In this document: positions 1-64,000 of the stretch, one piece after another | How the letters are laid out: every line of letters begins with the position of its first letter | Position numbering within the stretch: the first letter of the stretch is position 1 | Assembly (NCBI RefSeq): GCF_014961315.1 | Contig: NZ_CP063141.1 | Span: 1,922,001-1,986,000, forward strand | DNA from: Thermoflavifilum sp. | GTDB lineage: Bacteria > Bacteroidota > Bacteroidia > Chitinophagales > Chitinophagaceae | Length of the DNA stretch: 64,000 nucleotides | Reading direction: 5' to 3' | Notes under the pieces: model-generated | Told to the model about the DNA's origin: nothing | The model's input: only the letters and a program-made list of their open reading frames with translations | Database searches by the model: none | Position numbers and translations under genes: made by a program

Positions 1-668
1 ATGCCGGAATAGTTCTCCTGCGCAATGGTGGTGAGATTGGAGAGCTCGGCCTGGATACGCTCACTGCGTTTATGAATAATGCGGTTTACATAGTAAATCG
101 TCAATGCCAGAAAGGGCAAGGGAGCCAGTGTGAAAAGGGTGAGTTTTACATTTACCTGCCACATGACATAAACCGTCATCACAATGGTGAAAAACAGATT
201 TACGCTATACATCAAAGCCGGTCCCACATACATGCGTACCCGCGATACATCTTCGGTGATCCGATTCATCAGGTCGCCGATGTTATGGGTTTTGTAAAAC
301 ATCAGGTCAAGCTCCTGGTAATGTTGGTAAATTTCATTTTTCAGATCATATTCAATATATCTTGACATGACGATAAGCGTCTGTCGCATGAAAAACATAA
401 ACAATCCCCGGAGCAATGCCAGCAGCAGCATCACCACACCGAAATAAGCAATTACGGAAGTCAGGAATTTGAGATATACGGGTTGCAACAGGCTTCCGTT
501 CAGGATGCGATAAAAGCCAATATTTTCTTCCGTGAGATCAATCACGTAACGAATCACCTGTGGCTGAACGACAGCGGGTATATTCGAAAGGATTACAAAG
601 GCAATACCTAACAGCAGGCGCCATTTATAGCGAATGAAATATTTATTGAGTGATTTCAGATGTGACAT
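1..668 (-). CDS. ABC transporter, permease (transmembrane) part, C-terminus cut by window edge
   Basis: The first 222 codons are present, starting at the ATG at 668 and running off the left edge. The N-terminus is a short basic cytoplasmic stretch followed by hydrophobic segments at about residues 15-35, 65-90 and 140-175, matching the type-1 exporter transmembrane domain of fused permease-ATPase half-transporters. Between them is the typical cytoplasmic-loop pattern with RQTLIVMSRYIEYDLK and DLMNRITEDVSRVR. The nucleotide-binding domain would lie outside the window, so the substrate cannot be inferred. A GGAGG sits 8 bases before the ATG, unusual in a genome where most starts here lack a Shine-Dalgarno sequence. 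Confidence 0.88.
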   Translation of the reverse strand, partial: MSHLKSLNKYFIRYKWRLLLGIAFVILSNIPAVVQPQVIRYVIDLTEENIGFYRILNGSLLQPVYLKFLTSVIAYFGVVMLLLALLRGLFMFFMRQTLIVMSRYIEYDLKNEIYQHYQELDLMFYKTHNIGDLMNRITEDVSRVRMYVGPALMYSVNLFFTIVMTVYVMWQVNVKLTLFTLAPLPFLALTIYYVNRIIHKRSERIQAELSNLTTIAQENYSG

Positions 669-711
669 GATCGCAACCTCCGCCTTTGCTGGCGAATGAT
701 GATGAAAAACC

Positions 712-719
712 CAAAATTA
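712..719 (-). promoter_or_regulatory. Bacteroidota -7 box for the ABC exporter
   Basis: The minus strand reads TAATTTTG, an exact match to TAnnTTTG, 43 bases before the ABC exporter ATG. No convincing -33 TTTG was found at the right distance. Confidence 0.4.
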
Positions 720-730
720 CAAAAACTTGT

Positions 731-1672
731 TCAGGCCCGTATGCCCAACTGCTTTAGCGATTCTACCACAGCCTCAAATACCTCTTGGGAAGTATAGCTT
801 CGCGGCTGAAAGGGTATGCCGATGAGCTGTTCATACAATTCAATATATCGCTGGCTGAAGTGTTGTACCTGTTCGTTGGTCATTTCAGGAATTTGCTCGC
901 CTGTTCGGCCCTGAAATCCATTTTCCATGAGCCATTCCCTGACAAATTCCTTGCTCAACTGTCGCTGTGGGCGCTGATGTTTAAAATTTTCTTCGTAGCT
1001 ATCCGCATAAAAGTAGCGTGATGAGTCGGGCGTATGCACTTCATCGATGAGGTAAATTTCATTGTCTTTTTTGCCAAATTCGTATTTGGTATCTACCAGT
1101 ATGAGTCCCCGGGCGCGAGCCAGGCGTTGCCCCTCGTTGAATAATTGCAGGGCATAAGTTTCCAGTCGGGAGTAGTCGGTTTCGCTGATCCAGCCCTGTT
1201 GTAAAATTTGCTCGCGGCTTACATCCTCATCATGGCCGGAATGAGCCTTGGTTGTGGGTGTAATGATGGGTTGAGGAAGCGGTGCATTTTCCCGGAGGCC
1301 TTCCGGAAGCGCTACGCCGCACAATTCGCGTTTTCCGCTTTTATATACCCGCCAGGCATGACCGGCCAGATAGCCCCTGACCACCATCTCCAGCGGAAAA
1401 GGCTGGCACTTGTATCCAATACTCACATGTGGAAGTGGGGTGTCGATCAGCCAGTTGGGCACCAGATGAGCGGTTGCTCTCAACATGGCTGCGGCAATCT
1501 GGTTCAATACCTGACCTTTGTAAGGAATAGGGCGCGGAAGGATGACATCAAAAGCCGAAATGCGATCGCTAACAATCATCACCAGATAGCGATGATCAAT
1601 TTCATATACATCGCGCACCTTGCCTCTGTAGAAGCCCGTCTGCTGCGGAAAATGAAAGATGTCCTCGTGCAT
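731..1672 (-). CDS. purC: Phosphoribosylaminoimidazole-succinocarboxamide synthase (SAICAR synthetase)
   Basis: Cytoplasmic purine biosynthesis enzyme that joins aspartate to CAIR with ATP to give SAICAR. It is 313 residues from the chosen ATG, in the range of the longer SAICAR synthetases. Family signatures are visible: YRGKVRDVY near the N-terminus (nucleotide-binding), [10 protein letters not shown], and the strongly conserved [11 protein letters not shown] around residue 215. The reading frame opens at a TTG at 1690, but the ATG at 1672 fits family N-termini and lies directly after a -7 promoter box, so the upstream start is unlikely. No other purine gene is adjacent. The identification is secure; only the start is inferred. 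Confidence 0.97.
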
Positions 1673-1676
1673 GGGG

Positions 1677-1684
1677 CAAAAATA
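1677..1684 (-). promoter_or_regulatory. -7 promoter box placed 4 bases from the purC ATG
   Basis: The minus strand reads TATTTTTG-CCCC-ATG. The box matches TAnnTTTG exactly. In Bacteroidota the transcript begins only a few bases after this box, so the purC message would begin at or within a few bases of its start codon. Confidence 0.45.
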
Positions 1685-1725
1685 AACCAAGTTTTACCGG
1701 GAAAATCCATTATTTTTCGAAAAAA

Positions 1726-2313
1726 ATGAATATGAAAAAATGTTTTTGTTACACCCTGATACTGGGCTTTGCCCTGCTGGTATTCCATATTCGCCTCCTG
1801 GCTCAGGACACCCTTCGCCATTGTGATCAGCTCACAGGTAAAGCGCTGCATTACGACATTCATGCCATGGGGCAGGAGATGCCGTTTATTTTTACCATCG
1901 TTCAGATGGGCCCGCCCACGGTGATTCAATGGACCGACCCCCAGGGCAATTCTGGCTGGTTGCAGATGGACAGTTCCTCGCTGGAGCAGGGCAACTATTC
2001 TTTTGCGCAACAACCTTATCCCAATGACACCACGCCCACGGCAGCCGGGCAAACGGTACTGTGTTTATCACGGCAGGCTTTTAACCAGTTGAAACAGCAA
2101 GGTAAAACCACTTACGATGGGATTACCTATATCAGGCAGGCCGATACTACACTTACCGTGCAATCGCTGGTGGTACCCGTGTTGCATGCTTCCGCGTCGG
2201 GGAGCGGCGCAGAAATCTGGATATTAGACGATGCAGCATTTCCTCTGCTGGTTGCCACATCGGGCAGCCCTTCCGGCGTGGATGCCAGCTGGGTAGGAAT
2301 AGAAAATAAATAA
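1726..2313 (+). CDS. Hypothetical secreted protein
   Basis: A 195-residue protein with a clear Sec signal peptide: MNMKK, a hydrophobic run to about residue 23, then LLAQ as the likely signal peptidase I cleavage region. An ATG two codons downstream (1732) is an alternative start. The mature part is rich in Q, T, S and G and has no domain I recognise. Parts such as PPTVIQWTDPQGNSGW suggest a beta-rich extracytoplasmic fold. It is transcribed divergently from purC with 53 bases between starts, and its stop codon abuts that of metZ on the other strand with no gap. Function unknown. Confidence 0.75.
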   Translation: MNMKKCFCYTLILGFALLVFHIRLLAQDTLRHCDQLTGKALHYDIHAMGQEMPFIFTIVQMGPPTVIQWTDPQGNSGWLQMDSSSLEQGNYSFAQQPYPNDTTPTAAGQTVLCLSRQAFNQLKQQGKTTYDGITYIRQADTTLTVQSLVVPVLHASASGSGAEIWILDDAAFPLLVATSGSPSGVDASWVGIENK

Positions 2314-3498
2314 TCAGCGCTCACTTTTCTCCAGGGCCTGTTCGATATCGGCATAGATATCGTCTACATGTTCAAGGCCCACGGAGATTCGAATCAATCC
2401 AGGAGTAATACCCACGGCAAGCCGTTCTTCTTCAGTGAGTTTGGCATGTGTGGTAGATGCCGGATGTGAGGCAATGGATCGGGTATCACCTAAGTTTGCC
2501 GTGAGCGAAAGCATTTGAAGGGCATCCAGAAAGCGCTTCCCTTGTGCCAATCCGCCTTTTAATTCAAAACACACGATGCCGCCGCCTGCGGTCATTTGCT
2601 TCCGGGCAATGGCGTACTGGGGATGGCTTTCCAGAAAGGGATACCGTACTTCTCTTACAGATGGGTGCGACTGTAATCTTCTGGCGAGTTCCCAGGCATT
2701 CGCACTGTGCTGCTGCATGCGCAGATGCAATGTTTCCAAACTGCGACTCAGCATCCATGCATTGAACGGGGAAAGCGAGGGTCCCATGGTTCGGCACAAT
2801 AAATACACCTCATGGATAAGCGCCTTTTTCCCCAACACAATACCCCCTAACACGCGCCCCTGCCCGTCGATCCATTTAGTAGCCGAATGCACCACCAGGT
2901 CGGCACCCAGCGCAATAGGTTGTTGTAATGCCGGTGTGGCGAAACAATTATCTACATTCAATAGCAAACCGTGTGCATGGGCAATTTCGGCTACCTGTTT
3001 AATGTCGATGATGTCCAGGCCCGGATTGGAAGGTGTTTCCAGGAAAATCATCTTTGTCTCCGGCCTGATGAGCTTTTCGATTTGCTCCGGATGGCGCATA
3101 TCGAATTCATCACAGCGAATCCCCCATTTGGGTAGGTATTTGGAAAACAGGGTATGCGTCGAACCAAAGATGGCAGCCGAGCTCAGCAAGTGGTCGCCCT
3201 GTTGTAGAAAGGCCATGATGCTGGCGAAGACCGCGCTCATGCCCGATGCAGTGGCAAACCCATCTTCTGCACCTTCCAGCGCACACATCCTTTGCACAAA
3301 TTCATCTACATTAGGATTGCTGAACCGACTGTAGATGTAAGCCTCCTGTTCGTCGGCAAATACGGCGCGCATCGTTTCGGCATCCGGATAACAGAAGCTC
3401 GAAGTCAAAAACAGGGGTACGCTGTGTTCACGCGCTTCCGTGGATGCATAGCGTGTGCGAATCACGCGTGTTTCAGGATGCCAGTGAGATGAATGCAT
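2314..3498 (-). CDS. metZ: O-acylhomoserine sulfhydrylase / cystathionine gamma-synthase family enzyme
   Basis: PLP enzyme of the Cys/Met metabolism family, 394 residues, cytoplasmic. Visible signatures are YSRFSNPN near residue 57, the aspartate region LLNVDNCFATP, and the PLP lysine in VVHSATKW near residue 205. The family replaces the activated hydroxyl of O-acetyl- or O-succinylhomoserine with sulfide to give homocysteine. A homoserine O-acetyltransferase gene (metX) lies about 0.6 kb away in divergent orientation, which favours O-acetylhomoserine as substrate. Sequence alone does not exclude cystathionine gamma-synthase or gamma-lyase activity. The leader is under 80 bases and shows no SAM riboswitch I could recognise. 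Confidence 0.9.
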   Translation of the reverse strand: MHSSHWHPETRVIRTRYASTEAREHSVPLFLTSSFCYPDAETMRAVFADEQEAYIYSRFSNPNVDEFVQRMCALEGAEDGFATASGMSAVFASIMAFLQQGDHLLSSAAIFGSTHTLFSKYLPKWGIRCDEFDMRHPEQIEKLIRPETKMIFLETPSNPGLDIIDIKQVAEIAHAHGLLLNVDNCFATPALQQPIALGADLVVHSATKWIDGQGRVLGGIVLGKKALIHEVYLLCRTMGPSLSPFNAWMLSRSLETLHLRMQQHSANAWELARRLQSHPSVREVRYPFLESHPQYAIARKQMTAGGGIVCFELKGGLAQGKRFLDALQMLSLTANLGDTRSIASHPASTTHAKLTEEERLAVGITPGLIRISVGLEHVDDIYADIEQALEKSER

Positions 3499-3577
3499 AG
3501 TAAAATAGGTTTAATACATGTTCGTGTTAGATTGAAACGACGTTTTCAAGCTCGGGTCGGGGCAATAGCAGGTCGTA

Positions 3578-4006
3578 TCAAGATAGGCCGGCATTTACCT
3601 GTACTTCCCAGCTCAGCTGTGTGCCTGATCTGCGAAGGGTTTCAGCTACCGAGCAATATTTTTGCATGGACAGTTCCACCGCTCGCTCGGCTTTGCCTGG
3701 CTCAATATGTCCGGTAAGTAAAAAACGAATATGTGCTTTTTCCCAGAGCGCGGGCTCTTTATCTTTTTCACGCTCTGCTTCAATTTCAATACGAAAATCC
3801 TGAATCTCCTGTCGTTGTTTTTTGAGAATCATAATCACGTCGATGGCCGTACATCCGCCCAGACCCATGATTAACATGTGCATGGGGCGCACGCCATTGC
3901 CATGGCCACCCGTTTCAGGTGAGGCATCCATGTGTACAACATGTCCCTGTTCATCGACGGCTTTCATGCGGAATCCGTCATCAACTCTTTGTAGTGATAT
4001 TTTCAT
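3578..4006 (-). CDS. OsmC-family peroxiredoxin-like protein
   Basis: A 142-residue cytoplasmic protein of the OsmC/Ohr fold, which reduces organic hydroperoxides with a pair of cysteines. Both expected cysteines are present: one in LGGCTAIDV at the start of the central helix and one in MQKYCSVAET near residue 115. The reading frame extends 21 codons further upstream, but the ATG at 4006 begins MKISLQRVDDG, a normal family N-terminus. It lies between metZ (same strand, 79 bases downstream) and divergent metX, and its -7 box overlaps the metX promoter. The specific subgroup (YhfA-like rather than Ohr) is inferred. Confidence 0.9.
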   Translation of the reverse strand: MKISLQRVDDGFRMKAVDEQGHVVHMDASPETGGHGNGVRPMHMLIMGLGGCTAIDVIMILKKQRQEIQDFRIEIEAEREKDKEPALWEKAHIRFLLTGHIEPGKAERAVELSMQKYCSVAETLRRSGTQLSWEVQVNAGLS

Positions 4007-4060
4007 GAAATGCAGATTTCTACAGTGGCATGAGGCAATCTCTCGCGCAGAGAAGAATGC

Positions 4061-4092
4061 TTTGTGCAAAGTTAATCAATGCCCTACTTTTG
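4061..4092 (+). promoter_or_regulatory. metX promoter (TTTG, 20-base spacer, TACTTTTG)
   Basis: TTTG at 4061-4064 and TACTTTTG at 4085-4092 form a near-consensus Bacteroidota promoter reading toward metX. On the other strand TAACTTTG (4074 down to 4067) is a -7 box for osmC, so the two divergent promoters overlap physically. Confidence 0.6.
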
Positions 4093-4127
4093 CATGCAAC
4101 ATTTTCTGTTTGGAAAAAAGTCTTGCC

Positions 4128-5161
4128 TTGATTCAATATTATCATCATGCAGCACCATTAAAACTGGAATCAGGACAGATCCTGCCTGAAGTACAAATTG
4201 CTTATCACACGTATGGCAAGCTGAATGCTGCTGGTGATAATGTAATCTGGATCTGTCATGCGTTAACGGCCAACTCTGATGTTGCCGAATGGTGGCCGGG
4301 TATGGTTGGTTATGGGAAGGTAATGAATCCAGAACAATATTTTATTGTATGCGCAAATATTCTTGGGTCGTGTTATGGTTCATCCGGGCCGCTCACGCTT
4401 GACCCACATACGGGAAAGCCTTACTACAGCCGTTTTCCTCTGGTTACGATTCGTGATATGGTGCAGGCTCACAGGCTGCTGGCGAAGCACCTGGGCATCA
4501 AACAAATTTATTTGCTGGTAGGGGGTCCATGGGAGGCTATCAGGCTATGGAGTGGGCTTTGATGGATCCGGATTTCGTACAACGATTGTTTTTACTCGCT
4601 ACCGGAGCTGCGGAAAGTGCCTGGGGAATTGCTATTCACACTGCACAACGGCTGGCCATTGAAGCCGATAACACGTGGAAAGAGGACCGACCTGATGCGG
4701 GAGCCAGAGGATTGAAAGCAGCACGAGCTATAGGCATGCTCACCTATCGCAATTATCAAACATTTATGCGTACACAAACCGATACGGATTTCACGAAAAT
4801 CGATCATTTCAAAGCATCTTCCTACATCCTGCATCAGGGTGAAAAGCTGGTGAAACGATTTAATGCACAATCATACTGGTTGCTTACCAAAGCCATGGAC
4901 AGCCATAACATTGCAAGAGGCCGTGCCGATCGGCTTGAAGATGTACTGGCTACCATTCGCCAGAAAACCCTGATTTTGGGCATCACCAGCGATATCCTTT
5001 GTCCGCCCGAAGAACAACGCTTTTTAGCCCGACATATGCCGTATTCTGCATATTATGAGATTGACTCACCATACGGTCATGATGGATTCTTGATTGAATT
5101 TGATATCATCGGCCAGATATTACACGATTGGCTGGAACGTAGTTCAACTGATTTATCTTAA
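4128..5161 (+). CDS. metX: Homoserine O-acetyltransferase, with a one-base frameshift at the nucleophile motif
   Basis: Alpha/beta-hydrolase enzyme that acetylates homoserine with acetyl-CoA, the first committed step of methionine synthesis by this route. The first frame carries LKLESG, HALTANSDVAEWW and LGSCYGSSGP up to VGG; the second resumes at MGGYQAMEWA and carries the rest, including the Asp region ITSDILCPP and the His in YGHDGF. At 4521-4525 there are five G where six would restore VGGSMGG, so the break falls exactly on the catalytic Ser codon. Restored length is about 344 residues, normal for the family. No in-frame ATG exists; TTG at 4128 (or 4110) is the likely start. Either a homopolymer sequencing error or a real inactivating indel. 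Confidence 0.85.
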
Positions 5162-6727
5162 ATCTTTCAACGCCTGCGGTATACTTTTCCCCTTCCAGTA
5201 AATCGCTCCGTCATCAAAACGTTTCCATACGTGAACATCGGGATATTGTTCAATGTCATGCTGGCTTATTAAATCATTATCAGCTGCATCATCAAACCAG
5301 AAAATCATTGCCTGCGGGGCATCCTGAAATAAACGCTTTTCACAATCGTTTTCTTTGTGAGGTAATGCATAAGCTTGCTTACGTGTAAAAAAATAAATCG
5401 CATCATCAGCGTCACTATACCAGATCGGAATTTGCGCAAGTACTGCGGCATGTTGAATCAGATATTGTATGCTGGGTGATTGTTGCCAGCCATCTTCGGT
5501 ATAACCGGGAATACCTGCATCTTTGATTCCATCAAAATTTTCTGCATTCTGCATCCAGTTGTTGATCTGAAAAATAATCCACAGCAAATAAACGGCATAC
5601 AGGATAATTCTTGATGCATGTTTACGTAAACGAACGAATGAACGAAAAGAATGTGATAATCCGCCGGCAAGGCCTGCAAGCAAGGGAATATAAGCAGGAG
5701 ACAATAGCCTGCTATCCAGGGTTTGAAAACGCGTGATGCTGGCAATGGTTATGATAAAAATCAGATATACGGTTGCCAGACTCATCATGGCCAATTCGGA
5801 TACAGCATGTTGCTGAAGAAAATACATACAACATAGCAGACTTAAAATTAGCACCATCAACATCAATACGCCATTCATCTGATGACTGAAGATGGGCCAC
5901 CAGTAAGCAATTACATCGCCAGCCTGCCGTAGATTTTCACCAAGAGGAGTCAGGCTTTTTTCACGCATGCCTGTTGCATAATTTCCCACCAGGTGGTTGC
6001 GGAATAGATTCAGCAGTATTAAACTTGAACTGATGCATCCGAAAACACATGCATGCCACAAGCGAATAAGCAAGGAATTTTTTTTCCCATTGGCAGGAAA
6101 TAGCATTAAAAAAATGCCTGTTATCACCAGCGCCACACCTGCATAGCGAGTTATCCATGCCCATGCGCAACATAGGGCAGCAATGCAAAGATCCATCCAT
6201 GCACCAGATCTAACATATTTTACCAATGCCAGTAAGGTGATCATACATAATGGAAGGAATAGGGTTTCGGACCAGGCATAACTGTACACTTCAAGCAAAC
6301 ACGGACTGGTTACATATATGGTTAGCAACAGGAGGCGATGTTTTTGTTTGAAGGTGCTGAATTGTTGTAATAGCGCATCTGTAGCATGAATCAATACCAT
6401 AAAAAGAACAATGTTACCGATCATGGCCAAGTGCATCATCGATGTAAGTGATATGGGCATCAAGCCTATAAGGACTATTATTTTCATCCAGAAAGCCAGC
6501 CATAAAGGATATCCTACGGGAAAATCAATTAAAGGCAGGTGATGAAAATTATCGAAACGTCCGCTACGTAACCATGTTTCGGCAGTGGATAAATAATTCA
6601 CTGAGTCCGGTGAAATGCCAATACCGCTATGATGAAAATAGGCCAGCAGGATAATCACGCCCAATAACGCAACCAGAAAAGTTTTTCCGTAAGATTGGAA
6701 ATAAAACTTGAATAATGACGATGCCAT
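5153..6727 (-). CDS. Polytopic membrane protein, GT-C (GT39/ArnT-like) glycosyltransferase candidate
   Basis: A 524-residue inner-membrane protein. The first hydrophobic helix (about residues 15-32) is followed by ISPDSVNYLSTAETW, the acidic-residue-plus-DSxxY loop typical of GT-C enzymes that use lipid-linked sugars; many helices follow to about residue 400. The last 120 residues are soluble and probably extracytoplasmic. GT-C enzymes transfer sugars from polyprenyl phosphate donors to lipid, protein or glycan at the periplasmic face. Donor and acceptor cannot be read from the sequence. The gene is convergent with metX and the two overlap by 9 bases. Confidence 0.7.
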   Translation of the reverse strand: MASSLFKFYFQSYGKTFLVALLGVIILLAYFHHSGIGISPDSVNYLSTAETWLRSGRFDNFHHLPLIDFPVGYPLWLAFWMKIIVLIGLMPISLTSMMHLAMIGNIVLFMVLIHATDALLQQFSTFKQKHRLLLLTIYVTSPCLLEVYSYAWSETLFLPLCMITLLALVKYVRSGAWMDLCIAALCCAWAWITRYAGVALVITGIFLMLFPANGKKNSLLIRLWHACVFGCISSSLILLNLFRNHLVGNYATGMREKSLTPLGENLRQAGDVIAYWWPIFSHQMNGVLMLMVLILSLLCCMYFLQQHAVSELAMMSLATVYLIFIITIASITRFQTLDSRLLSPAYIPLLAGLAGGLSHSFRSFVRLRKHASRIILYAVYLLWIIFQINNWMQNAENFDGIKDAGIPGYTEDGWQQSPSIQYLIQHAAVLAQIPIWYSDADDAIYFFTRKQAYALPHKENDCEKRLFQDAPQAMIFWFDDAADNDLISQHDIEQYPDVHVWKRFDDGAIYWKGKSIPQALKDLR

Positions 6728-6790
6728 GATGACGCCGAAATTAGGGATTTGTTACAGATGATGCATGGTACCTCTTCACAAATAGATTGT

Positions 6791-6798
6791 TATCTTTG
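6791..6798 (+). promoter_or_regulatory. -7 promoter box upstream of prfB
   Basis: TATCTTTG matches TAnnTTTG and is 24 bases before the prfB ATG. No TTG was found at the expected -33 position. Confidence 0.45.
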
Positions 6799-6822
6799 CG
6801 GCCGTAAAAATTGCAAAGGCGT

Positions 6823-7924
6823 ATGACACAGGAACAATTAAAAGATATGAGGGACCGGTTGGCTGTCCTGAGGAGGTTTCTTTGACATCGATAATCGGAA
6901 AGCCCTGGTTGCCGAAAAAGAACAGTTGAGCACAGCTGCCGGTTTCTGGGATGATCCCAAACGCGCGGCTGCTATCTTAAAGGAGATCAATACGCACAAA
7001 TACTGGATTGAGAAGTTTGAAAAGGTGGAAGCGGCTGTGGAAGATGCAGCTATACTGGATGAGTTTTTTCGTGCCGGTGAAGGCAGTGAAGAAGAAGTAA
7101 ATCAGGCCTACCAACAAGCCTTAAAACAATTAGAAGAATTAGAATTTACCTCCACGCTCAACGATCCCGAAGATGCTCTGCCTGCCGTGCTGGAGATTAA
7201 TGCCGGTGCGGGCGGTACGGAAAGCCAGGACTGGGCCGAGATGTTGCTGCGCATGTACCGTATGTATGGTGAGCGCCAGGGCTGGAAGGTAACGGAGCTG
7301 GACCTGCAGGAAGGTGAAGGCGCAGGCATCAAGTCGGCTTCGCTGGAAATGAATGGTCCTTTTGCCTATGGCTTGCTGAAAGGGGAAAGTGGTGTGCACC
7401 GCCTGGTGCGTATTTCCCCGTTCGATGCCAATGCCCGCAGGCATACTTCTTTTGCTTCCGTGTTTGTGTATCCACTGGTCGATGAAACCATCGATATTCA
7501 AATCAATCCGGCCGATCTGGAATGGGAATTTTTTCGTAGTGGGGGCAAGGGCGGACAGAATGTGAACAAGGTTGAAACGGCTGTTCGTTTGCGGCATATT
7601 CCATCGGGTATTGTGGTGGAATGCCAGCAGGCCCGCACGCAAGGGGAGAATCGCGAAAAAGCCCTTACCATGCTTAAATCGCGCCTGTATGAAATGGAAT
7701 TGCGTAAGCGACAACAGGCCAAGGAAGCCGCTCATGCCAGCAAGCGTAAAATTGAATGGGGTTCACAAATCCGTTCTTATGTATTTCACCCTTATAAGAT
7801 GATTAAAGATCATCGTACAGAATATGAGGTGGGCAATGTACAGCCCGTGATGGACGGCGAGCTCGATGGCTTTATTCAGGCATACCTGATGTGGAACAAA
7901 CAAACGGATGCGTCGAATGAATGA
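6823..7924 (+). CDS. prfB: Peptide chain release factor 2, with programmed +1 frameshift
   Basis: RF2 recognises UGA and UAA stop codons and triggers peptide release on the ribosome. The ATG at 6823 opens a 20-codon frame ending in an in-frame TGA at 6883-6885. A +1 shift there continues with GACATCGAT into the main frame, giving 366 residues, the normal RF2 length. The stop-codon recognition motif SPF (RISPFDAN) and the catalytic GGQ loop ([10 protein letters not shown]) are both present. Annotated without the shift, the gene would be miscalled from a TTG at 6926. The stop overlaps no real downstream gene; the next gene is convergent. Confidence 0.97.
6871..6886 (+). promoter_or_regulatory. 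Programmed +1 frameshift signal of prfB
   Basis: AGGAGG (6871-6876) acts as an internal Shine-Dalgarno-like element, followed after three bases by CTT (6880-6882), TGA (6883-6885) and C. Spacing equals the classic RF2 site. When RF2 is scarce the slow UGA lets the CUU-decoding tRNA slip to UUU, so RF2 controls its own synthesis. Confidence 0.95.
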
Positions 7925-8004
7925 TGCGCATATCCGGTTTGTTTATACAACAGATAAGCTCACATTTTCATTTCACCATCAACGGAAGCAGCTTTTCACA
8001 CGCG

Positions 8005-9162
8005 TTAGCGTTTGTCGATAGGCACATAGGGCCTGGGTTCCGGTCCAATGTAATGCGCACTGGGGCGGATAATCTTACCATCCTGCCGTTGCTCGATCAC
8101 ATGCGCACTCCAGCCGGTGATGCGCGACATGACAAATAATGGTGTAAAGAAATCGGTAGGGATGCCCATGCAGTGATAAGCTACGGCTGAAAACCAGTCG
8201 AGATTGGCGAACATATTTTTCTGTTCCTTCATGACCCTCTCGATACGTTCCGCAATCTGGAACAGCTGTTGATTGCCGGTTTCCGCTGCAAGTTGCCGGG
8301 CTGTTTCTTTGATGATCTCATTACGTGGATCGCTGATCGTATACACCGGATGGCCGAAGCCGATGATCACTTCCTTGCGTTGCAGGCGCTGTAAGATATC
8401 CTGTTCGGCTTCATCGGGAGAAGCATAGCTGCTCTGTATGCGGAAAGCCACTTCATTGGCGCCGCCGTGTTTAGGTCCGCGCAATGCCCCTATCGCACCG
8501 GTGATGGCGGCATACATATCTGATCCGGTGCCGGCAATCACCCGTGCGGTGAAGGTGGAAGCATTGAATTCATGCTCGGCATACAGGATGAGTGAAATGT
8601 GCATGGCACGGATCCAGCTTTCCGGTACGGGCTTTCCATGCAGCAGACGCAGGAAATAGCTCCCGATGGAATCGTCGGCATAAGCTTGCAGGTCGGGTCG
8701 ATAACCGTGATGACTGTAATGGTACCAGTATAACAGTGCCGAGGGGAAGGAGGCCAGCAGCCGATCGGCAATGTCGCGTGCTTCCTGTATGTGTTGAGCG
8801 TGACCTTCGGGTAATAATGCCCCCAGCGCAGAGGTGTAGGTGCGCAGCACATCCATGGGATGGGTATGTGCGGGCAGTTGTTCCAGGATGTTCAGCAGGG
8901 TATGGGGAATGAACCGGTATTGCTGGAGCTTTTGTTGATACCGGTGCAGCTGGCTTTGATTGGGCAGGGTGCCGTGAATCAGTAGATAGGCCACTTCTTC
9001 AAAACGGGCTTCTCTGGCCAGATCATGAATATCATAACCCCGATAATGCAGGTCGTTGCCACTGCGGCCTACGGTACATAAAGCGGTATTGCCTGCGGCT
9101 ACGCCGGAAAGAGCAACCGATTTTTTGGGTTTAAAGCTTCCTGAAACAGTTTCTGTGCTCAT
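8005..9162 (-). CDS. prpC: 2-methylcitrate synthase / citrate synthase family
   Basis: A 385-residue cytoplasmic enzyme of the citrate synthase fold. It condenses propionyl-CoA with oxaloacetate to methylcitrate; many members also make citrate. Catalytic regions are visible: GPKHGGANE (first His), [13 protein letters not shown] (second His) and [13 protein letters not shown] (Asp). The short N-terminus lacking the extended domain of type II citrate synthases, and the overlap with prpB, support the methylcitrate role. The start ATG overlaps the prpB stop as ATGA, so translation is probably coupled. No prpD is adjacent. Confidence 0.92.
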
Positions 9163-10052
9163 ACGGTGGGTTTTTTGGTTTGAAACAATGCATCCAGTTT
9201 CTGTTCGTATGCATGATAACCGATGGTACGATAAAGTTCCTCACGGGTTTGCATACGGGGCAACATATCTTTCTGGGTACCTCGCATGCGGATATGCTGA
9301 TATACTTCCAGTGCGGCTTTATTGGCTGCGCGGAAGGCAGAAAGCGGGTATAGAATCAATCCTACACCGGCATCAGCCAGTTCGTCGCGGGTGAACAATG
9401 GGGTGACGCCGAACTCGGTAATATTGGCGAGTACGGGAATATGCAGGGCCTGCACAAACCGTTGATAGGCTTCGAGGGTGGTTACCCCTTCGGCAAACAG
9501 GAAATCGGCCCCGGCCTGTTCGTAGCCCACTGCACGGGCTATAGCCGAATCCAGTCCTTCAACAGCCAGCGCATCGGTGCGGGCGCCGATGACAAAATGC
9601 ATATCGTTACGCGCATCGACAGCAGCTTTGATGCGGTCGATCATTTCTTCAGCGGCTACCAGTTCTTTACCCGGGCGATGACCGCAACGTTTGGCACCCA
9701 CCTGGTCTTCGATATGCAGACCTGCTGCTCCGGCACGAATCAACGATTTCACCGTGCGAGCAATATTGAAAGCCGAGGGCCCCAGGCCGGTATCTACATC
9801 CACCAGCAGAGGCGTATCGGTTACAAAGCTGATGCGCTCTACTTCGGTGAGCACATCGTGCAGGGTAATGAGTCCTAAGTCGGGCAGTCCCAGTGTGCCG
9901 GCAGAAAGTCCGCCCCCCGAGAGGTAAATGGCACGGAATCCAGCTTCTGTGGCCAGCAACGCATGCAGGGCATTCATGACACCCACAATCTGGAGCGGTT
10001 TTTCCGTATCCATAGCCTGTCGCAAACGCATACCTGCAGAAGGAGCACTCAT
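9159..10052 (-). CDS. prpB: 2-methylisocitrate lyase
   Basis: A 297-residue enzyme of the isocitrate lyase/PEP mutase superfamily, which splits methylisocitrate to pyruvate and succinate at the end of the methylcitrate cycle. The active-site loop [11 protein letters not shown] near residue 123 is the PrpB signature, preceded by the metal-binding VDVDTGLGP and HIEDQ. It is the first gene of the prpB-prpC pair. The pathway detoxifies propionyl-CoA from odd-chain fatty acid or branched amino acid breakdown. Confidence 0.94.
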
Positions 10053-10116
10053 GGTCGGTATTATTCTCTGTGAACGAAGGTACGCAATATCGTTTGCCCT
10101 CCCAAGCTGGGAGCGT

Positions 10117-10144
10117 ATAAAAAAAGCCGCTCAGAGAGCGGCTT
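10117..10144 (-). terminator. Rho-independent terminator of dnaK
   Basis: AGCCGCT (10125-10131) and AGCGGCT (10137-10143) form a perfect 7-bp stem with loop CAGAG. On the minus strand the hairpin is followed by a run of T. It sits 23 bases after the dnaK stop codon and before prpB. Confidence 0.85.
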
Positions 10145-10166
10145 GTACGAGATAGCGTGTAATTTG

Positions 10167-12071
10167 TTACTTTACTTCTTCGTATTCAGCGTCTGTGACA
10201 TTGCCATCACTGGATTGGGTGGAACTCTGTGTTTGTTCCGCTCCGTTGGTGGCATTTGCTGTTTGCTGGGCAGAAGCCCGGTACAGCTCTTCGGAAGCTG
10301 CAGCCCATGCCCGATTAAGTGCATCGAGGGCTGAATCTACTGCAGACAGATCTTCGGCTTTATGAGCGTCTTTAAGCCGTTTCAACGCATCTTCGATGGC
10401 TGATCGTTTATCGGCAGGGATTTTATCACCATATTCGCGAAGCTGTTTTTCGGTGTTGAAAATCATGGCATCGGCCTGGTTCAATTTTTCCACTTTTTCC
10501 CGCTGGCGACGGTCTTCTTCTTCATGTGCCTTAGCCTCCTGCTTCATCCGTTCAATTTCTTCTTTGGTGAGTCCACTACCGGCTTCAATCCGGATATTCT
10601 GAGATTTACCGGTAGCTTTATCTTTAGCCGTCACGTGCAGGATGCCGTTGGCGTCGATGTCGAAGGTTACTTCGATCTGTGGTACGCCGCGTGGGGCGGG
10701 TGGGATACCGTCGAGGGTGAAGATACCCAGGCTTTTGTTGTCTTTTGCCATGGGACGTTCGCCCTGCAGCACATGGATCTGCACGCTGGTCTGGTTGTCG
10801 CTGGCTGTGGAAAAGATTTCCGATTTGCGCGTTGGAATGGTGGTGTTGGCCGGGATGAGCACGGTCATCACGCCACCCAGTGTTTCAATACCCAGGCTCA
10901 GCGGTGTAACGTCGAGCAGCAGCACATCTTTCACTTCTCCGGTGAGCACGGCACCCTGGATGGCAGCGCCAATAGCCACCACTTCGTCGGGGTTCACGCT
11001 CTTGTTGGGCTTTTTACCGAAGAACTTTTCGACGATTTCCTGTACCTTGGGGATTCGGGTGGAACCGCCCACCAGGATCACTTCGTCGATATCTTTCACC
11101 GTGTATCCGGCATCTTTCAAGGCCTGTTCACAGGGCTTCAAGCAACGTTCAAACAGGCTATCGCACAGCTGTTCGAATTTAGCACGGGTAAGTTTTTTCA
11201 CCAGGTGTTTGGGAATGCCATCCACGGCGGTGATGTAGGGCAGGTTGATTTCCGTTTCCTGGGAAGACGACAGTTCGATTTTGGCTTTTTCGGCGGCATC
11301 TTTCAAGCGTTGCAGGGCCATTGGGTCCTTGCGCAGGTCCACACCTTCTTCTTTTTTGAACTCATCGGCCAGCCAGTCCATGATAGCCTTGTCGAAGTCA
11401 TCGCCACCCAGGTGTGTATCCCCGTTGGTCGATTTCACTTCAAACACGCCATCGCCCAGTTCGAGGATGGAAATATCGAAAGTACCGCCACCGAGGTCGA
11501 AGACGGCAATTTTCTGGTCTTTGCCTTTTTTATCCAATCCATAGGCCAGGGCTGCGGCTGTAGGTTCGTTGATGATGCGGCGCACGTTCAGTCCGGCGAT
11601 TTCACCGGCTTCTTTCGTGGCCTGACGCTGAGCATCGTTGAAATATGCCGGTACGGTAATCACGGCTTCGGTGACAGGTTGGCCCAGATAGTCTTCTGCT
11701 GTTTTTTTCATTTTTTGCAGGATCATGGCAGAGATTTCCTGCGGGGTATACAACCTGCCATCGATGTCGATACGAACAGTATTGTTTTCTCCCCGGACCA
11801 CCTTGTAGCTCCAGTGTTTGATTTCTTCGGTCACTTCGTCATACCGGCGGCCCATGAAGCGTTTCACTGACATAATGGTATTCTGCGGGTTGGTAATGGC
11901 CTGTCGCTTGGCGGGCGCACCCACCTTCCGCTCGCCGTTTTTCAAGAAAGCCACTACAGAAGGAGTTGTCCGACTGCCTTCGTCGTTGGGAATGACCACC
12001 GGTTCATTACCCTCCATCACGGCCACACAGGAGTTGGTCGTACCCAGATCAATACCTATAATTTTTGCCAT
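10167..12071 (-). CDS. dnaK: Molecular chaperone Hsp70
   Basis: A 634-residue cytoplasmic chaperone. The N-terminus [13 protein letters not shown] is the phosphate-binding loop of the ATPase domain (about residues 1-385). The linker [16 protein letters not shown] follows, then the beta-sandwich peptide-binding domain and a helical lid. The C-terminal tail is Q/S/T-rich and ends AEYEEVK, matching the EEVD-like end of bacterial DnaK. It appears monocistronic, with its own terminator; grpE and dnaJ are not next to it. I saw no convincing CIRCE element upstream. Confidence 0.99.
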
Positions 12072-12128
12072 AAGCTAACAGTTCTTTTGGTGAATAATGA
12101 AATTTCCTCTCCTGATGGTCAATCATTG

Positions 12129-12159
12129 TGCCAATGGCAGCAGCCATGCAATATTGGCA
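12129..12159. repeat. Inverted repeat between dnaK and argS
   Basis: TGCCAAT (12129-12135) and its reverse complement ATTGGCA (12153-12159) flank 17 bases. It lies in the 185-base divergent region, the longest gap of the window, about 60 bases upstream of the dnaK ATG. It could be a regulator site; nothing else supports that. Confidence 0.3.
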
Positions 12160-12231
12160 GTAACGCTTTTTCCGTGCTAACGCATGTTCGGGGCACCATG
12201 ATAAATCTACAGGAAACCTTTAAACTTCACT

Positions 12232-12239
12232 TATTTTTG
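12232..12239 (+). promoter_or_regulatory. -7 promoter box for argS
   Basis: TATTTTTG matches TAnnTTTG and is 17 bases before the argS ATG, and 6 bases before an ATG that opens a four-codon mini-ORF. Confidence 0.5.
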
Positions 12240-12245
12240 CTGCAA

Positions 12246-12260
12246 ATGCAAGTTTCATGA
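12246..12260 (+). other. Four-codon upstream mini-ORF overlapping the argS start
   Basis: ATG CAA GTT TCA TGA: the stop codon overlaps the argS ATG as ATGA. The mini-ORF begins 6 bases after the -7 box, near the expected transcript start. It could couple initiation at argS to a near-leaderless start, or be chance. Confidence 0.3.
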
Positions 12261-14050
12261 GTTTAACTTCTGAGATCAAACATCTGGTTGTACAGGCGGT
12301 TGAGGAATTATATGATCGGGCAATTGGGGAAAACGAGGTGACGGTTAATCCCACCAAACCCGAATTTGGAGGCGATTACACGGTGGTGGTTTTTCAGCTT
12401 ACCCGTTACAGCAAGCTCTCGCCCGAGGCCACGGCCCTGCAGATCGGCGAATATTTGCTCGAAAAAGATGAAGATAGTTTTGAGCGTTTTGAAGTCGTAA
12501 AAGGCTTTCTCAATTTATACATCCGTGAAGATTACTGGCTGGAATTCTTGCAGGAATATTATGACGATAATACATTCGGGCGCCAAATGACGGACAAAGA
12601 AAAAGTGATTGTGGAATATTCCTCACCCAATACCAACAAACCGCTTCATTTAGGACATCTGCGCAACAATTTTCTGGGTTGGAGTGTCGCCGAAATCCTT
12701 AAGGCCAATGGCTATCGGGTCGTCAAAACCTGTGTGGTTAACGATCGTGGCATTCACATCTGTAAATCGATGATAGCCTGGATGAAATATGCTCATGGAG
12801 CAACTCCTGAAAGCACGGGCATCAAAGGCGATCATTTTGTGGGACAATACTATGTGAAGTTCAATGAAGTGTATGAACAACAAATTCAAGCGCTCATGGC
12901 GGCCGGTAAAAGCCGGGAAGAAGCCGAAGAACAGGCACCCATCATGCAGGAAGCACGTGAACTATTGAAACGCTGGGAAGCACACGACGCTGAGGTGTGG
13001 AAGGTATGGGAAATGATGAATAACTGGGTCTATGCGGGTTTTGAAGAAACTTACAGGCGTATAGGGTCGGATTTTGATAAAATTTATTATGAAAGTGAAA
13101 CTTATCTGCTTGGAAAAAAACTGGTCGAGCAGGGGTTGAAGAAAAAAATCTTTTTCAAAAAATCGGATGGCAGTGTATGGGTCGATCTCCGTGCAGAGGG
13201 ACTGGATGAGAAGTTATTATTGCGTAGCGACGGCACCTCCGTCTACATTACACAGGACCTGGGTCTGGCCAAATTAAAGTATGAAGATTTTGGCGCCGAT
13301 CGCAGTATTTACGTGATTGGCGATGAGCAGAATTATCACATGCAGGTATTAAAACTGGTATGCCAGAAACTGGGTATTCCACAGGCCGATGGTATTTATC
13401 ACCTTTCTTACGGAATGGTAGATTTGCCGGGTGGTAAAATGAAGAGCAGGGAAGGAACCGTGGTGGATGCCGATGATTTACTCGATGAGATGAAAGCTAC
13501 TGCAGAAAAATACACCCGAGAACTGGGCAAGGTGGAAGGATTTCAGGATCATGAACTCAATGCCCTGTTTGAAATGATTGGTCAGGCCGCTTTGAAATTT
13601 TATTTGCTTCGGGTGAGTCCGCAAAAGCGTATCGTATTTCATCCCGGCGAATCCGTCGATTTTCAGGGGCATACCGGTCCTTTTATTCAATATACTTATG
13701 CCCGCATACGTTCTGTTTTTCGCAAGGCCAGAGTACATAACGCATCTGACTTGCCCTTCCTTGATGAATGGCAGGAAGAACTATTGCCTGAAGAAAAAAG
13801 TTTGATACGCATGCTGGAGCAGTATCCCGATCAGATTCAGCAGGCAGCCGATGAACTGGATCCTTCCATTCTTGCACACTATGTATTCGAAATAGCCCGA
13901 ATGTACAATAGCTTTTATGCTGAATTGCCCATTGCAAAAGCCGATTCAGAAGAGAAAAAAATCCTCAGACTGATGATTTCCTGGCTCACAGCCCATGTCA
14001 TTCGCTCGGGCATGCAATTGCTGGGCATGCAGGTTCCGGATAAAATGTAA
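12257..14050 (+). CDS. argS: Arginine--tRNA ligase
   Basis: A 597-residue class I aminoacyl-tRNA synthetase that charges tRNA-Arg. The HIGH-like motif is KPLHLGHLRNN near residue 130, and the KMSKS-equivalent is GGKMKSREGT near residue 395. The N-terminal domain recognising the tRNA D arm and the C-terminal DALR anticodon-binding domain, ending LLGMQVPDKM, are both present. It is divergent from dnaK. Confidence 0.97.
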   Translation: MSLTSEIKHLVVQAVEELYDRAIGENEVTVNPTKPEFGGDYTVVVFQLTRYSKLSPEATALQIGEYLLEKDEDSFERFEVVKGFLNLYIREDYWLEFLQEYYDDNTFGRQMTDKEKVIVEYSSPNTNKPLHLGHLRNNFLGWSVAEILKANGYRVVKTCVVNDRGIHICKSMIAWMKYAHGATPESTGIKGDHFVGQYYVKFNEVYEQQIQALMAAGKSREEAEEQAPIMQEARELLKRWEAHDAEVWKVWEMMNNWVYAGFEETYRRIGSDFDKIYYESETYLLGKKLVEQGLKKKIFFKKSDGSVWVDLRAEGLDEKLLLRSDGTSVYITQDLGLAKLKYEDFGADRSIYVIGDEQNYHMQVLKLVCQKLGIPQADGIYHLSYGMVDLPGGKMKSREGTVVDADDLLDEMKATAEKYTRELGKVEGFQDHELNALFEMIGQAALKFYLLRVSPQKRIVFHPGESVDFQGHTGPFIQYTYARIRSVFRKARVHNASDLPFLDEWQEELLPEEKSLIRMLEQYPDQIQQAADELDPSILAHYVFEIARMYNSFYAELPIAKADSEEKKILRLMISWLTAHVIRSGMQLLGMQVPDKM

Positions 14051-14121
14051 TAGGTGTGTTGCATGTTTTTTTTGACATAACCTTAACGCAAGGAATTGAA
14101 ACTTTGTAGTGAAGAAGAAAT

Positions 14122-14970
14122 ATGCTATTCAAGCCCCGCTTTTTCTATTCCAGTTCCCTGCCTCGATTGATAATCAAGGCAATAGTGTTTGTATGTTTCA
14201 GTGCTAGCATACTTTGCTTGCTTGCTCAATCTGGTTCAGGCCAGGCATTGAATCGTTTGCCTTTAATTGAAGTTCCTGCACAGCAGGTGAATGATGCACA
14301 CGACAAACCCATGGCTGTGTTGATAACGGGTGATGGTGGATGGAAGATAACGGATAAACAATTATGCGACGCATTCGCACGTGAGGGAATTCCTGTGGTA
14401 GCTTTAAACGCTTTGAAATATTTCTGGACGAAAAAAACACCCGAGCAAACGACAGCCGTTGTTGAACAAATCATGCAACATTACATGCAGCAGTGGCACA
14501 AGAAACAGGTGATTCTGATGGGTTTTTCATTTGGAGCAGATGTATTGCCTTTTATCATCAATCGCATGGATAGCAGTTTATATCACCGGCTGGTGATGAT
14601 TGTTATGCTCTCGCCCGGAACAAGTACCGATTTTGAAATCCATATTTCACAGATGTTAAATAGCAACCGACAATGGAAATATAATGTGGTGGAAGAAATA
14701 AAACGTATGCCAGCGCAGGTACCCGTGTTATGTTTTTTTGGAGAGGAAGAAGCTATATTTCCCATCAGTCAGTTGCCTGCATCTATTCAGGTCATGTATT
14801 TGAAAGGCGGGCATCATTATGAAGAAAATAAGCTGGATCTCGCCAAAGAAATATTAAGGCGATTATCGGCTCATGAGTCAAAAGTTTCTTCTGCCGAGCA
14901 TAAAATGGAGCAATATCTCATAGGTGGGTTGTTATTGGATAATCAAAATGAATATCAACATGTACCATAA
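14122..14970 (+). CDS. VirJ/AcvB-like alpha/beta hydrolase, exported
   Basis: A 282-residue protein with an N-terminal hydrophobic segment at about residues 15-35, so secreted or membrane-anchored. AVLITGDGGW and then GFSFGADVLP (nucleophile Ser) match the VirJ/AcvB family; a late GGHHY could supply the catalytic His. In Agrobacterium, AcvB is known to hydrolyse lysyl-phosphatidylglycerol in the periplasm; whether this homologue acts on aminoacyl lipids is inference. The last 23 bases overlap the next gene, suggesting co-transcription with a secreted protein. Confidence 0.75.
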   Translation: MLFKPRFFYSSSLPRLIIKAIVFVCFSASILCLLAQSGSGQALNRLPLIEVPAQQVNDAHDKPMAVLITGDGGWKITDKQLCDAFAREGIPVVALNALKYFWTKKTPEQTTAVVEQIMQHYMQQWHKKQVILMGFSFGADVLPFIINRMDSSLYHRLVMIVMLSPGTSTDFEIHISQMLNSNRQWKYNVVEEIKRMPAQVPVLCFFGEEEAIFPISQLPASIQVMYLKGGHHYEENKLDLAKEILRRLSAHESKVSSAEHKMEQYLIGGLLLDNQNEYQHVP

Positions 14971-15736
14971 AATACTGGGTTTGTGTGTGGGACTGTGGGC
15001 AATAACAAGGGCGGGTGTGGCGCAGGTAGTGATGTTACCCGATTTTCAGGTTCAGGTTCTGAAGCAGGGTGTGCAGCTTCAGTGGACGATTCCAGCCGGT
15101 TTTCCCCATTTTTTACGCATAGGCGTGCAACGTTCTACCGATAGTTTATATAATTTTTCCACAATTGGATATGCTACGCCTGCAGAAGTACGGCACATGC
15201 AATTTACCGATACACATCCCCTCGGCGACAGCAGTTATTACAAGTTGATATTTGTGAAATCCGATGGGAGTTATTTTTTCAGTCAGACGCTTCTCTTCAA
15301 CGGGCAGACTGCATCTATGGTTACCCGTCAGGAAAAACTTTCTTTGCCCGTAACATCAAAAAAGGCATCCGTGGCGAAGGATTCAGCAACTGTTCAATCA
15401 CCTCCAGCTTATCATCCGTCCATTTATGTATTTACTAATCCATCGGGTAACATCACATTATCGCTTCCCGATGCGGGTGAACATGCCTATCGTCTTGTAT
15501 TTTTTGATAGCACCGGTACACGCGTGTTCGACATACCTCGCATCAACCAATCGTTGCTTACGCTCGATAAATCAAATTTTTTACATGCGGGCTGGTTTCA
15601 ATATGAATTATATGACGGTCAAAAGCTCATGGAAAAATGGAAATTGTATGTACCGGATGATGTACGGGTAGATAGTATCAACGATGCATCTCCTGCACAG
15701 CCGACAAAGGCGCGGGCGCGACATCGTCGCCGGTAG
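14948..15736 (+). CDS. Secreted protein with type IX-like C-terminal sorting domain
   Basis: About 262 residues from ATG 14948 (14960 is an alternative). A signal peptide ending near TRAGVAQ is followed by a beta-sandwich of fibronectin-III type with GVQLQWTIP and SYYKLIFV. The region from YVFTNPSGNITLSLP through RLVFFDSTGTRVF to GWFQYELYDGQKL resembles the type A sorting domain recognised by the type IX secretion system. A basic tail of about 25 residues (ending ARARHRRR) extends past it and lies in DNA that also encodes the LipB C-terminus on the other strand. Confidence 0.65.
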   Translation: MNINMYHKILGLCVGLWAITRAGVAQVVMLPDFQVQVLKQGVQLQWTIPAGFPHFLRIGVQRSTDSLYNFSTIGYATPAEVRHMQFTDTHPLGDSSYYKLIFVKSDGSYFFSQTLLFNGQTASMVTRQEKLSLPVTSKKASVAKDSATVQSPPAYHPSIYVFTNPSGNITLSLPDAGEHAYRLVFFDSTGTRVFDIPRINQSLLTLDKSNFLHAGWFQYELYDGQKLMEKWKLYVPDDVRVDSINDASPAQPTKARARHRRR

Positions 15737-16463
15737 CTTCGCTGAGCCGATGCAAAAAATGTTTCACCCATTTGTTTTTCACTTCTTCAAGCGAAATGGT
15801 GCGGCCTATTTCGCGTTGCATGGAAGTCACCTGTTTACCCTGAATACCACAGGGAATGATGAAATCGAAGTAATGCAGGTCGGTATTGACATTTAGCGCC
15901 AGTCCATGCATGGTGACCCATCGGCTGCAACGTACGCCCATGGCGCAAATCTTTCTTGCCCGCCGGGGCATATCCGGATCGAGCCACACACCGGTTTCTC
16001 CGGGAGAACGGCCCGCCTCGATATCGTATTCCTGCAGCAGATCGATGACCGATTGTTCCAGTAAACGCATGTATTTGCCGATATCGGTAAAGCATTTTTC
16101 CAGATCCAGAATGGGATAAGCCACCAGTTGACCTGGCCCATGAAAGGTGATATCACCGCCGCGGTTGGTATGTACATAATCGATGCCCAGGCGTTTGAGC
16201 TGTTCCGGTGAGGCCAGCAGATGAGCCTCTTTGCCATTCTTGCCCAGCGTAATGACGGGTGGATGTTCGCACAACAACAGATAGTGCCGGGTTTGAGCCA
16301 TAGCTGGCGAAAGAGTTGTTCCGTGCTGTGCGAGCCATGACTGCTGGGTGGCATAGAATGCCAGTTTGATCTGCAGGTTTTGTTGCAGCAATTGTTCCTG
16401 ATATGCCCAGGCTTCGCGATAAGGAATGAAGCCTAAGTCGTGAAGATATATGGTTTGAGCCAT
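15678..16463 (-). CDS. lipB: Octanoyl-[acyl carrier protein]:protein octanoyltransferase
   Basis: A 261-residue enzyme that moves octanoyl groups from ACP to lipoyl domains of 2-oxoacid dehydrogenases and GcvH. The signature RGGDITFHGPGQL is present, as are the catalytic Cys in IIPCGIQGK and the Lys in RKICAMGV. It is somewhat longer than usual at both ends. The 3' end overlaps the convergent secreted-protein gene by 59 bases. lipA is not in the window. Confidence 0.96.
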   Translation of the reverse strand: MAQTIYLHDLGFIPYREAWAYQEQLLQQNLQIKLAFYATQQSWLAQHGTTLSPAMAQTRHYLLLCEHPPVITLGKNGKEAHLLASPEQLKRLGIDYVHTNRGGDITFHGPGQLVAYPILDLEKCFTDIGKYMRLLEQSVIDLLQEYDIEAGRSPGETGVWLDPDMPRRARKICAMGVRCSRWVTMHGLALNVNTDLHYFDFIIPCGIQGKQVTSMQREIGRTISLEEVKNKWVKHFLHRLSEATGDDVAPAPLSAVQEMHR

Positions 16464-16467
16464 CGTG

Positions 16468-16475
16468 CAAAGTTA
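16468..16475 (-). promoter_or_regulatory. -7 promoter box 4 bases from the lipB ATG
   Basis: The minus strand reads TAACTTTG-CACG-ATG, so the lipB mRNA probably has essentially no 5' leader. Confidence 0.45.
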
Positions 16476-16494
16476 CACCAATCTACTTCCATCC

Positions 16495-16950
16495 TTAAAA
16501 CAGGTAATGCACATGAATGATGATGGTGGTATCGTGTGTAAGCCAGAAGGAGGCCGATTGGAATGTGGGTTTACCCCAGAGCCTATTTTTTCTGGATGAT
16601 ATGCCGATGCCTTCGGTAGGAATGCCCAGCCAGTTTACCGCACAGCGTCCATCTTCATTCTCATCATGCAACAGCGCTACGGCATATCGACCGGCGGGGA
16701 GGTTCGTCCATGTACCTTCCGGCTTAAGAGAAGAATCTAATGAAATCTTCATCTGCCGAAAGCTCTGTTTGGAATCATCGGGAAATCCGCTCGCCTGGTT
16801 AAAAAGCGACAGCAAGAGCTGCCCCCGGTAATTGCGTAGCCCTTCCACCCGGATGTGCAACTGCAATTGAGCATATCCATGCAGGTGCATGTAAAGGCCA
16901 GCAAGTAAGCACAGGCCGACTTTTGAGGATTTTGCCTGGAGCCATGGCAT
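16495..16950 (-). CDS. DUF2141-like secreted protein
   Basis: A 151-residue protein with an N-terminal signal peptide (hydrophobic to about residue 27, cleavage near GYAQ). The body has the DUF2141 pattern: LHIRVEGLRNYRGQLLLSLF at the start of the domain and LPAGRYAVALLHDENEDG near the middle, ending GKPTFQSASFWL. The family is common in Bacteroidota and Proteobacteria and has no established biochemical role. It follows the LuxE-like gene by 12 bases and is probably in the same operon. Confidence 0.8.
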   Translation of the reverse strand: MPWLQAKSSKVGLCLLAGLYMHLHGYAQLQLHIRVEGLRNYRGQLLLSLFNQASGFPDDSKQSFRQMKISLDSSLKPEGTWTNLPAGRYAVALLHDENEDGRCAVNWLGIPTEGIGISSRKNRLWGKPTFQSASFWLTHDTTIIIHVHYLF

Positions 16951-16962
16951 AAGCTGTCAATA

Positions 16963-17952
16963 TTAAGCCACCAGTAAATTACACCCGCGCCATTCACTGG
17001 CATCCAGCCGGCCCAGCACCTCAAAGGTACCATCGGCGTATACCCGGCCTACATCTTCTGTAGCCAGGAATGCGCAGGAATGGATATTGGCCAGATCGAT
17101 AATATTCAATGCACCCTGTCCTGTGCTGCTCACATCCAGGGGGTCATAGCTATCGCGCACCAGCACCCGCATCCAGGGTGGACAGGCAAAACGTCCTGCA
17201 CATCGGGCATAAGCCTGAGACAGCAATTCAGCCATGCCATATTCTGCGTGAACACCATTCACCTGAAAGGCCTGTTGCAGCAGGCTGTGCACTTCCTCCC
17301 GGATCATTTCTTTACGACGCCCCTTCATGCCCCCCGTCTCCATCAAAATCGTATGCTGCAGAGGCATAGGATATTGTTCAGCAAAATCCAGTAGTGCATA
17401 GGTTACTCCTAAAAGTATAGTGGGTTGTTGCCTGGCTTCCAGATTTTGCAGGGTATGGAACAGGGCGTCCATATTGTTCAGATAAAAACCATTTTCCTGA
17501 TGTTTGCTCACTTGCATCCATTCTTTTACCATGAAGATGAGTGAAGAATGAGGCCGCTCCAGATAATGCGGCAAAAGTCCAAGGATCACATATTGTGAGA
17601 GTGAACCGTAAAAATGTTCGAAACCTTTCACCAAACTTTTTCGATATAATGAAGGGTCTTTTACATAATGCCGACTGGGGATGAGTCCGGTTGTGGTGCT
17701 ACTTTCAAAATAACATGCAGGAAGCGAATCAGCTACATCGGTGATGGCGTGAGATTTAAAAAAGGTTACCGGTAAAAAAGGAATATCGGTAAGTTGCCTG
17801 ACATTATCGGGATTGATATGCAGCTGATCCACAAAATGCCGATAGATATCTACGGCTTGATATTGGTAGTGAAACAATGCGATGGCTTTCGCTTCAAATT
17901 GATCGGGCGTGGTGGAAAAAAGCCGGGCTTTAAAATCTTTTATGGAAAACAT
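16963..17952 (-). CDS. LuxE-like acyl-protein synthetase / acyltransferase family protein
   Basis: A 329-residue cytoplasmic protein. It shows the adenylate-forming LuxE pattern: IPFLPVTFFKSH near residue 58, a Ser/Thr-rich phosphate-binding loop FESSTTTG near residue 83, MKGRRKEM, and VHAEYGMAELLSQAY, the acidic motif before the C-terminus. LuxE activates fatty acids as acyl-AMP and transfers them to its own cysteine. In Bacteroidota such genes occur away from lux operons, with unknown substrate. Co-directional with the DUF2141 gene. Confidence 0.75.
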   Translation of the reverse strand: MFSIKDFKARLFSTTPDQFEAKAIALFHYQYQAVDIYRHFVDQLHINPDNVRQLTDIPFLPVTFFKSHAITDVADSLPACYFESSTTTGLIPSRHYVKDPSLYRKSLVKGFEHFYGSLSQYVILGLLPHYLERPHSSLIFMVKEWMQVSKHQENGFYLNNMDALFHTLQNLEARQQPTILLGVTYALLDFAEQYPMPLQHTILMETGGMKGRRKEMIREEVHSLLQQAFQVNGVHAEYGMAELLSQAYARCAGRFACPPWMRVLVRDSYDPLDVSSTGQGALNIIDLANIHSCAFLATEDVGRVYADGTFEVLGRLDASEWRGCNLLVA

Positions 17953-17973
17953 CGTTTAAATAGCTGAACCCTT

Positions 17974-17981
17974 TAAATTTG
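17974..17981 (+). promoter_or_regulatory. -7 promoter box 4 bases from the lipoprotein ATG
   Basis: TAAATTTG-TTAT-ATGATG: an exact TAnnTTTG with the first ATG at +5 after the box. Confidence 0.45.
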
Positions 17982-17985
17982 TTAT

Positions 17986-18432
17986 ATGATGTTGCGTTTT
18001 ATTTGCATTGTGGGCGTTATAGGTTTGCTGTTTACCGCCTGCAGCAAGAATAAAGGTTTTCCGACTGTTCCGCAAATTTCGTTAGAATCCATTAATCCGC
18101 TGGAATTAGGCAATGGAGAAACCTTGCAGATCGTGCTTAATTTTAAAGATGCCGAGGGTGATATTCAGGATTCGGTATTTGTACGCGAGGATGTGGGCTA
18201 TAACTATTATGATATTTTTTATCCGATGCCTGGCGATATTCCCAAGCAAAAAAACATGCAGGGACAGATTATCCTGTATTTACCTTATGGATCGGGCCCG
18301 GGTGGCTTTGCGGTAGCTTCGCCGCAGCGGCCCAATTTGCCTGACACGGCTACATTTTACATTTACATCAAAGACCTGCAGGGGCATATCAGCGATACGG
18401 TAAAAACCCCGCAGGTGGTGGTGTTGCCCTGA
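17986..18432 (+). CDS. Hypothetical lipoprotein
   Basis: A 148-residue protein with a lipoprotein signal peptide: hydrophobic CIVGVIGLLFTAC with the lipobox LFTAC, then SKNKG. The mature part has beta-strand character and reads like an extracytoplasmic immunoglobulin-type domain (LQIVLNFKDAEGDIQDSVF), a pattern common in Bacteroidota surface lipoproteins. No enzymatic motif is visible. It is convergent with uxuA (11-base gap) and divergent from the LuxE-like gene. Confidence 0.75.
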   Translation: MMLRFICIVGVIGLLFTACSKNKGFPTVPQISLESINPLELGNGETLQIVLNFKDAEGDIQDSVFVREDVGYNYYDIFYPMPGDIPKQKNMQGQIILYLPYGSGPGGFAVASPQRPNLPDTATFYIYIKDLQGHISDTVKTPQVVVLP

Positions 18433-18443
18433 ACGGTGAAACA

Positions 18444-19622
18444 TTATGTCTGTTTCAGCATGCGTTGGATACCCATTTCCAGACCTCGCAATTCGGCCAG
18501 TCCCCTTAATCTTCCGATAGCCGAATATCCGGGGTAGGTTTTTTTATGCAGATCGTCCAACATTTGATGACCATGGTCGGGCCGCATGGGAATCGAGCGT
18601 TTCTCCTGATGCATCAGATCAACCACATTTTTCATGACGGCAAACATATCCACATCGCCATCGAGATGGTCGGCTTCATAAAAATTGCCCGCCTCCTGGC
18701 GTTTCACGTTGCGCAGGTGGAGAAAATGAATATGGCTTCCCAGCTCCTTTACCATGGCCGGCAGATCATTATCGGGGCGGGCGCCCAGTGAGCCTGTACA
18801 GAAGCAGAGACCGTTGGCCGGTGCCGGAGCGGCCTGCAACAGCGCACGAAGATGATCGGCCGTGCTGACGATACGTGGCAGACCCAGCAGGGGCCAGGGC
18901 GGATCGTCGGGATGAATGGCCAGTTGAAGGTGAAGCTCCTCGGCAACGGGAACAATTTCGCGAAGGAAATCGAACAGATGCTGCTGAAGCGTGAAAGCCT
19001 CCATGCCGGCATAGGTTTGCAATGCTTCTAAGATCTCTTCCCGCGTGAAACGACCCTCACTGCCGGGAAGCCCCAGCAGTGCATTATGGTATAACGTTTC
19101 TTTTTCCTGATCGGTCATATCCCGGAATCGACGTTCCGCACCGGCGATTTCATCGGCGGTATAATCCTGCTCGGCATGAGGGCGTTTGAGCAGAAAAAGG
19201 TCGAAAGCGATGAAAGCCAGCCGTTCGAAACGCAATGCCAGGCTGCGGTCGGGCATCGGATAGGCGATATCGGTGCGCATCCAGTCGAGTATCGGCATGA
19301 AATTATAGGTGATCACCCGTATGCCGCAGGCAGCCAGGTTGCGCAGGCTATCTTTATAATGTGCGATATATTCCCGATAACGACCGGTTTGTTTTTTAAT
19401 ATCTTCATGTACGGGCAGGCTTTCCACCACAGCCCAATGCATACCGGCGGCTGCAATTTCCCGTTGTCGTTTTTGAATCTCTTCCACGGTCCATACTTCC
19501 CCTACCGGGATATGGTGCAAGGCGGTGACTACCCCGGTACAGCCTGCCTGACGGATATCCCAGAGACTTACAGGATCATTCGGACCATACCAGCGCATGC
19601 ATTGAATGAGATGCGGAGTCAT
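18444..19622 (-). CDS. uxuA: Mannonate dehydratase
   Basis: A 392-residue enzyme that dehydrates D-mannonate to 2-keto-3-deoxygluconate in hexuronate breakdown; close to the usual length of 394. Conserved stretches include [19 protein letters not shown] at the N-terminus, [19 protein letters not shown], and [11 protein letters not shown] near the C-terminus. The frame is open to 19706, but the ATG at 19622 gives the family N-terminus. No uxuB, uxaC or kdgK lies beside it. Confidence 0.95.
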
Positions 19623-19713
19623 GGCATAGCGTTTTGAAACTGCAAAATACGCTCTAAACAAGAATGATGAACCTTCGGAGTTCAACAAAAATTGTGTAGT
19701 TTGCAATGGCTTT

Positions 19714-19790
19714 GGTCCGGTAGCTCAGCTGGATAGAGCAACAGCCTTCTAAGCTGTGGGTCATGCGTTCGAATCGCATCCGGATCACCA
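19714..19790 (+). tRNA. tRNA-Arg (anticodon UCU), intact copy
   Basis: 77 bases including encoded CCA. It folds fully: acceptor GGTCCGG with CCGGATC, D stem GCTC/GAGC, linker A26, anticodon stem ACAGC/GCTGT around CTTCTAA (anticodon TCT), T arm ATGCG-TTCGAAT-CGCAT. It decodes AGA/AGG. A near-identical second copy begins 344 bases downstream, after a GIY-YIG gene. Confidence 0.97.
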
Positions 19791-19815
19791 CACTTCACAG
19801 ACAGTACAACCTTTC

Positions 19816-20067
19816 ATGACGGATGGGTATTATGTATATGTATTGAAAAGCGAGGATTACCCCAGGTTTTATATTGGAATCACAAACGATATCCATCGCC
19901 GCCTATCCGAACACAATCAGGGGCATACCCGATCAACCCGCATGTATAGGCCCTGGCATGTAGTGTGGGTTGAAAAACATCCAGATAGAAAAGAGGCCAG
20001 AAAGCGAGAATCATATTTAAAAAGTGGCGTGGGCAGGGCGTGGATACAAAGCTTTTTGGTCCGGTAG
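19816..20067 (+). CDS. Small GIY-YIG nuclease between two tRNA-Arg copies
   Basis: An 83-residue single-domain GIY-YIG protein. YYVYVL (residues 5-10) corresponds to the GIY strand, FYIGITN (18-24) to YIG, RR at 28-29 to the catalytic arginine helix, and ARKRE with E65 to the metal-binding glutamate, followed by SYLKSG. It resembles the UPF0213/URI branch. The ATG at 19816 is preferred because the longer frame begins inside tRNA copy 1. The last codons and the TAG stop are supplied by the 5' end of tRNA copy 2. The position between duplicated tRNA genes suggests a homing-type role; a repair or housekeeping role is also possible. Confidence 0.88.
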   Translation: MTDGYYVYVLKSEDYPRFYIGITNDIHRRLSEHNQGHTRSTRMYRPWHVVWVEKHPDRKEARKRESYLKSGVGRAWIQSFLVR

Positions 20068-20153
20068 CTCAGCTGGATACCTGCCTGCCGGCAGGCAGGG
20101 AGCACAGCCTTCTAAGCTGTGGGTCATGCGTTCGAATCGCATCCGGATCACCA
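20058..20153 (+). pseudogene. Second tRNA-Arg(UCU) copy, D loop interrupted by a 20-bp palindrome
   Basis: It matches copy 1 from the acceptor stem through GGATA, and from GAGC to the CCA end, with about 50 identical bases at the 3' side. Between them lies a 20-base palindrome, and the A that should follow the D stem (position 26) is missing. The D stem GCTC/GAGC can still pair, so the transcript could fold as a tRNA with a long hairpin in the D loop. I call it a probable pseudogene; a functional odd tRNA is not excluded. Confidence 0.8.
20080..20099. repeat. Perfect 20-bp palindrome in the tRNA D loop
   Basis: CCTGCCTGCCGGCAGGCAGG equals its own reverse complement. It is a clean insertion relative to the intact tRNA copy. 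I did not notice another full copy in the window. REP-like in form. Confidence 0.9.
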
Positions 20154-20187
20154 CTCCACCCCTTGCCATACTGCATGAGGGTGTGTT

Positions 20188-20937
20188 TCATGATGATTTT
20201 ACCCTGTCAGCGTTTCCCCCTTCTTTTAAAATCTGTTTCATCTTTTTTATTTCTGCTGGATCGATCTGGGTATCCGATAGGGAGAAGGGGGCATTTTCCA
20301 GGTTCTCGAATGGTAAAGGGATAGAGGCTCCGCTATGGAACCACCGAATAGCCGTATCTTTCATCAAAGTCGGCAGATGGGATGAGCGGATGCCTCCGGC
20401 AGCGATGATCTCCAGTGCCTCGCCCGCCACATCCTGCAAATGCTGTAGCAATGGCATGCCCTCGACTGCTGTTCTTTGCTGTCCGGAGCTGAGTACATAT
20501 TGAAATCCACAGGATAAGATATCGCTGAGGGCTTTTTCGGGGTCGGGCGTCAGGTCGAATGCCCGATGAAATGTAGTTTCCATCGGCCAGGCCAGTTCCA
20601 CCAGTTGCCGACACACAGCCACATCCACCCGACGGTCGGGAAGGAGCACACCCAGCACCACGCCATCGCATCCCAGATTTTTACACAATCGAATATCGGT
20701 TTTCATGATCTCGAGCTCCGCTTCAGTGTACGAAAAATTCCCCCCGCGCGGCCGGATCATCACAAAAACCGGAATTTGAAGTCGGGCTTTGACTTGTTGA
20801 ATGGTACCCGCCGAAGGGGTCGTGCCGCCGGCATGCAGGTTATCGCACAGTTCAATGCGATCGGCTCCGGCTTCAGCAGCCAGAAGCGCACTCTGGAAAG
20901 AGTTGACGCAGGCCTCAAGCTGAATGGATGTGCGCAT
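20188..20937 (-). CDS. cutC: CutC family protein
   Basis: A 249-residue TIM-barrel protein. Family motifs are visible: QLEACVNSFQSALLAAEAGADRI shortened here to its core LEACVNS and GADRIELC, then VMIRPRGGNFSYTE, and TFHRAFD near the centre. CutC was named for copper tolerance in E. coli, a role later disputed; its reaction is not established. The frame begins at a TTG at 20943, but the ATG at 20937 is the natural start. It is convergent with the tRNA cassette. Confidence 0.93.
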   Translation of the reverse strand: MRTSIQLEACVNSFQSALLAAEAGADRIELCDNLHAGGTTPSAGTIQQVKARLQIPVFVMIRPRGGNFSYTEAELEIMKTDIRLCKNLGCDGVVLGVLLPDRRVDVAVCRQLVELAWPMETTFHRAFDLTPDPEKALSDILSCGFQYVLSSGQQRTAVEGMPLLQHLQDVAGEALEIIAAGGIRSSHLPTLMKDTAIRWFHSGASIPLPFENLENAPFSLSDTQIDPAEIKKMKQILKEGGNADRVKSS

Positions 20938-21014
20938 GGTCAATTCCTTGTTTCAATCAAGCTTAAATTGATATTACCGGTAAGGAACCGTAATTTCGGT
21001 TAAAAATAGTTGCC

Positions 21015-21704
21015 ATGGGCACCATTTTCATAACTGGAGCTTCGGGGGGATTGGGCGGACATGTTACCCGTCGTCTTTTGCAGGATGGCTGGACTTTACA
21101 GGCCGCCGTTCATCGTCGTGAAGCCGCCGATCAGCTCGCCCGGCAGTTTACGGGCTTTCCGATTCAGGTATCGGTAGTGGACATTACCCGTCGGGATGAG
21201 GTCGAGAACTGGGTGCGCACGGCAGCAGATATGGATGGACTGGTTCACTTGGCCGGCGGATTTCGGGGAGGCGGTGAGCTTTCGGCTTCATCGGATGCAG
21301 ACTATGATTTCCTGTTTAACCTGCATGCGCGAGCTACCTTTTATTTGCTGGCCGCTGTCATGCCCATATTGAAAAAACGAGGTGGTGGAGCTATCGTAAC
21401 GGTGGCGGCGCGTACGGCCCTCAGGCCCGGCAAGGAAGCTGCCCTGTATGCCGCCAGCAAGGCGGCCGAGCTAACCCTTACCCTGGCAGCTGCTGAAGAA
21501 GGACGCCCGTATCAGGTCAGGGCCAACTGCATTGTACCCGCAGTTATCCGTACCCCGGCCAATATGGATGGTGCTCTGGAAAAAGAAATAGCACGCTGGA
21601 CCGACCCGGCCGATATTGCCGAATGCATTGCCTTCCTGGTTTCCGATCGGGGAAAATCGGTCACCGGTGCCCAGATTCCCATGTATGGGGGCATTCCAGC
21701 CTGA
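21015..21704 (+). CDS. Short-chain dehydrogenase/reductase
   Basis: A 229-residue classical SDR. TGASGGLGG at residues 7-15 binds the dinucleotide, HLAGGF is the NAG-equivalent, and YAASKAA carries the catalytic Tyr and Lys. ITRRDE in place of an acidic residue after beta-2 gives no clear cofactor call. Substrate unknown. It is convergent with secDF, with three bases between stops. Confidence 0.9.
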   Translation: MGTIFITGASGGLGGHVTRRLLQDGWTLQAAVHRREAADQLARQFTGFPIQVSVVDITRRDEVENWVRTAADMDGLVHLAGGFRGGGELSASSDADYDFLFNLHARATFYLLAAVMPILKKRGGGAIVTVAARTALRPGKEAALYAASKAAELTLTLAAAEEGRPYQVRANCIVPAVIRTPANMDGALEKEIARWTDPADIAECIAFLVSDRGKSVTGAQIPMYGGIPA

Positions 21705-21707
21705 TGT

Positions 21708-24700
21708 TCATTTGGCAGTGGCTTTTTTGGTGGAATAAGCCGGCGCTTTCACCCGAGCTGTTTCCTGACTATGCAGCCGGTTCTTCCGGTCGAAATCGAC
21801 CAGCACGGGCGAGGCAATGAAAATGGAAGAATACGTACCGGTGATGATCCCCACCAGCATGGCAAAAGAAAATCCCCGGATCGACTCTCCACCAAAGAGG
21901 AACAACACCAGAATGGTGATGAACACCGTGAGTGAGGTCATGATGGTACGCGTGAGGGTGTCGTTGATTGCCTTATCGATCACCGTAACTTTATCGGCTC
22001 CTTTCATTTCCCGGAAATATTCACGTACGCGGTCAAATACAATCACCGTGTCGTTCATGGAATAGCCGATGACGGTGAGGATAGCTGCAATAAACTGTTG
22101 ATTGATCTCCAGTTCCGGAATCCATTTCCGCAGATAAGAAAAGACGAACAAAATGACCAGTACGTCGTGCACCAGAGAAAGAATGGTACCCAGGGAATAT
22201 TGCCATCTACGGAATCGTATCAGGATATACAGGAAGATGATGATCACTGCAAAGATGGTGGCCTTAACCGCGCCCCGTTTTAAATCTTCTGAAATCGTAG
22301 GCAATACGGTTTGAGAACCGATAATGTATTTCGAACGAAAGGTCTGAAAGTCAATTCCCTTAGGCAAATATGGCTGCAACCCCACAAACAACGTATGTTG
22401 TACGGTGGAATCAATTTTTTCACCGCTCTGATCAATCAGGTAAGAGGTAGTAATATTCATCACATTGTGTGTACCCAGTGTTTTCACAACCGGAAATTCA
22501 CCTAACAGGGGCTGTAGTGCATGTGCGATTTCTTCTGTGGTATAGGGCTGAGTAAATTGAATATCATAGCTACGTCCACCTTTAAATTCCACGCCTTCGT
22601 TAAATCCATGGAAATAAGAAGAGAGGCCCAGCAGCATCAGGATACCGGAAACCACATAAGCATATTTGCGGTTTTCAATGAATTTGAAATGGGCTTTCCG
22701 GAAAATGGCACGGGATAGATGGGTAAAATATTCGAAATGTCGTTTTTTGTTGGTCCAGAAATCTTCTATAAGTCGCGACACCAGGATGCCGGTAAACAGG
22801 GAAAGCAGAATTCCCAGAATTTGAGTGGTAGCAAAACCTCGCACCGGTCCCAATCCGAAATAATACAGGATAATGGCGGTAAGTAGCATGGTTACGTGAG
22901 CATCCAGCACGGGCGCATAGGAATGCCGGTAACCATCGGCTATCGCCTGCAGGTAACCTTTACCCTGATAAAGTTCTTCTTTGATACGCTCGAAGATGAT
23001 CACGTTGGTATCTACGGCCATGCCGATGGTGAGCACCAGACCAGCAATGCCCGGCATGGTGAGGGTAGCACCCAGCGCAGCCAATACACCCACGGTGAAA
23101 AGCAAGTTGAGTATCAGGGCGATATTGGCCACCATACCTCCATTGTTGAAATAAATCAACATGAGGATGAAAATGATGATAAACGACAGCACGAACGATT
23201 TGATACCGGCCTGAATGGATTCTTTACCCAGTGTAGGTCCTACCACCTGTTCCTGTACAATATGAGCGGGAACGGGCAGCTTACCCGTCTGGAGAATATT
23301 TGCCAGGTCCTGTGCCTCCTGAGCCGTGAAATTCCCTGTAATAGAGGATACTCCGCCTGCAATCTCGGATTGTACCACCGGTGCAGATACCACTTCATCA
23401 TCGAGCACAATGGCAATGCATTTGCCAATATTATCTCCTGTCATTTTTTTCCAGATCCTTGCACCGGTATTATCCATGCGCATCTCCACTTCATATCCGC
23501 CTCCGGTAGGACTCACATCGGCACGTGCATCCACGACGTGCGAACCATCCAGCAGGGGTTGATCGGAGCCGGGAATGGTTTTAATCGCATAAACATTGAT
23601 AAAATCGCTTTTTTTATTACGGCTACTGGTTTCCGAACCATACAGAAACTTGAGATCGCGAGGCAAGACATTTTTCACCACATCAAGGGAAAGATAATAA
23701 TTGAATAAAGGTGTATCGGCAAGACGGATGGTTCCAATGATGGGGCGGCCGGGCGATTGGTGCAGGATGGTAAACAACGGATTTTGCTTTTGCTGGGCTA
23801 AGAGCTGGTTGCTGGTATCGGGGGTTGGGGTGGAAGAGGGGCGTTCATGAATGAAAGCGCGCAGACTATTGCCTGAAGTATCGGCGGATTCACCATTTGC
23901 AGTAGAAGCCCTTCTTGTCGAGGCACTAGCATGGGTTGTATCGCTACTGGTGTTTTCACTGGCCAGGTATTGCGCAATGGCATTGTTCATGGGCAGCAAC
24001 ACGTTGTTGTAGAAATTCTGATCGAGTTCGTAAGTTTCCCAGAATTCCAGTTTTGCGGTTGCCTGTAAATATTTTCGCACCCGGTCGGGATTATGCACGC
24101 CGGGCAGTTCAACGGTGATGATGCCTCTGTTCAGGTCAAGGTTGATGTTCGGTTGAGCCACACCGAATTTGTCGATTCGTTGCAAAAGCACATTGTATGT
24201 GCGTTTGATGGCATCGTTGGCTTCATTACGGATAACATTAATTACCTGATCGTCCGAAGAGTTGTAATTGAGTTTATTCTGAAAGGCTGTTACAAACAAA
24301 GGTGCCAGCCTTTCGTTAGCTGGCTTTACTTCTTTCCATGCTTCATAGAAAAGGGTTACGAAATCCTTTCCGCTGGTTCCCCTGCGCTGGCTGGCCAGTT
24401 GCAACGCCCTGTTAAATGCAGGATCCTTGGAATTATTGGCCATTGATCGAATCAGATCTTCCACCGACACTTCAAGTACCACGTTCATACCACCTTGCAG
24501 ATCAAGGCCCAGATTGAGTTCCTGTTCTTTAGCCTGTTCGTAAGTGTATTTATTAATCAATGTGTTGTAAATCACTTCATCACGGGTGCTATCCTCGATG
24601 TGTTGGATCCGATCGGCAATAATTTGCTCGAGCGTGTCCGCATAGGCTTTTTGAAGCACAGGTTGCTGGGGATATTTTTCCGTCGGCGAGGGATAATGCT

Positions 24701-24833
24701 GTTTTACAAAAGCCTGAGCTTCCTTTCTGATTTTGGATTCGTATCGTTTCACCACAAAAGTAAAGGAGAGCTGATAGAGGGAAATAAGGATCAGCACCAC
24801 GGTGAAGAATTTCACTAAACCCTTGATCTGCAT
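21708..24833 (-). CDS. secDF: Fused protein translocase subunit SecDF
   Basis: A 1041-residue inner-membrane protein that uses the proton gradient to drive late stages of Sec export. The SecD half starts with one helix at residues 8-25, then LGLDLQGGMNVVLEV, the large periplasmic domain with several hundred residues, and five helices. The SecF half begins near residue 750 with FKGGRSYDIQF after the helix that includes GVEFKGG, and ends in MNDTVIVFDRVRE and further helices. Fusion of the two subunits is usual in Bacteroidota. The SecD region around residues 290-350 is a low-complexity S/T/N/P insertion. Confidence 0.97.
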   Translation of the reverse strand: MQIKGLVKFFTVVLILISLYQLSFTFVVKRYESKIRKEAQAFVKQHYPSPTEKYPQQPVLQKAYADTLEQIIADRIQHIEDSTRDEVIYNTLINKYTYEQAKEQELNLGLDLQGGMNVVLEVSVEDLIRSMANNSKDPAFNRALQLASQRRGTSGKDFVTLFYEAWKEVKPANERLAPLFVTAFQNKLNYNSSDDQVINVIRNEANDAIKRTYNVLLQRIDKFGVAQPNINLDLNRGIITVELPGVHNPDRVRKYLQATAKLEFWETYELDQNFYNNVLLPMNNAIAQYLASENTSSDTTHASASTRRASTANGESADTSGNSLRAFIHERPSSTPTPDTSNQLLAQQKQNPLFTILHQSPGRPIIGTIRLADTPLFNYYLSLDVVKNVLPRDLKFLYGSETSSRNKKSDFINVYAIKTIPGSDQPLLDGSHVVDARADVSPTGGGYEVEMRMDNTGARIWKKMTGDNIGKCIAIVLDDEVVSAPVVQSEIAGGVSSITGNFTAQEAQDLANILQTGKLPVPAHIVQEQVVGPTLGKESIQAGIKSFVLSFIIIFILMLIYFNNGGMVANIALILNLLFTVGVLAALGATLTMPGIAGLVLTIGMAVDTNVIIFERIKEELYQGKGYLQAIADGYRHSYAPVLDAHVTMLLTAIILYYFGLGPVRGFATTQILGILLSLFTGILVSRLIEDFWTNKKRHFEYFTHLSRAIFRKAHFKFIENRKYAYVVSGILMLLGLSSYFHGFNEGVEFKGGRSYDIQFTQPYTTEEIAHALQPLLGEFPVVKTLGTHNVMNITTSYLIDQSGEKIDSTVQHTLFVGLQPYLPKGIDFQTFRSKYIIGSQTVLPTISEDLKRGAVKATIFAVIIIFLYILIRFRRWQYSLGTILSLVHDVLVILFVFSYLRKWIPELEINQQFIAAILTVIGYSMNDTVIVFDRVREYFREMKGADKVTVIDKAINDTLTRTIMTSLTVFITILVLFLFGGESIRGFSFAMLVGIITGTYSSIFIASPVLVDFDRKNRLHSQETARVKAPAYSTKKATAK

Positions 24834-24871
24834 AGCTTATGATTATTTTTTATGATACATGCCAGAACGCG

Positions 24872-24899
24872 CAAAGATAGTATTTAGTTCTGTTTTCAA
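24872..24899 (-). promoter_or_regulatory. secDF promoter
   Basis: On the minus strand TTG (24899-24897), a 17-base spacer and TATCTTTG (24879-24872) precede secDF by 38 bases. The -7 box is exact; the spacer is slightly short. Confidence 0.5.
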
Positions 24900-24968
24900 G
24901 GAAGGCAAGCATGCTTCATGGGAATAGGAGCGACTGAATTTCATAAAACCATGATGCTGCTTTTTTTT

Positions 24969-26024
24969 TCAGGAAAATGGCAGCCATTGTTTGCGCTGGT
25001 GGCTTTCCATCGCCAGCTCAATCAGCCTGATGGTATCATAGCCATCCCTGGCCGATACCGGTGGGGCTTGTTGATGTCGGATGGCCTGGTGAAGTTGTCG
25101 GTAAAACAGTCCATAATCGCCCCGCAGCGAAGGAAAGGGTACTGGGGTAGTGGGATTGGAATACAGAATGCCCCAGGCTTCGGGTGGTTCGACACCCCAT
25201 TCAGGAATATTGGGGAGATGACCCTGTCGGAGCAGGGCTTCCTGTGGGTCTTCGCTGTATTTCACGAAAGCGCCCTGAGTGCCTCTGAGCACATAGCGGG
25301 GTGCTGGATCGCTTACCAGCATGCCGGCATGCAATTTTACCGTGCGTTTTTCGTATGCCAGCCAGATGTCAAACGCATCTTCCACCAGGGCGCCTGGTCG
25401 TTGCTGGCCAAGGTAGGCCGTAAGCCAGCGAGGCTTACCAAACAGGCACAATGCATGATCGATAAGATGAGGGCCCAGGTCGTAGAGAATACCGCTTCCG
25501 GGCAGGGCCTGTTCTCGCCAGTGCGATCGCGGTTGTGGCCTCCAGCGGTTAAATTGAAAACAGGCTTCTACGATTTCTCCTATCATTCCATGCTGCACCA
25601 CCTGTTGAAGTGTTCTGAATCCGCTATCAAAGCGCCGATTGTGAAAAGGCACCAGCAGCAGGTGCTGTTTTTCGGCATAGGCCATGAGCTCGCCCATCTC
25701 GCTCGCCCTGAGGGTTACGGGCTTTTCTATCACCACATGCTTTCTGGCTTTGAGCGCTTTCATGGCCAGTTCAGCATGGGTATCATTGGGCGTGGTGATG
25801 ATGATTAATTCCGCATTTCCATGCTGGAGCAGCATATCTATATCGCGGAATAATTGCGCCTGCGGGAACATGTGCTGTGCATCCTGGCCATGGCGTTGCA
25901 TGACCGCGGTTACGCGAAAACCAGGATTCGTTTTTAAAAAGGGCGCATGAAAAAATCTTCCGGAAAGTCCAAATCCAATCAATGCCGTAGAAATGGGGGC
26001 CGTACCAGGAATGTTATCCATCAT
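24969..26024 (-). CDS. Gfo/Idh/MocA family oxidoreductase
   Basis: A 351-residue cytoplasmic NAD(P)-dependent dehydrogenase. The Rossmann motif GFGLSGRFFHAPF lies near residue 18, and VVIEKPVTL near residue 95 carries the EKP lysine characteristic of the family. GILYDLGPHLIDHAL supplies the Asp/His pair seen in Gfo-type enzymes. The substrate is probably a sugar, inositol or their derivative; the sequence does not fix it. It follows pyrR with a 12-base gap, apparently as a second cistron. Confidence 0.9.
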   Translation of the reverse strand: MMDNIPGTAPISTALIGFGLSGRFFHAPFLKTNPGFRVTAVMQRHGQDAQHMFPQAQLFRDIDMLLQHGNAELIIITTPNDTHAELAMKALKARKHVVIEKPVTLRASEMGELMAYAEKQHLLLVPFHNRRFDSGFRTLQQVVQHGMIGEIVEACFQFNRWRPQPRSHWREQALPGSGILYDLGPHLIDHALCLFGKPRWLTAYLGQQRPGALVEDAFDIWLAYEKRTVKLHAGMLVSDPAPRYVLRGTQGAFVKYSEDPQEALLRQGHLPNIPEWGVEPPEAWGILYSNPTTPVPFPSLRGDYGLFYRQLHQAIRHQQAPPVSARDGYDTIRLIELAMESHQRKQWLPFS

Positions 26025-26036
26025 CGGGGAGGTGTT

Positions 26037-26579
26037 TCAGGTCTCATTTTCATCGAGTAACAACACTTCATCCTGGCCATGCAATTCTTTCCAGCATACC
26101 TTTACTTTTTGCGACACGATAGCATCAATGCGCTTGCCCACATAATCGGCCTGGATGGGCAGCTCACGACTGAACTTGCGATCAATTAAAACCAGTACCT
26201 CTACGCTTGCCGGACGACCAAAATCCAGTATTGCATCCAGAGCAGAGCGAATGGTACGTCCTGTATAGAGCACATCATCAATTAAAACGACCCGCAGGCC
26301 TTCCACCAGAAAATTAATATCCGTTGTATTGGGTATTAAACTGGTTTTTCGTTGTTTGAAATCATCTCGATAGAAGGTGATGTCGAGCCTGCCATAGCGC
26401 AGATGGAGATGGGGTTGTACCTGTAACAACCTCTGGTAAATCCGGTCTGATAGCCTTATGCCGCGTGGTTGTAAACCTATAATTGCCGATTGTTGAAAAT
26501 CGCCATGTCGCTCCAGCAGTTCAAAACATAGCCGATTGATGGTGAGCTCAAGCTGATGTGCACTGGCAATGCGTTTCAC
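26037..26579 (-). CDS. pyrR: PyrR-type uracil phosphoribosyltransferase / pyrimidine regulator
   Basis: About 180 residues, the normal PyrR length. The PRPP-binding signature VVLIDDVLYTGRTIRSA and the N-terminal QLELTINRLCFELLE match PyrR. In Firmicutes the protein binds pyr mRNA; in other phyla it may act only as phosphoribosyltransferase. The open frame begins at a TTG (26600), but that codon is part of the TATTTTTG promoter box, so the GTG at 26579 is the better start. No other pyr gene adjoins. Confidence 0.88.
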   Translation of the reverse strand: MKRIASAHQLELTINRLCFELLERHGDFQQSAIIGLQPRGIRLSDRIYQRLLQVQPHLHLRYGRLDITFYRDDFKQRKTSLIPNTTDINFLVEGLRVVLIDDVLYTGRTIRSALDAILDFGRPASVEVLVLIDRKFSRELPIQADYVGKRIDAIVSQKVKVCWKELHGQDEVLLLDENET

Positions 26580-26597
26580 CCTTTTTTGTTTGATGTT

Positions 26598-26619
26598 CAA
26601 AAATAAGGATTATCCTTAT
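26598..26619 (-). promoter_or_regulatory. pyrR -7 box overlapped by a 17-bp perfect palindrome
   Basis: TATTTTTG on the minus strand occupies 26605-26598. ATAAGGATTATCCTTAT (26603-26619) is a perfect palindrome around a central T and covers the upstream half of the box. The placement is that expected of a repressor operator in the divergent region between pyrR and the PAS sensor gene. Confidence 0.5.
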
Positions 26620-26692
26620 AGGCCGCTGATGAAAAAATCTTGCGCGTTTGTTCAGATTTATTTACCTTTTATGCATATTCATTAACCCTTCC

Positions 26693-28270
26693 ATGAAGCT
26701 AACGCCTTTTACGATTGCCTTTCTTTACCTTATCGTTGGTGTATGCTGGATTGTGTTTAGTGATCGCCTCCTTGCCACGGTGGCGCAGCACACGGGATGG
26801 GTATTTGTGGAGCACATGCAAACGGCCAAGGGGATAGCCTATGTAGTGATAACAGCTGTGTTATTATTCATTTTCATTCGAAAATTACATACTCAGCTTT
26901 CCCGTGCTGAGGAAGATTACAAACGTCTGTTTCTGGAAAATCCTCAGCCCTTGTACGTATTTGATGTACAAACGTTTCGTTTTCTGGAACTCAACAAGGC
27001 TACGGAAACGCAATATGGATATACACGCGATGAATTTTTACGCATGACCCTGCTGGATATTCGTCCACCCGAAGAACGAAGCCGATTTTTAGCTTTGAAT
27101 CATTCCATTGCCGATACATCCATTTATTACTGGGGACGATGGAAGCATTTGCGCAAGGATGGTCAAACCTTGATAGTAGAAATTTTTACCCATCCCGTTG
27201 TATTTCAGGGCAGGGATGCCCGGCTTACTTATGTGCGCGATGTAACCGCCATGGTGCAGGCGCAGGAGCAGCTTGAAGAGCTGGGGAACAAGTTGCAGGC
27301 GATTATAAACAGCACCGACGATGCGATATGGGCTATTGATGAGCACTATAGGCTGCTGGTATGCAATCAGGCCTTCGCCTCCATCATACAACAACGCACG
27401 GGTAGGGCCGTGCAAATAGGGCAGGAGCTCTCGATACCGGATTATGATAACCCGCAACAGGCCAATCGCTGGATGGACGCCTATCGCAGGGCTCTGGCCG
27501 GAGAGAAGGTGGAGTTCGAAGAAAGCGACGTCCTGCAACCCGGAGAAAAACCGCGTTATGCACATGTATCCATGCATCCCATTCTGGATGCGAATCAAAA
27601 AGTGATTGGGGCAGCCTGCATTTTACACGATATTACTTCCCTGAAAGAACACGAAATTCAACTCAGGGAAGCGCTTGAACGTTACAACCTGGTTACAAAA
27701 GCCACCAACGACGCCATCTGGGACTGGGATATTCTTCACGATAGGGTTGTCTTCAACGATCAGTTCTGGCAAATGTTCGGTTTTGAACCCACCGATGAGG
27801 GTGGCAAGCTCTGGGAAGAACATTTGCATCCCGACGATAAAGAGCGCGTATTACAGGGGATTCAACAGGCCCTCAATGAAAAGCGCAATCTCTGGGCTGA
27901 TGAATACCGATTGCGCTGTGGCAACGGAAAATACAAATATGTACTCGATAGGGCATACATTTTATATGATGAACAGCAGCGGCCGGTGCGCATGATAGGC
28001 GCTACACAGGATATCCAAATCCAGAAAGAATATGAACAGGCCATTCTGCGGCAAAACGAACAACTACGGGAAATCGCCTACATCAGCTCTCACGAGGTGC
28101 GTGGGCCAGCATCGGCGTTGATGGGACTTTTTATGCTGATGAAAGAACAATACATCGCACAAAATAATCAGGATTATCAGGAACTTATGCCGCTCATCCG
28201 TGAATCACTCGAACAACTTGATTCCGTGATCCATAAGATTGTAGACAAAACCAGTCAGCTCATGCAATGA
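26693..28270 (+). CDS. Membrane PAS-domain sensor with H-box but no ATPase domain
   Basis: 525 residues from the ATG at 26693 (the frame opens earlier at a TTG). Two N-terminal transmembrane helices (about residues 5-22 and 42-60) are followed by three PAS domains: one from RLFLENPQPLYVF, one from LQAIINSTDDAIWAI, and one of PAS_3 type from NLVTKATNDAIWDWD. The C-terminal part ISSHEVRGPASALMGLF resembles a histidine kinase dimerisation/phosphoacceptor helix with its His, but the protein ends about 50 residues later and has no HATPase domain. No response regulator adjoins. It may be phosphorylated in trans or act by heterodimerisation. Confidence 0.85.
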   Translation: MKLTPFTIAFLYLIVGVCWIVFSDRLLATVAQHTGWVFVEHMQTAKGIAYVVITAVLLFIFIRKLHTQLSRAEEDYKRLFLENPQPLYVFDVQTFRFLELNKATETQYGYTRDEFLRMTLLDIRPPEERSRFLALNHSIADTSIYYWGRWKHLRKDGQTLIVEIFTHPVVFQGRDARLTYVRDVTAMVQAQEQLEELGNKLQAIINSTDDAIWAIDEHYRLLVCNQAFASIIQQRTGRAVQIGQELSIPDYDNPQQANRWMDAYRRALAGEKVEFEESDVLQPGEKPRYAHVSMHPILDANQKVIGAACILHDITSLKEHEIQLREALERYNLVTKATNDAIWDWDILHDRVVFNDQFWQMFGFEPTDEGGKLWEEHLHPDDKERVLQGIQQALNEKRNLWADEYRLRCGNGKYKYVLDRAYILYDEQQRPVRMIGATQDIQIQKEYEQAILRQNEQLREIAYISSHEVRGPASALMGLFMLMKEQYIAQNNQDYQELMPLIRESLEQLDSVIHKIVDKTSQLMQ

Positions 28271-28311
28271 AACATTCTTTTACAAATCCATTTTGATGAA
28301 TAGATTTGTCG

Positions 28312-28319
28312 TAATTTTG
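28312..28319 (+). promoter_or_regulatory. -7 promoter box
   Basis: TAATTTTG, 20 bases before the next ATG, with TTTG at 28292-28295 (16-base spacer). Confidence 0.4.
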
Positions 28320-28339
28320 AGAAGAATTGTAAAGTGAAC

Positions 28340-28987
28340 ATGGAAAATACTTATGTGTCGGTGATGGCCTTCCTTTCCGACGAAGAATTAGAACGATATC
28401 TTCAACATCCTGAAAAATATGTTCCGGAAGCTATTGAAGCAGCCGTAGCTGAATTAAAAAAAAGAGGTCGACAGTTTTCCGCCGAAGAAGAAGCACGTGT
28501 CCGCCAGATTATCCAGCAAAGGAAAGAAGCATTGAAGCATTATCTCATGCAGGAGCCGGCTCCCGTGGCGAAGCCCGATTTTCCTGTATCCCGTTCATCA
28601 GGAGAGATGCCTGCGCTTTATCCGGAATCGGCGCTGTATATCATTTCGCTGTTATTTAATCCCTTTTTTGCCTCTATTTTGCTGGCTTTAAACTGCCAGC
28701 GCACCGGCAAGCGCGAGGGCGTGCTGGTGGCTTTAAGTTTTGGTTTCGTGTACATGATCCTCACGCTGCTCATTATCAGCCTGTTGAAACTGAATATTTA
28801 CATTACTTTGATTTTCAATGTCGTGGGGGCTTTGCTCTTGCATCAATGGTTGTGGAAAAAATACCTTGGGCAGTATGAAGCTTATCAGCCCAAGCCCATC
28901 TGGGGGCCTTTGCTCATCTTTTTACTGATTTCTGTTCCGCTTTTGTTGATTGCTTATTTGCATGGTGGCTGGAAGATGCCTTCCTGA
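28340..28987 (+). CDS. Hypothetical inner-membrane protein
   Basis: 215 residues from ATG 28340 (a GTG two codons upstream is less likely). The N-terminal 70 residues are soluble and helical, with LSDEELERYLQHPEKY and a charged stretch AELKKRGRQFSAEEEARVRQ. Four hydrophobic segments follow from about residue 95 to 210. The layout of a helical cytoplasmic head plus small membrane domain is frequent in Bacteroidota proteins of unknown function. It is convergent with holA, with four bases between the stops. Confidence 0.7.
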   Translation: MENTYVSVMAFLSDEELERYLQHPEKYVPEAIEAAVAELKKRGRQFSAEEEARVRQIIQQRKEALKHYLMQEPAPVAKPDFPVSRSSGEMPALYPESALYIISLLFNPFFASILLALNCQRTGKREGVLVALSFGFVYMILTLLIISLLKLNIYITLIFNVVGALLLHQWLWKKYLGQYEAYQPKPIWGPLLIFLLISVPLLLIAYLHGGWKMPS

Positions 28988-28991
28988 TTGC

Positions 28992-30011
28992 TCAGCTGAT
29001 CAGCCTGAAAATCATTTCCTGTAAAAGGGAAGATTCGTCGCCTGTGATGGGTTCGATACCCACGCTTTTCAGGTTGTAAGCATGCAGCAACAAAATATTT
29101 CTTTCCACGATAGGTTTCGGATATTGCTGAGCAGCTGCGTAGTATTGCTTCAGAAAAAATGGATGAATACCTAATTGATCGGCTACGGCTTTATCCGTAA
29201 GGTTGCGCATGCTGTGCAACTGCCAGAGCTTTACAAAGTACTGATAAAGCGAGGCAATCACCAGCTGCAATGGAGCAGAACGAGGATTCAGGCTGAAGTA
29301 GCGCAGGATGTTCAGGATACGTGCCACATCTTTTTTTCCGATTGCGTCCTGTAGTTGAAACACATTGTATTCGCGGCTGATGCCCACATACTGTTCTACC
29401 AGATGTTCGTCGATTTCCTGTTGGTCCTTGAGGTTGAGCCTGATTTTTTCTAATTCCATGCTGATGCGAGTGAGATCATTTCCAATATGTTCGGCCAACA
29501 TATGGATGGCCTGTGGTGTGGCTTTCAATCCTTTTTCCTGCAAATATTGTTCAATCCATTGCGGTATTTGCTCTTCGTAAATCTGAGCGGATGCAAAATA
29601 AACGCACTTTTCGCGGATGAGCTTCCCAAAGGATGTACGGCCGTCAATCTTGCCGTGTTTATACGCCACGACAAATATGGTGGAAGCCAGCGGATGGGCA
29701 ATATAGGTCTCCAATTTTTGCAGCTGAGATAGCGGCATTTGCTGGGCCTCCTTGAGAATGACGACCTGCCGTGCTGCAAATGCCGGATATTGCCGGCAGG
29801 CATTGACCACATCGCGCCAGTCGGCTTCCTCGCCATAAAAGATATGTAGATTAAAATCTTTTTCCTGTTCGCTGAGGAGCTGGTTTTCAAATACAGCGAT
29901 CAACCGATCAATGTAATACTCTTCTTCACCTTCCAGCCAGTATAGGGGCGACAGTTGTTGTTTTTGCAACTGCTGCAGCAGGGCGGGATAGCTGATGGAG
30001 GTTGATTTCAT
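28992..30011 (-). CDS. holA: DNA polymerase III subunit delta
   Basis: A 339-residue clamp-loader subunit that opens the sliding clamp. PLYWLEGEEEYYIDRLI near residue 20 is the HolA N-terminal pattern. FVVAYKHGKIDGRTSFGKLI follows, then the helical middle region with LAEHIGNDLTRISMELEKI, and the C-terminal collar domain. As usual for delta, there is no functional P-loop. Confidence 0.9.
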   Translation of the reverse strand: MKSTSISYPALLQQLQKQQLSPLYWLEGEEEYYIDRLIAVFENQLLSEQEKDFNLHIFYGEEADWRDVVNACRQYPAFAARQVVILKEAQQMPLSQLQKLETYIAHPLASTIFVVAYKHGKIDGRTSFGKLIREKCVYFASAQIYEEQIPQWIEQYLQEKGLKATPQAIHMLAEHIGNDLTRISMELEKIRLNLKDQQEIDEHLVEQYVGISREYNVFQLQDAIGKKDVARILNILRYFSLNPRSAPLQLVIASLYQYFVKLWQLHSMRNLTDKAVADQLGIHPFFLKQYYAAAQQYPKPIVERNILLLHAYNLKSVGIEPITGDESSLLQEMIFRLIS

Positions 30012-30138
30012 AGCTTTGTTTTACCTGAAAATATTTTTGCCGTCCGGGTATAAGAACCTGTTTTCCGGCCAGCAAATATCTCATAAATGCTTAAAAGATG
30101 GATGAGCAGGATGGCAACAGTAAGCCGGCAGTGCAGGT

Positions 30139-31005
30139 TCACCGATGGTATTGCAACATCCACTGATATACATTCAATCCGTTTTCCTGGTAGGCTGGAT
30201 CATAAGCTTTTGTCCAGGCATCATGACCCGAAACGGGGAATATGGTTAGCCGGGGTGGCGGATTACAATGGGCGTTGTTCAGGTATTGTACAAAATCTAT
30301 GGAATAAGATGAAGGCACCGTAGGATCGTTCTGGTTATGCAAGGCCCATACCGGTAGATGTGCTTTAGCCATGGTATCGGCTTTTTGCTGGCTGGGCCAG
30401 GCGGCTCCGGCAATGGGCAGGATAGCAGCCAGTTGAGCCGCGTAAGCTGTATTTGCCGAAGCATAGTCCCACGTGATGCCTCCGCCCATGCTCAGTCCAG
30501 TCAAATATATCCGCGTGGAATCAATGCGATAATGGCTTTTTGCAAAATGGATGATGGCCTGTATGTCGCTCGCCGATGGCCATTGTTTGAATTGAGGCGA
30601 TAAAACAATAAAAGCGAAATGCTTTCCATTTACTTCAAAATCGGGAGGGAATTTTTTTTGATCAATTAATTTCGGTGGGCCGTTACGCAATACTGCCGGC
30701 AGGCTCTGTGCCGATCCATCGCCTAATTCGCCGATGCCATGGCAAAAAATCAATAATGGATAGAGGTAAGAGGTAGAATCATATCGGGCGGGGAGAGCCA
30801 GGTAAAATCCGCCGATATTGGCATCGATGGATTGATATACGGCTGTTTGAATGGGAGGTTGTGTTTCCGGTATGTAGATTTCATCTTTAGGCAGCTGATG
30901 TGGTTGCACGGATGATTTCTGGCATCCCGTGCTCCAGAGCAATGCCCCGCTGAATAGCATGAGCCAGCAGAAACGAAGTAAAAAACTACGGCTGATGATA
31001 AGCAT
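30139..31005 (-). CDS. Lipoprotein esterase of alpha/beta-hydrolase fold
   Basis: 288 residues. A lipoprotein signal ends at LLWSTGC (Cys near residue 28). The hydrolase part shows LLIFCHGIGELGDG (oxyanion region), LTGLSMGGGITWDY (nucleophile Ser), ALHNQNDPTVP (Asp) and SGHDAWTKAY (His). This is the pattern of PHB-depolymerase/feruloyl-esterase-like proteins, so a secreted, outer-membrane-anchored carbohydrate or polyester esterase is likely. Substrate unknown. Confidence 0.85.
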   Translation of the reverse strand: MLIISRSFLLRFCWLMLFSGALLWSTGCQKSSVQPHQLPKDEIYIPETQPPIQTAVYQSIDANIGGFYLALPARYDSTSYLYPLLIFCHGIGELGDGSAQSLPAVLRNGPPKLIDQKKFPPDFEVNGKHFAFIVLSPQFKQWPSASDIQAIIHFAKSHYRIDSTRIYLTGLSMGGGITWDYASANTAYAAQLAAILPIAGAAWPSQQKADTMAKAHLPVWALHNQNDPTVPSSYSIDFVQYLNNAHCNPPPRLTIFPVSGHDAWTKAYDPAYQENGLNVYQWMLQYHR

Positions 31006-31099
31006 GGTACTATTGTTTTCGGGAGATAGCGTTTGTGCATTCCCTTTATGATACCGGATATTAAAAATAAACGCTGATCTGGCTCAAAGATGATGCCAC

Positions 31100-32422
31100 T
31101 TAAGCCGTTTCCATGATCTTTTGTAGTGCTTGAAGTGCTTCTCCTACGACAAACACGCTGCCACAGATCAGTATCATATCATCGGGGCCGGCCTGTTGCA
31201 GGGCATCCCTGCAGGCTTCAGCAACCGTATCATAAACGTTGCCGGTGAGTCCGTAATGAAAAGCCAGCTGAGCCAGTGCGTCGGGATCGAGGGCACGGGG
31301 TAGCTGTGCCCGGGTAAAGTAGTAGCGGGCATGAGGGGGAAATTGACGTAAAGCGGCTGCCACATCTTTATCTTTTACAAATCCGGTGACGATATGCAGC
31401 TGGTGATATTGTTGCCTGGCAGTTTGTTGCATCACTTCAGCAATACCGGCTTCATTATGGGCCACATCCAGCACCACGAGCGGATGTGTTTTTACGATAT
31501 CCCAGCGTCCGCTCAATCCTGTAAGTTGTTTCACGCGCGACAGTGCGGATAATATGTGTTCCGGTGCAATTTTGGGGCGATGCCCGGCCATATGCCGCTG
31601 CCATACATCAATGGCTGTGAGTACGGTGGCTATATTTTTTTGTTGATATATCCCGGTTAAATCGGGATTGCATGGCCATTGCCTGTGGTCGGTTAATGAC
31701 TTCAGTATCCAGGGCTGGTTTGCCCTGCCGGCTGTTACCTGCCAGTATTCGCTTGCCAGATAGAGCGGACTGTTGCACCCTCTGGCTTTTTCTGCAAACA
31801 CCGGAAAGGTTTCGGGATGATATTCACCGATTACCACGGGAACACCGGGCTTAATGATACCTGCTTTTTCTCCAGCAATAGCCGCTAAAGTATTGCCCAG
31901 CAAATGCTGATGGTCAAAACTGATGTTGGTGATGATGCTCAGTTCGGGCATCAGAATGTTGGTACTATCCAATCGTCCACCCAGACCCGTTTCAACAATG
32001 GCCATATCGACCTTCTCGCGGGCGAAATAATCAAAAGCCATAGCCACGGTAAGTTCAAAAAACGAGGGGCTGATGCTTTCGGCCAGCAAATGGTTTTTTC
32101 GAACAAAGGCCAGTACTTCTTCTTCCGGGATCATCATCCCATTGATGCGAATACGCTCCCTGAAGTCAATCAAATGAGGAGAGGTATATAATCCCGTCCT
32201 GTAGCCGGCTTGCTGAAAAATAGCGGCCAGCATGTGACTGACCGAGCCCTTACCATTGGTGCCCGCAATGTGAATGGAGGGAAATTGTTTTTCGGGGTGT
32301 TGCAATGCTTCGCAGAGCTTGCGGATATTGGTCAGGTCTTTTTTGTAGGCCGCATCCCCGATGCGGGAAAACATGGGCAGTTTCAACATCAGGTAATCCA
32401 GTGCTTCAGCATAAGACTGCAT
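31100..32422 (-). CDS. folC: Folylpolyglutamate synthase / dihydrofolate synthase
   Basis: A 440-residue Mur-ligase-family enzyme that adds glutamate to dihydropteroate or folate. The P-loop HIAGTNGKGSVSHML lies near residue 53, TGLGGRLDSTN is the family motif near residue 146, and LDVAHNEAG is in the C-terminal domain. A second folate gene, folK, is 26 kb away. It follows tonB with 65 bases between. Confidence 0.96.
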   Translation of the reverse strand: MQSYAEALDYLMLKLPMFSRIGDAAYKKDLTNIRKLCEALQHPEKQFPSIHIAGTNGKGSVSHMLAAIFQQAGYRTGLYTSPHLIDFRERIRINGMMIPEEEVLAFVRKNHLLAESISPSFFELTVAMAFDYFAREKVDMAIVETGLGGRLDSTNILMPELSIITNISFDHQHLLGNTLAAIAGEKAGIIKPGVPVVIGEYHPETFPVFAEKARGCNSPLYLASEYWQVTAGRANQPWILKSLTDHRQWPCNPDLTGIYQQKNIATVLTAIDVWQRHMAGHRPKIAPEHILSALSRVKQLTGLSGRWDIVKTHPLVVLDVAHNEAGIAEVMQQTARQQYHQLHIVTGFVKDKDVAAALRQFPPHARYYFTRAQLPRALDPDALAQLAFHYGLTGNVYDTVAEACRDALQQAGPDDMILICGSVFVVGEALQALQKIMETA

Positions 32423-32453
32423 GCCTTTGGCTTTTGTATATGAAGAGTTGAGG

Positions 32454-32461
32454 CAAAATTA
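32454..32461 (-). promoter_or_regulatory. -7 promoter box for folC
   Basis: The minus strand reads TAATTTTG 31 bases before the folC ATG; a TTTG lies 22 bases further upstream. Confidence 0.45.
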
Positions 32462-32487
32462 GCAAAGGAGAAAGGCTTGATTGCAAA

Positions 32488-33360
32488 CTATTGCTGAAGC
32501 TTGAAGATAAAAGTGATTTCGCCGAATTGGGTAACAGGAGCATTGGGATCCGGATTAAAACGGATTTGTTTGATTTTTCTTTCGGCCAGCTGAGCGAGCG
32601 TTACATTGTCGGCACTCAGAATACGATAGCTGGTGATATTGCCTTGCTGATCTACGGCTATCTGCATCCTTACTCTTCCTGGTTCGTTGAATTGTGCTTC
32701 GCGGGAGGGGTACTGTGTAATGTTGCGTCCCCGCAGGTTGTAGCTGATGCCGCTGCCGCCCAGACCCGATACCAGTCCACTATGGTTGCTGGCATTGGGG
32801 TTGCCATTGATAGCCCCCTGGTCGCCCGGTTTTCCGGTAAGTCCTTCGTTCGTGGCGTTGTTGGCCAGATCGGCCTGGTTACCACTCGAAGCATGCTGTG
32901 TGGTGCCACCACTATAAAGTGCTTTGGGGCGGGGAGGTGCCGGCTCTTCCGCAACGGGCGTTTGTCGGGGCCTTGCCGGTCGATGGTTTGCCTTTTCATT
33001 CAGGTCGGGATGGAAGCTGGTTGGCTTAACGGTTTGTGTGTGGGGGATAGCGGGTGCTGAAGCTTCATCGGTGGTCACTATGTCGTGGGGTGTGGAAGCC
33101 GATGTCCGGGGGGCTGGGGCGGAAGGTGCCTGTGCGGCTGGCATTGCACTGGCTTGCGGCGGATTGGGATGAAGGGGCTGCAGTTCTCCCGTTCCCTCCT
33201 GGCTATTGCCCAGATTCACTTCCATACCCAGGTCCTGATTGGGTAAAGGCTGGGGAACCGAAAAGCCAATCAGCACACAACAAAGTACAACCGCTGCATG
33301 AATGAGCACCGTTCCAATGAAGGCCTGCAAATTTTTATGTTGTTCAAAACGATCTACCAC
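32488..33360 (-). CDS. tonB: TonB-family energy transducer
   Basis: About 290 residues. One N-terminal membrane helix (FIGTVLIHAAVVLCCVLIGF) is followed by a long periplasmic region rich in P, A, T, N and G. The C-terminal domain includes RVRMQIAVDQQGNITSYRIL and LAERKIKQIRFNPD. It would energise outer-membrane receptors such as the SusC in this window. No ATG is available: the frame begins with TTG (33408), and GTG at 33360 gives a short cytoplasmic N-terminus, which I prefer. exbB and exbD are not adjacent. Confidence 0.85.
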   Translation of the reverse strand: MVDRFEQHKNLQAFIGTVLIHAAVVLCCVLIGFSVPQPLPNQDLGMEVNLGNSQEGTGELQPLHPNPPQASAMPAAQAPSAPAPRTSASTPHDIVTTDEASAPAIPHTQTVKPTSFHPDLNEKANHRPARPRQTPVAEEPAPPRPKALYSGGTTQHASSGNQADLANNATNEGLTGKPGDQGAINGNPNASNHSGLVSGLGGSGISYNLRGRNITQYPSREAQFNEPGRVRMQIAVDQQGNITSYRILSADNVTLAQLAERKIKQIRFNPDPNAPVTQFGEITFIFKLQQ

Positions 33361-33450
33361 GGCTGTGAGCTTTATCAAATTTATGGTTTTTAAGCCGATA
33401 TGTTGCAAAATTGATGCAAATGCTCTGCATAAGCTGTGTTGAATCTGGAT

Positions 33451-34767
33451 TCATGCATGGGCAAAATCGGTTTCAAAATTTCCTTTGATGCGTTCCATAG
33501 GTGGATTGTAATAACCGAATTTAAGATCTGGAAATTGAACGCGTACTTGCTCCAGAAGTTTTTTCATGCCCATGGCCTGTGAAGTGTCTTCGACCTGTAT
33601 TTCTTTTAAATACCAATCGGGGTCGATATTAAAATTTCGCCATTGAATCATATCCAGGCCCGTAGTTTCAATTAGTTTACACAGGGCTTCGAACTCCGCT
33701 GGCTGATCAGTCATGCCCGGAAAAACAAAGTAATTGATGGAGGTCCAACCGCCGGCTTCTTTTACGGTAATCAGGCTTTTGACCACGTCTTCAAACCTGT
33801 AATGCCGCGGGCGATAGTAGGCATGATAGATCTCTTTCCGGGCTGAGTTCATACTCACACGAATACTGTTCAGGCCGGCTTCGCAAAGGGCTTTTACTGC
33901 ATCGGGCTTGCTTCCGTTGGTATTGAGGTTGATGCATCCCCGATCGGTCTGGCTGCGGATGAGCCTGATGGCATCCCGTATTGTACGCCACATCAGCAGG
34001 GGCTCCCCTTCACAGCCCTGTCCGAAGCTTACGATAGGGTAGGGCGCTTCCTGCAAATGAGGAACCGTATATTCGGCAATCTCTTCGGCTGTTGGTTTAA
34101 AGTTTAGTCTGTCCTGTGTAGAAGGAATGGATACCTCTTCGGGCTGAAAGGATATACAGCCTATGCAGTTTGCATTGCAAGCCGGAGATACCGGTACCGG
34201 GCATTCCCAGCGGCCCAGAAAATAGTTACGGGCGGCCGGACAGAAATAAGTAAGGGCGCAATTCTCGGCCAGATGTCTTACCAGGCGATTGTGTGCATAG
34301 GCTTTTAATTTTTCATGTACACCAATTTTCACCTTTCGATGATCGAATCCCCCACATTCCTGACGAATATCCTGTTCAATTCTCATGGCGGGAACATAAA
34401 ATTTTCCTTTCCACCAGCCTGTTGCCGTGTAGCAGAACAGGGGAAGCAGCGGCGCCTGTGGTGCCGTTTCGTATGCAGCCAGATAAAATCCCGTGTGGGC
34501 TGGTGGCAAAAAAGCCGCCACGGCCCATCCTTTTTTACACAACCGCATCTGGCCGGTTTGCACGTCTATGCCGATGGCACGCCTGCCCGGCAAATGGTAT
34601 AAATTTCCCCCCTCGGGTAATGCAATCCATTGGTCGTCCGGTACAGGCAATGCCTCCCAGCCGCTACGTCCTACGGCATAGAGGCTGCGATCCTCGAATA
34701 CATTTCCTTTTTCATCTGCATAAACCAGGTATGGGGGATGCTCGAATGACATATCAACTTTTTCCAT
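33451..34767 (-). CDS. Radical SAM protein
   Basis: 438 residues from ATG 34767 (34752 also possible). The cluster motif CNANCIGC near residue 180 binds the 4Fe-4S cluster and SAM. GQGCEGEPLL, INLNTNGSKPD and SIRVSMNSAR follow as the usual barrel strands. About 150 residues precede the radical SAM core, with no domain I recognise; they include several Cys. The closest general type is a MoaA/SPASM-like core without a clear SPASM Cys cluster. Substrate unknown. Confidence 0.85.
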   Translation of the reverse strand: MEKVDMSFEHPPYLVYADEKGNVFEDRSLYAVGRSGWEALPVPDDQWIALPEGGNLYHLPGRRAIGIDVQTGQMRLCKKGWAVAAFLPPAHTGFYLAAYETAPQAPLLPLFCYTATGWWKGKFYVPAMRIEQDIRQECGGFDHRKVKIGVHEKLKAYAHNRLVRHLAENCALTYFCPAARNYFLGRWECPVPVSPACNANCIGCISFQPEEVSIPSTQDRLNFKPTAEEIAEYTVPHLQEAPYPIVSFGQGCEGEPLLMWRTIRDAIRLIRSQTDRGCINLNTNGSKPDAVKALCEAGLNSIRVSMNSARKEIYHAYYRPRHYRFEDVVKSLITVKEAGGWTSINYFVFPGMTDQPAEFEALCKLIETTGLDMIQWRNFNIDPDWYLKEIQVEDTSQAMGMKKLLEQVRVQFPDLKFGYYNPPMERIKGNFETDFAHA

Positions 34768-34799
34768 GCTTTGCAAAGTTCGGAAAGCCCTATCATTTT

Positions 34800-35405
34800 T
34801 TAAGAGCGCTGTTCCTGTAAAAAACGTATGACCTCAGCTACCGTAGCTTCCTGTTCGGGGCTGATTTCCCACTGCCACCAGCGATTGTCAACCAGCTGCA
34901 GGGTGAATACATCATTTTTTATAACTGCGTGGGAAATTTTTCTCCACGGTATACACAACCATCGCCACCGATCCGGAAATTGGATGCCTTCGGCCGTGAT
35001 GACCAGCTCATTATGCTGGAGCCCCTTCCATTCCAGCCATCCATTGGCCATGCAGATAAGCGCAGCCAACACATGCATCCATCCGACAAGGCCATAACGC
35101 GTGCTGAACTTCCATATCAAGAACAAGATGATCAGCCCAAGGATTGTAGCAATGGCTGTAGATCCGTACAAAAGATACGGGAATTGTTGATTTTTCCTGA
35201 CCTGGCGATATATGCGACCAGCCGTAATCAGTTGTACGGCGGTGAGGGGGAGCGTAAGCAATATCCAGCCATGCAGATGAAGGTTCCGGAATAACAGAAA
35301 AGCCAGCGTATCAAAGCAAAAGAAACATCCCCAGATGATATGTTGCACAATAATGCGGTTGATAAGCCGGGGTAACCACGGAGGTTGAATACGCAAGCGG
35401 AGCAT
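34800..35405 (-). CDS. Hypothetical membrane protein
   Basis: 201 residues with four hydrophobic segments (about residues 20-40, 48-63, 78-98, 108-122) and a soluble C-terminal part of about 75 residues with a PH-like pattern: ELVITAEGIQFPDRWRWLCIPWRKI and FTLQLVDNRWWQWEI. This is similar in layout to bacterial membrane proteins with a YcxB/bPH-like end. It lies five bases after the ureohydrolase gene and is probably in its operon. Function unknown. Confidence 0.75.
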   Translation of the reverse strand: MLRLRIQPPWLPRLINRIIVQHIIWGCFFCFDTLAFLLFRNLHLHGWILLTLPLTAVQLITAGRIYRQVRKNQQFPYLLYGSTAIATILGLIILFLIWKFSTRYGLVGWMHVLAALICMANGWLEWKGLQHNELVITAEGIQFPDRWRWLCIPWRKISHAVIKNDVFTLQLVDNRWWQWEISPEQEATVAEVIRFLQEQRS

Positions 35406-35410
35406 GAAAT

Positions 35411-36457
35411 TTATGTTGAGGGGTACAGGTTAGACAGCAGTAAATTGCACAATCGAAACAGGATATGCGCACCGGCCCGTGCATCCCATTCTTCCTGTCC
35501 ATAACCAATTTCGGTAAGATCGAATCCGATTAACTGACGACCTGACTGGATTAATTTCTTCAGTAGAAAAAATACCTGCTCAGTTTGAAGTCCGCCCGGT
35601 ACTGGTCGTGCTGTATGTGGACAAACGCTGGGGTCCAATCCATCGATATCAAAACTCAGATATACTTTTTCTGGCAGAGGCGCAATGATTTGTTCGCATA
35701 TCTTTTCCCAGCTCAATCCCCTGTATTGCATTTCCATCAGCTGTTTGTTGAAGAATGGGGTTATGCGATCGGGTTGTTCGCGCAGAAATAACCATTCTTC
35801 TTCAATGAAATCCCTTGCCCCCACCTGTACCAGATGCACCACATGCTGGATATGATCCAGCACTTTTCGCATCACGCTTCCGTGGGAATGTGTGAAACCT
35901 ACATAGGTCTGGCGCAGGTCGCAATGGGCATCGATTTGCAAAATACCGAATTCTGGATGCTGTTCGCTTAAAGCTTTAATATATCCCCATGCCGTGCTGT
36001 GATCGCCACCCAACAGCACGACATTTTTCCCTTTTTGTAGAAGCGCATGGGTCTGGTTATACACCCATGCATTCATCTCTTCACAACCTTTGTTCACATC
36101 GTGCAGGGTTTTTTGCATGAAGCTGTTTTCGGCCAGGTTGCCGCCATCCATAAGAAAATTCAGATAGAGTTCGGCCTCTTTGCGGAGATAATCGCTGCGC
36201 ATGAGCATATGCTTGTCTATGGCCTGCATGGCAATACCGCGTTTCCAGCCTTCATATTCATCAATCAAATTCACGTGCACCCGTTTGCTGGCTTTTAAAA
36301 TATGCTCCGGACTTCTTGCCGTTCCGGGATGATGCGGCAGGGTTACTTCCCATGGGACGGGCAGAATAATCAGCTGGGCTGAGTTTTCATCGAAAGGTAA
36401 TCCAAAAATATTGTCCTTGCTAAATGAAGCGGGTGGAGGCACAGATGGATCTATCAT
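35411..36457 (-). CDS. Ureohydrolase family protein (arginase/agmatinase/formimidoylglutamase)
   Basis: A 348-residue metalloenzyme that splits a guanidino or formimino group from its substrate. All Mn-binding motifs are present: LLGGDHSTAWG, LQIDAHCDLR and LSFDIDGLDPSVCP, with GFDLTEIGY near the end. The N-terminus is long (about 60 residues) compared with SpeB, typical of the Bacteroidota group often annotated agmatinase or formimidoylglutamase. Neighbours do not decide: there is no hut or spe operon here. Confidence 0.9.
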   Translation of the reverse strand: MIDPSVPPPASFSKDNIFGLPFDENSAQLIILPVPWEVTLPHHPGTARSPEHILKASKRVHVNLIDEYEGWKRGIAMQAIDKHMLMRSDYLRKEAELYLNFLMDGGNLAENSFMQKTLHDVNKGCEEMNAWVYNQTHALLQKGKNVVLLGGDHSTAWGYIKALSEQHPEFGILQIDAHCDLRQTYVGFTHSHGSVMRKVLDHIQHVVHLVQVGARDFIEEEWLFLREQPDRITPFFNKQLMEMQYRGLSWEKICEQIIAPLPEKVYLSFDIDGLDPSVCPHTARPVPGGLQTEQVFFLLKKLIQSGRQLIGFDLTEIGYGQEEWDARAGAHILFRLCNLLLSNLYPST

Positions 36458-36561
36458 AACAAATCAATAAGGTGGTTTCGACGGGTAAAATTACCAAGCT
36501 TGTGCATTTAGATAAATCTATTTAGTGCATGCCACATAAATAAATATTTTAAGAAATTTTT

Positions 36562-36597
36562 TTTGTTTTTAAAATTTTTTATTAAGTTTACGTCAAC
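36562..36597 (+). promoter_or_regulatory. Possible promoter and operator of the ROK gene
   Basis: The 179-base gap 36458-36636 is very A/T-rich with homopolymer T and A tracts. TTTG at 36562-36565 and TAAGTTTA at 36583-36590 (one mismatch to TAnnTTTG, 17-base spacer) form a weak promoter. GTTTACGTCAAC at 36586-36597 is a near-palindrome (one mismatched pair) covering the box and could bind the ROK protein. Confidence 0.3.
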
Positions 36598-36636
36598 AAA
36601 ATCTAAAAATAGTAGGATTTTATAATCATTAATAAA

Positions 36637-37842
36637 GTGGAAACAGCTTTTTCAAAAGAAACCCATCGAGTACGCAGTGCAATAGAAAAACAGGTGATTC
36701 AATATTTATACACAGATCGAGAGCTATCGTGTGCGGCATTGAGTGAACGCATTGAAAAAAGTGTACCCATGGTGATGCATGCCCTGAATCAGCTTATCAA
36801 GCGGGGATGGGTGCGAAGCACGGGATATGCCCCATCAACCGGAGGGCGTAAGCCCATGCTCTACAGCCTGATGCCGGAAGCACAATATATCGTAGCCGTT
36901 GCCATGGATCAGCTGTTTACAAGAATTCAGGTGCTGGACTGGCTACATCAGCCTGTTTCCCATCTGGAGACGATTGCCCTACCCCTGCACGATAATGAAC
37001 AGGCTACAGATACGCTTGTAAAAGCCATTCAAGGGCATTTGCAAGCATCGGCCATTGATCAAAGCAGGATACTGGGTATTGGTATTGGCATGCCGGGATT
37101 TGTACATATTCAAAAAGGTGTGAATTACACTTTTTTGCCTGTTCCACACGGGGAAGAAAGCCTGAGAGCGTATCTGGAAAAAGAGCTGCATGTACCCGTG
37201 TTAATTGATAATGATTCAAGCCTTATTGCGCTTGCAGAATTAAGGTTTGGTATGGCCCGAGGGCATAAGCATGCGATGGTGATCAACATAGGCTGGGGCA
37301 CGGGTTTGGGTATGATTGTGAATGGTACACTGTTTCGTGGCCACACCGGTTATGCCGGTGAATTCAGTCATATTCCCATATCGGATAACAAAATTCTTTG
37401 TGAATGTGGCAAACGCGGTTGCCTGGAAACAGAAACTTCATTGTTGCTACTGGCCGAAAAGGCCAAAGAGGAAATTCGACAGGGGAAGGTTTCCCAGCTT
37501 TCTACATTATTCAAGGCCAACATGCATGCGGTTGATGCGGTGCTGGAGGCCGCAAACAATGGTGATGAATATGCGGTGGAATTATTGTCGGATGTGGGCT
37601 ATAAGTTAGGTAAAGGTATTGCCATTCTCATTCATATCATGAATCCCGAATTGGTGGTGCTGAGCGGACGGGGAGCTAAGGCGGGTAAAATTTTGCTTGC
37701 ACCCATTCAGCATGCATTGAATAAATATTGTATTCCCCGATTGCTGGAAAATACCGAGATCGTCGTGTCAAAACTGGGCTTTGAGGCTTCTTTAATTGGA
37801 GCAGCCAATCTGGTTATGGAAAACTTGTATGAGTTAATTTAA
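36637..37842 (+). CDS. ROK-family transcriptional regulator (NagC/XylR type)
   Basis: 401 residues starting at GTG; no upstream ATG is in frame. The N-terminal winged helix (about residues 15-75, KQVIQYLYTDRELSCAALSE) is followed by the sugar-kinase-like ROK domain: IGIGMPGFV, IDNDSSLIALAE, NIGWGTGLGMIV and HIPI. The zinc motif CECGKRGCLE is present. Known members bind a sugar or sugar phosphate and regulate uptake genes. Its position 51 bases before susC makes that locus the likely target. Confidence 0.92.
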   Translation: METAFSKETHRVRSAIEKQVIQYLYTDRELSCAALSERIEKSVPMVMHALNQLIKRGWVRSTGYAPSTGGRKPMLYSLMPEAQYIVAVAMDQLFTRIQVLDWLHQPVSHLETIALPLHDNEQATDTLVKAIQGHLQASAIDQSRILGIGIGMPGFVHIQKGVNYTFLPVPHGEESLRAYLEKELHVPVLIDNDSSLIALAELRFGMARGHKHAMVINIGWGTGLGMIVNGTLFRGHTGYAGEFSHIPISDNKILCECGKRGCLETETSLLLLAEKAKEEIRQGKVSQLSTLFKANMHAVDAVLEAANNGDEYAVELLSDVGYKLGKGIAILIHIMNPELVVLSGRGAKAGKILLAPIQHALNKYCIPRLLENTEIVVSKLGFEASLIGAANLVMENLYELI

Positions 37843-37893
37843 ACTGAAACAGCACATAAAATTTTTCATATCTATTCTTCACCATGTAAAAGA

Positions 37894-40800
37894 ATGATTA
37901 TGCAAACAAAAGTATGTTTACTCTTGATGCTATGCATGGCTGGTTTACACCTGCGCGTTCTTGCTCAACAGCAGGTAAGCGGGGTGGTGATCGGTGAAAA
38001 CAACAATCCCGTGCCTTATGCCAGCGTGCGCATTTCAGGGACCAACCGGGTAACCACAACAGATGAAAACGGCAATTTTATTTTGAATGTAAAATCGGGC
38101 GATACGCTGTTGGTTACCAGTCTGGGTTACAAACAGCAGAAATTCCCCGTACAGGACAATACCAGAAATATCCGTATCGTGCTATCTTCAACTGCAAGGG
38201 GATTAAATGAGGTGGTAGTCACGGGGCTTGGAGTAAAAAGAGAAGAAAAGAAACTGGGATATGCGGTATCGCAAGTATCGGGTGAGGATGTGCAACGTGC
38301 TAATGTGGTAGATCCTACAACGGCCCTGCAGGGCAAGGTTGCTGGTGTGTTTATCAATACAGGTACTGGTGGCCCCACATCCAGTAACCGAATCATCATT
38401 CGTGGCAACACTTCGCTGGATCCCAATAATCAACCACTCATTGTCGTGGATGGAGTTATTGTCGATGATCAACCCACAGGTGCAGGGCAGTGGGGAAGTT
38501 CCCAGGATTTTGGCAATCAGTTAAAAGATATTAATCCGGATGATATTGCTTCTATCTCTGTATTGAAAGGAGCTGCGGCCTCGGCACAGTGGGGTTCCAG
38601 GGCCACGCATGGAGTAATTTTAATTACGACTAAAAAGGGCAGATCAGATAAAAAAATTGGCGTAACAGTTACTCATACCGAACAATGGAGTCAGGTGTTT
38701 AAATTTCCGGATTATCAGAATGAATATGGTGCAGGCTGGACGTTTGGATTAGATTCATTCGTTACCGATCCGAATACAAACCGCCCACAAATTGATCCAA
38801 GCTGGGGTTACTGGAGCTTCGGCCCCCGGATGAATGGACAAACCGTAGAAGACATGGACGGACATATCCAGAAATTTTCTCCCAATAATCCTAAAGATGC
38901 TTATCAAACAGGTCGATTTGTGAATACCAATATTGCCATTGATGGTGGAAATGAACAAACCACTTTCCGGTTATCGTTTTCCAATCAACATAATCTGGGT
39001 ATCGCTTATGGAAATACTTTTACACGGAACAATATCAACCTCAATGCTACCCAGAAATTAGGTAAGATAGTAGATATCAATGCCAATGTAAACTTCACCC
39101 GAAGTGATGCCATGAATCCTGCGCGTGATGGTGGAAATGATAACCTGCTGTTTATGATGTCGTATGCTGTTCCTCGAACCTATGATATCAATTATTACAA
39201 GACTCATTTTATAGATTCTGTAAATGGTGGAAGAAATAAAGTGGATGATAATTATTATGGCCTGACGGGATACTGGTTTAATCTTTACAAAAACAATGCT
39301 GAACAGAAAGAAGATAATCTTCGTTCATCACTGGAAATGACCGTGCATGCAACACCATGGCTCGACTTTCATTTGAATGGTTACGCTAATAATTTTTATA
39401 CAACCTATACCAATAAACAACTCGGTCAGGATGCCAATTTCTCTGGTGGATATTATGAAATTAATAAAGGCACGCATGATAATTATCGACTGGTTGGTCA
39501 GGCCGAGCTGCACAGAGCTTTTCGCAACTGGGATGCGGATTTAATATTGGGAACGGAAACATACAGTGATAAATTGCAGTCGGTAGATGCAAGAACTGAT
39601 GGAGGACTTATTATTCCAGGAAAATTTACACTTTCCAATTCCGTAAATCGTTCACTTTCATCGGAAAGTTATTCAAATTATAAACTCAACTCAGCTTATG
39701 CATTCCTCACGATAGGCTGGAATTCACAGCTTTATCTCGACCTCACGGCACGCAACGACTGGTCTTCTGCTTTAACTTATCCCGATGGTCATGGCAACAA
39801 CAGTTATCTGTATCCTTCTGCCAGTGCGTCGTGGATATTTTCTCAAACTTTTCATTTGCCGGGTTATATCACATTCGCCAAGTTCAGGGCATCTTATGCA
39901 CAGGTGGGTCGTGACATCAGTCCCTATTTCAGTTCAAGCGGTCTCACCTATCATTTTTCCCAGAACTATCAAACATATCAGGGCAATAATATACCGATAT
40001 ATGAATTCAATGGCAACAATTTAGGCAATCTGAACATTAAACCCGAGATTATGTCGGCCGTTGAATTAGGGCTGAATATGCAATTCTTGCAGAACAGAAT
40101 CGGATTTGATGTGAGCTATTATAAAGATAACACGAAGAATCAGGTTTTATCCCTGCAGGTGGCTCAAGAAACGGGAGTGGCCAATCGTACAATCAATGCC
40201 GGTAATATTCAAAATGCAGGGGTAGAACTGTTGATTACAGCAAAGCCTGTTGAATCCAGAAACTTTACCTGGAGTTTGAGTGTAAATTATACCCACAATG
40301 AAAATAAAATCATTTCTCTTGCACCGGGTGTCAATTTATATGTACTGGAGTATGGCCAGGGTGTGGATGTGGAATCAGTAGCTATTCCCGGTCAGGAATA
40401 TGGTACCATTTATACCAAATATGATTATGCGAAATACCAGGCACTGGATGATAAAGGAAATCCTGTTGCAGATCCGAATAATGGCAAAAAAGTATTGTAT
40501 CCTACAACAGATTATCTGGGTAATCCTGCTGCCCGTTTTAGAAGGACTAATGATTATCAGGGTCAGGGTTATGTGAAAATCGGATCATCACAACCTAAGT
40601 TTTATTATGGATTTATGAATGATTTTCAATATAAAAATTTCACCTTGCACATTGCTCTTGATGGACGTGTAGGCGGCAATATTGTTTCTGCTACTTATGA
40701 TTATGGATATGCATTTGGTAACTGGAAAACCACACTCTTCGGAAGAGATAAAGCACATGGCGGTTTAGAACGAAAAACATTTGATCAGGCAGGAAATGTA

Positions 40801-41256
40801 ACGGGTGTTTATTATGATGGTATCATTCCTGATGGTGTATTCCAACAGGGAAGTAAGGTTACCGATCCACTGGGTGTGCAACATGATGTAACCGGCATGA
40901 GCTATCAGGAAGTGGTAGATAAGGGATGGATACAGCCTGTCAGTGCTTTATACTATTATTACAGCCTGGGCAGTTGGGCGGCAGGTATCCGTACTACAGG
41001 CCTTGCTAAAAACGATTGGCTTGCATTGAGAGAAATATCCATTGGCTATCAATTGCCCTCTTACCTTGCAAATAAATTGAAGCTGAATAGTCTTCGACTC
41101 ATGCTGGTGGGACGTAATCTCGGATATCTCATCAACAAATTACCCGCGCATATCAATCCAGAAGGCCTGTATAACAGCAATGCGGGTAATGCATTTGAAT
41201 ATGGCGGACTTCCTTTTGTACGAAACTTTGGTTTTACCATTCAGGCTGGCCTTTGA
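37894..41256 (+). CDS. SusC-family TonB-dependent outer-membrane transporter
   Basis: 1120 residues. A signal peptide ends near VLAQ (residue 24). The carboxypeptidase-like domain VSGVVIGENNNPVPYASVRI follows, then a TonB box-like region LNEVVVTGLG, a plug with GVFINTGTGG and IIIRGNTS, and the beta-barrel ending FGFTIQAGL. SusC proteins import oligosaccharides or other bulky nutrients together with a SusD lipoprotein. An ATG two codons later (37900) is an alternative start. The stop overlaps the first codons of the SusD frame. Confidence 0.96.
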   Translation: MIMQTKVCLLLMLCMAGLHLRVLAQQQVSGVVIGENNNPVPYASVRISGTNRVTTTDENGNFILNVKSGDTLLVTSLGYKQQKFPVQDNTRNIRIVLSSTARGLNEVVVTGLGVKREEKKLGYAVSQVSGEDVQRANVVDPTTALQGKVAGVFINTGTGGPTSSNRIIIRGNTSLDPNNQPLIVVDGVIVDDQPTGAGQWGSSQDFGNQLKDINPDDIASISVLKGAAASAQWGSRATHGVILITTKKGRSDKKIGVTVTHTEQWSQVFKFPDYQNEYGAGWTFGLDSFVTDPNTNRPQIDPSWGYWSFGPRMNGQTVEDMDGHIQKFSPNNPKDAYQTGRFVNTNIAIDGGNEQTTFRLSFSNQHNLGIAYGNTFTRNNINLNATQKLGKIVDINANVNFTRSDAMNPARDGGNDNLLFMMSYAVPRTYDINYYKTHFIDSVNGGRNKVDDNYYGLTGYWFNLYKNNAEQKEDNLRSSLEMTVHATPWLDFHLNGYANNFYTTYTNKQLGQDANFSGGYYEINKGTHDNYRLVGQAELHRAFRNWDADLILGTETYSDKLQSVDARTDGGLIIPGKFTLSNSVNRSLSSESYSNYKLNSAYAFLTIGWNSQLYLDLTARNDWSSALTYPDGHGNNSYLYPSASASWIFSQTFHLPGYITFAKFRASYAQVGRDISPYFSSSGLTYHFSQNYQTYQGNNIPIYEFNGNNLGNLNIKPEIMSAVELGLNMQFLQNRIGFDVSYYKDNTKNQVLSLQVAQETGVANRTINAGNIQNAGVELLITAKPVESRNFTWSLSVNYTHNENKIISLAPGVNLYVLEYGQGVDVESVAIPGQEYGTIYTKYDYAKYQALDDKGNPVADPNNGKKVLYPTTDYLGNPAARFRRTNDYQGQGYVKIGSSQPKFYYGFMNDFQYKNFTLHIALDGRVGGNIVSATYDYGYAFGNWKTTLFGRDKAHGGLERKTFDQAGNVTGVYYDGIIPDGVFQQGSKVTDPLGVQHDVTGMSYQEVVDKGWIQPVSALYYYYSLGSWAAGIRTTGLAKNDWLALREISIGYQLPSYLANKLKLNSLRLMLVGRNLGYLINKLPAHINPEGLYNSNAGNAFEYGGLPFVRNFGFTIQAGL

Positions 41257-41309
41257 TCAATGCATGTATGAATAAAACAGATTTATCCTCATTCAAAAAA
41301 TATCTGGAT

Positions 41310-43025
41310 ATGAAACTGCAAAATTATTCTTCGCCTCTTATCCTCATCCTGCTTTGTGCTGGTTTGCTGGGTTCATCCTGTACAAGAAATTTTGATAGCA
41401 TCAACACCAATCCCGAAGATGTAATCACGGTATCTACAGAATCCTTGTTTGCTCGTGCCTGCCTGGGAGCTACAAATGGCCCCGGAGCTGACTTTCAGCA
41501 ATATTATGATGTCTATCGCGACGTAAATCCCTGGATGGAATTATGGGTATATAATGGTGGAAATCCTACCGCTTTTAATGAGGTGGGGGCAAACTTTAAT
41601 TACCGCTATGGTATTTATTATCAGAATGTGGGGAATTATCTTGCCGACATTATGCATAAAATAAACTCCATGTCCGACGCCGATAAGGCTAAATACCAGA
41701 ACGAACTGGCTATTGCGCAAATATTGAATGTGTATTATGCCTGGTATGTTTCAGATATCAATGGTGATATCCCTTATACACAAGCATTTCAATTGCGTTA
41801 TGGTGGAACGGATCAACCAAAATATGATTATCAGGATTCATTATTTACCATCTGGGATACTCAGTTAAAGCAGGCTGTGAGCACCCTGAAATCAAATAAT
41901 AGTGCACAGCAGGTGAGTTATGGTAATTATGATTTGTTTTATAATGGTGATGTGAGCAAATGGATAAAGGCAGGAACAAGTCTTCGACTGAAAATCGCTA
42001 TGCGATTGATGAAACGTAATCCCAGTATGCTGTCTTCCATCGCAAATGAAGTAATCGCAAGCGGCGATTTGATGAGTAGCAACGATGATAACTGGATTTT
42101 TTATGCTCGAAACGGATCAACGGGGCCGGGTGGAAACTGGGATCCTACTGGATTTGTGGCGCCCAAGCCCATGGTTGATTTTATGTGGAATACTTCAGAC
42201 CCACGAATCGGACTGTTTTTCCAGAAAAATGATTACGACTCCTTAACTTTTGTGGCACTGCAACAGCAGGGAAAAATAAGTCCGGATTCGAGCTGGAATC
42301 CACGCCAGTATGTGGGTATGTTTTGTAGTCCGGATGCCATCAAAACTCCTCTCGGCAGGCGACTTATTTTCCGGGATACTCTGAAACAGGGTGGAAATAA
42401 TATTCTGCTCGACACGCTTTCACTGATTCAATATCGATTGTTTCAGGCCGAATATCCTGATCAAAACGGCAATATAGGTCAGGGCAATACACCCTTTGTA
42501 ATGCTCACCTATCCTGATGTTTGCTTGATGCGGGCCGAGCTGGCTGCAAGAGGATTAACTACGGAAGACCCTGCCCAATGGTATTATGAAGGAATAAAAG
42601 CCTCTATCAGCATGTATGATCAGCTCGCTTCAATGGCTAAAATATTCGACTACAACAGCGTAGCGGTAACTCAACAGGCTATTAACAACTATTTGAATAA
42701 TCCTACCATCCAGTATAATCCTGCTAAAGGAATCAAACAAATTTGTGTACAGGAATTCATCAATTATTTCAAACAATTTAATGAAGCCTGGGCTCTGTGG
42801 AAAAGAACGGGTTATCCGGATAGCACTACCGATCTTGTCCGTGAACCTCTTCAAAGTGGAGGACAATATTTAGAAATACCGAGAAGAGCCGTATTCAACA
42901 ATGTTATTTCAGGAGCACCCAATTATGATAATGTACAGGCTGCTTTGCAGCATATGTCTTCTGACCCGGACTGGGGAACAGGACCGGCAGATGTTTATGG
43001 CCGGGTGTGGTGGGATAAAAAATAA
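41310..43025 (+). CDS. SusD/RagB-like surface lipoprotein (SusD-like 2 group)
   Basis: About 571 residues from ATG 41310, which gives a clean lipoprotein signal with lipobox LLGSSC. ATG 41268 would add 14 charged residues. The mature start FDSINTNPEDV and the C-terminal VCLMRAELAARGL and KQICVQEFINYF match the SusD-like 2 family, whose members are often linked to peptide or unusual glycan uptake. It works as the lid of the neighbouring SusC barrel. No glycosidase, peptidase or anti-sigma gene follows. Confidence 0.93.
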   Translation: MKLQNYSSPLILILLCAGLLGSSCTRNFDSINTNPEDVITVSTESLFARACLGATNGPGADFQQYYDVYRDVNPWMELWVYNGGNPTAFNEVGANFNYRYGIYYQNVGNYLADIMHKINSMSDADKAKYQNELAIAQILNVYYAWYVSDINGDIPYTQAFQLRYGGTDQPKYDYQDSLFTIWDTQLKQAVSTLKSNNSAQQVSYGNYDLFYNGDVSKWIKAGTSLRLKIAMRLMKRNPSMLSSIANEVIASGDLMSSNDDNWIFYARNGSTGPGGNWDPTGFVAPKPMVDFMWNTSDPRIGLFFQKNDYDSLTFVALQQQGKISPDSSWNPRQYVGMFCSPDAIKTPLGRRLIFRDTLKQGGNNILLDTLSLIQYRLFQAEYPDQNGNIGQGNTPFVMLTYPDVCLMRAELAARGLTTEDPAQWYYEGIKASISMYDQLASMAKIFDYNSVAVTQQAINNYLNNPTIQYNPAKGIKQICVQEFINYFKQFNEAWALWKRTGYPDSTTDLVREPLQSGGQYLEIPRRAVFNNVISGAPNYDNVQAALQHMSSDPDWGTGPADVYGRVWWDKK

Positions 43026-43056
43026 TTTCGCGTTAGATTGATTTATGGGTAATAAA

Positions 43057-43094
43057 AGAATCCGGACTTATCTGTGGTCCGGATTCTATTTTTT
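43057..43094. terminator. Bidirectional terminator between susD and the monooxygenase gene
   Basis: AGAATCCGGAC (43057-43067) and GTCCGGATTCT (43077-43087) form a perfect 11-bp stem with a 9-base loop, followed by ATTTTTT. It serves susD on the plus strand and possibly the convergent gene. Confidence 0.85.
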
Positions 43095-43114
43095 ATCAGG
43101 AAAAGATTGAATGT

Positions 43115-44449
43115 TTATGGTTCATTACATATCGGCACATGTTCATCGCCCATGTGATAATCAACATACAACAAAATCAACGTCAACATTTCATCGGTTG
43201 TTTTCATCAGTTCATTAGTATCACCAAAAATCATTTGTGGAGGATGAAATGGATTACGCGGATTTTGTTCGGTGTTATCATATACCCCAATTACATGCAC
43301 TATACTCCCCTCTGGTAAATAGATAAGATGAGGGAAACGATACAGGTCCTGCCAGCTGAAATCCCAATGAGGAATATAAATCAGATGAATGGTGTCGTGT
43401 GCAGGCGTGACGGCAAATGCTTTAAATGATTTTCCCAGTAGATGCATGTGCGGCCAGACATATAGCAGGGAAATATCCTTGCTGGTTTCTGCGGTGACTT
43501 CAAAGCTGTCGATCTGGTTTGGTAAAATCAAAAGTGGTGGCATGATGTTACCGATACCTCCAGATCCGATGCTGATGGTTTCAATTTCTCTTCTTATGGG
43601 AGTTTGCTTGAAAAAGAAATGTAAAGCTGCAGTTATTGTTGTATCTACAGGACTCGGGGCGAAATGAAAAGTGAGAATCACCACACCCTTTCTGGGTAAT
43701 ACAAATCCAATATCAAGCGGAAATGATTCGTAAGAAGTACCGGGTATCCAGCCTCCATAATGAATCATTTGCACATTCCCTTTCAGATACGGATCAAATT
43801 GTTGAAATGCAGATGGGCTGTCTTCATCAAGGGTTGCAGGTTTGCCACCCTGGTGAATATCAACTCCTTCAACAGCAGGATATATGGCGTAATTTACATG
43901 ATGAATATATCTGAGATTACTGGCTACGAATTCAATGGCCTCCACATTGCGCGGTGAATCTATTTCAAAGGGAATCTTCACAAATACAAAACGCTCTTTA
44001 TTATCTCCTTTTATTTGATAGGGATGTTCCATCTGAATGGACAAATCCGGAGGCCGGTTTAATTTTGTATCCTGAAAAAACCTGGCCAGATACTGTTTTT
44101 CGCGTGCGGAATCCGGCTCCCCTGCCTGCTTCCCGGAATCAATCCATTCCTTAATGAGCTGAACTTGCTGTGAACTGAGTACACGTTCCCCGCAAAAATG
44201 TCGGTAGGCTGTATCGGGTTTCCATGGCGGCATGTATCCACGCTTGATCACCTGCCATATAAAATCAGCACGTTTGGCAACATCTGTATAACTCATCAGC
44301 GAAAAAGGTGTATTTTCTCCAGGATGATGGCAGCTCGTGCATCGGGTATAAATGATAGGGGCTATATCCTTATAGAAAGTTATGGATTGAGCATGAATTT
44401 TACCATATACGGATGCAATGACAAGCAAAGGGAATAGATATCTTGACAT
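43115..44449 (-). CDS. Cytochrome c / copper type II monooxygenase-like protein
   Basis: 444 residues with signal peptide (cleavage near IHAQ). A c-type heme site C37-T-S-C40-H41 lies in FYKDIAPIIYTRCTSCH, followed by MPPWKPD. The rest resembles the PHM/DBM copper monooxygenase core: H183-H184 in YIHHVNYAI and H262 in LTFHFAP for one copper, H334 and H336 in WPHMHLLGK for the other. Such enzymes hydroxylate C-H bonds using O2 and external electrons; the heme could deliver them. The periplasm is the likely site. It follows the redoxin gene by nine bases. Confidence 0.82.
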   Translation of the reverse strand: MSRYLFPLLVIASVYGKIHAQSITFYKDIAPIIYTRCTSCHHPGENTPFSLMSYTDVAKRADFIWQVIKRGYMPPWKPDTAYRHFCGERVLSSQQVQLIKEWIDSGKQAGEPDSAREKQYLARFFQDTKLNRPPDLSIQMEHPYQIKGDNKERFVFVKIPFEIDSPRNVEAIEFVASNLRYIHHVNYAIYPAVEGVDIHQGGKPATLDEDSPSAFQQFDPYLKGNVQMIHYGGWIPGTSYESFPLDIGFVLPRKGVVILTFHFAPSPVDTTITAALHFFFKQTPIRREIETISIGSGGIGNIMPPLLILPNQIDSFEVTAETSKDISLLYVWPHMHLLGKSFKAFAVTPAHDTIHLIYIPHWDFSWQDLYRFPHLIYLPEGSIVHVIGVYDNTEQNPRNPFHPPQMIFGDTNELMKTTDEMLTLILLYVDYHMGDEHVPICNEP

Positions 44450-44458
44450 GTTTATGGG

Positions 44459-45070
44459 TTAGAAATCGTTGATATAACATCCAACCGGTTGTGTGCGTGT
44501 AATGGTTAACGGGATACCTTTCAAACTATTGTTCAATGCATCCTGCAGATAGTGCTGCGTGATAATCGTACGTTGCTGACCCAGGCTTACAGCCCAATTA
44601 TCAATAGCTCCACTGTATAGTAGTTTTCCTTTACGGTTTAACAAAATCACCTGCGGGGTGACGCTGGCACCTAATACATGTGTCAGCTGCATATCGGCAT
44701 CCACATATACCGGAAAGCGAATATGATATCGATTGATGAAATCCTGAATCTGCTCATCGCTGAATCCTCTACCGGGTATAATCCCTATCCATGCAATCGA
44801 ATAGTTATGAAATTTTAGATACAGATCGTTCAATGGAACACTGTAATTCTGGCATAAAGGGCACTCTGGTGAAAGAAAAATAAACAATTCGAATTCATGT
44901 TTTCCCAACGCCTGTGATAGCGTAATTTCACCTCCCGATAAAGTGTGTAAGCTTAGTTGAGGTGAAATAAAGACTTGTTGTGTGCTTTTAGATAGATCTT
45001 GCGCGGTTGCTCTCAGGGAGAATGATACGAAAAGCAGTGAAATGATCCATATGGATGGCCAATATTTCAT
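44459..45070 (-). CDS. Redoxin / thioredoxin-fold exported protein
   Basis: 203 residues from ATG 45070, giving a signal peptide ending near ATAQ. The thioredoxin fold carries SPECPLCQNY, with CPLC as the redox motif, VTPQVILLN with the cis-proline region, and a C-terminal TQPVGCYINDF whose extra Cys is conserved-looking. The frame is open further upstream without benefit. It is likely co-transcribed with the heme/copper monooxygenase gene and may supply reductant or help mature its metal sites. Confidence 0.85.
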   Translation of the reverse strand: MKYWPSIWIISLLFVSFSLRATAQDLSKSTQQVFISPQLSLHTLSGGEITLSQALGKHEFELFIFLSPECPLCQNYSVPLNDLYLKFHNYSIAWIGIIPGRGFSDEQIQDFINRYHIRFPVYVDADMQLTHVLGASVTPQVILLNRKGKLLYSGAIDNWAVSLGQQRTIITQHYLQDALNNSLKGIPLTITRTQPVGCYINDF

Positions 45071-45174
45071 ATATATATATCTGGATAAAATTACGAAATA
45101 GTTGTGAATGTTTTCGTAAACAATTTCATAACAGAAAATCATCTAACTTTATTTGAAATTGATATGTTTTCGAT

Positions 45175-48100
45175 ATGCGCAATTATTTTTTTAATATCGT
45201 TATCATCTTATCTATCGTTCTTTCTGGATGCAGCCATCAGCAAAATAAAACTTTATTTACATTATTGCCATCTTCTTTAACCGGTGTCTATTTTCGAAAC
45301 GATCTACATGAAGATAGCCTCCATAATATTCTGGAGTATGAATATTTTTATAACGGTGGAGGTGTAGCTATCGGCGATTTGAATAACGACGGACTTCCTG
45401 ATATTTATTTTACGGCCAATAGAGGAGAAAATAAATTGTACCTGAACGAGGGGCACATGCATTTCAGAGATGTAACAAAACAGGCGGGGGTGGCAGGAAG
45501 GCCCGATGGATGGAAGACAGGTGTAACGATGGTAGATGTAAACGGTGATGGATTGCTGGATATTTACGTTTGTTACTCGGGCAATGTAGATGGGAAATTG
45601 CGCGAAAATCAATTGTTTATCAATCTTGGCACGGATAAAGATGGGATCCCGCATTTTAAAGAAGAAGCCGCAACTTACGGACTGGCCGATTCGGGATACA
45701 GTACACAGGCTATATTTTTTGATATGGATCATGATGGGGATCTCGACTGTCTGGTGTTGAATCACAATATCAAAACATTTACCGTTCAGCAGCTCATCGA
45801 GGATAAAAATAAAATCGATCCGAATGCGGGTAATCATTTATATGAGAATGTGAACGGTCATTTTATAAATGTCACTGCCCGTGAAGGTATAATAAGCAAT
45901 CCCATTGGATTTGGTTTAGGTGTAGCTGTATCTGATGTAAACAACGATGGATGGGATGATATTTATGTTTCAAATGATTACAATGAGAAGGATTATCTCT
46001 ATATCAATGATGGAACGGGCAGGCATTTCCATGATGAAATTTTATCCAGGCTTGCTCATATGTCGTATTATAGCATGGGTTGTGATATAGCTGATGTGAA
46101 TAATGATGGATTCCCGGATATACTTACCCTGGATATGTTACCTCCCGATAATAAAAGACAAAAACTGTTATACTATCCGGATGATAGGGCCATGCATGCA
46201 TGGATGGTGCAAAACGGATTTGGAGAACAGATCATGCGAAACATGTTGCAACTCAATAATGGCGATGGTACCTTCAGCGAAATAGGCCAGCTCGCCGGAG
46301 TGAGCAATACAGATTGGAGCTGGAGTCCATTGATTGCCGATTTTGATAACGATGGCTGGAAAGATATTTTTATCACAAACGGATATAAAAGAGATAATAC
46401 CGACATGGATTATCAAGTTTTTAGAAATGATTACATCCTCAATCAATTACTCAACAAAAGGAAAGTCAACAACATGGATTTACTACGAAAAATGCCTTCT
46501 ACTCCGCTACACAACTACATCTTTCGAAATAACCACCATTTACAGTTTGAAGATGAAACCGAAGCATGGGGAATGAATCAACTCACTTTCTCAAACGGTG
46601 CAGCTTATGCGGATCTGGATAATGACGGGGATCTGGATCTCGTGGTAAACAATGTGGATACAACGGCTTTCATTTATCAGAATATGACCACAGAGTATCT
46701 GCATCGGCATTACCTGAATATTCGCCTGGATGGTAATTCTCCCAATCGCTTCGGTTTGGGTGCAAAGATATTTGCGTATGCAGGCAAAGCGTTGCAATAT
46801 TTTGAACAGATGCCTACGCGCGGATTTCAGTCGTCCGTTTCAACGCTTATCCATATCGGACTCGGAAATGTTAAGAGGCTGGACAGCATTCGGGTTATTT
46901 GGCCAGGTGGCGCTACCCAGATCTTAACAAATATATCTGCAGATCAACTGATTACGCTGCATCAGCGCGATGCAAAGGTTCGGTACATGGCTTCACAGCC
47001 CGATGAGAATCCTGTTTTTACACCGCTATCACCTCCTGTTGCCTTCGTTGATGCAACATACACTTTTGATGATTTTAGCAGACAACCGCTATTATATCAA
47101 TCCTTATCGAACTGCACACCTACCATGGCCGTGGCAGATATAAACCATGATGGCTTACCTGATTTATTTTTAGGAGGTGCAGAAGGCAGGCCTGCAATCA
47201 TGTACCTGCAACAACATGACGGTAGTTTCATACCTGCAGATGCCGGTGCATTTGCCAGAGATATACATTCCACTCATGTGGCATCTACTTTCCTGGATGC
47301 AAATGGTGATGGATATCCCGATCTCTATGTGGTTTGCGGTGGATATGGAGATTATACGTTAAACGATCCCGCCCTGCAGGATAAATTGTATATCAATGAT
47401 GGACATGGGCATCTGGTATACGATAGTGCTGCATTACCTGTGATGCATGAGAGTAAGTCCTGTGTAGCTGTTGCAGATGTAAATCGAGACGGACATCCCG
47501 ATTTGTTTGTGGGCGGCCGCTTCTTGCCGGGTGCTTATCCGGAAACGCCAGTTAGCTATTTGTTGATAAACGATGGCAGCGGGCATTTTCAGGATAAGAC
47601 CAATGAACTATCGCCTGATTTAAGGCATATCGGTATGGTAACCGATGCGGCCTGGGTCGATGTAAATCAGGATGGATGGCCCGATTTGATAGTCGTGGGA
47701 GAATGGATGCCGATTTCTATATTTATCAATCATCATGGTAAACTTGTAAATGAAACAAAACGATATTTTTCACATCTTTATTCCGGCTTGTGGAATTGTT
47801 TATACGTAGGCGATATCAATCATGATGGAAGGCCCGATATTGTTGCGGGAAACTTAGGATTGAATACACAATTGCATGCAAGCGACAGCCATCCACTCCT
47901 GATGGTTTATGCCGATTTTGATCACAATGGAACCATAGATCCAATATTATGCAATCCTGTTCAGGGTGTAAGCTATCCTTTTCCAACCCGTGATGAACTG
48001 TTGTTACAAATTCCCTCACTGAGAAAAAAATTCCCGAGTTATGCGAGTTATGCAAATGCTACCTTATCTGATATTTTTACGGCCGCTCAATTGAAACAGG

Positions 48101-48489
48101 CCGATACCTTATCCGTAAACACATTGAATAGTATGTGTTTCCTGAATGAAGGTAAAAAGTTTGTCGCGGTTGATTTGCCCATACAGGCCCAGTTTTCACC
48201 CGTTTATCGGATTATTCCGGTAACCCATCATCACACGGATAATGTGGATTTATTGCTATTGGGTAATCAAACGAATATGGCTTTACGGCTCGGGCGTTGT
48301 GATGCCAGCGAAGGCATATTGCTGAAAAACGATGGCGCGGGACATTTTACTTATCTGCCGCCTTATGAATCAGGCTTGCATATTCATGGAAATATCCGAT
48401 CCGCTACATGGATAAAGATCGGTGATCAATCCGTATTGTTCATAGGTGCCAATCACATGCCTTTGCAGGCATATCAGGTGAATGAGTAA
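45175..48489 (+). CDS. VCBS/FG-GAP repeat lipoprotein with ASPIC/UnbV domain
   Basis: 1104 residues. The lipobox is IVLSGC with Cys near residue 19. Multiple FG-GAP/VCBS repeats follow, each with an EF-hand-like calcium loop such as DLNNDGLPDIY, DVNGDGLLDIY and DVNNDGFPDIL, predicting a beta-propeller. An ASPIC/UnbV-type stretch near residues 515-600 (RLDGNSPNRFGLGAKI) precedes a second propeller. Proteins of this size are frequent beside SusCD loci in Bacteroidota and are presumed surface binding proteins. It is divergent from the redoxin gene and ends one base from the polX stop. Confidence 0.9.
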   Translation: MRNYFFNIVIILSIVLSGCSHQQNKTLFTLLPSSLTGVYFRNDLHEDSLHNILEYEYFYNGGGVAIGDLNNDGLPDIYFTANRGENKLYLNEGHMHFRDVTKQAGVAGRPDGWKTGVTMVDVNGDGLLDIYVCYSGNVDGKLRENQLFINLGTDKDGIPHFKEEAATYGLADSGYSTQAIFFDMDHDGDLDCLVLNHNIKTFTVQQLIEDKNKIDPNAGNHLYENVNGHFINVTAREGIISNPIGFGLGVAVSDVNNDGWDDIYVSNDYNEKDYLYINDGTGRHFHDEILSRLAHMSYYSMGCDIADVNNDGFPDILTLDMLPPDNKRQKLLYYPDDRAMHAWMVQNGFGEQIMRNMLQLNNGDGTFSEIGQLAGVSNTDWSWSPLIADFDNDGWKDIFITNGYKRDNTDMDYQVFRNDYILNQLLNKRKVNNMDLLRKMPSTPLHNYIFRNNHHLQFEDETEAWGMNQLTFSNGAAYADLDNDGDLDLVVNNVDTTAFIYQNMTTEYLHRHYLNIRLDGNSPNRFGLGAKIFAYAGKALQYFEQMPTRGFQSSVSTLIHIGLGNVKRLDSIRVIWPGGATQILTNISADQLITLHQRDAKVRYMASQPDENPVFTPLSPPVAFVDATYTFDDFSRQPLLYQSLSNCTPTMAVADINHDGLPDLFLGGAEGRPAIMYLQQHDGSFIPADAGAFARDIHSTHVASTFLDANGDGYPDLYVVCGGYGDYTLNDPALQDKLYINDGHGHLVYDSAALPVMHESKSCVAVADVNRDGHPDLFVGGRFLPGAYPETPVSYLLINDGSGHFQDKTNELSPDLRHIGMVTDAAWVDVNQDGWPDLIVVGEWMPISIFINHHGKLVNETKRYFSHLYSGLWNCLYVGDINHDGRPDIVAGNLGLNTQLHASDSHPLLMVYADFDHNGTIDPILCNPVQGVSYPFPTRDELLLQIPSLRKKFPSYASYANATLSDIFTAAQLKQADTLSVNTLNSMCFLNEGKKFVAVDLPIQAQFSPVYRIIPVTHHHTDNVDLLLLGNQTNMALRLGRCDASEGILLKNDGAGHFTYLPPYESGLHIHGNIRSATWIKIGDQSVLFIGANHMPLQAYQVNE

Positions 48490-48490
48490 C

Positions 48491-50161
48491 TTAAGATGAT
48501 TTTTGTTGTTTTATTTTTTGCAGATAGGTTTCTAATTCTCTTCTACCCATGCTGCTTAGATTTTGTGTGGCCGTGAGTCCGCCTTTCTGTGCGGCAAGCA
48601 CACCATAACGGACATCCTGAAATCCATTGATCTGATGTGCATCAGGATCGATAGATAACATCACGCCTGATTCAACGGCCTGTGGTATCCATCGCCAATC
48701 GATATCCAATCGACGGGGATGAGCATTTAATTCAATCACAACATGATTTTCCTTACATGCCTGGATGATGATGTTGTGGTCAACAGGATAGCCGTTGCGC
48801 GATAACAGCAGTCGACCGGTCATATGCCCGAGAATGGTGGTAAATGGATGAGCAATGGCTTTCAGCAAGCGTTGCATGGCTTTTTCCAGCGGCATCTGCA
48901 GGGCCGAGTGTACAGATGCAATGACGATATCGAATGAGGCCAGTATTTCATCCGGATAGTCCAGCCTTCCATCGGGAAGAATATCCGCTTCAATGCCTTT
49001 AAAGATTTTAAACGGATGCAATTGTTCGTTCAGCGCATCTATTTCTTGATGTTGCGCTTTTACACGTTCCGGTGTAAGCCCATTAGCATAAAAAGCCGAT
49101 TGAGAATGGTCGCAAATCACCAGATATTCGAATCCCTGTTGCATACAGGCCTTTGCCATCATTTCAAGGCTATGTAAACCATCGCTCCACTGGCTATGTG
49201 CATGGATAATGCCTCTAATGTCTGTCGGTTGAATCAACTGAGGAAGTTGATGCAGTCGGGCTTTCTCAATCCAGCGCATATCGTCACGCAAACAGGGTGG
49301 AATCACCTCCAGACCTGCGGCTGTAAACAACATTTCTTCTTCGGAGTACATTCGGCTCATGACCTGTGGAAACTGTGTTTCATAGTTTTTTACAAACTCA
49401 GGTGATCCGGTATGGACAAATAACGCGGAACCCCAGCTTTCAGGAGTAGTGAATAGGATTTCCAGAGGAGGTTGTTGGGGTTGTATCAGCTGTAAGGTTT
49501 TTGTTTGTTGAAACCTGGCTTCAGGAAATACATGTTGCACTTGTTCAGGTGACGCATCCGTCAGCATCTCCAGTCGATCAATGATTTCCAGCTGTCGGCG
49601 GTAAGCGCCTGTATAGGTCAGATGTGCTGAAGGAAACTGTTGCTTGAGTCGTTGCCATATTTCGGTTGCAAAAGGCTCAACTTCTGCATATAAAAATTTT
49701 CCTTTCTGTGAGAGATAAAAAAGGATTTCATTTTTGATACTTTCCTGTGATTTCGGTCCGAAACCCTTTTGATGCAGGAGGCGATTTTCATGGCAGGCAT
49801 AAAGCAATTCACCGATGGATTCGATGCCCATCTCTTTCCAGATAACCCGAATTTTTTTCGGTCCCAGTCCTTTAATTTGAAGCATTTCCTGCACCCCGGC
49901 TGGGGTGGTGGCCAGGTATTTTTGTAAGAGCGGAAATTGACCTTCCTGAATGATTTGCTGAATTTTTTTTCCTATGGCCTCTCCGATTCCTTTTATTTGC
50001 TGAATTTCTTCGGCGGTATAGGTAGCAATGGGGCGGTTTAGTTTTTCGATCTCAAAAGCTGCCAGCGCATAGGAACGAGCTTTAAAAGGATTTTCACCAT
50101 GGATTTCCATGAGTTTGGAAAGCAAAATCAGCTGATCTGCAATGGTCTGGTTGTCGATCAT
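48491..50161 (-). CDS. polX: PolX-type protein: helix-hairpin-helix, altered Pol X domain, PHP phosphoesterase
   Basis: 556 residues. The N-terminus has helix-hairpin-helix DNA-binding motifs (IQQIKGIGEAIGKKI, LQIKGLGPKKIRV). The Pol X catalytic region is altered: after GAYRRQLEIID the usual Asp-x-Asp is read as RLE, and the third Asp position appears to be Glu (PLEILF). The PHP domain looks intact: HAHSQWSDG, ICDHS, GIEADIL, ASVHS, ELNAHP and SIDPDAH. Canonical PolX has DNA polymerase and 3'-5' exonuclease activities in base excision repair; here only the phosphoesterase seems supported. Confidence 0.88.
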   Translation of the reverse strand: MIDNQTIADQLILLSKLMEIHGENPFKARSYALAAFEIEKLNRPIATYTAEEIQQIKGIGEAIGKKIQQIIQEGQFPLLQKYLATTPAGVQEMLQIKGLGPKKIRVIWKEMGIESIGELLYACHENRLLHQKGFGPKSQESIKNEILFYLSQKGKFLYAEVEPFATEIWQRLKQQFPSAHLTYTGAYRRQLEIIDRLEMLTDASPEQVQHVFPEARFQQTKTLQLIQPQQPPLEILFTTPESWGSALFVHTGSPEFVKNYETQFPQVMSRMYSEEEMLFTAAGLEVIPPCLRDDMRWIEKARLHQLPQLIQPTDIRGIIHAHSQWSDGLHSLEMMAKACMQQGFEYLVICDHSQSAFYANGLTPERVKAQHQEIDALNEQLHPFKIFKGIEADILPDGRLDYPDEILASFDIVIASVHSALQMPLEKAMQRLLKAIAHPFTTILGHMTGRLLLSRNGYPVDHNIIIQACKENHVVIELNAHPRRLDIDWRWIPQAVESGVMLSIDPDAHQINGFQDVRYGVLAAQKGGLTATQNLSSMGRRELETYLQKIKQQKSS

Positions 50162-50173
50162 GGTATAAAAATA

Positions 50174-50204
50174 AAAAAGACTTCAACAGCGTTGAAGTCT
50201 TTTT
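50174..50204. terminator. Terminator between the histone-like gene and polX
   Basis: GACTTCAAC (50179-50187) and GTTGAAGTC (50191-50199), extended by A/T pairs, form a long stem with an AGC loop. On the minus strand it ends in a T run, so it closes the histone-like gene transcript. Confidence 0.85.
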
Positions 50205-50252
50205 GCTCATGATGTGCACGCAAGAATCAAGGCATAACTGGCGGAACGACAT

Positions 50253-50609
50253 TCATCCCTTCTGTGGGACCGTTAGTTCCAGTAGTTCCGTTGCCGGCTT
50301 TTTGGGCATAGCCTGCTTTTTTCTTGCGGCTGCTTTCTTTTTGCGGGTGGCGGCCTTTTTACGGCCTGCTGCTTTCTTTTTAGCGGCTGCTTTTTTCCTT
50401 CTTCCTCCAGCAGCTTTTTTGCGCGATGCTGCTTTTTTACCTCTTGCTTTTTTGCGTGTGGCTGCTTTTTTCCTTGATGCCGCTTTTTTCTTTCCCCGTG
50501 CAGCTTTTTTCCTTACTGCAGCCTTTTTACGGGTTGCTCTTTTTTTGCGGGTAGCTGCTTTTTTCTTACTGGCGGCCTTTCTGGTCGCTCTTTTTTTTGG
50601 TCTTGCCAT
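50253..50609 (-). CDS. Histone H1-like Lys/Ala-rich nucleoid protein
   Basis: 118 residues, nearly all Lys, Arg and Ala, in degenerate repeats of the type KKAATRKKA. It is extremely basic and likely unstructured until DNA-bound. It resembles the C-terminal tail of eukaryotic H1 and bacterial H1-like proteins (Hc1-like, AlgP-like). About 15 residues at the C-terminus (ELLELTVPQKG) are not basic. A DNA-compaction role is inferred from composition. It has its own terminator and follows rpmA by 58 bases. Confidence 0.85.
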   Translation of the reverse strand: MARPKKRATRKAASKKKAATRKKRATRKKAAVRKKAARGKKKAASRKKAATRKKARGKKAASRKKAAGGRRKKAAAKKKAAGRKKAATRKKKAAARKKQAMPKKPATELLELTVPQKG

Positions 50610-50667
50610 AACTGTGAATTTTGGGTTAGTAATGAAAAATAAAAGACTTTATGGCAAATACCACCGT

Positions 50668-50946
50668 TCAGGCCTGAGCTTCAGCAGAAGTGTTCACAGG
50701 GATTACTGAGACAATGGTCTTGTCGTTTTTTCCTTTTTTAAACTCCACCACACCATCAACCAGTGCGAACAAAGTAAAATCTCTTCCCAGTCCCACATTT
50801 TTACCCGGATGATATACGGTGCCACGCTGACGTACAATGATATTACCGCTTTTCACGTTTTGCCCGCCAAACACTTTGACACCCAGCCTTTTACTCTGAG
50901 AATCGCGGCCATTCTTTACACTACCTTCACCTTTTTTATGTGCCAT
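50668..50946 (-). CDS. rpmA: 50S ribosomal protein L27
   Basis: 92 residues from the ATG at 50946; the frame is open 14 codons further upstream but [16 protein letters not shown] is the standard N-terminus. [15 protein letters not shown] is the family signature. L27 lies near the peptidyl transferase centre. It is the second gene of the rplU-rpmA operon. The C-terminus ([12 protein letters not shown]) is slightly extended. Confidence 0.98.
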
Positions 50947-50996
50947 ATCGTATGAAATTAAAGTTAAGTAAAAACTACAGGATATCAAACAAATCT

Positions 50997-51296
50997 TTAA
51001 ATAATTTCTTCGATTTTAATACAGGTTAATGCTGCGCGGAAACCTTTTTTCTTCCGAAATCCCTTTCTGCGCTTCATCTTAAAGGCAATTACTTTTTTGC
51101 CCAGCGTATGATATTGAATGGTGGCTTTAACTTTCTTACCGGTTTCTCCACTCTCCAGCTTTTCATCATTGAAAACAAGCGGAACATGATCGAATTCCAG
51201 GGTATCGCCAACTTCGCCCTGCAGGCGATTCACCAGTAATGATTGCCCGGGTGTAACTTTAAATTGCTGACCGGCTATCTGTACAATCGCAAACAT
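50997..51296 (-). CDS. rplU: 50S ribosomal protein L21
   Basis: 99 residues from the ATG at 51296, giving [14 protein letters not shown], the standard L21 start. [16 protein letters not shown] near the C-terminus is the rRNA-binding signature. It is the first gene of the L21-L27 operon, 50 bases before rpmA. Confidence 0.98.
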
Positions 51297-51314
51297 AATC
51301 CAGCTAAATTTTCG

Positions 51315-51345
51315 CAAAGTTATTATTCATTTTTAATATGACAAA
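51315..51345 (-). promoter_or_regulatory. Consensus Bacteroidota promoter of rplU-rpmA
   Basis: On the minus strand TTTG (51345-51342), a 19-base spacer and TAACTTTG (51322-51315) match the consensus at both boxes and spacing. It is the best promoter in the window, 18 bases before the rplU ATG. Confidence 0.8.
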
Positions 51346-51419
51346 GTTTTTCCCGCACACTATGTTGCAGTTAATGGATACATGATAGGAATATGCCGGA
51401 TGGGCTGTTGGGAATTTTA

Positions 51420-51427
51420 TACATTTG
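51420..51427 (+). promoter_or_regulatory. -7 promoter box of the GH3-ddl-PASTA operon
   Basis: TACATTTG, 24 bases before the GH3 ATG and 4 bases before the ATG of a seven-codon ORF. Confidence 0.5.
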
Positions 51428-51431
51428 TGGC

Positions 51432-51455
51432 ATGGCTAATTCCGGCTTGGAATGA
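51432..51455 (+). other. Seven-codon upstream ORF overlapping the GH3 start
   Basis: It encodes MANSGLE and ends in a TGA that overlaps the GH3 ATG as ATGA. Its ATG follows the -7 box by four bases (TACATTTG-TGGC-ATG), so it would be translated from a leaderless message and could couple to GH3. Confidence 0.4.
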
Positions 51456-52954
51456 AAAGTGTAAAATCCCTTCTTGCTGTGCCTTTCGCGGCGTATGTGC
51501 GTAACCGAATCAAAAAACAGATGCTCACGGCCGCAGCAGATCAGTTGCATTTACTCGAACAATTATTACGCGATGCACAGCATACGGTATTTGGCAAAGC
51601 GCATCGTTTTCACGAGATCAAAGATTATAACAGCTATCGGCAAGCCGTTCCCATTCGCGATTATGAAGGCTTCAAACCCTATATTGAAAAAATCAAATCG
51701 GGTACGCAAAATGTGCTATGGAAGGGGCATCCCTTATATTTTGCCAAAACATCGGGTACAACCAGTGGTGTAAAATATATACCTATCAGTAAGGATTCTA
51801 TTCACAATCATATTGATACGGCCCGAAATGCCTTACTGTGTTATATTGCGGAAACCGGCAATCATCGACTTACAGACGGGAAAATGATTTTTCTTTCCGG
51901 ATCGCCTGCACTGGAACGTGTGGGCGGCATTCCCACCGGCAGGCTCAGTGGTATTGTCAATCATCATGTGCCGCGTTACCTGCGCACCAATCAGTTGCCC
52001 AGTTTTGAAACCAATTGTATAGAAGACTGGGAGGCAAAGCTGGATAAGATTGTGGAGGAAACCCTACATCAGCCCATGACCTTGATCAGTGGTATTCCAC
52101 CCTGGATGCAGATGTATTTCGATCGCCTGCAGGCCGCAAGTGGAAAAAAGATTAAGGAACTATTCCCCGAACTTACCCTGATAGTCCATGGTGGCGTGAA
52201 TTTTGAACCCTACCGTGCCCGATTGATGGAAAGCCTGGGAGAGCCGGTAGATACACTGGAGACTTATCCTGCATCGGAAGGTTTTCTCGCTTTCCAGGAT
52301 CAACCCGATGCAGAAGGATTGTTGTTGAACACACACAGCGGTATTTTTTTTGAGTTTGTCCCTGCAGATGAAATCTTTCAGCCTCATCCCACGCGTCTTT
52401 CTTTAGGCGAAGTGCAAACAGGCGTCAATTATGCAGTTGTAATCACCAGCAATGCCGGCTTATGGGCTTATAACCTGGGTGATACCGTACGCTTTGTTTC
52501 CCTGAATCCTTATCGGATCGTGGTAACGGGTAGAATATCGCATTTTATTTCTGCTTTTGGTGAACATGTGATTGCCGAAGAAGTGGAGCAAAGTCTTCAG
52601 GCAGTGGCCAGCCAGCATCGGGTAAAGATTACCGAGTTTACCGTGGCTCCACGTGTACAGGTGAGTGAGGGGAGGCCCTATCATGAATGGTATATTGAGT
52701 TCGAACAAATGCCTGCCGATTTAAATCGTTTTGCAGAAGAGCTGGATGAGCAGATGCGCAAAAGAAATATTTACTACAACGATTTGATTACCGGACATAT
52801 TCTCGAACGCCTGCAAATCAGGCTGGTACGCAAAAATGGATTCATTGATTATATGCGTGCAGCCGGAAAATTAGGTGGCCAGAATAAATTACCCCGGCTG
52901 AGCAATGATCGCTATCTTGCAGATGCCCTGCAAGCATATCTTATTCCTGAATAA
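51452..52954 (+). CDS. GH3 auxin-responsive-family acyl-acid amido synthetase
   Basis: 500 residues of the GH3 adenylate-forming family. The phosphate-binding loop FAKTSGTTSGVKYIP lies near residue 105, the central acidic motif YPASEGF near residue 270, and NAGLWAYNLGDTVRF near residue 345. Plant GH3 enzymes join amino acids to jasmonate or auxin through acyl-AMP; bacterial functions are largely unknown. Its operon partners ddl (12 bases downstream) and a PASTA protein point toward cell envelope metabolism, but that is inference. Confidence 0.9.
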   Translation: MKSVKSLLAVPFAAYVRNRIKKQMLTAAADQLHLLEQLLRDAQHTVFGKAHRFHEIKDYNSYRQAVPIRDYEGFKPYIEKIKSGTQNVLWKGHPLYFAKTSGTTSGVKYIPISKDSIHNHIDTARNALLCYIAETGNHRLTDGKMIFLSGSPALERVGGIPTGRLSGIVNHHVPRYLRTNQLPSFETNCIEDWEAKLDKIVEETLHQPMTLISGIPPWMQMYFDRLQAASGKKIKELFPELTLIVHGGVNFEPYRARLMESLGEPVDTLETYPASEGFLAFQDQPDAEGLLLNTHSGIFFEFVPADEIFQPHPTRLSLGEVQTGVNYAVVITSNAGLWAYNLGDTVRFVSLNPYRIVVTGRISHFISAFGEHVIAEEVEQSLQAVASQHRVKITEFTVAPRVQVSEGRPYHEWYIEFEQMPADLNRFAEELDEQMRKRNIYYNDLITGHILERLQIRLVRKNGFIDYMRAAGKLGGQNKLPRLSNDRYLADALQAYLIPE

Positions 52955-52966
52955 AAGTTCAGATAC

Positions 52967-53992
52967 ATGTCATCAACATCAGCCCGACACATTGCATTAC
53001 TATGCGGAGGATATTCTGGCGAATATGAAATATCGCTCCAGAGTGCCGAAACCGTAGAAAAACATTTGCGGGTAAGTGGATATGAGGTATATAAAATACA
53101 GGTTACCCGTGATGGATGGGATTATGTGCATCCATCAGGACAACGCATAGCCATCGATAAAAACGATTTCTCTTTTACGCTTCATGGAAAGAAGGTTGTT
53201 TTTGACGTGGTATTTAACATGATTCATGGTACGCCGGGTGAAGATGGCCGTCTGCAGGGTTATCTGGATATGCTGGGCATCCCTTACACCGGGTGCAATG
53301 CCATTACATCTGCGGTAACATTTAACAAAGCTTTTTGTAATAAAATCGTAGCATCGTATGGTATCGCGAAGGTAGCCCGGAGTGTACATTTGATTCAAGG
53401 TCAGGCGGTGGATATGGATACATTAGCCATGCACCTTTCCTATCCCTGTTTTGTAAAACCTGCTGAGGGCGGGTCGAGTGTGGGTATCTCGAAGGTAAAA
53501 TCCAGAGAAGAACTGGGCCCTGCAATAGAAAAGGCTTTTGCGGAAGATGCGCAGGTTTTGATTGAAACCTATATCAAAGGTCGTGAGCTCACCTGCGGAT
53601 TATTTGCACGGTCCAATGAGGAAATCGTGGTTTTACCCATTACGGAAATCATCACCCGACGAGAGTTTTTTGATTATGTAGCCAAATACACTCCTGGAGC
53701 GGCTGATGAAATCACACCCGCCGATATACCGGTTCACATGGCCAATCGGATACGGGATGCAGCCCGTACGCTTTACCTGAAATTGAACTGCAGAGGGCTG
53801 GTGCGCATCGATTTTATACTGGAGGATGTTACGGAAGATTTGTATTTTCTGGAAATCAATACAGTTCCCGGCCAATCGGCCAACAGCATTGTGCCCAGGC
53901 AAGTACAGGCAGCCGGGATGCAATTGAGCGATGTATATCGCGAATTAATTGAAGATTGCCTGCTGAGAAAAGCTGCAGCAGAACAAGTTTAA
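52967..53992 (+). CDS. ddl: D-alanine--D-alanine ligase
   Basis: 341 residues, ATP-grasp enzyme making the D-Ala-D-Ala dipeptide for peptidoglycan. N-terminal CGGYSGEYEISLQSA, KPAEGGSSVGISKV as the ATP-binding loop, and EINTVPGQSANSIVP at the metal/active site are all present. The terminal motif carries GQSANSIVP rather than the GMT of many Ddl, as seen in some Bacteroidota. The stop codon abuts the ATG of the PASTA gene. Confidence 0.95.
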   Translation: MSSTSARHIALLCGGYSGEYEISLQSAETVEKHLRVSGYEVYKIQVTRDGWDYVHPSGQRIAIDKNDFSFTLHGKKVVFDVVFNMIHGTPGEDGRLQGYLDMLGIPYTGCNAITSAVTFNKAFCNKIVASYGIAKVARSVHLIQGQAVDMDTLAMHLSYPCFVKPAEGGSSVGISKVKSREELGPAIEKAFAEDAQVLIETYIKGRELTCGLFARSNEEIVVLPITEIITRREFFDYVAKYTPGAADEITPADIPVHMANRIRDAARTLYLKLNCRGLVRIDFILEDVTEDLYFLEINTVPGQSANSIVPRQVQAAGMQLSDVYRELIEDCLLRKAAAEQV

Positions 53993-54826
53993 ATGGTTAA
54001 GTTCAGGCTTATGAATCCGGTTAAATGGTTATTGCAAAAATCCTTCTGGGTAAACCTGTGTGCAGCCTGTGTGCTTGTTGTGCTGTTGGGTGTTTTGTTT
54101 TTCGCTTCTTTGCGGTGGATCACCCGCCATGGCGAGACGGCAACAGTGCCCGACATCATGGGTAAGCCTTATGACGAAGCCGTGCGCATACTGGAGCAAG
54201 CCCATTTTCGGGTGGTTGTGCAGGATTCGGGCTATACGGACACCCTTCCGCCATTAAGTGTATTGCGGCAGGAGCCCGAAGCCAATGCCGTGGTCAAAGT
54301 TTATCGTACGGTATATTTAACCCTGAACAAAATTGTGCCACCCATGGCGGCCATGCCCAATCTGGTGAATATGTCGTATCGGAGTGCGGTATTAACCTTA
54401 CAAACTTTGAAACTGAACGTAGGTGATACTATTTATAAACCCGATATTGCCCGCAATGCTGTACTGGCACAGCTATACAACGGGCAGCCCATCAAGCCCG
54501 GCACCTTGATTCCTGAAGGGAGTAGAATTACCCTCGTGTTGGGCGATGGTATTGGCAACCAGGCCAATCCCGTCCCTAATTTGATAGGTCTCACCTTCAT
54601 GCAGGCACGGGAATTGCTCAGCGCCAGCAATCTTTCCGTAGGAGTGGTTTTGTTTGATGGACCCATCACCGACACGGCATCGGCTTATGTGTACAAGCAA
54701 ATCCCCCCACCTCTGAATGCCAATGGGCAGCCCAATCTCATTTATGCTGGCCAGAGCATAGATATGTGGGTTTCTCAAACACCACGCGATAGCACGGGCC
54801 AGCCGCTTCCCCAGCAACGATTCTGA
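53993..54826 (+). CDS. PASTA-domain membrane protein
   Basis: 277 residues; the ATG directly follows the ddl stop (ATG 54011 is an alternative). One membrane helix (about residues 20-40) is followed by three extracytoplasmic PASTA repeats: TVPDIMGKPYDEAVRIL, MPNLVNMSYRSAVLTL and VPNLIGLTFMQARELL. PASTA domains bind peptidoglycan stem peptides or help assembly of wall enzymes. There is no kinase or transpeptidase domain. Coupling to ddl supports a peptidoglycan role. Confidence 0.92.
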   Translation: MVKFRLMNPVKWLLQKSFWVNLCAACVLVVLLGVLFFASLRWITRHGETATVPDIMGKPYDEAVRILEQAHFRVVVQDSGYTDTLPPLSVLRQEPEANAVVKVYRTVYLTLNKIVPPMAAMPNLVNMSYRSAVLTLQTLKLNVGDTIYKPDIARNAVLAQLYNGQPIKPGTLIPEGSRITLVLGDGIGNQANPVPNLIGLTFMQARELLSASNLSVGVVLFDGPITDTASAYVYKQIPPPLNANGQPNLIYAGQSIDMWVSQTPRDSTGQPLPQQRF

Positions 54827-54837
54827 AAAAACACGAG

Positions 54838-54845
54838 TAAATTTG
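54838..54845 (+). promoter_or_regulatory. -7 promoter box for the rhodanese gene
   Basis: TAAATTTG, 24 bases before the ATG at 54870. Confidence 0.4.
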
Positions 54846-54869
54846 TAGGTATCTCAAAAGAGGTTGCAT

Positions 54870-55178
54870 ATGGATAAGATAACGGTTGAAGAACTCAAGC
54901 AACGCATGGATGCGGGTGAAGAGCTGTATATTTTAGATGTACGCGAGCCGTATGAACATGAAGAATTTAACATTGGTGGCAAGCTTATCCCGTTGGGGGA
55001 GATTCGTGCCATGATGATAGATGAGATTGAAGACTGGAAAGATAAAGAGGTCATCGTATATTGCCGCAGTGGCAACCGCAGCGGGCAGGCCTGTCAACTG
55101 CTGGAAGCTTATGGTTTTATCCGTCCGCGCAATCTGGAGGGCGGCATTTTACGGTGGAAAGAAAAATTCGGTGGTTAA
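54870..55178 (+). CDS. Rhodanese-like domain protein
   Basis: 102 residues from ATG 54870. A single rhodanese domain with LYILDVREPYEHEEFNI and the active-site loop VYCRSGNRSGQA (Cys near residue 68). It would handle persulfide sulfur in the cytoplasm, since no signal peptide is present. It is convergent with the next gene and overlaps its stop by four bases. Confidence 0.93.
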   Translation: MDKITVEELKQRMDAGEELYILDVREPYEHEEFNIGGKLIPLGEIRAMMIDEIEDWKDKEVIVYCRSGNRSGQACQLLEAYGFIRPRNLEGGILRWKEKFGG

Positions 55179-57622
55179 GGGTTCACATTCAGCACGGTAT
55201 CCAGCCTACCCATCCTTCCCTGATCATCCATTCCTTCAATCACAACATGATAACGGCGTGTGAAATCATTATTGTAAAATACGATTTTAGCCGGTCCGTT
55301 CAGGCTGTCGGCCTGCAGGTCAGGATTCCAGTATAGCGTAATCCGTTGATCAGGCAAATCGTTGTTCGGATTGGATATGCCGTAATCAGGTGAATAAAAT
55401 TGTTTTACCAGCGTATAACCTACTTTTTTATCCCGGGCTAAACCACCGGTTGACGAAGCGCCGCTTCCTTTTTTCGTATAGACCGCAATAGCGCCATTGG
55501 CACCGTTGAATCCGCCCATGAACGGCGGACGGAACACCTTCACCAGCGCAATATCGTTCACATTGATGCTGCTTAAAGTTTGTGCATCCACAGGCATTTC
55601 ATCCAGATAAAGTGCAGGCCTTCCACCGCGCCAGGTAATAACTGGATCATTGAGGTCGCCCGTAATACTCAATCCAGCCACACGCCCCTGCAGGTACTGG
55701 AAAATATTGGTATAGGCAGGGTGTTCGTTGGTCAGGTCAAAACTTACGGCATCGCCTCCTCGAAACATGCCGCTGGTATATTGTTCATCCAGTTGCTGCG
55801 CGGCGGATTTCTTTTCGCCGGTAATGGTTACGGATTGTAATAATATGCTGCGGCTGGTGATCATCCGGTTAATGCGATTTCGTTCACTGGCAGCAGTTAA
55901 AAACTCAATCAATTGTTGTTTATCACGAATCACGGGTGGGTATAATGGGCTCTCAAGCGGAATCTGTGCCAGATTATCTGTAAATGATCCGCTGAGATGG
56001 ATGTTCTGGCTGGAAAACTGGTCTTTACCGGTTTGCCCTTGAAAGAACACCTGAGCCGTGTCGTGGAATTTGAGACCGCTTACCATAAATTCACCCAGTC
56101 TATTGACTGGTGCACTTACAAAAAAAGTCTGGGTATCGGCTGGTGCACGAATAATCATATTCACTGAGCCTCCACTCATCGCATAAGCCTGTCCTTTTAT
56201 GACCAGATTGGCATTCTCTGCAGGGTAGCGGATGTTGGGAAATTGGTTTTGTAAAATTTTTTCCCATACAAATCTGCGCCAGCCATGTGTAAGCATCACC
56301 AGGTCGAGTGCTTTCAATGTGGTTGTATCGGTATTGCGGAAATACCATCCTGGATGATAGATATAGCCTTTTATATCAGCACTGAGCAGGGTGTAAGAGA
56401 GTATATTATTCTCATCCGGAAATGCAATCAAGGCATCGGCGTCGGTGATGGAAATAGAAAAATGTCCGTTTACGGCATCGGGTGCACTCAGATGCCAGAG
56501 GTTGAGCGCACGTGGACGATTACGAAGCTCGTCGGTGGTAAGTTTCAGATGAAGCTCATCGGGTTGTCGGATAAACACCAGTCGTTCTGCCAGCGGCCGG
56601 GCCGTAGTGTCGAAAACCGTGATATGCAAAATGCCCGAAGGTAGCCGCTCTGTGGGAATCATGCCACCGGAAAGGCCTTCATCGAAATTGATGTCGGCCA
56701 TGAATACCGGTACTTCCTCCATCTGCGCTACAATCTTCAGGTGATTGTATCGCTCCTTATGCAGATCACTTCGCGATACGTTAAAAAATATTCGGGTAGG
56801 TACGGTGTAAGTATTCAGCACATGCAGCACGATTCCTTCCGGTAAGGCTCTGGGAAGGGCGAATGATTGTACGGCTCCGTTGCTCTGGGTGAAAACGGCC
56901 CGATACAGCCGGCCAGGTTGTGGCGTGAGGGTAAAACTGCCCATGCCATCATGAACAGTATGAATGGTAGCCACCTGATGTCCCTGATCGTCAATAACCC
57001 TGCCTTCTACATCAACAGGTAAACCATGTTCATCGACTGCCGCGAAAGCCACCACAGAGGATAAGCCAGTGACCAGATCACCGCCTTCCGGCAAAAACTT
57101 AACGCTGTAATGCAATTCCGACGAAGCGCTTACCCGGGATGCCTGTTGCACCAGCGAATCGGGGATTGTTTGTCCACGGGCCAGTGCAGGGAAAATGCGA
57201 ATGTCTTTATGAAATAAAAATGCATGATCGAAATTCAACATCCACGCCGTATAAGCCCGAATGCGATAAGTGCCGGGCGGCGTCTGATCAGATAATTCAA
57301 AATCACCGGCAGCACCTCCGTGCTCGATAGGCAGGATATCGCGCTTCAGGATTTCACCACGAGCATTGATGAGCTCTACATATAAGTTCGTGCTGAGCGG
57401 CGTGGGGATACGGTTTAATGTCACATAAGCTTTAAACCAGATGGTTTCACCTGCAGCATAATAATCCTTATCGAATTGCAGATACACTTTTTCCTGTGGG
57501 TATTGCTGGTGAAATTGGTGCAGGGCCTGTAGAATCCGTTCACCCAGCGGATCTTCTGATATAAATGATAAAGCGCCCAGCACAAGTACCATGCATATAC
57601 CCAGCACAAAGATTTTTTTCAT
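55175..57622 (-). CDS. Exported MG2-domain protein with TonB-receptor plug at the C-terminus
   Basis: 815 residues from ATG 57622. A signal peptide (about 20 residues) is followed by an alpha-2-macroglobulin MG2-like domain: EKVYLQFDKDYYAAGETIWFKAYV and TPPGTYRIRAYTAWM. Beta-rich domains follow. Near residues 660-740 a plug-like part appears (YTNIFQYLQGRVAGLSI, GAIAVYTKKG), but no beta-barrel follows. This layout is common and poorly studied in Bacteroidota. Role unknown; possible outer-membrane or surface assembly partner. Confidence 0.82.
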   Translation of the reverse strand: MKKIFVLGICMVLVLGALSFISEDPLGERILQALHQFHQQYPQEKVYLQFDKDYYAAGETIWFKAYVTLNRIPTPLSTNLYVELINARGEILKRDILPIEHGGAAGDFELSDQTPPGTYRIRAYTAWMLNFDHAFLFHKDIRIFPALARGQTIPDSLVQQASRVSASSELHYSVKFLPEGGDLVTGLSSVVAFAAVDEHGLPVDVEGRVIDDQGHQVATIHTVHDGMGSFTLTPQPGRLYRAVFTQSNGAVQSFALPRALPEGIVLHVLNTYTVPTRIFFNVSRSDLHKERYNHLKIVAQMEEVPVFMADINFDEGLSGGMIPTERLPSGILHITVFDTTARPLAERLVFIRQPDELHLKLTTDELRNRPRALNLWHLSAPDAVNGHFSISITDADALIAFPDENNILSYTLLSADIKGYIYHPGWYFRNTDTTTLKALDLVMLTHGWRRFVWEKILQNQFPNIRYPAENANLVIKGQAYAMSGGSVNMIIRAPADTQTFFVSAPVNRLGEFMVSGLKFHDTAQVFFQGQTGKDQFSSQNIHLSGSFTDNLAQIPLESPLYPPVIRDKQQLIEFLTAASERNRINRMITSRSILLQSVTITGEKKSAAQQLDEQYTSGMFRGGDAVSFDLTNEHPAYTNIFQYLQGRVAGLSITGDLNDPVITWRGGRPALYLDEMPVDAQTLSSINVNDIALVKVFRPPFMGGFNGANGAIAVYTKKGSGASSTGGLARDKKVGYTLVKQFYSPDYGISNPNNDLPDQRITLYWNPDLQADSLNGPAKIVFYNNDFTRRYHVVIEGMDDQGRMGRLDTVLNVNP

Positions 57623-57685
57623 GAGTTCAACGCGTTTAATACCGGTCAGCAATCATCAGCAGAAGTGCCGATAAAATTAAGGGAT

Positions 57686-58315
57686 TTACAGGGAAAGATA
57701 GTGTACGCCGGGCTCATATTCACATTGCAGGGCCTGTACAATCTGTTGAAATTGTTCGGGTTGATGTTCAAAATCGGCTTCCGATACATCAATCATCAGC
57801 GTAGGCAGTGTTTGCTGGCGGATGAATTGTACGTACATCTCCTGAATCCTGAACAGATATTCGTCGGAGATGTATTGTTCATAGCTGCGGTTTCGTTTTC
57901 GGATGTTTTGTTGCAAGCGAGCAACGGGTGCATAAAGAAAAATCAACAAATCGGGCTGCGGTACCTGGGGATGAATGATGTCGAACAGGCGATGAAAGAG
58001 ATGATATTCATCGTCCGACAGGTTAATGCGTGCAAACAACAGAGATTTTACCAGCAGGTAATCGCTGATGAGTAAATCGGTAAACAGATCGGGTCTGGAA
58101 AACATGTTTTTCATTTGCTGATAGCGTTCGGCAAGAAAAAAAAGCTCCAGCGGAAAGGCATACTGTCGCGGATTTTCATAAAATCGGGGAAGAAAGGGAT
58201 TATCTGCAAATTGTTCCAGCATCAATCTTGCATGCAGATGGTCGCCCAGCATTTTTGCCAGTGTGGTTTTCCCTGCCCCGATATTTCCTTCAATGGTGAT
58301 AAAACGATAAATCAT
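57686..58315 (-). CDS. Deoxynucleoside kinase
   Basis: 209 residues of the deoxynucleoside kinase family. The P-loop EGNIGAGKTTLAKML is at residues 9-22, ERY in FFLAERYQQM near residue 63 is the ERS-equivalent, and KRNRSYEQYIS is the lid. It phosphorylates deoxynucleosides in the salvage pathway; deoxyadenosine/deoxyguanosine preference is typical of bacterial members but not proven here. It follows folK by 66 bases. Confidence 0.92.
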   Translation of the reverse strand: MIYRFITIEGNIGAGKTTLAKMLGDHLHARLMLEQFADNPFLPRFYENPRQYAFPLELFFLAERYQQMKNMFSRPDLFTDLLISDYLLVKSLLFARINLSDDEYHLFHRLFDIIHPQVPQPDLLIFLYAPVARLQQNIRKRNRSYEQYISDEYLFRIQEMYVQFIRQQTLPTLMIDVSEADFEHQPEQFQQIVQALQCEYEPGVHYLSL

Positions 58316-58381
58316 ATTTGCTGACTGATCAAAGCGAATGGCAAGTTCAGGATAATACGGAAAGAAATCAATAACTATGTT

Positions 58382-58915
58382 TCAGGAAGTGGGAATGAGA
58401 GCAGGTGTTTCGGAAGGACTGACCCGGGTATGCGGCATCCAGTATCGCACGGCTGAGGCGTCAGAACAGGCATGGAATAATTCGATGATAGATTTTTTAT
58501 AAACCGGATGCACATAATGAGGTATCAGTTCGACCAGCGGTACCAGTACAAATTTTCTTACCGTGATACGTGGGTGAGGCAAGATGAGTCGATCGGATTG
58601 ATATACCAGTCTATCATAAAAAATCAGGTCGATATCCATAACCCGGGGCTCCCATATTCGCGTGCGTATTCTACCCAGCTCAGCTTCTATGCGCAGGGCC
58701 TGGTCGAGTACCTGTTCGGGCAACAAACCACTTTGTACCCGCAATGCCTGGTTCAAATAATCGGGCTGTTGATCACCACCCCAGCAAGCCGTTTCATAAA
58801 TGGCCGAAACCTCAATGATTTCACCTATGCAATTCTGGATAGCGGCCGTAGCTTTTTGCAGGTAAGCATACCGGTCGCCCAGATTACCGCCCAGCAATAA
58901 AATTATATCGCTCAT
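58382..58915 (-). CDS. folK: 2-amino-4-hydroxy-6-hydroxymethyldihydropteridine pyrophosphokinase
   Basis: 177 residues from ATG 58915. HPPK moves pyrophosphate from ATP to the pterin in folate synthesis. LLLGGNLGDRYAYL at the N-terminus, ETACWGGDQQPDYLNQAL near residue 42 and EPRVMDIDLIFYD near residue 90 are diagnostic. An ATG at 58930 immediately follows the -7 box, so the downstream ATG is preferred. Confidence 0.95.
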   Translation of the reverse strand: MSDIILLLGGNLGDRYAYLQKATAAIQNCIGEIIEVSAIYETACWGGDQQPDYLNQALRVQSGLLPEQVLDQALRIEAELGRIRTRIWEPRVMDIDLIFYDRLVYQSDRLILPHPRITVRKFVLVPLVELIPHYVHPVYKKSIIELFHACSDASAVRYWMPHTRVSPSETPALIPTS

Positions 58916-58930
58916 GGATAAGTTGCTCAT

Positions 58931-58938
58931 CAAAAGTA
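58931..58938 (-). promoter_or_regulatory. -7 promoter box for folK
   Basis: The minus strand reads TACTTTTG directly followed by ATG (58930). Transcript start probably lies between this ATG and the one at 58915. Confidence 0.45.
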
Positions 58939-58996
58939 AGAATAAACCTTATTTTTGAAATGTTTTTCTGCTTCCTGTATGCCAGGGCATAGAAGC

Positions 58997-59004
58997 TAAG
59001 TTTG
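58997..59004 (+). promoter_or_regulatory. -7 promoter box for sppA
   Basis: TAAGTTTG, 41 bases before the sppA ATG. The extended TAAGTTTGCA is shared with the box at 60866. Confidence 0.45.
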
Positions 59005-59045
59005 CAACATTTTTTCACATCGTTTTTTTAAAATAGGTACACCAC

Positions 59046-60827
59046 ATGAAACGTTTCCTGACCAGTTTTCTGGCTTCATTGTTGGCGCTGATTGTATTTT
59101 TTCTGCTTTGCTTTTTTCTGCTTATGGGTATTGTAGGTGGACTTACCATGACTACCAAAAAAGTTTCGGTAGAATCAGGGTCATGGCTGGTAATGGATCT
59201 GAGTAAGCCTTTACTGGAACAGGAACAGCAAAATCCCCTTCGTGCCATTGCAGGTGGCGGCCAGGTTACTGTCATGGGCTTGCACAATGTGGTTACGGCT
59301 ATTCATCGGGCGGCCAATGATCGTCGAATCGCCGGTATTTATCTGAAATTAGGTGAAACGCCCAACGGATTGGCTACAGCCGAAGAAATTCGCAATGCAT
59401 TAATCGATTTTAAACGTCAAAGCCATAAACCCCTGCTTGCGTATGGCGATATAGCCTCGCAGCAAGCTTACTACATAGCTTCTGTAGCTGATAGTATATT
59501 CTTAAATCCAACGGGTATCTTCGAGTTCAGGGGATTTGCCGTTCGCCTTGCGTTTTTAAAAGGGCTACTCGATAAGCTGGAAATCAAGCCTCAGGTTTTT
59601 TATGAAGGGAAATATAAAAGCGCTACCGAAACTTTTCGATTTACCCGGATGAGTGATGCCAATCGGATACAGACCAGTGCATTTTTGCAGGATTTTTACC
59701 GGCATTTTTTGGATGGCATAGCGCTGGCGCGCAATCTCGATACGGCTGCCCTCGCGCAATATGCTGCGCAGGGCATGGTTCAGCAGCCCGCCGATGCCGT
59801 GCGGCTGCACCTGATTGATGGTTTAAAATACGACGACCAGATGCAGGAGACACTCAAGCGCATGTCGCAGCTTGGTGAGGATGAAAAACTGCATACCATC
59901 TCCATGAGCAATTACTGGAAAGCTATTGCCGATAGCGTGCATGGTCAGGGAGCAGGCCAGCCTTCTATTGCATTGATTTATGCTCAGGGCAGCATCATCG
60001 ATGGTAGTGCCGAAAATCAACCCGGCGATAATGTCATCGCTTCAGATGATTATGTGAAATGGATTCGTGAACTACGAAAAGATGATCGGGTAAAAGCTAT
60101 CGTATTCCGGGTTAATTCTCCCGGAGGAAGCGCACTGGCTGCGGAGAAAATCTGGAGAGAACTGTATCTGGCACGCAAACAGAAGCCGGTGATCGTGTCG
60201 ATGGGCGACTACGCAGCATCGGGTGGATATTATATTTCCTGCATGGCCGACAGCATTTTCATTCAACCCAATACACTGACGGGCTCCATCGGGGTGTTTA
60301 CCATCATCCCGGACCTGCACGATTTTTTCCAGCATAAATTAGGCATTAGCTTCGATGGTGTGAAAACGGCTCCCTTTGCCGATATGGGTAGTATAGATCA
60401 ACCGCTCACCGATGCTGAGAAAAAATGGATGCAAAACCAGGTCGACACGGTGTATGCTACCTTTTGCCAGCGGGTGGCGCAGGGCAGGCATATGCCATTA
60501 GCACTGGTCGATAGCCTGGCACAGGGACGCGTGTGGAGCGGGTTTTCAGCCATACAGAATGGACTGGCCGATCGGTTTGGTGGACTTGACGATGCCCTGC
60601 AATGTGCCGCGCGTATGGCTCACCTGAAAACCTACCGCCTCGAGGAATATCCACCATTAAAAAATCCTATTCAAAAAATTATTGAGAGCTTTGATGATCA
60701 ACTCACTACAAGTCGACTCAAAGCTACATTGGGCAACTATTACCCGTTATGGCAACAGTGGAATGATCTGAAATCGACCATGGGTACACCGCAGGCTCGA
60801 CTTCCTTTCTGGATCATTTTGCGTTGA
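59046..60827 (+). CDS. sppA: Signal peptide peptidase SppA, long (67K) type
   Basis: 593 residues, membrane-anchored by an N-terminal helix (about residues 5-32). Two tandem S49 domains are present, as in E. coli SppA. The catalytic Lys lies in YEGKYKSATETF of the first domain and the Ser in MGDYAASGGYYIS of the second. VNSPGGSALAAEKIW and TGSIGVF support the call. It degrades signal peptides left in the membrane after export. Confidence 0.96.
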   Translation: MKRFLTSFLASLLALIVFFLLCFFLLMGIVGGLTMTTKKVSVESGSWLVMDLSKPLLEQEQQNPLRAIAGGGQVTVMGLHNVVTAIHRAANDRRIAGIYLKLGETPNGLATAEEIRNALIDFKRQSHKPLLAYGDIASQQAYYIASVADSIFLNPTGIFEFRGFAVRLAFLKGLLDKLEIKPQVFYEGKYKSATETFRFTRMSDANRIQTSAFLQDFYRHFLDGIALARNLDTAALAQYAAQGMVQQPADAVRLHLIDGLKYDDQMQETLKRMSQLGEDEKLHTISMSNYWKAIADSVHGQGAGQPSIALIYAQGSIIDGSAENQPGDNVIASDDYVKWIRELRKDDRVKAIVFRVNSPGGSALAAEKIWRELYLARKQKPVIVSMGDYAASGGYYISCMADSIFIQPNTLTGSIGVFTIIPDLHDFFQHKLGISFDGVKTAPFADMGSIDQPLTDAEKKWMQNQVDTVYATFCQRVAQGRHMPLALVDSLAQGRVWSGFSAIQNGLADRFGGLDDALQCAARMAHLKTYRLEEYPPLKNPIQKIIESFDDQLTTSRLKATLGNYYPLWQQWNDLKSTMGTPQARLPFWIILR

Positions 60828-60865
60828 TTTAACGAACGTATTCCTGAGGGTAGGGAAGCGTTTCT

Positions 60866-60873
60866 TAAGTTTG
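60866..60873 (+). promoter_or_regulatory. -7 promoter box for the ABC-2 permease gene
   Basis: TAAGTTTG, 17 bases before the ATG at 60891. Confidence 0.45.
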
Positions 60874-60890
60874 CATCGTTTTTTTGCAAT

Positions 60891-61997
60891 ATGAAACAAT
60901 CATACAGTCAATTCAGGGCTATGATGGCCGTGGCGCGCGCCAGTTTCATGGCCATTCTCAAAAGCCCCTCAGCCGTAGTGTTTAGCATAGCTTTTCCCCT
61001 GGCTTTCATTCTTGTGTTTGGATTTATAGGCCAGAATGAAGTTTTATTGAAGGTTGGGTTTATGCCGGGTACCGATATCCATAGTCCTATCTACCAGGCC
61101 CTGCTGCAGGTGCCTTCCCTGAAGGTTGTGCAGGAGCCGCAACAGCAATTGCTGGCCGATTTACAGAAAGGACGCATCGATGGTATCCTGGAAATCGACC
61201 GCACGGGAAATACGCATACCGATCCGACGACTCCCTATCGCGTCCATTTATTATTCTCGACTTCCAGTGCCGGCACTGCACCCGTGCTGGAAGGAATGGT
61301 CAACCAGGTTATCTACCGACTTGATTCATCAATGTTTCCACATCGGCCATCCATAGCTGAACTGCAGGTAAAGCAACTTCCGGGTAGAAAATACAAGCCC
61401 ATTGATTTCATTCTGCCGGGCATGCTGGGCTTTGCTTTGCTGAGTGCGGGAATTTTCGGTACGGCTTTCGTGTTTTTTAATCTCCGGCAAACGCTTGTGC
61501 TCAAACGTTTTTTTGCCACACCTATTAAGAAGGGTTACATCGTTCTGGGTGAAGCGCTCGCAAGGGTCGTTTTTCAGTTACTGAATGCCATCATTATCAT
61601 TAGCCTGGGCTACTTTGTATTTGGATTTACCCTGTATCATGGATGGGTTACCGTCTTAGAAATGTTGTTTTTGTCGTTCATCGGATTGGTGGTGTTCATG
61701 GGATTTGGTTTTATCATCAGCAGCATTGCCCGCAGCGAGAGCAGTATTCCTCCGCTGGCCAATATTGTAACCTTACCCCAGTTTTTGCTGGCGGGAACGT
61801 TTTTCCCGATCGATGTATTGCCGGGCTGGTTGCAGCCTGTTTGTAGAATGATGCCGTTGAATTACCTGAATACCGCTCTTCGCAATGTCGCTTTTGAAGG
61901 AGCTTCTCTTCAACAGATTGCGGGGCCTTTGATAGGCATTTGCATCTGGGGTATATGCATTTATGCCATTACTTTTCGTGTTTTTCGTTGGGATTGA
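60891..61997 (+). CDS. ABC-2 type transporter permease
   Basis: 368 residues. One helix near residues 28-47 is followed by an extracytoplasmic domain of about 130 residues, then five helices from about residue 175, the YadH/YhhJ-type ABC-2 layout. FILPGMLGFALLSAGIF and LKRFFATPIKKGYIVLGEA are typical. Such permeases export drugs, lipids or polysaccharides. The ATPase gene is not in the window, neither upstream (sppA) nor downstream. Confidence 0.88.
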   Translation: MKQSYSQFRAMMAVARASFMAILKSPSAVVFSIAFPLAFILVFGFIGQNEVLLKVGFMPGTDIHSPIYQALLQVPSLKVVQEPQQQLLADLQKGRIDGILEIDRTGNTHTDPTTPYRVHLLFSTSSAGTAPVLEGMVNQVIYRLDSSMFPHRPSIAELQVKQLPGRKYKPIDFILPGMLGFALLSAGIFGTAFVFFNLRQTLVLKRFFATPIKKGYIVLGEALARVVFQLLNAIIIISLGYFVFGFTLYHGWVTVLEMLFLSFIGLVVFMGFGFIISSIARSESSIPPLANIVTLPQFLLAGTFFPIDVLPGWLQPVCRMMPLNYLNTALRNVAFEGASLQQIAGPLIGICIWGICIYAITFRVFRWD

Positions 61998-62008
61998 ATA
62001 TTTGTACG

Positions 62009-63052
62009 ATGATGCGCTGGCTCAGGTTTCTTCTCATCATGTTTATTGGTCTATTAGCATTTGTGTTTCTGTTTTCTTTGTTTTTGCCTTCTGTAGGCCA
62101 TACGGAGCGGGCCGGTGTCATTGATGCACCATTGGATACGGTGATGAGCAGGCTGACAGATGTGCATTTGCTTGCGCGCTGGATGCAGGGCTGGTCGACC
62201 GATTCTGTGGATCGAAACCTGGAGTTTCAATTTATTGAAGATACATCCGACCAACAGGCATGTTTCAGCTGGTATCATCGTGGGCTTACCCATCGTAGCG
62301 GCAGCTTCTGCATTACGCGTATATCCCATAATCGGCAGGTGGATTACCGGATGGATATGCCCGGGTTGCCCTTCATTACCGGGCATTTTGTTGTTGCCCC
62401 GGCACTGGACAATACGCATACCTGGATTAAATGGACGATGGATATGCAACTGGGCTGGTGGCCCTGGTGGAAATATTATGGCGTGATGCTCGACAGGCTG
62501 GTAGGACCGGGTATGGAACATGCGCTGGGAAGCTTGAAAGCCGATTGTGAGCAGGCCGATACCCTGGGTTATCAGATTCATCGAATTCCGCTGCCTTTTC
62601 ATACCATTCTGGTAATTGCTGATACCATTCTGGCCTCAAAAAAATATCAGGCCCTGCAGCAGGCCAATCGATTGCTGGAGAAGCAGATGCAGGTACTGGG
62701 ATTATCTCAACAGGCAGCCCTGATTGCCCAGTATTTACCCCTCCACGATTCGATGCAGGAAATGCATGTGGGCATTCCCGTAATATGGCCTGCCCAAGCC
62801 GATATGAAGCGGATGGAAGATCGGCTACCAGCGAAGTTCCATTTGCTCACCATGCCCGAAGGTGGATTTGTACTGGTTGCCACGATGCAGGGTCCCGCCA
62901 GCAAGATTCCCGGAGCATATCGCGCATTGCAACACTACTTGCAGAAACAACATCTTCAATCGCCCGCAGGCCCGTGGGAACAATATCCAGACAATTTACC
63001 GGTGAGCGATACCTCGCATTTGTTGGTGAAAGTGTACTGGCCAGTATTTTAA
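62009..63052 (+). CDS. Membrane-anchored SRPBCC plus GyrI-like effector-binding protein
   Basis: About 347 residues from ATG 62009 (62012 adjacent). An N-terminal helix (about residues 5-25) leads to an SRPBCC ligand-binding domain (AGVIDAPLDTVMSRLTDVHLLA through LGSLKADCEQ), then a GyrI/AraC-effector-like part from about residue 195 to the end. There is no DNA-binding domain. The frame begins earlier, but only within the permease gene. A role in sensing or carrying a small hydrophobic ligand is plausible. Confidence 0.75.
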   Translation: MMRWLRFLLIMFIGLLAFVFLFSLFLPSVGHTERAGVIDAPLDTVMSRLTDVHLLARWMQGWSTDSVDRNLEFQFIEDTSDQQACFSWYHRGLTHRSGSFCITRISHNRQVDYRMDMPGLPFITGHFVVAPALDNTHTWIKWTMDMQLGWWPWWKYYGVMLDRLVGPGMEHALGSLKADCEQADTLGYQIHRIPLPFHTILVIADTILASKKYQALQQANRLLEKQMQVLGLSQQAALIAQYLPLHDSMQEMHVGIPVIWPAQADMKRMEDRLPAKFHLLTMPEGGFVLVATMQGPASKIPGAYRALQHYLQKQHLQSPAGPWEQYPDNLPVSDTSHLLVKVYWPVF

Positions 63053-63056
63053 GCTT

Positions 63057-64000
63057 TTATGTTTTATGCAATAACCAGTCGCCCAATGCATAAGTGGCAT
63101 CGTAAATCTGTTGCAATTGCTCATCAGTAATGCAATAAGGCGGCATCACATAAACCGTATTTCCCAACGGTCGCATCAGCACACCGCGATGAAGGTAAAA
63201 CAAGTACAATGTATCGCGAAGGGGACTGGTGTAATTTGCATCTCCCTGCACTTCGAAAGCTGCGATGGTGCCTAATTGGCGTGGATGTTGAAAGCAGGGA
63301 TAGTCTTTCAATTTTTGTAAAAAATGTTGGTGTTGCGCTACGATATGTTGGATCTGCTGTTGATAAGCATCCGTCAGTAAAATGTCCAGACTCGTCAGGG
63401 CGGCTGTGCAGGCGATGGGATTGGCCGTGTAGGAATGGCCATGGAAGAAGGTTTTGCGTTTGTCGTTCGAAAGGAAAGCCTCGAAGATCTTTTCTGTGCA
63501 TGCCGTGACGCCCAGGGGTAATGTGCCTCCAGTCAATCCTTTCGACAGGCAAATGATATCGGGTTTGGTACGCAGGTAATCACAGGCGAACATTTTACCG
63601 GTGCGATAAAAGCCTGTCATCACCTCATCGGCAATGAGCAATACGCCCTGGCGGCGGCATATTTCCAGCCAGGCATCCAGGGTTTCAGCCGGATATATAC
63701 GCATGCCTCCTGCGCCCTGTATGAGGGGTTCGAAGATAAAAGCCGCATACCCTTGCAGGCTTTCTTCATCGAGCGGAAAGGGCTGACCGGGCTGCGGAAG
63801 CGGAAGGTAAGTGACTTCAAACAAATAAGGTTCAAAAGGAGCCGTAAACACGCTTTTCGCACCCACACTCATAGAGCCGAATGTATCGCCATGATAACCG
63901 CCTTCCAGCGCCAACAGTTTCTGGCGTGGTATGCCCTGGTTATGCCAGAATTGAATAGCCATTTTCAAGGCTACCTCTACACTGGTTGAGCCATTATCCG
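63057..64000 (-). CDS. bioA: Adenosylmethionine--8-amino-7-oxononanoate aminotransferase, N-terminus cut
   Basis: The last 314 codons are present; the start lies right of the window. Class III PLP aminotransferase of biotin synthesis that converts KAPA to DAPA using SAM. EGGYHGDTFGSMSVG, FEPLIQGAGGMRIY, LIADEVMTGFYRTG and CLSKGLTGG (PLP Lys) are visible, with FFHGHSYTANPIACTAA after them. It is convergent with the SRPBCC gene (four bases). No other bio gene is inside the window. Confidence 0.95.
   Translation of the reverse strand, partial: DNGSTSVEVALKMAIQFWHNQGIPRQKLLALEGGYHGDTFGSMSVGAKSVFTAPFEPYLFEVTYLPLPQPGQPFPLDEESLQGYAAFIFEPLIQGAGGMRIYPAETLDAWLEICRRQGVLLIADEVMTGFYRTGKMFACDYLRTKPDIICLSKGLTGGTLPLGVTACTEKIFEAFLSNDKRKTFFHGHSYTANPIACTAALTSLDILLTDAYQQQIQHIVAQHQHFLQKLKDYPCFQHPRQLGTIAAFEVQGDANYTSPLRDTLYLFYLHRGVLMRPLGNTVYVMPPYCITDEQLQQIYDATYALGDWLLHKT

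Follow-up and report, generated by a model that had tools for sequence, protein, structure and literature searches.

A GIY-YIG nuclease gene between an intact and a hairpin-interrupted tRNA-Arg in Thermoflavifilum: a probable minimal mobile element aimed at tRNA genes

Structure of the tRNA-Arg locus

A 64,000-nucleotide stretch of a Thermoflavifilum sp. chromosome (NZ_CP063141.1, positions 1,922,001 to 1,986,000; hereafter the window) contains a tRNA-Arg(UCU) gene, a short gene for a GIY-YIG nuclease and a second copy of the same tRNA sequence. The question raised by this locus is how a nuclease gene came to lie between two copies of a tRNA gene. An initial annotation, made from the letters of the window, proposed a tRNA-targeting element that regenerates an intact tRNA on insertion. 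The parts of the locus, in window coordinates, are as follows.

19714..19790, + strand: intact, rebuilt tRNA-Arg(UCU) (ARAGORN; Rfam 66.8 bits), present as a single copy at the corresponding site of a related genome (G003); nucleotides 1-22 are native and nucleotides 23-77 were brought by the element
19736..20099, + strand: probable mobile element of 364 bp, between tRNA-Arg nucleotides 22 and 23, delimited by comparison with the empty site of G003
19816..20067, + strand: GIY-YIG nuclease gene, 83 amino acids (P0001; Pfam PF01541, E 1.1e-18; PDB relatives; AF2)
20058..20079, + strand: second copy of tRNA-Arg nucleotides 1-22, the right arm of the element (direct repeat D2, 100%)
20080..20099, + strand: perfect 20-bp palindrome CCTGCCTGCCGGCAGGCAGG in the D-loop of the second tRNA copy
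20100..20153, + strand: displaced 3' part of the original tRNA-Arg, now a pseudo-tRNA (direct repeat D1; G003 comparison)

Within the 364 bp, tRNA nucleotides 23-77 are followed by a spacer, the nuclease gene, tRNA nucleotides 1-22 and the palindrome, and the stop codon of the nuclease gene falls within the second tRNA copy. The intact tRNA-Arg(UCU) and the single 83-residue GIY-YIG gene of the initial annotation were both recovered at these positions by ARAGORN, Rfam and Pfam. The second tRNA-Arg copy described there was also found (20058-20153) but is broken by the palindrome, which had been missed, and lacks one A directly after it; as a whole, this tRNA-like sequence scored 48 bits with Rfam and was reported as 'tRNA-???' by ARAGORN. 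Because the palindrome is inserted in the second copy, the tRNA repeat has two registers, so that the period of 344 bp originally given holds for the first 25 nucleotides whereas the other 51 repeat at 363 bp. The palindrome had an expected count of 0 in shuffled sequences, and many relatives have this palindrome at an identical point of the D-loop.

Two simple readings of the second copy were rejected, namely that it is a functional tRNA, since the 20-bp palindrome splits its D-loop, and that the tRNA contains an intron. The sole Rfam family found over positions 19300-20700 was tRNA, with no group I or group II intron, and the insert is bypassed by the tRNA duplicate rather than spliced, unlike the insert of an intron- or intein-encoded homing endonuclease. 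In agreement with the initial annotation, neither an integrase nor a transposase was found in the element or among the tested neighbour genes, which encode UxuA on one side and CutC and an SDR on the other, with SecDF and a LuxE-like protein also nearby. Specifically, no tyrosine or serine integrase of the kind used by tRNA-targeting islands was present in or beside the element, and no Y1 HUH transposase of the RAYT/REP or IS200/IS605 type was present in the element or the tested neighbours; the GIY-YIG gene is the only gene of the element.

P0001 is a bare GIY-YIG domain that lacks a DNA-binding domain. Residues Y8, Y19, G21, R29, H33 and E65 were invariant across sets of 18 and 23 members, and the catalytic Tyr, Tyr-x-Gly, Arg and Glu of the GIY-YIG superfamily are all present. 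The predicted structure (AF2 pLDDT 94) was closest in the PDB to UPF0213 and SLX1, ahead of I-TevI. The median dN/dS of about 0.14 for 83 pairs indicates that the protein is under purifying selection.

Recurrence of the layout and comparison with empty sites

In a search with P0001 alone, relatives were found in 24 of 41 related genomes, and 15 of the 24 distinct loci outside the genome of origin adjoined a same-strand tRNA gene, four of the other nine being at contig ends. An 18-member profile matched in 190 of 296 Bacteroidota genomes (E 1e-10); some families may have contributed matches to UPF0213-like proteins with housekeeping roles. Because tRNA-adjacent members made up most of the GIY profile behind the wide searches, the count obtained with P0001 alone is less biased. 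A scan of 84,980 species with a tighter subset of the nuclease alignment returned 80 loci, among them loci from Ignavibacteriota, Chlorobiota, Omnitrophota and several Patescibacteria, and 71 of these adjoined a same-strand tRNA gene. After pooling and deduplication, 181 of 206 nuclease-gene clusters lay within 300 bp of a same-strand tRNA gene, with 16 isotypes represented, as against about 0.8 expected by chance from a simple calculation (45 tRNA genes in 3.5 Mb) rather than a simulation. One further cluster abuts tmRNA, and no tRNA was called alongside about 12% of clusters. A second partial copy of the same tRNA was found across the nuclease gene in 170 of the 181 clusters and contained an internal insert in 144; a hairpin of at least 7 bp was noted in 123 of 173 inserts, compared with 16 of 173 shuffled ones. 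The enrichment of homologues beside tRNA genes that the initial annotation had offered as a check was thus evident, and chance adjacency was rejected, given the recurrence of the pattern in many genomes and at two more loci in the same genome.

Units ranged in size from 295 to 450 bp with a median of 364 bp, and truncated copies in tandem arrays were almost always outermost. Only weak relatives were returned by a protein search of phage and plasmid collections, which argues against phage or plasmid carriage as the main vehicle in those collections. The palindrome CCTGCCTGCCGGCAGGCAGG was also noted in the D-arm region or anticodon arm of broken tRNAs from Patescibacteria and Omnitrophota (L199, L208, L216, L235, L244 and L252), and its occurrence in these phyla as well as in Bacteroidota hints at transfer across phyla or a common source of hairpins. 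Two other loci were unusual: at L118:1586-4385, eight nuclease genes form an array together with tRNA-Met fragments, no intact tRNA-Met being recognised beside it, and at L250:2510-3145 a group I intron match adjoins a GIY-YIG gene.

Three such loci, including that of the window, were found in the genome of origin. At locus B (C1:158.8 kb), an intact tRNA-Asp precedes a tandem array of three complete nuclease genes plus a truncated fourth, with a period of 325 bp; the genes are separated by copies of the tRNA-Asp 3' part that have the palindrome TCCCGGCTCAGCCGGGA in place of nine nucleotides. At locus C (C1:2555.6 kb), which has a period of 365, an intact tRNA-Met and its terminator precede a nuclease gene, beyond which lie an incomplete tRNA-Met bearing another hairpin and then a second nuclease gene that is truncated. 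Truncated outermost copies were at first read as decayed older units, a reading undercut by the truncated copy of locus B, which is as young as the other units; illegitimate ends formed at acquisition or amplification are an equally possible origin. More palindrome sites of the same type occur in this genome, mostly in a repeat-rich stretch at about 905-967 kb. This stretch, outside the window (C1:905000-967000; e.g., L005, L017 and L025), is dense in palindromes, with different hairpins replacing each other within the same dispersed repeat, and holds a further GIY-YIG gene (943.9 kb) with no tRNA.

Evidence of insertion came from related genomes in which the same site is empty, a comparison that the initial annotation had also called for. 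In G003, another member of the genus Thermoflavifilum, the flanking genes are as in the window and a single intact tRNA-Arg is present with no nuclease gene, which places the window insert at 19736-20099, between tRNA nucleotides 22 and 23. Similarly, in a second genus, comparison of G168 with G272 revealed a 314-bp insert exactly between nucleotides 22 and 23 of tRNA-Ala(GGC), bounded on the left by the hairpin CCCGCCCGAACGTACCGTCCGGTACGGGCGGG and on the right by tRNA nucleotides 1-22; removal of these 314 bp from the G168 sequence restored the empty sequence, the flanks of the two genomes being approximately 83% identical (348/421 and 381/452). The same tRNA-Ala insert was present in G411. 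At a tRNA-Met site in a genus of Flavobacterium type (the genus being an assignment by inference), 30 orthologous sites comprised 3 with a nuclease gene, 2 with only a hairpin scar and 25 that were empty, and of 30 sites retrieved for the tRNA-Arg locus of G068, two carried the nuclease gene, a third a tRNA fragment only, and the rest were empty. Thus, as in homing elements, insertion is into a conserved gene at a fixed site with function kept (tRNA-Ala, tRNA-Arg and tRNA-Met), and empty alleles and patchy presence are evident (25 of 30 tRNA-Met sites, G003 and most sites of the G068 locus). Both copies without a nuclease gene, the arrangement that the initial annotation had regarded as evidence against such an element, were seen at a few sites (L283 and L292), where the hairpin in the second copy is what a decayed element should leave.

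Recombination between the tRNA repeats, with precise loss of the element, would likewise yield empty sites. The direction of the change is indicated by the majority of empty sites together with a terminator swap at one locus (L265 in G283), where the broken copy is followed by the terminator that comes after the tRNA in empty relatives, and the rebuilt tRNA has another terminator, showing that the native 3' part had been pushed aside and replaced with a new one. Carriage of a replacement gene end with displacement of the native end, as in mobile ORFs (mORFs) of fungal mitochondria, was thus seen at L265 and in tRNA nucleotides 1-22 at the end of the G168 insert.

Two mirror layouts were found: at 85 loci the intact tRNA precedes the nuclease gene and the broken copy follows it, and at 96 loci the order is reversed. 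Inserts in the D-arm were on the 5' side in 68 of 75 cases and inserts in the T-arm on the 3' side in 33 of 34. Insertion into the tRNA predicts such a dependence of layout on site, since an element has to bring along whichever part of the tRNA it severs, and a shorter part costs less to carry. The window locus is among the few D-loop cases with the opposite order, and the corresponding site of two congeners, G001 (T. thermophilum) and G002, is arranged in the mirror order. Broken tRNA copies with two or three different hairpins at different loops were noted at L158, L047, L052, L100 and L162, as if invaded or protected more than once. At L095, L158, L052 and L047, broken hairpin-bearing fragments flank the tRNA on both sides, which suggests that elements of both layouts struck the same tRNA.

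Nuclease lineages keep to one tRNA isotype, as was evident from the nuclease tree, on which the isotype of the neighbouring tRNA changes 26 times, compared with 72 times for shuffled labels (minimum 69). In one case the target is tmRNA (L111:1136-1823): the nuclease gene lies behind tmRNA, and downstream of the gene the tmRNA 3' end recurs as a broken copy, its T-loop split by a hairpin and reading GGGTTC|TGCACAGCATCCCTTTGGGA|GACTCCC. Members of a related nuclease clade (L124, L146 and L171) have no tRNA and lie at another palindrome-like sequence (ATCTCACGGGGTGAGAT or CACCCCGTGAGATAG), the L171 gene seemingly inside a tyrosine recombinase gene. The hairpin, mirror layout, isotype specificity, other target sites and spread beyond Bacteroidota were all absent from the initial annotation, the central proposal of which, an element that regenerates the tRNA on insertion, is supported by the enrichment and the empty sites.

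Proposed mechanism and alternatives

These findings indicate that the locus is probably a homing-type mobile element of minimal size, with a tRNA gene as its target. The element inserted inside the tRNA gene and one complete tRNA was regenerated, because the end of the element copies the part of the tRNA that it separated; the displaced part persists in a second, hairpin-interrupted copy, the hairpin usually being at the insertion point. Cleavage of the tRNA gene by the nuclease, and homing, would account for this arrangement as follows. The GIY-YIG protein would cut an uninterrupted tRNA gene on a chromosome not yet invaded, at the position where the hairpin is later found, and the break would be repaired from the element-bearing chromosome with the tRNA parts as both homology arms, leaving a rebuilt tRNA on one side of the element. 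The hairpin would shield the spare copy from cutting and, the spare copy being so protected, the element would not be excised by a double cut. The side of the tRNA on which the element lies would match the cut, with cuts in the 5' part giving 5'-side elements and those in the 3' part giving 3'-side elements. In 5'-side elements, the nuclease gene would be transcribed from the promoter of the host tRNA; a sequence resembling Bacteroidota promoters lies upstream of the broken copy in these elements, so the nuclease gene is probably within the tRNA transcript. Tandem arrays would arise from repeated events or break-induced amplification, with which the arrays and their outermost truncated copies are consistent.

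The proposed cut site is supported by the preferred motif of the phage nuclease SegB, which is the T-loop read backwards, since many T-loop hairpins fall inside this motif (GTTC|GAAT). Against homing, the rebuilt tRNA keeps an uninterrupted site and the intact copy shows no sign of protection, being identical in G000 and G003, so an enzyme that cuts the tRNA should cut its own host too. Sequence recognition is also hard to account for, because the protein is a bare catalytic domain and its nearest relatives are UPF0213 and the structure-specific SLX1 rather than I-TevI.

The foremost alternative, a structure-guided element, is one that we consider unlikely. An SLX1-like nuclease might recognise hairpin or branched DNA and move by hairpin cutting and joining instead of sequence-specific homing, its substrates being the hairpin at the element end, the hairpin arms of tRNA and tmRNA and other palindromes, in a manner closer to the movement of REP/RAYT or IS200/IS605 elements. 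Such a process would fit the solved relatives of P0001 and its want of a DNA-binding domain, the insertion into tRNA arms with frequent replacement of the whole anticodon arm by another hairpin, the clade found at a different palindromic sequence (L124, L146 and L171) and the exchange of hairpins between dispersed repeats of the host genome. The strong tracking of tRNA isotype, however, points to sequence recognition, as does the match of T-loop sites to the SegB motif. We know of no GIY-YIG enzyme that acts as a transposase.

A locus that never moved, in which an old tandem duplication of a tRNA and a housekeeping GIY-YIG gene arose by unequal crossing-over and hairpins later entered the spare tRNA, is very improbable. 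Unequal crossing-over certainly alters copy number, and the exactness of the tandem arrays is in keeping with it, but it would not explain exact inserts inside tRNA genes, single empty sites in relatives, targets comprising 16 isotypes and tmRNA, the terminator swap or mirror layouts that track the insertion site. We attach scarcely any weight to a toxin-antidote pair, in which the protein would attack the tRNA and the hairpin-bearing copy would serve as an RNA decoy: the nuclease is closely linked with a damaged copy of the same tRNA, yet the broken copies are variable, often only one third of a tRNA, decaying and sometimes without a nuclease gene (L283 and L292), and GIY-YIG enzymes are DNA nucleases. 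Equally implausible is carriage of the nuclease as cargo by a conventional tRNA-targeting integrase, for which the sole support is that tRNA genes are classic attachment sites of tyrosine integrases, whereas the units, of about 295-450 bp, contain a single gene and have no integrase close by, and the D-loop, anticodon-arm and T-loop sites follow nuclease lineage rather than one att core.

Relation to known systems

If the preferred reading of a homing-type element is correct, then tRNA genes, which mobile DNA normally enters with an integrase, can seemingly be entered with a single domain of about 80 residues, and essential genes can be invaded repeatedly without loss because the element rebuilds them. 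Such an element would account for the small GIY-YIG genes and hairpin-bearing pseudo-tRNAs that lie alongside tRNA genes across Bacteroidota. It would also provide a natural set of nucleases, the broken copy revealing which isotype and position each one targets, and permit specific and simple cleavage experiments.

No published description of the bacterial element was found in the open-licence literature, which was the range of the search. A replacement gene end (mORFs), tRNA cutting (SegB) and GIY-YIG genes in structured RNA genes (rRNA of the Candidate Phyla Radiation, CPR) were each already known separately; no account was found in that literature of elements that unite these features in bacterial tRNA genes, in units of 295-450 bp and with a hairpin marking the second copy. 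There is a real chance that the element merits a class of its own. More tentatively, and with the balance tipped slightly to the other side, these loci could represent an undescribed class of cellular mobile elements, among the smallest with a gene of their own (approximately 300-450 bp and one nuclease of 80-90 amino acids), specialised for tRNA and tmRNA in several phyla. The near-universal tRNA sequence would supply the homology arms for crossing species, and the hairpin end would be a built-in mark of immunity or itself the substrate of recombination.

REP elements with RAYT transposases and Rickettsia palindromic elements are short, scattered palindromes inserted in genes. The element described here differs from REP/RAYT systems in having no RAYT and in the position of its palindrome, at the insertion point of a nuclease-bearing element. 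UPF0213 (YhbQ/YazA) and SLX1 proteins (1zg2, 1ywl and 7cq2) have the same single GIY-YIG catalytic domain and fold but are housekeeping or DNA-repair proteins that are not embedded in target genes.

Insertion sequences in rRNA genes of CPR bacteria, some of which encode GIY-YIG proteins, resemble the present elements in that GIY-YIG genes and short inserts without ORFs occur inside structured RNA genes of Patescibacteria (PMC11270868). They differ in being in rRNA; rebuilding of the gene from a duplicated part was not found reported for them, and evidence of homing was not seen by the authors for the GIY-YIG inserts (PMC11270868). SegB of phages T4 and T6, which together with the fungal mORFs comes nearest to the present element, is a free-standing GIY-YIG homing endonuclease that cuts phage tRNA genes, prefers the motif RAWTSGAAC and drives tandem segmental amplification (PMC13096335). 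The likeness thus extends from a GIY-YIG nuclease tied to tRNA genes to tandem amplification, whereas SegB acts in phage and not in cellular chromosomes, and neither regeneration of a tRNA from an element end nor a hairpin-marked second copy was found reported for it (PMC13096335).

The mORFs of fungal mitochondria, known for example from atp6, atp9, cox2 and nad3 of Glomus and atp6 of Allomyces, carry a replacement 3' end for the invaded gene and leave the native end downstream as a pseudo-copy, in one case with a GIY-YIG enzyme (PMC3630166). They occupy mitochondrial protein genes and have longer ORFs that usually encode LAGLIDADG enzymes (PMC3630166), whereas the element described here occupies bacterial tRNA genes, occurs in 5' as well as 3' versions and has a hairpin in the displaced copy. 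The element thus resembles an mORF in how it works, which does not by itself imply homology of the two systems.
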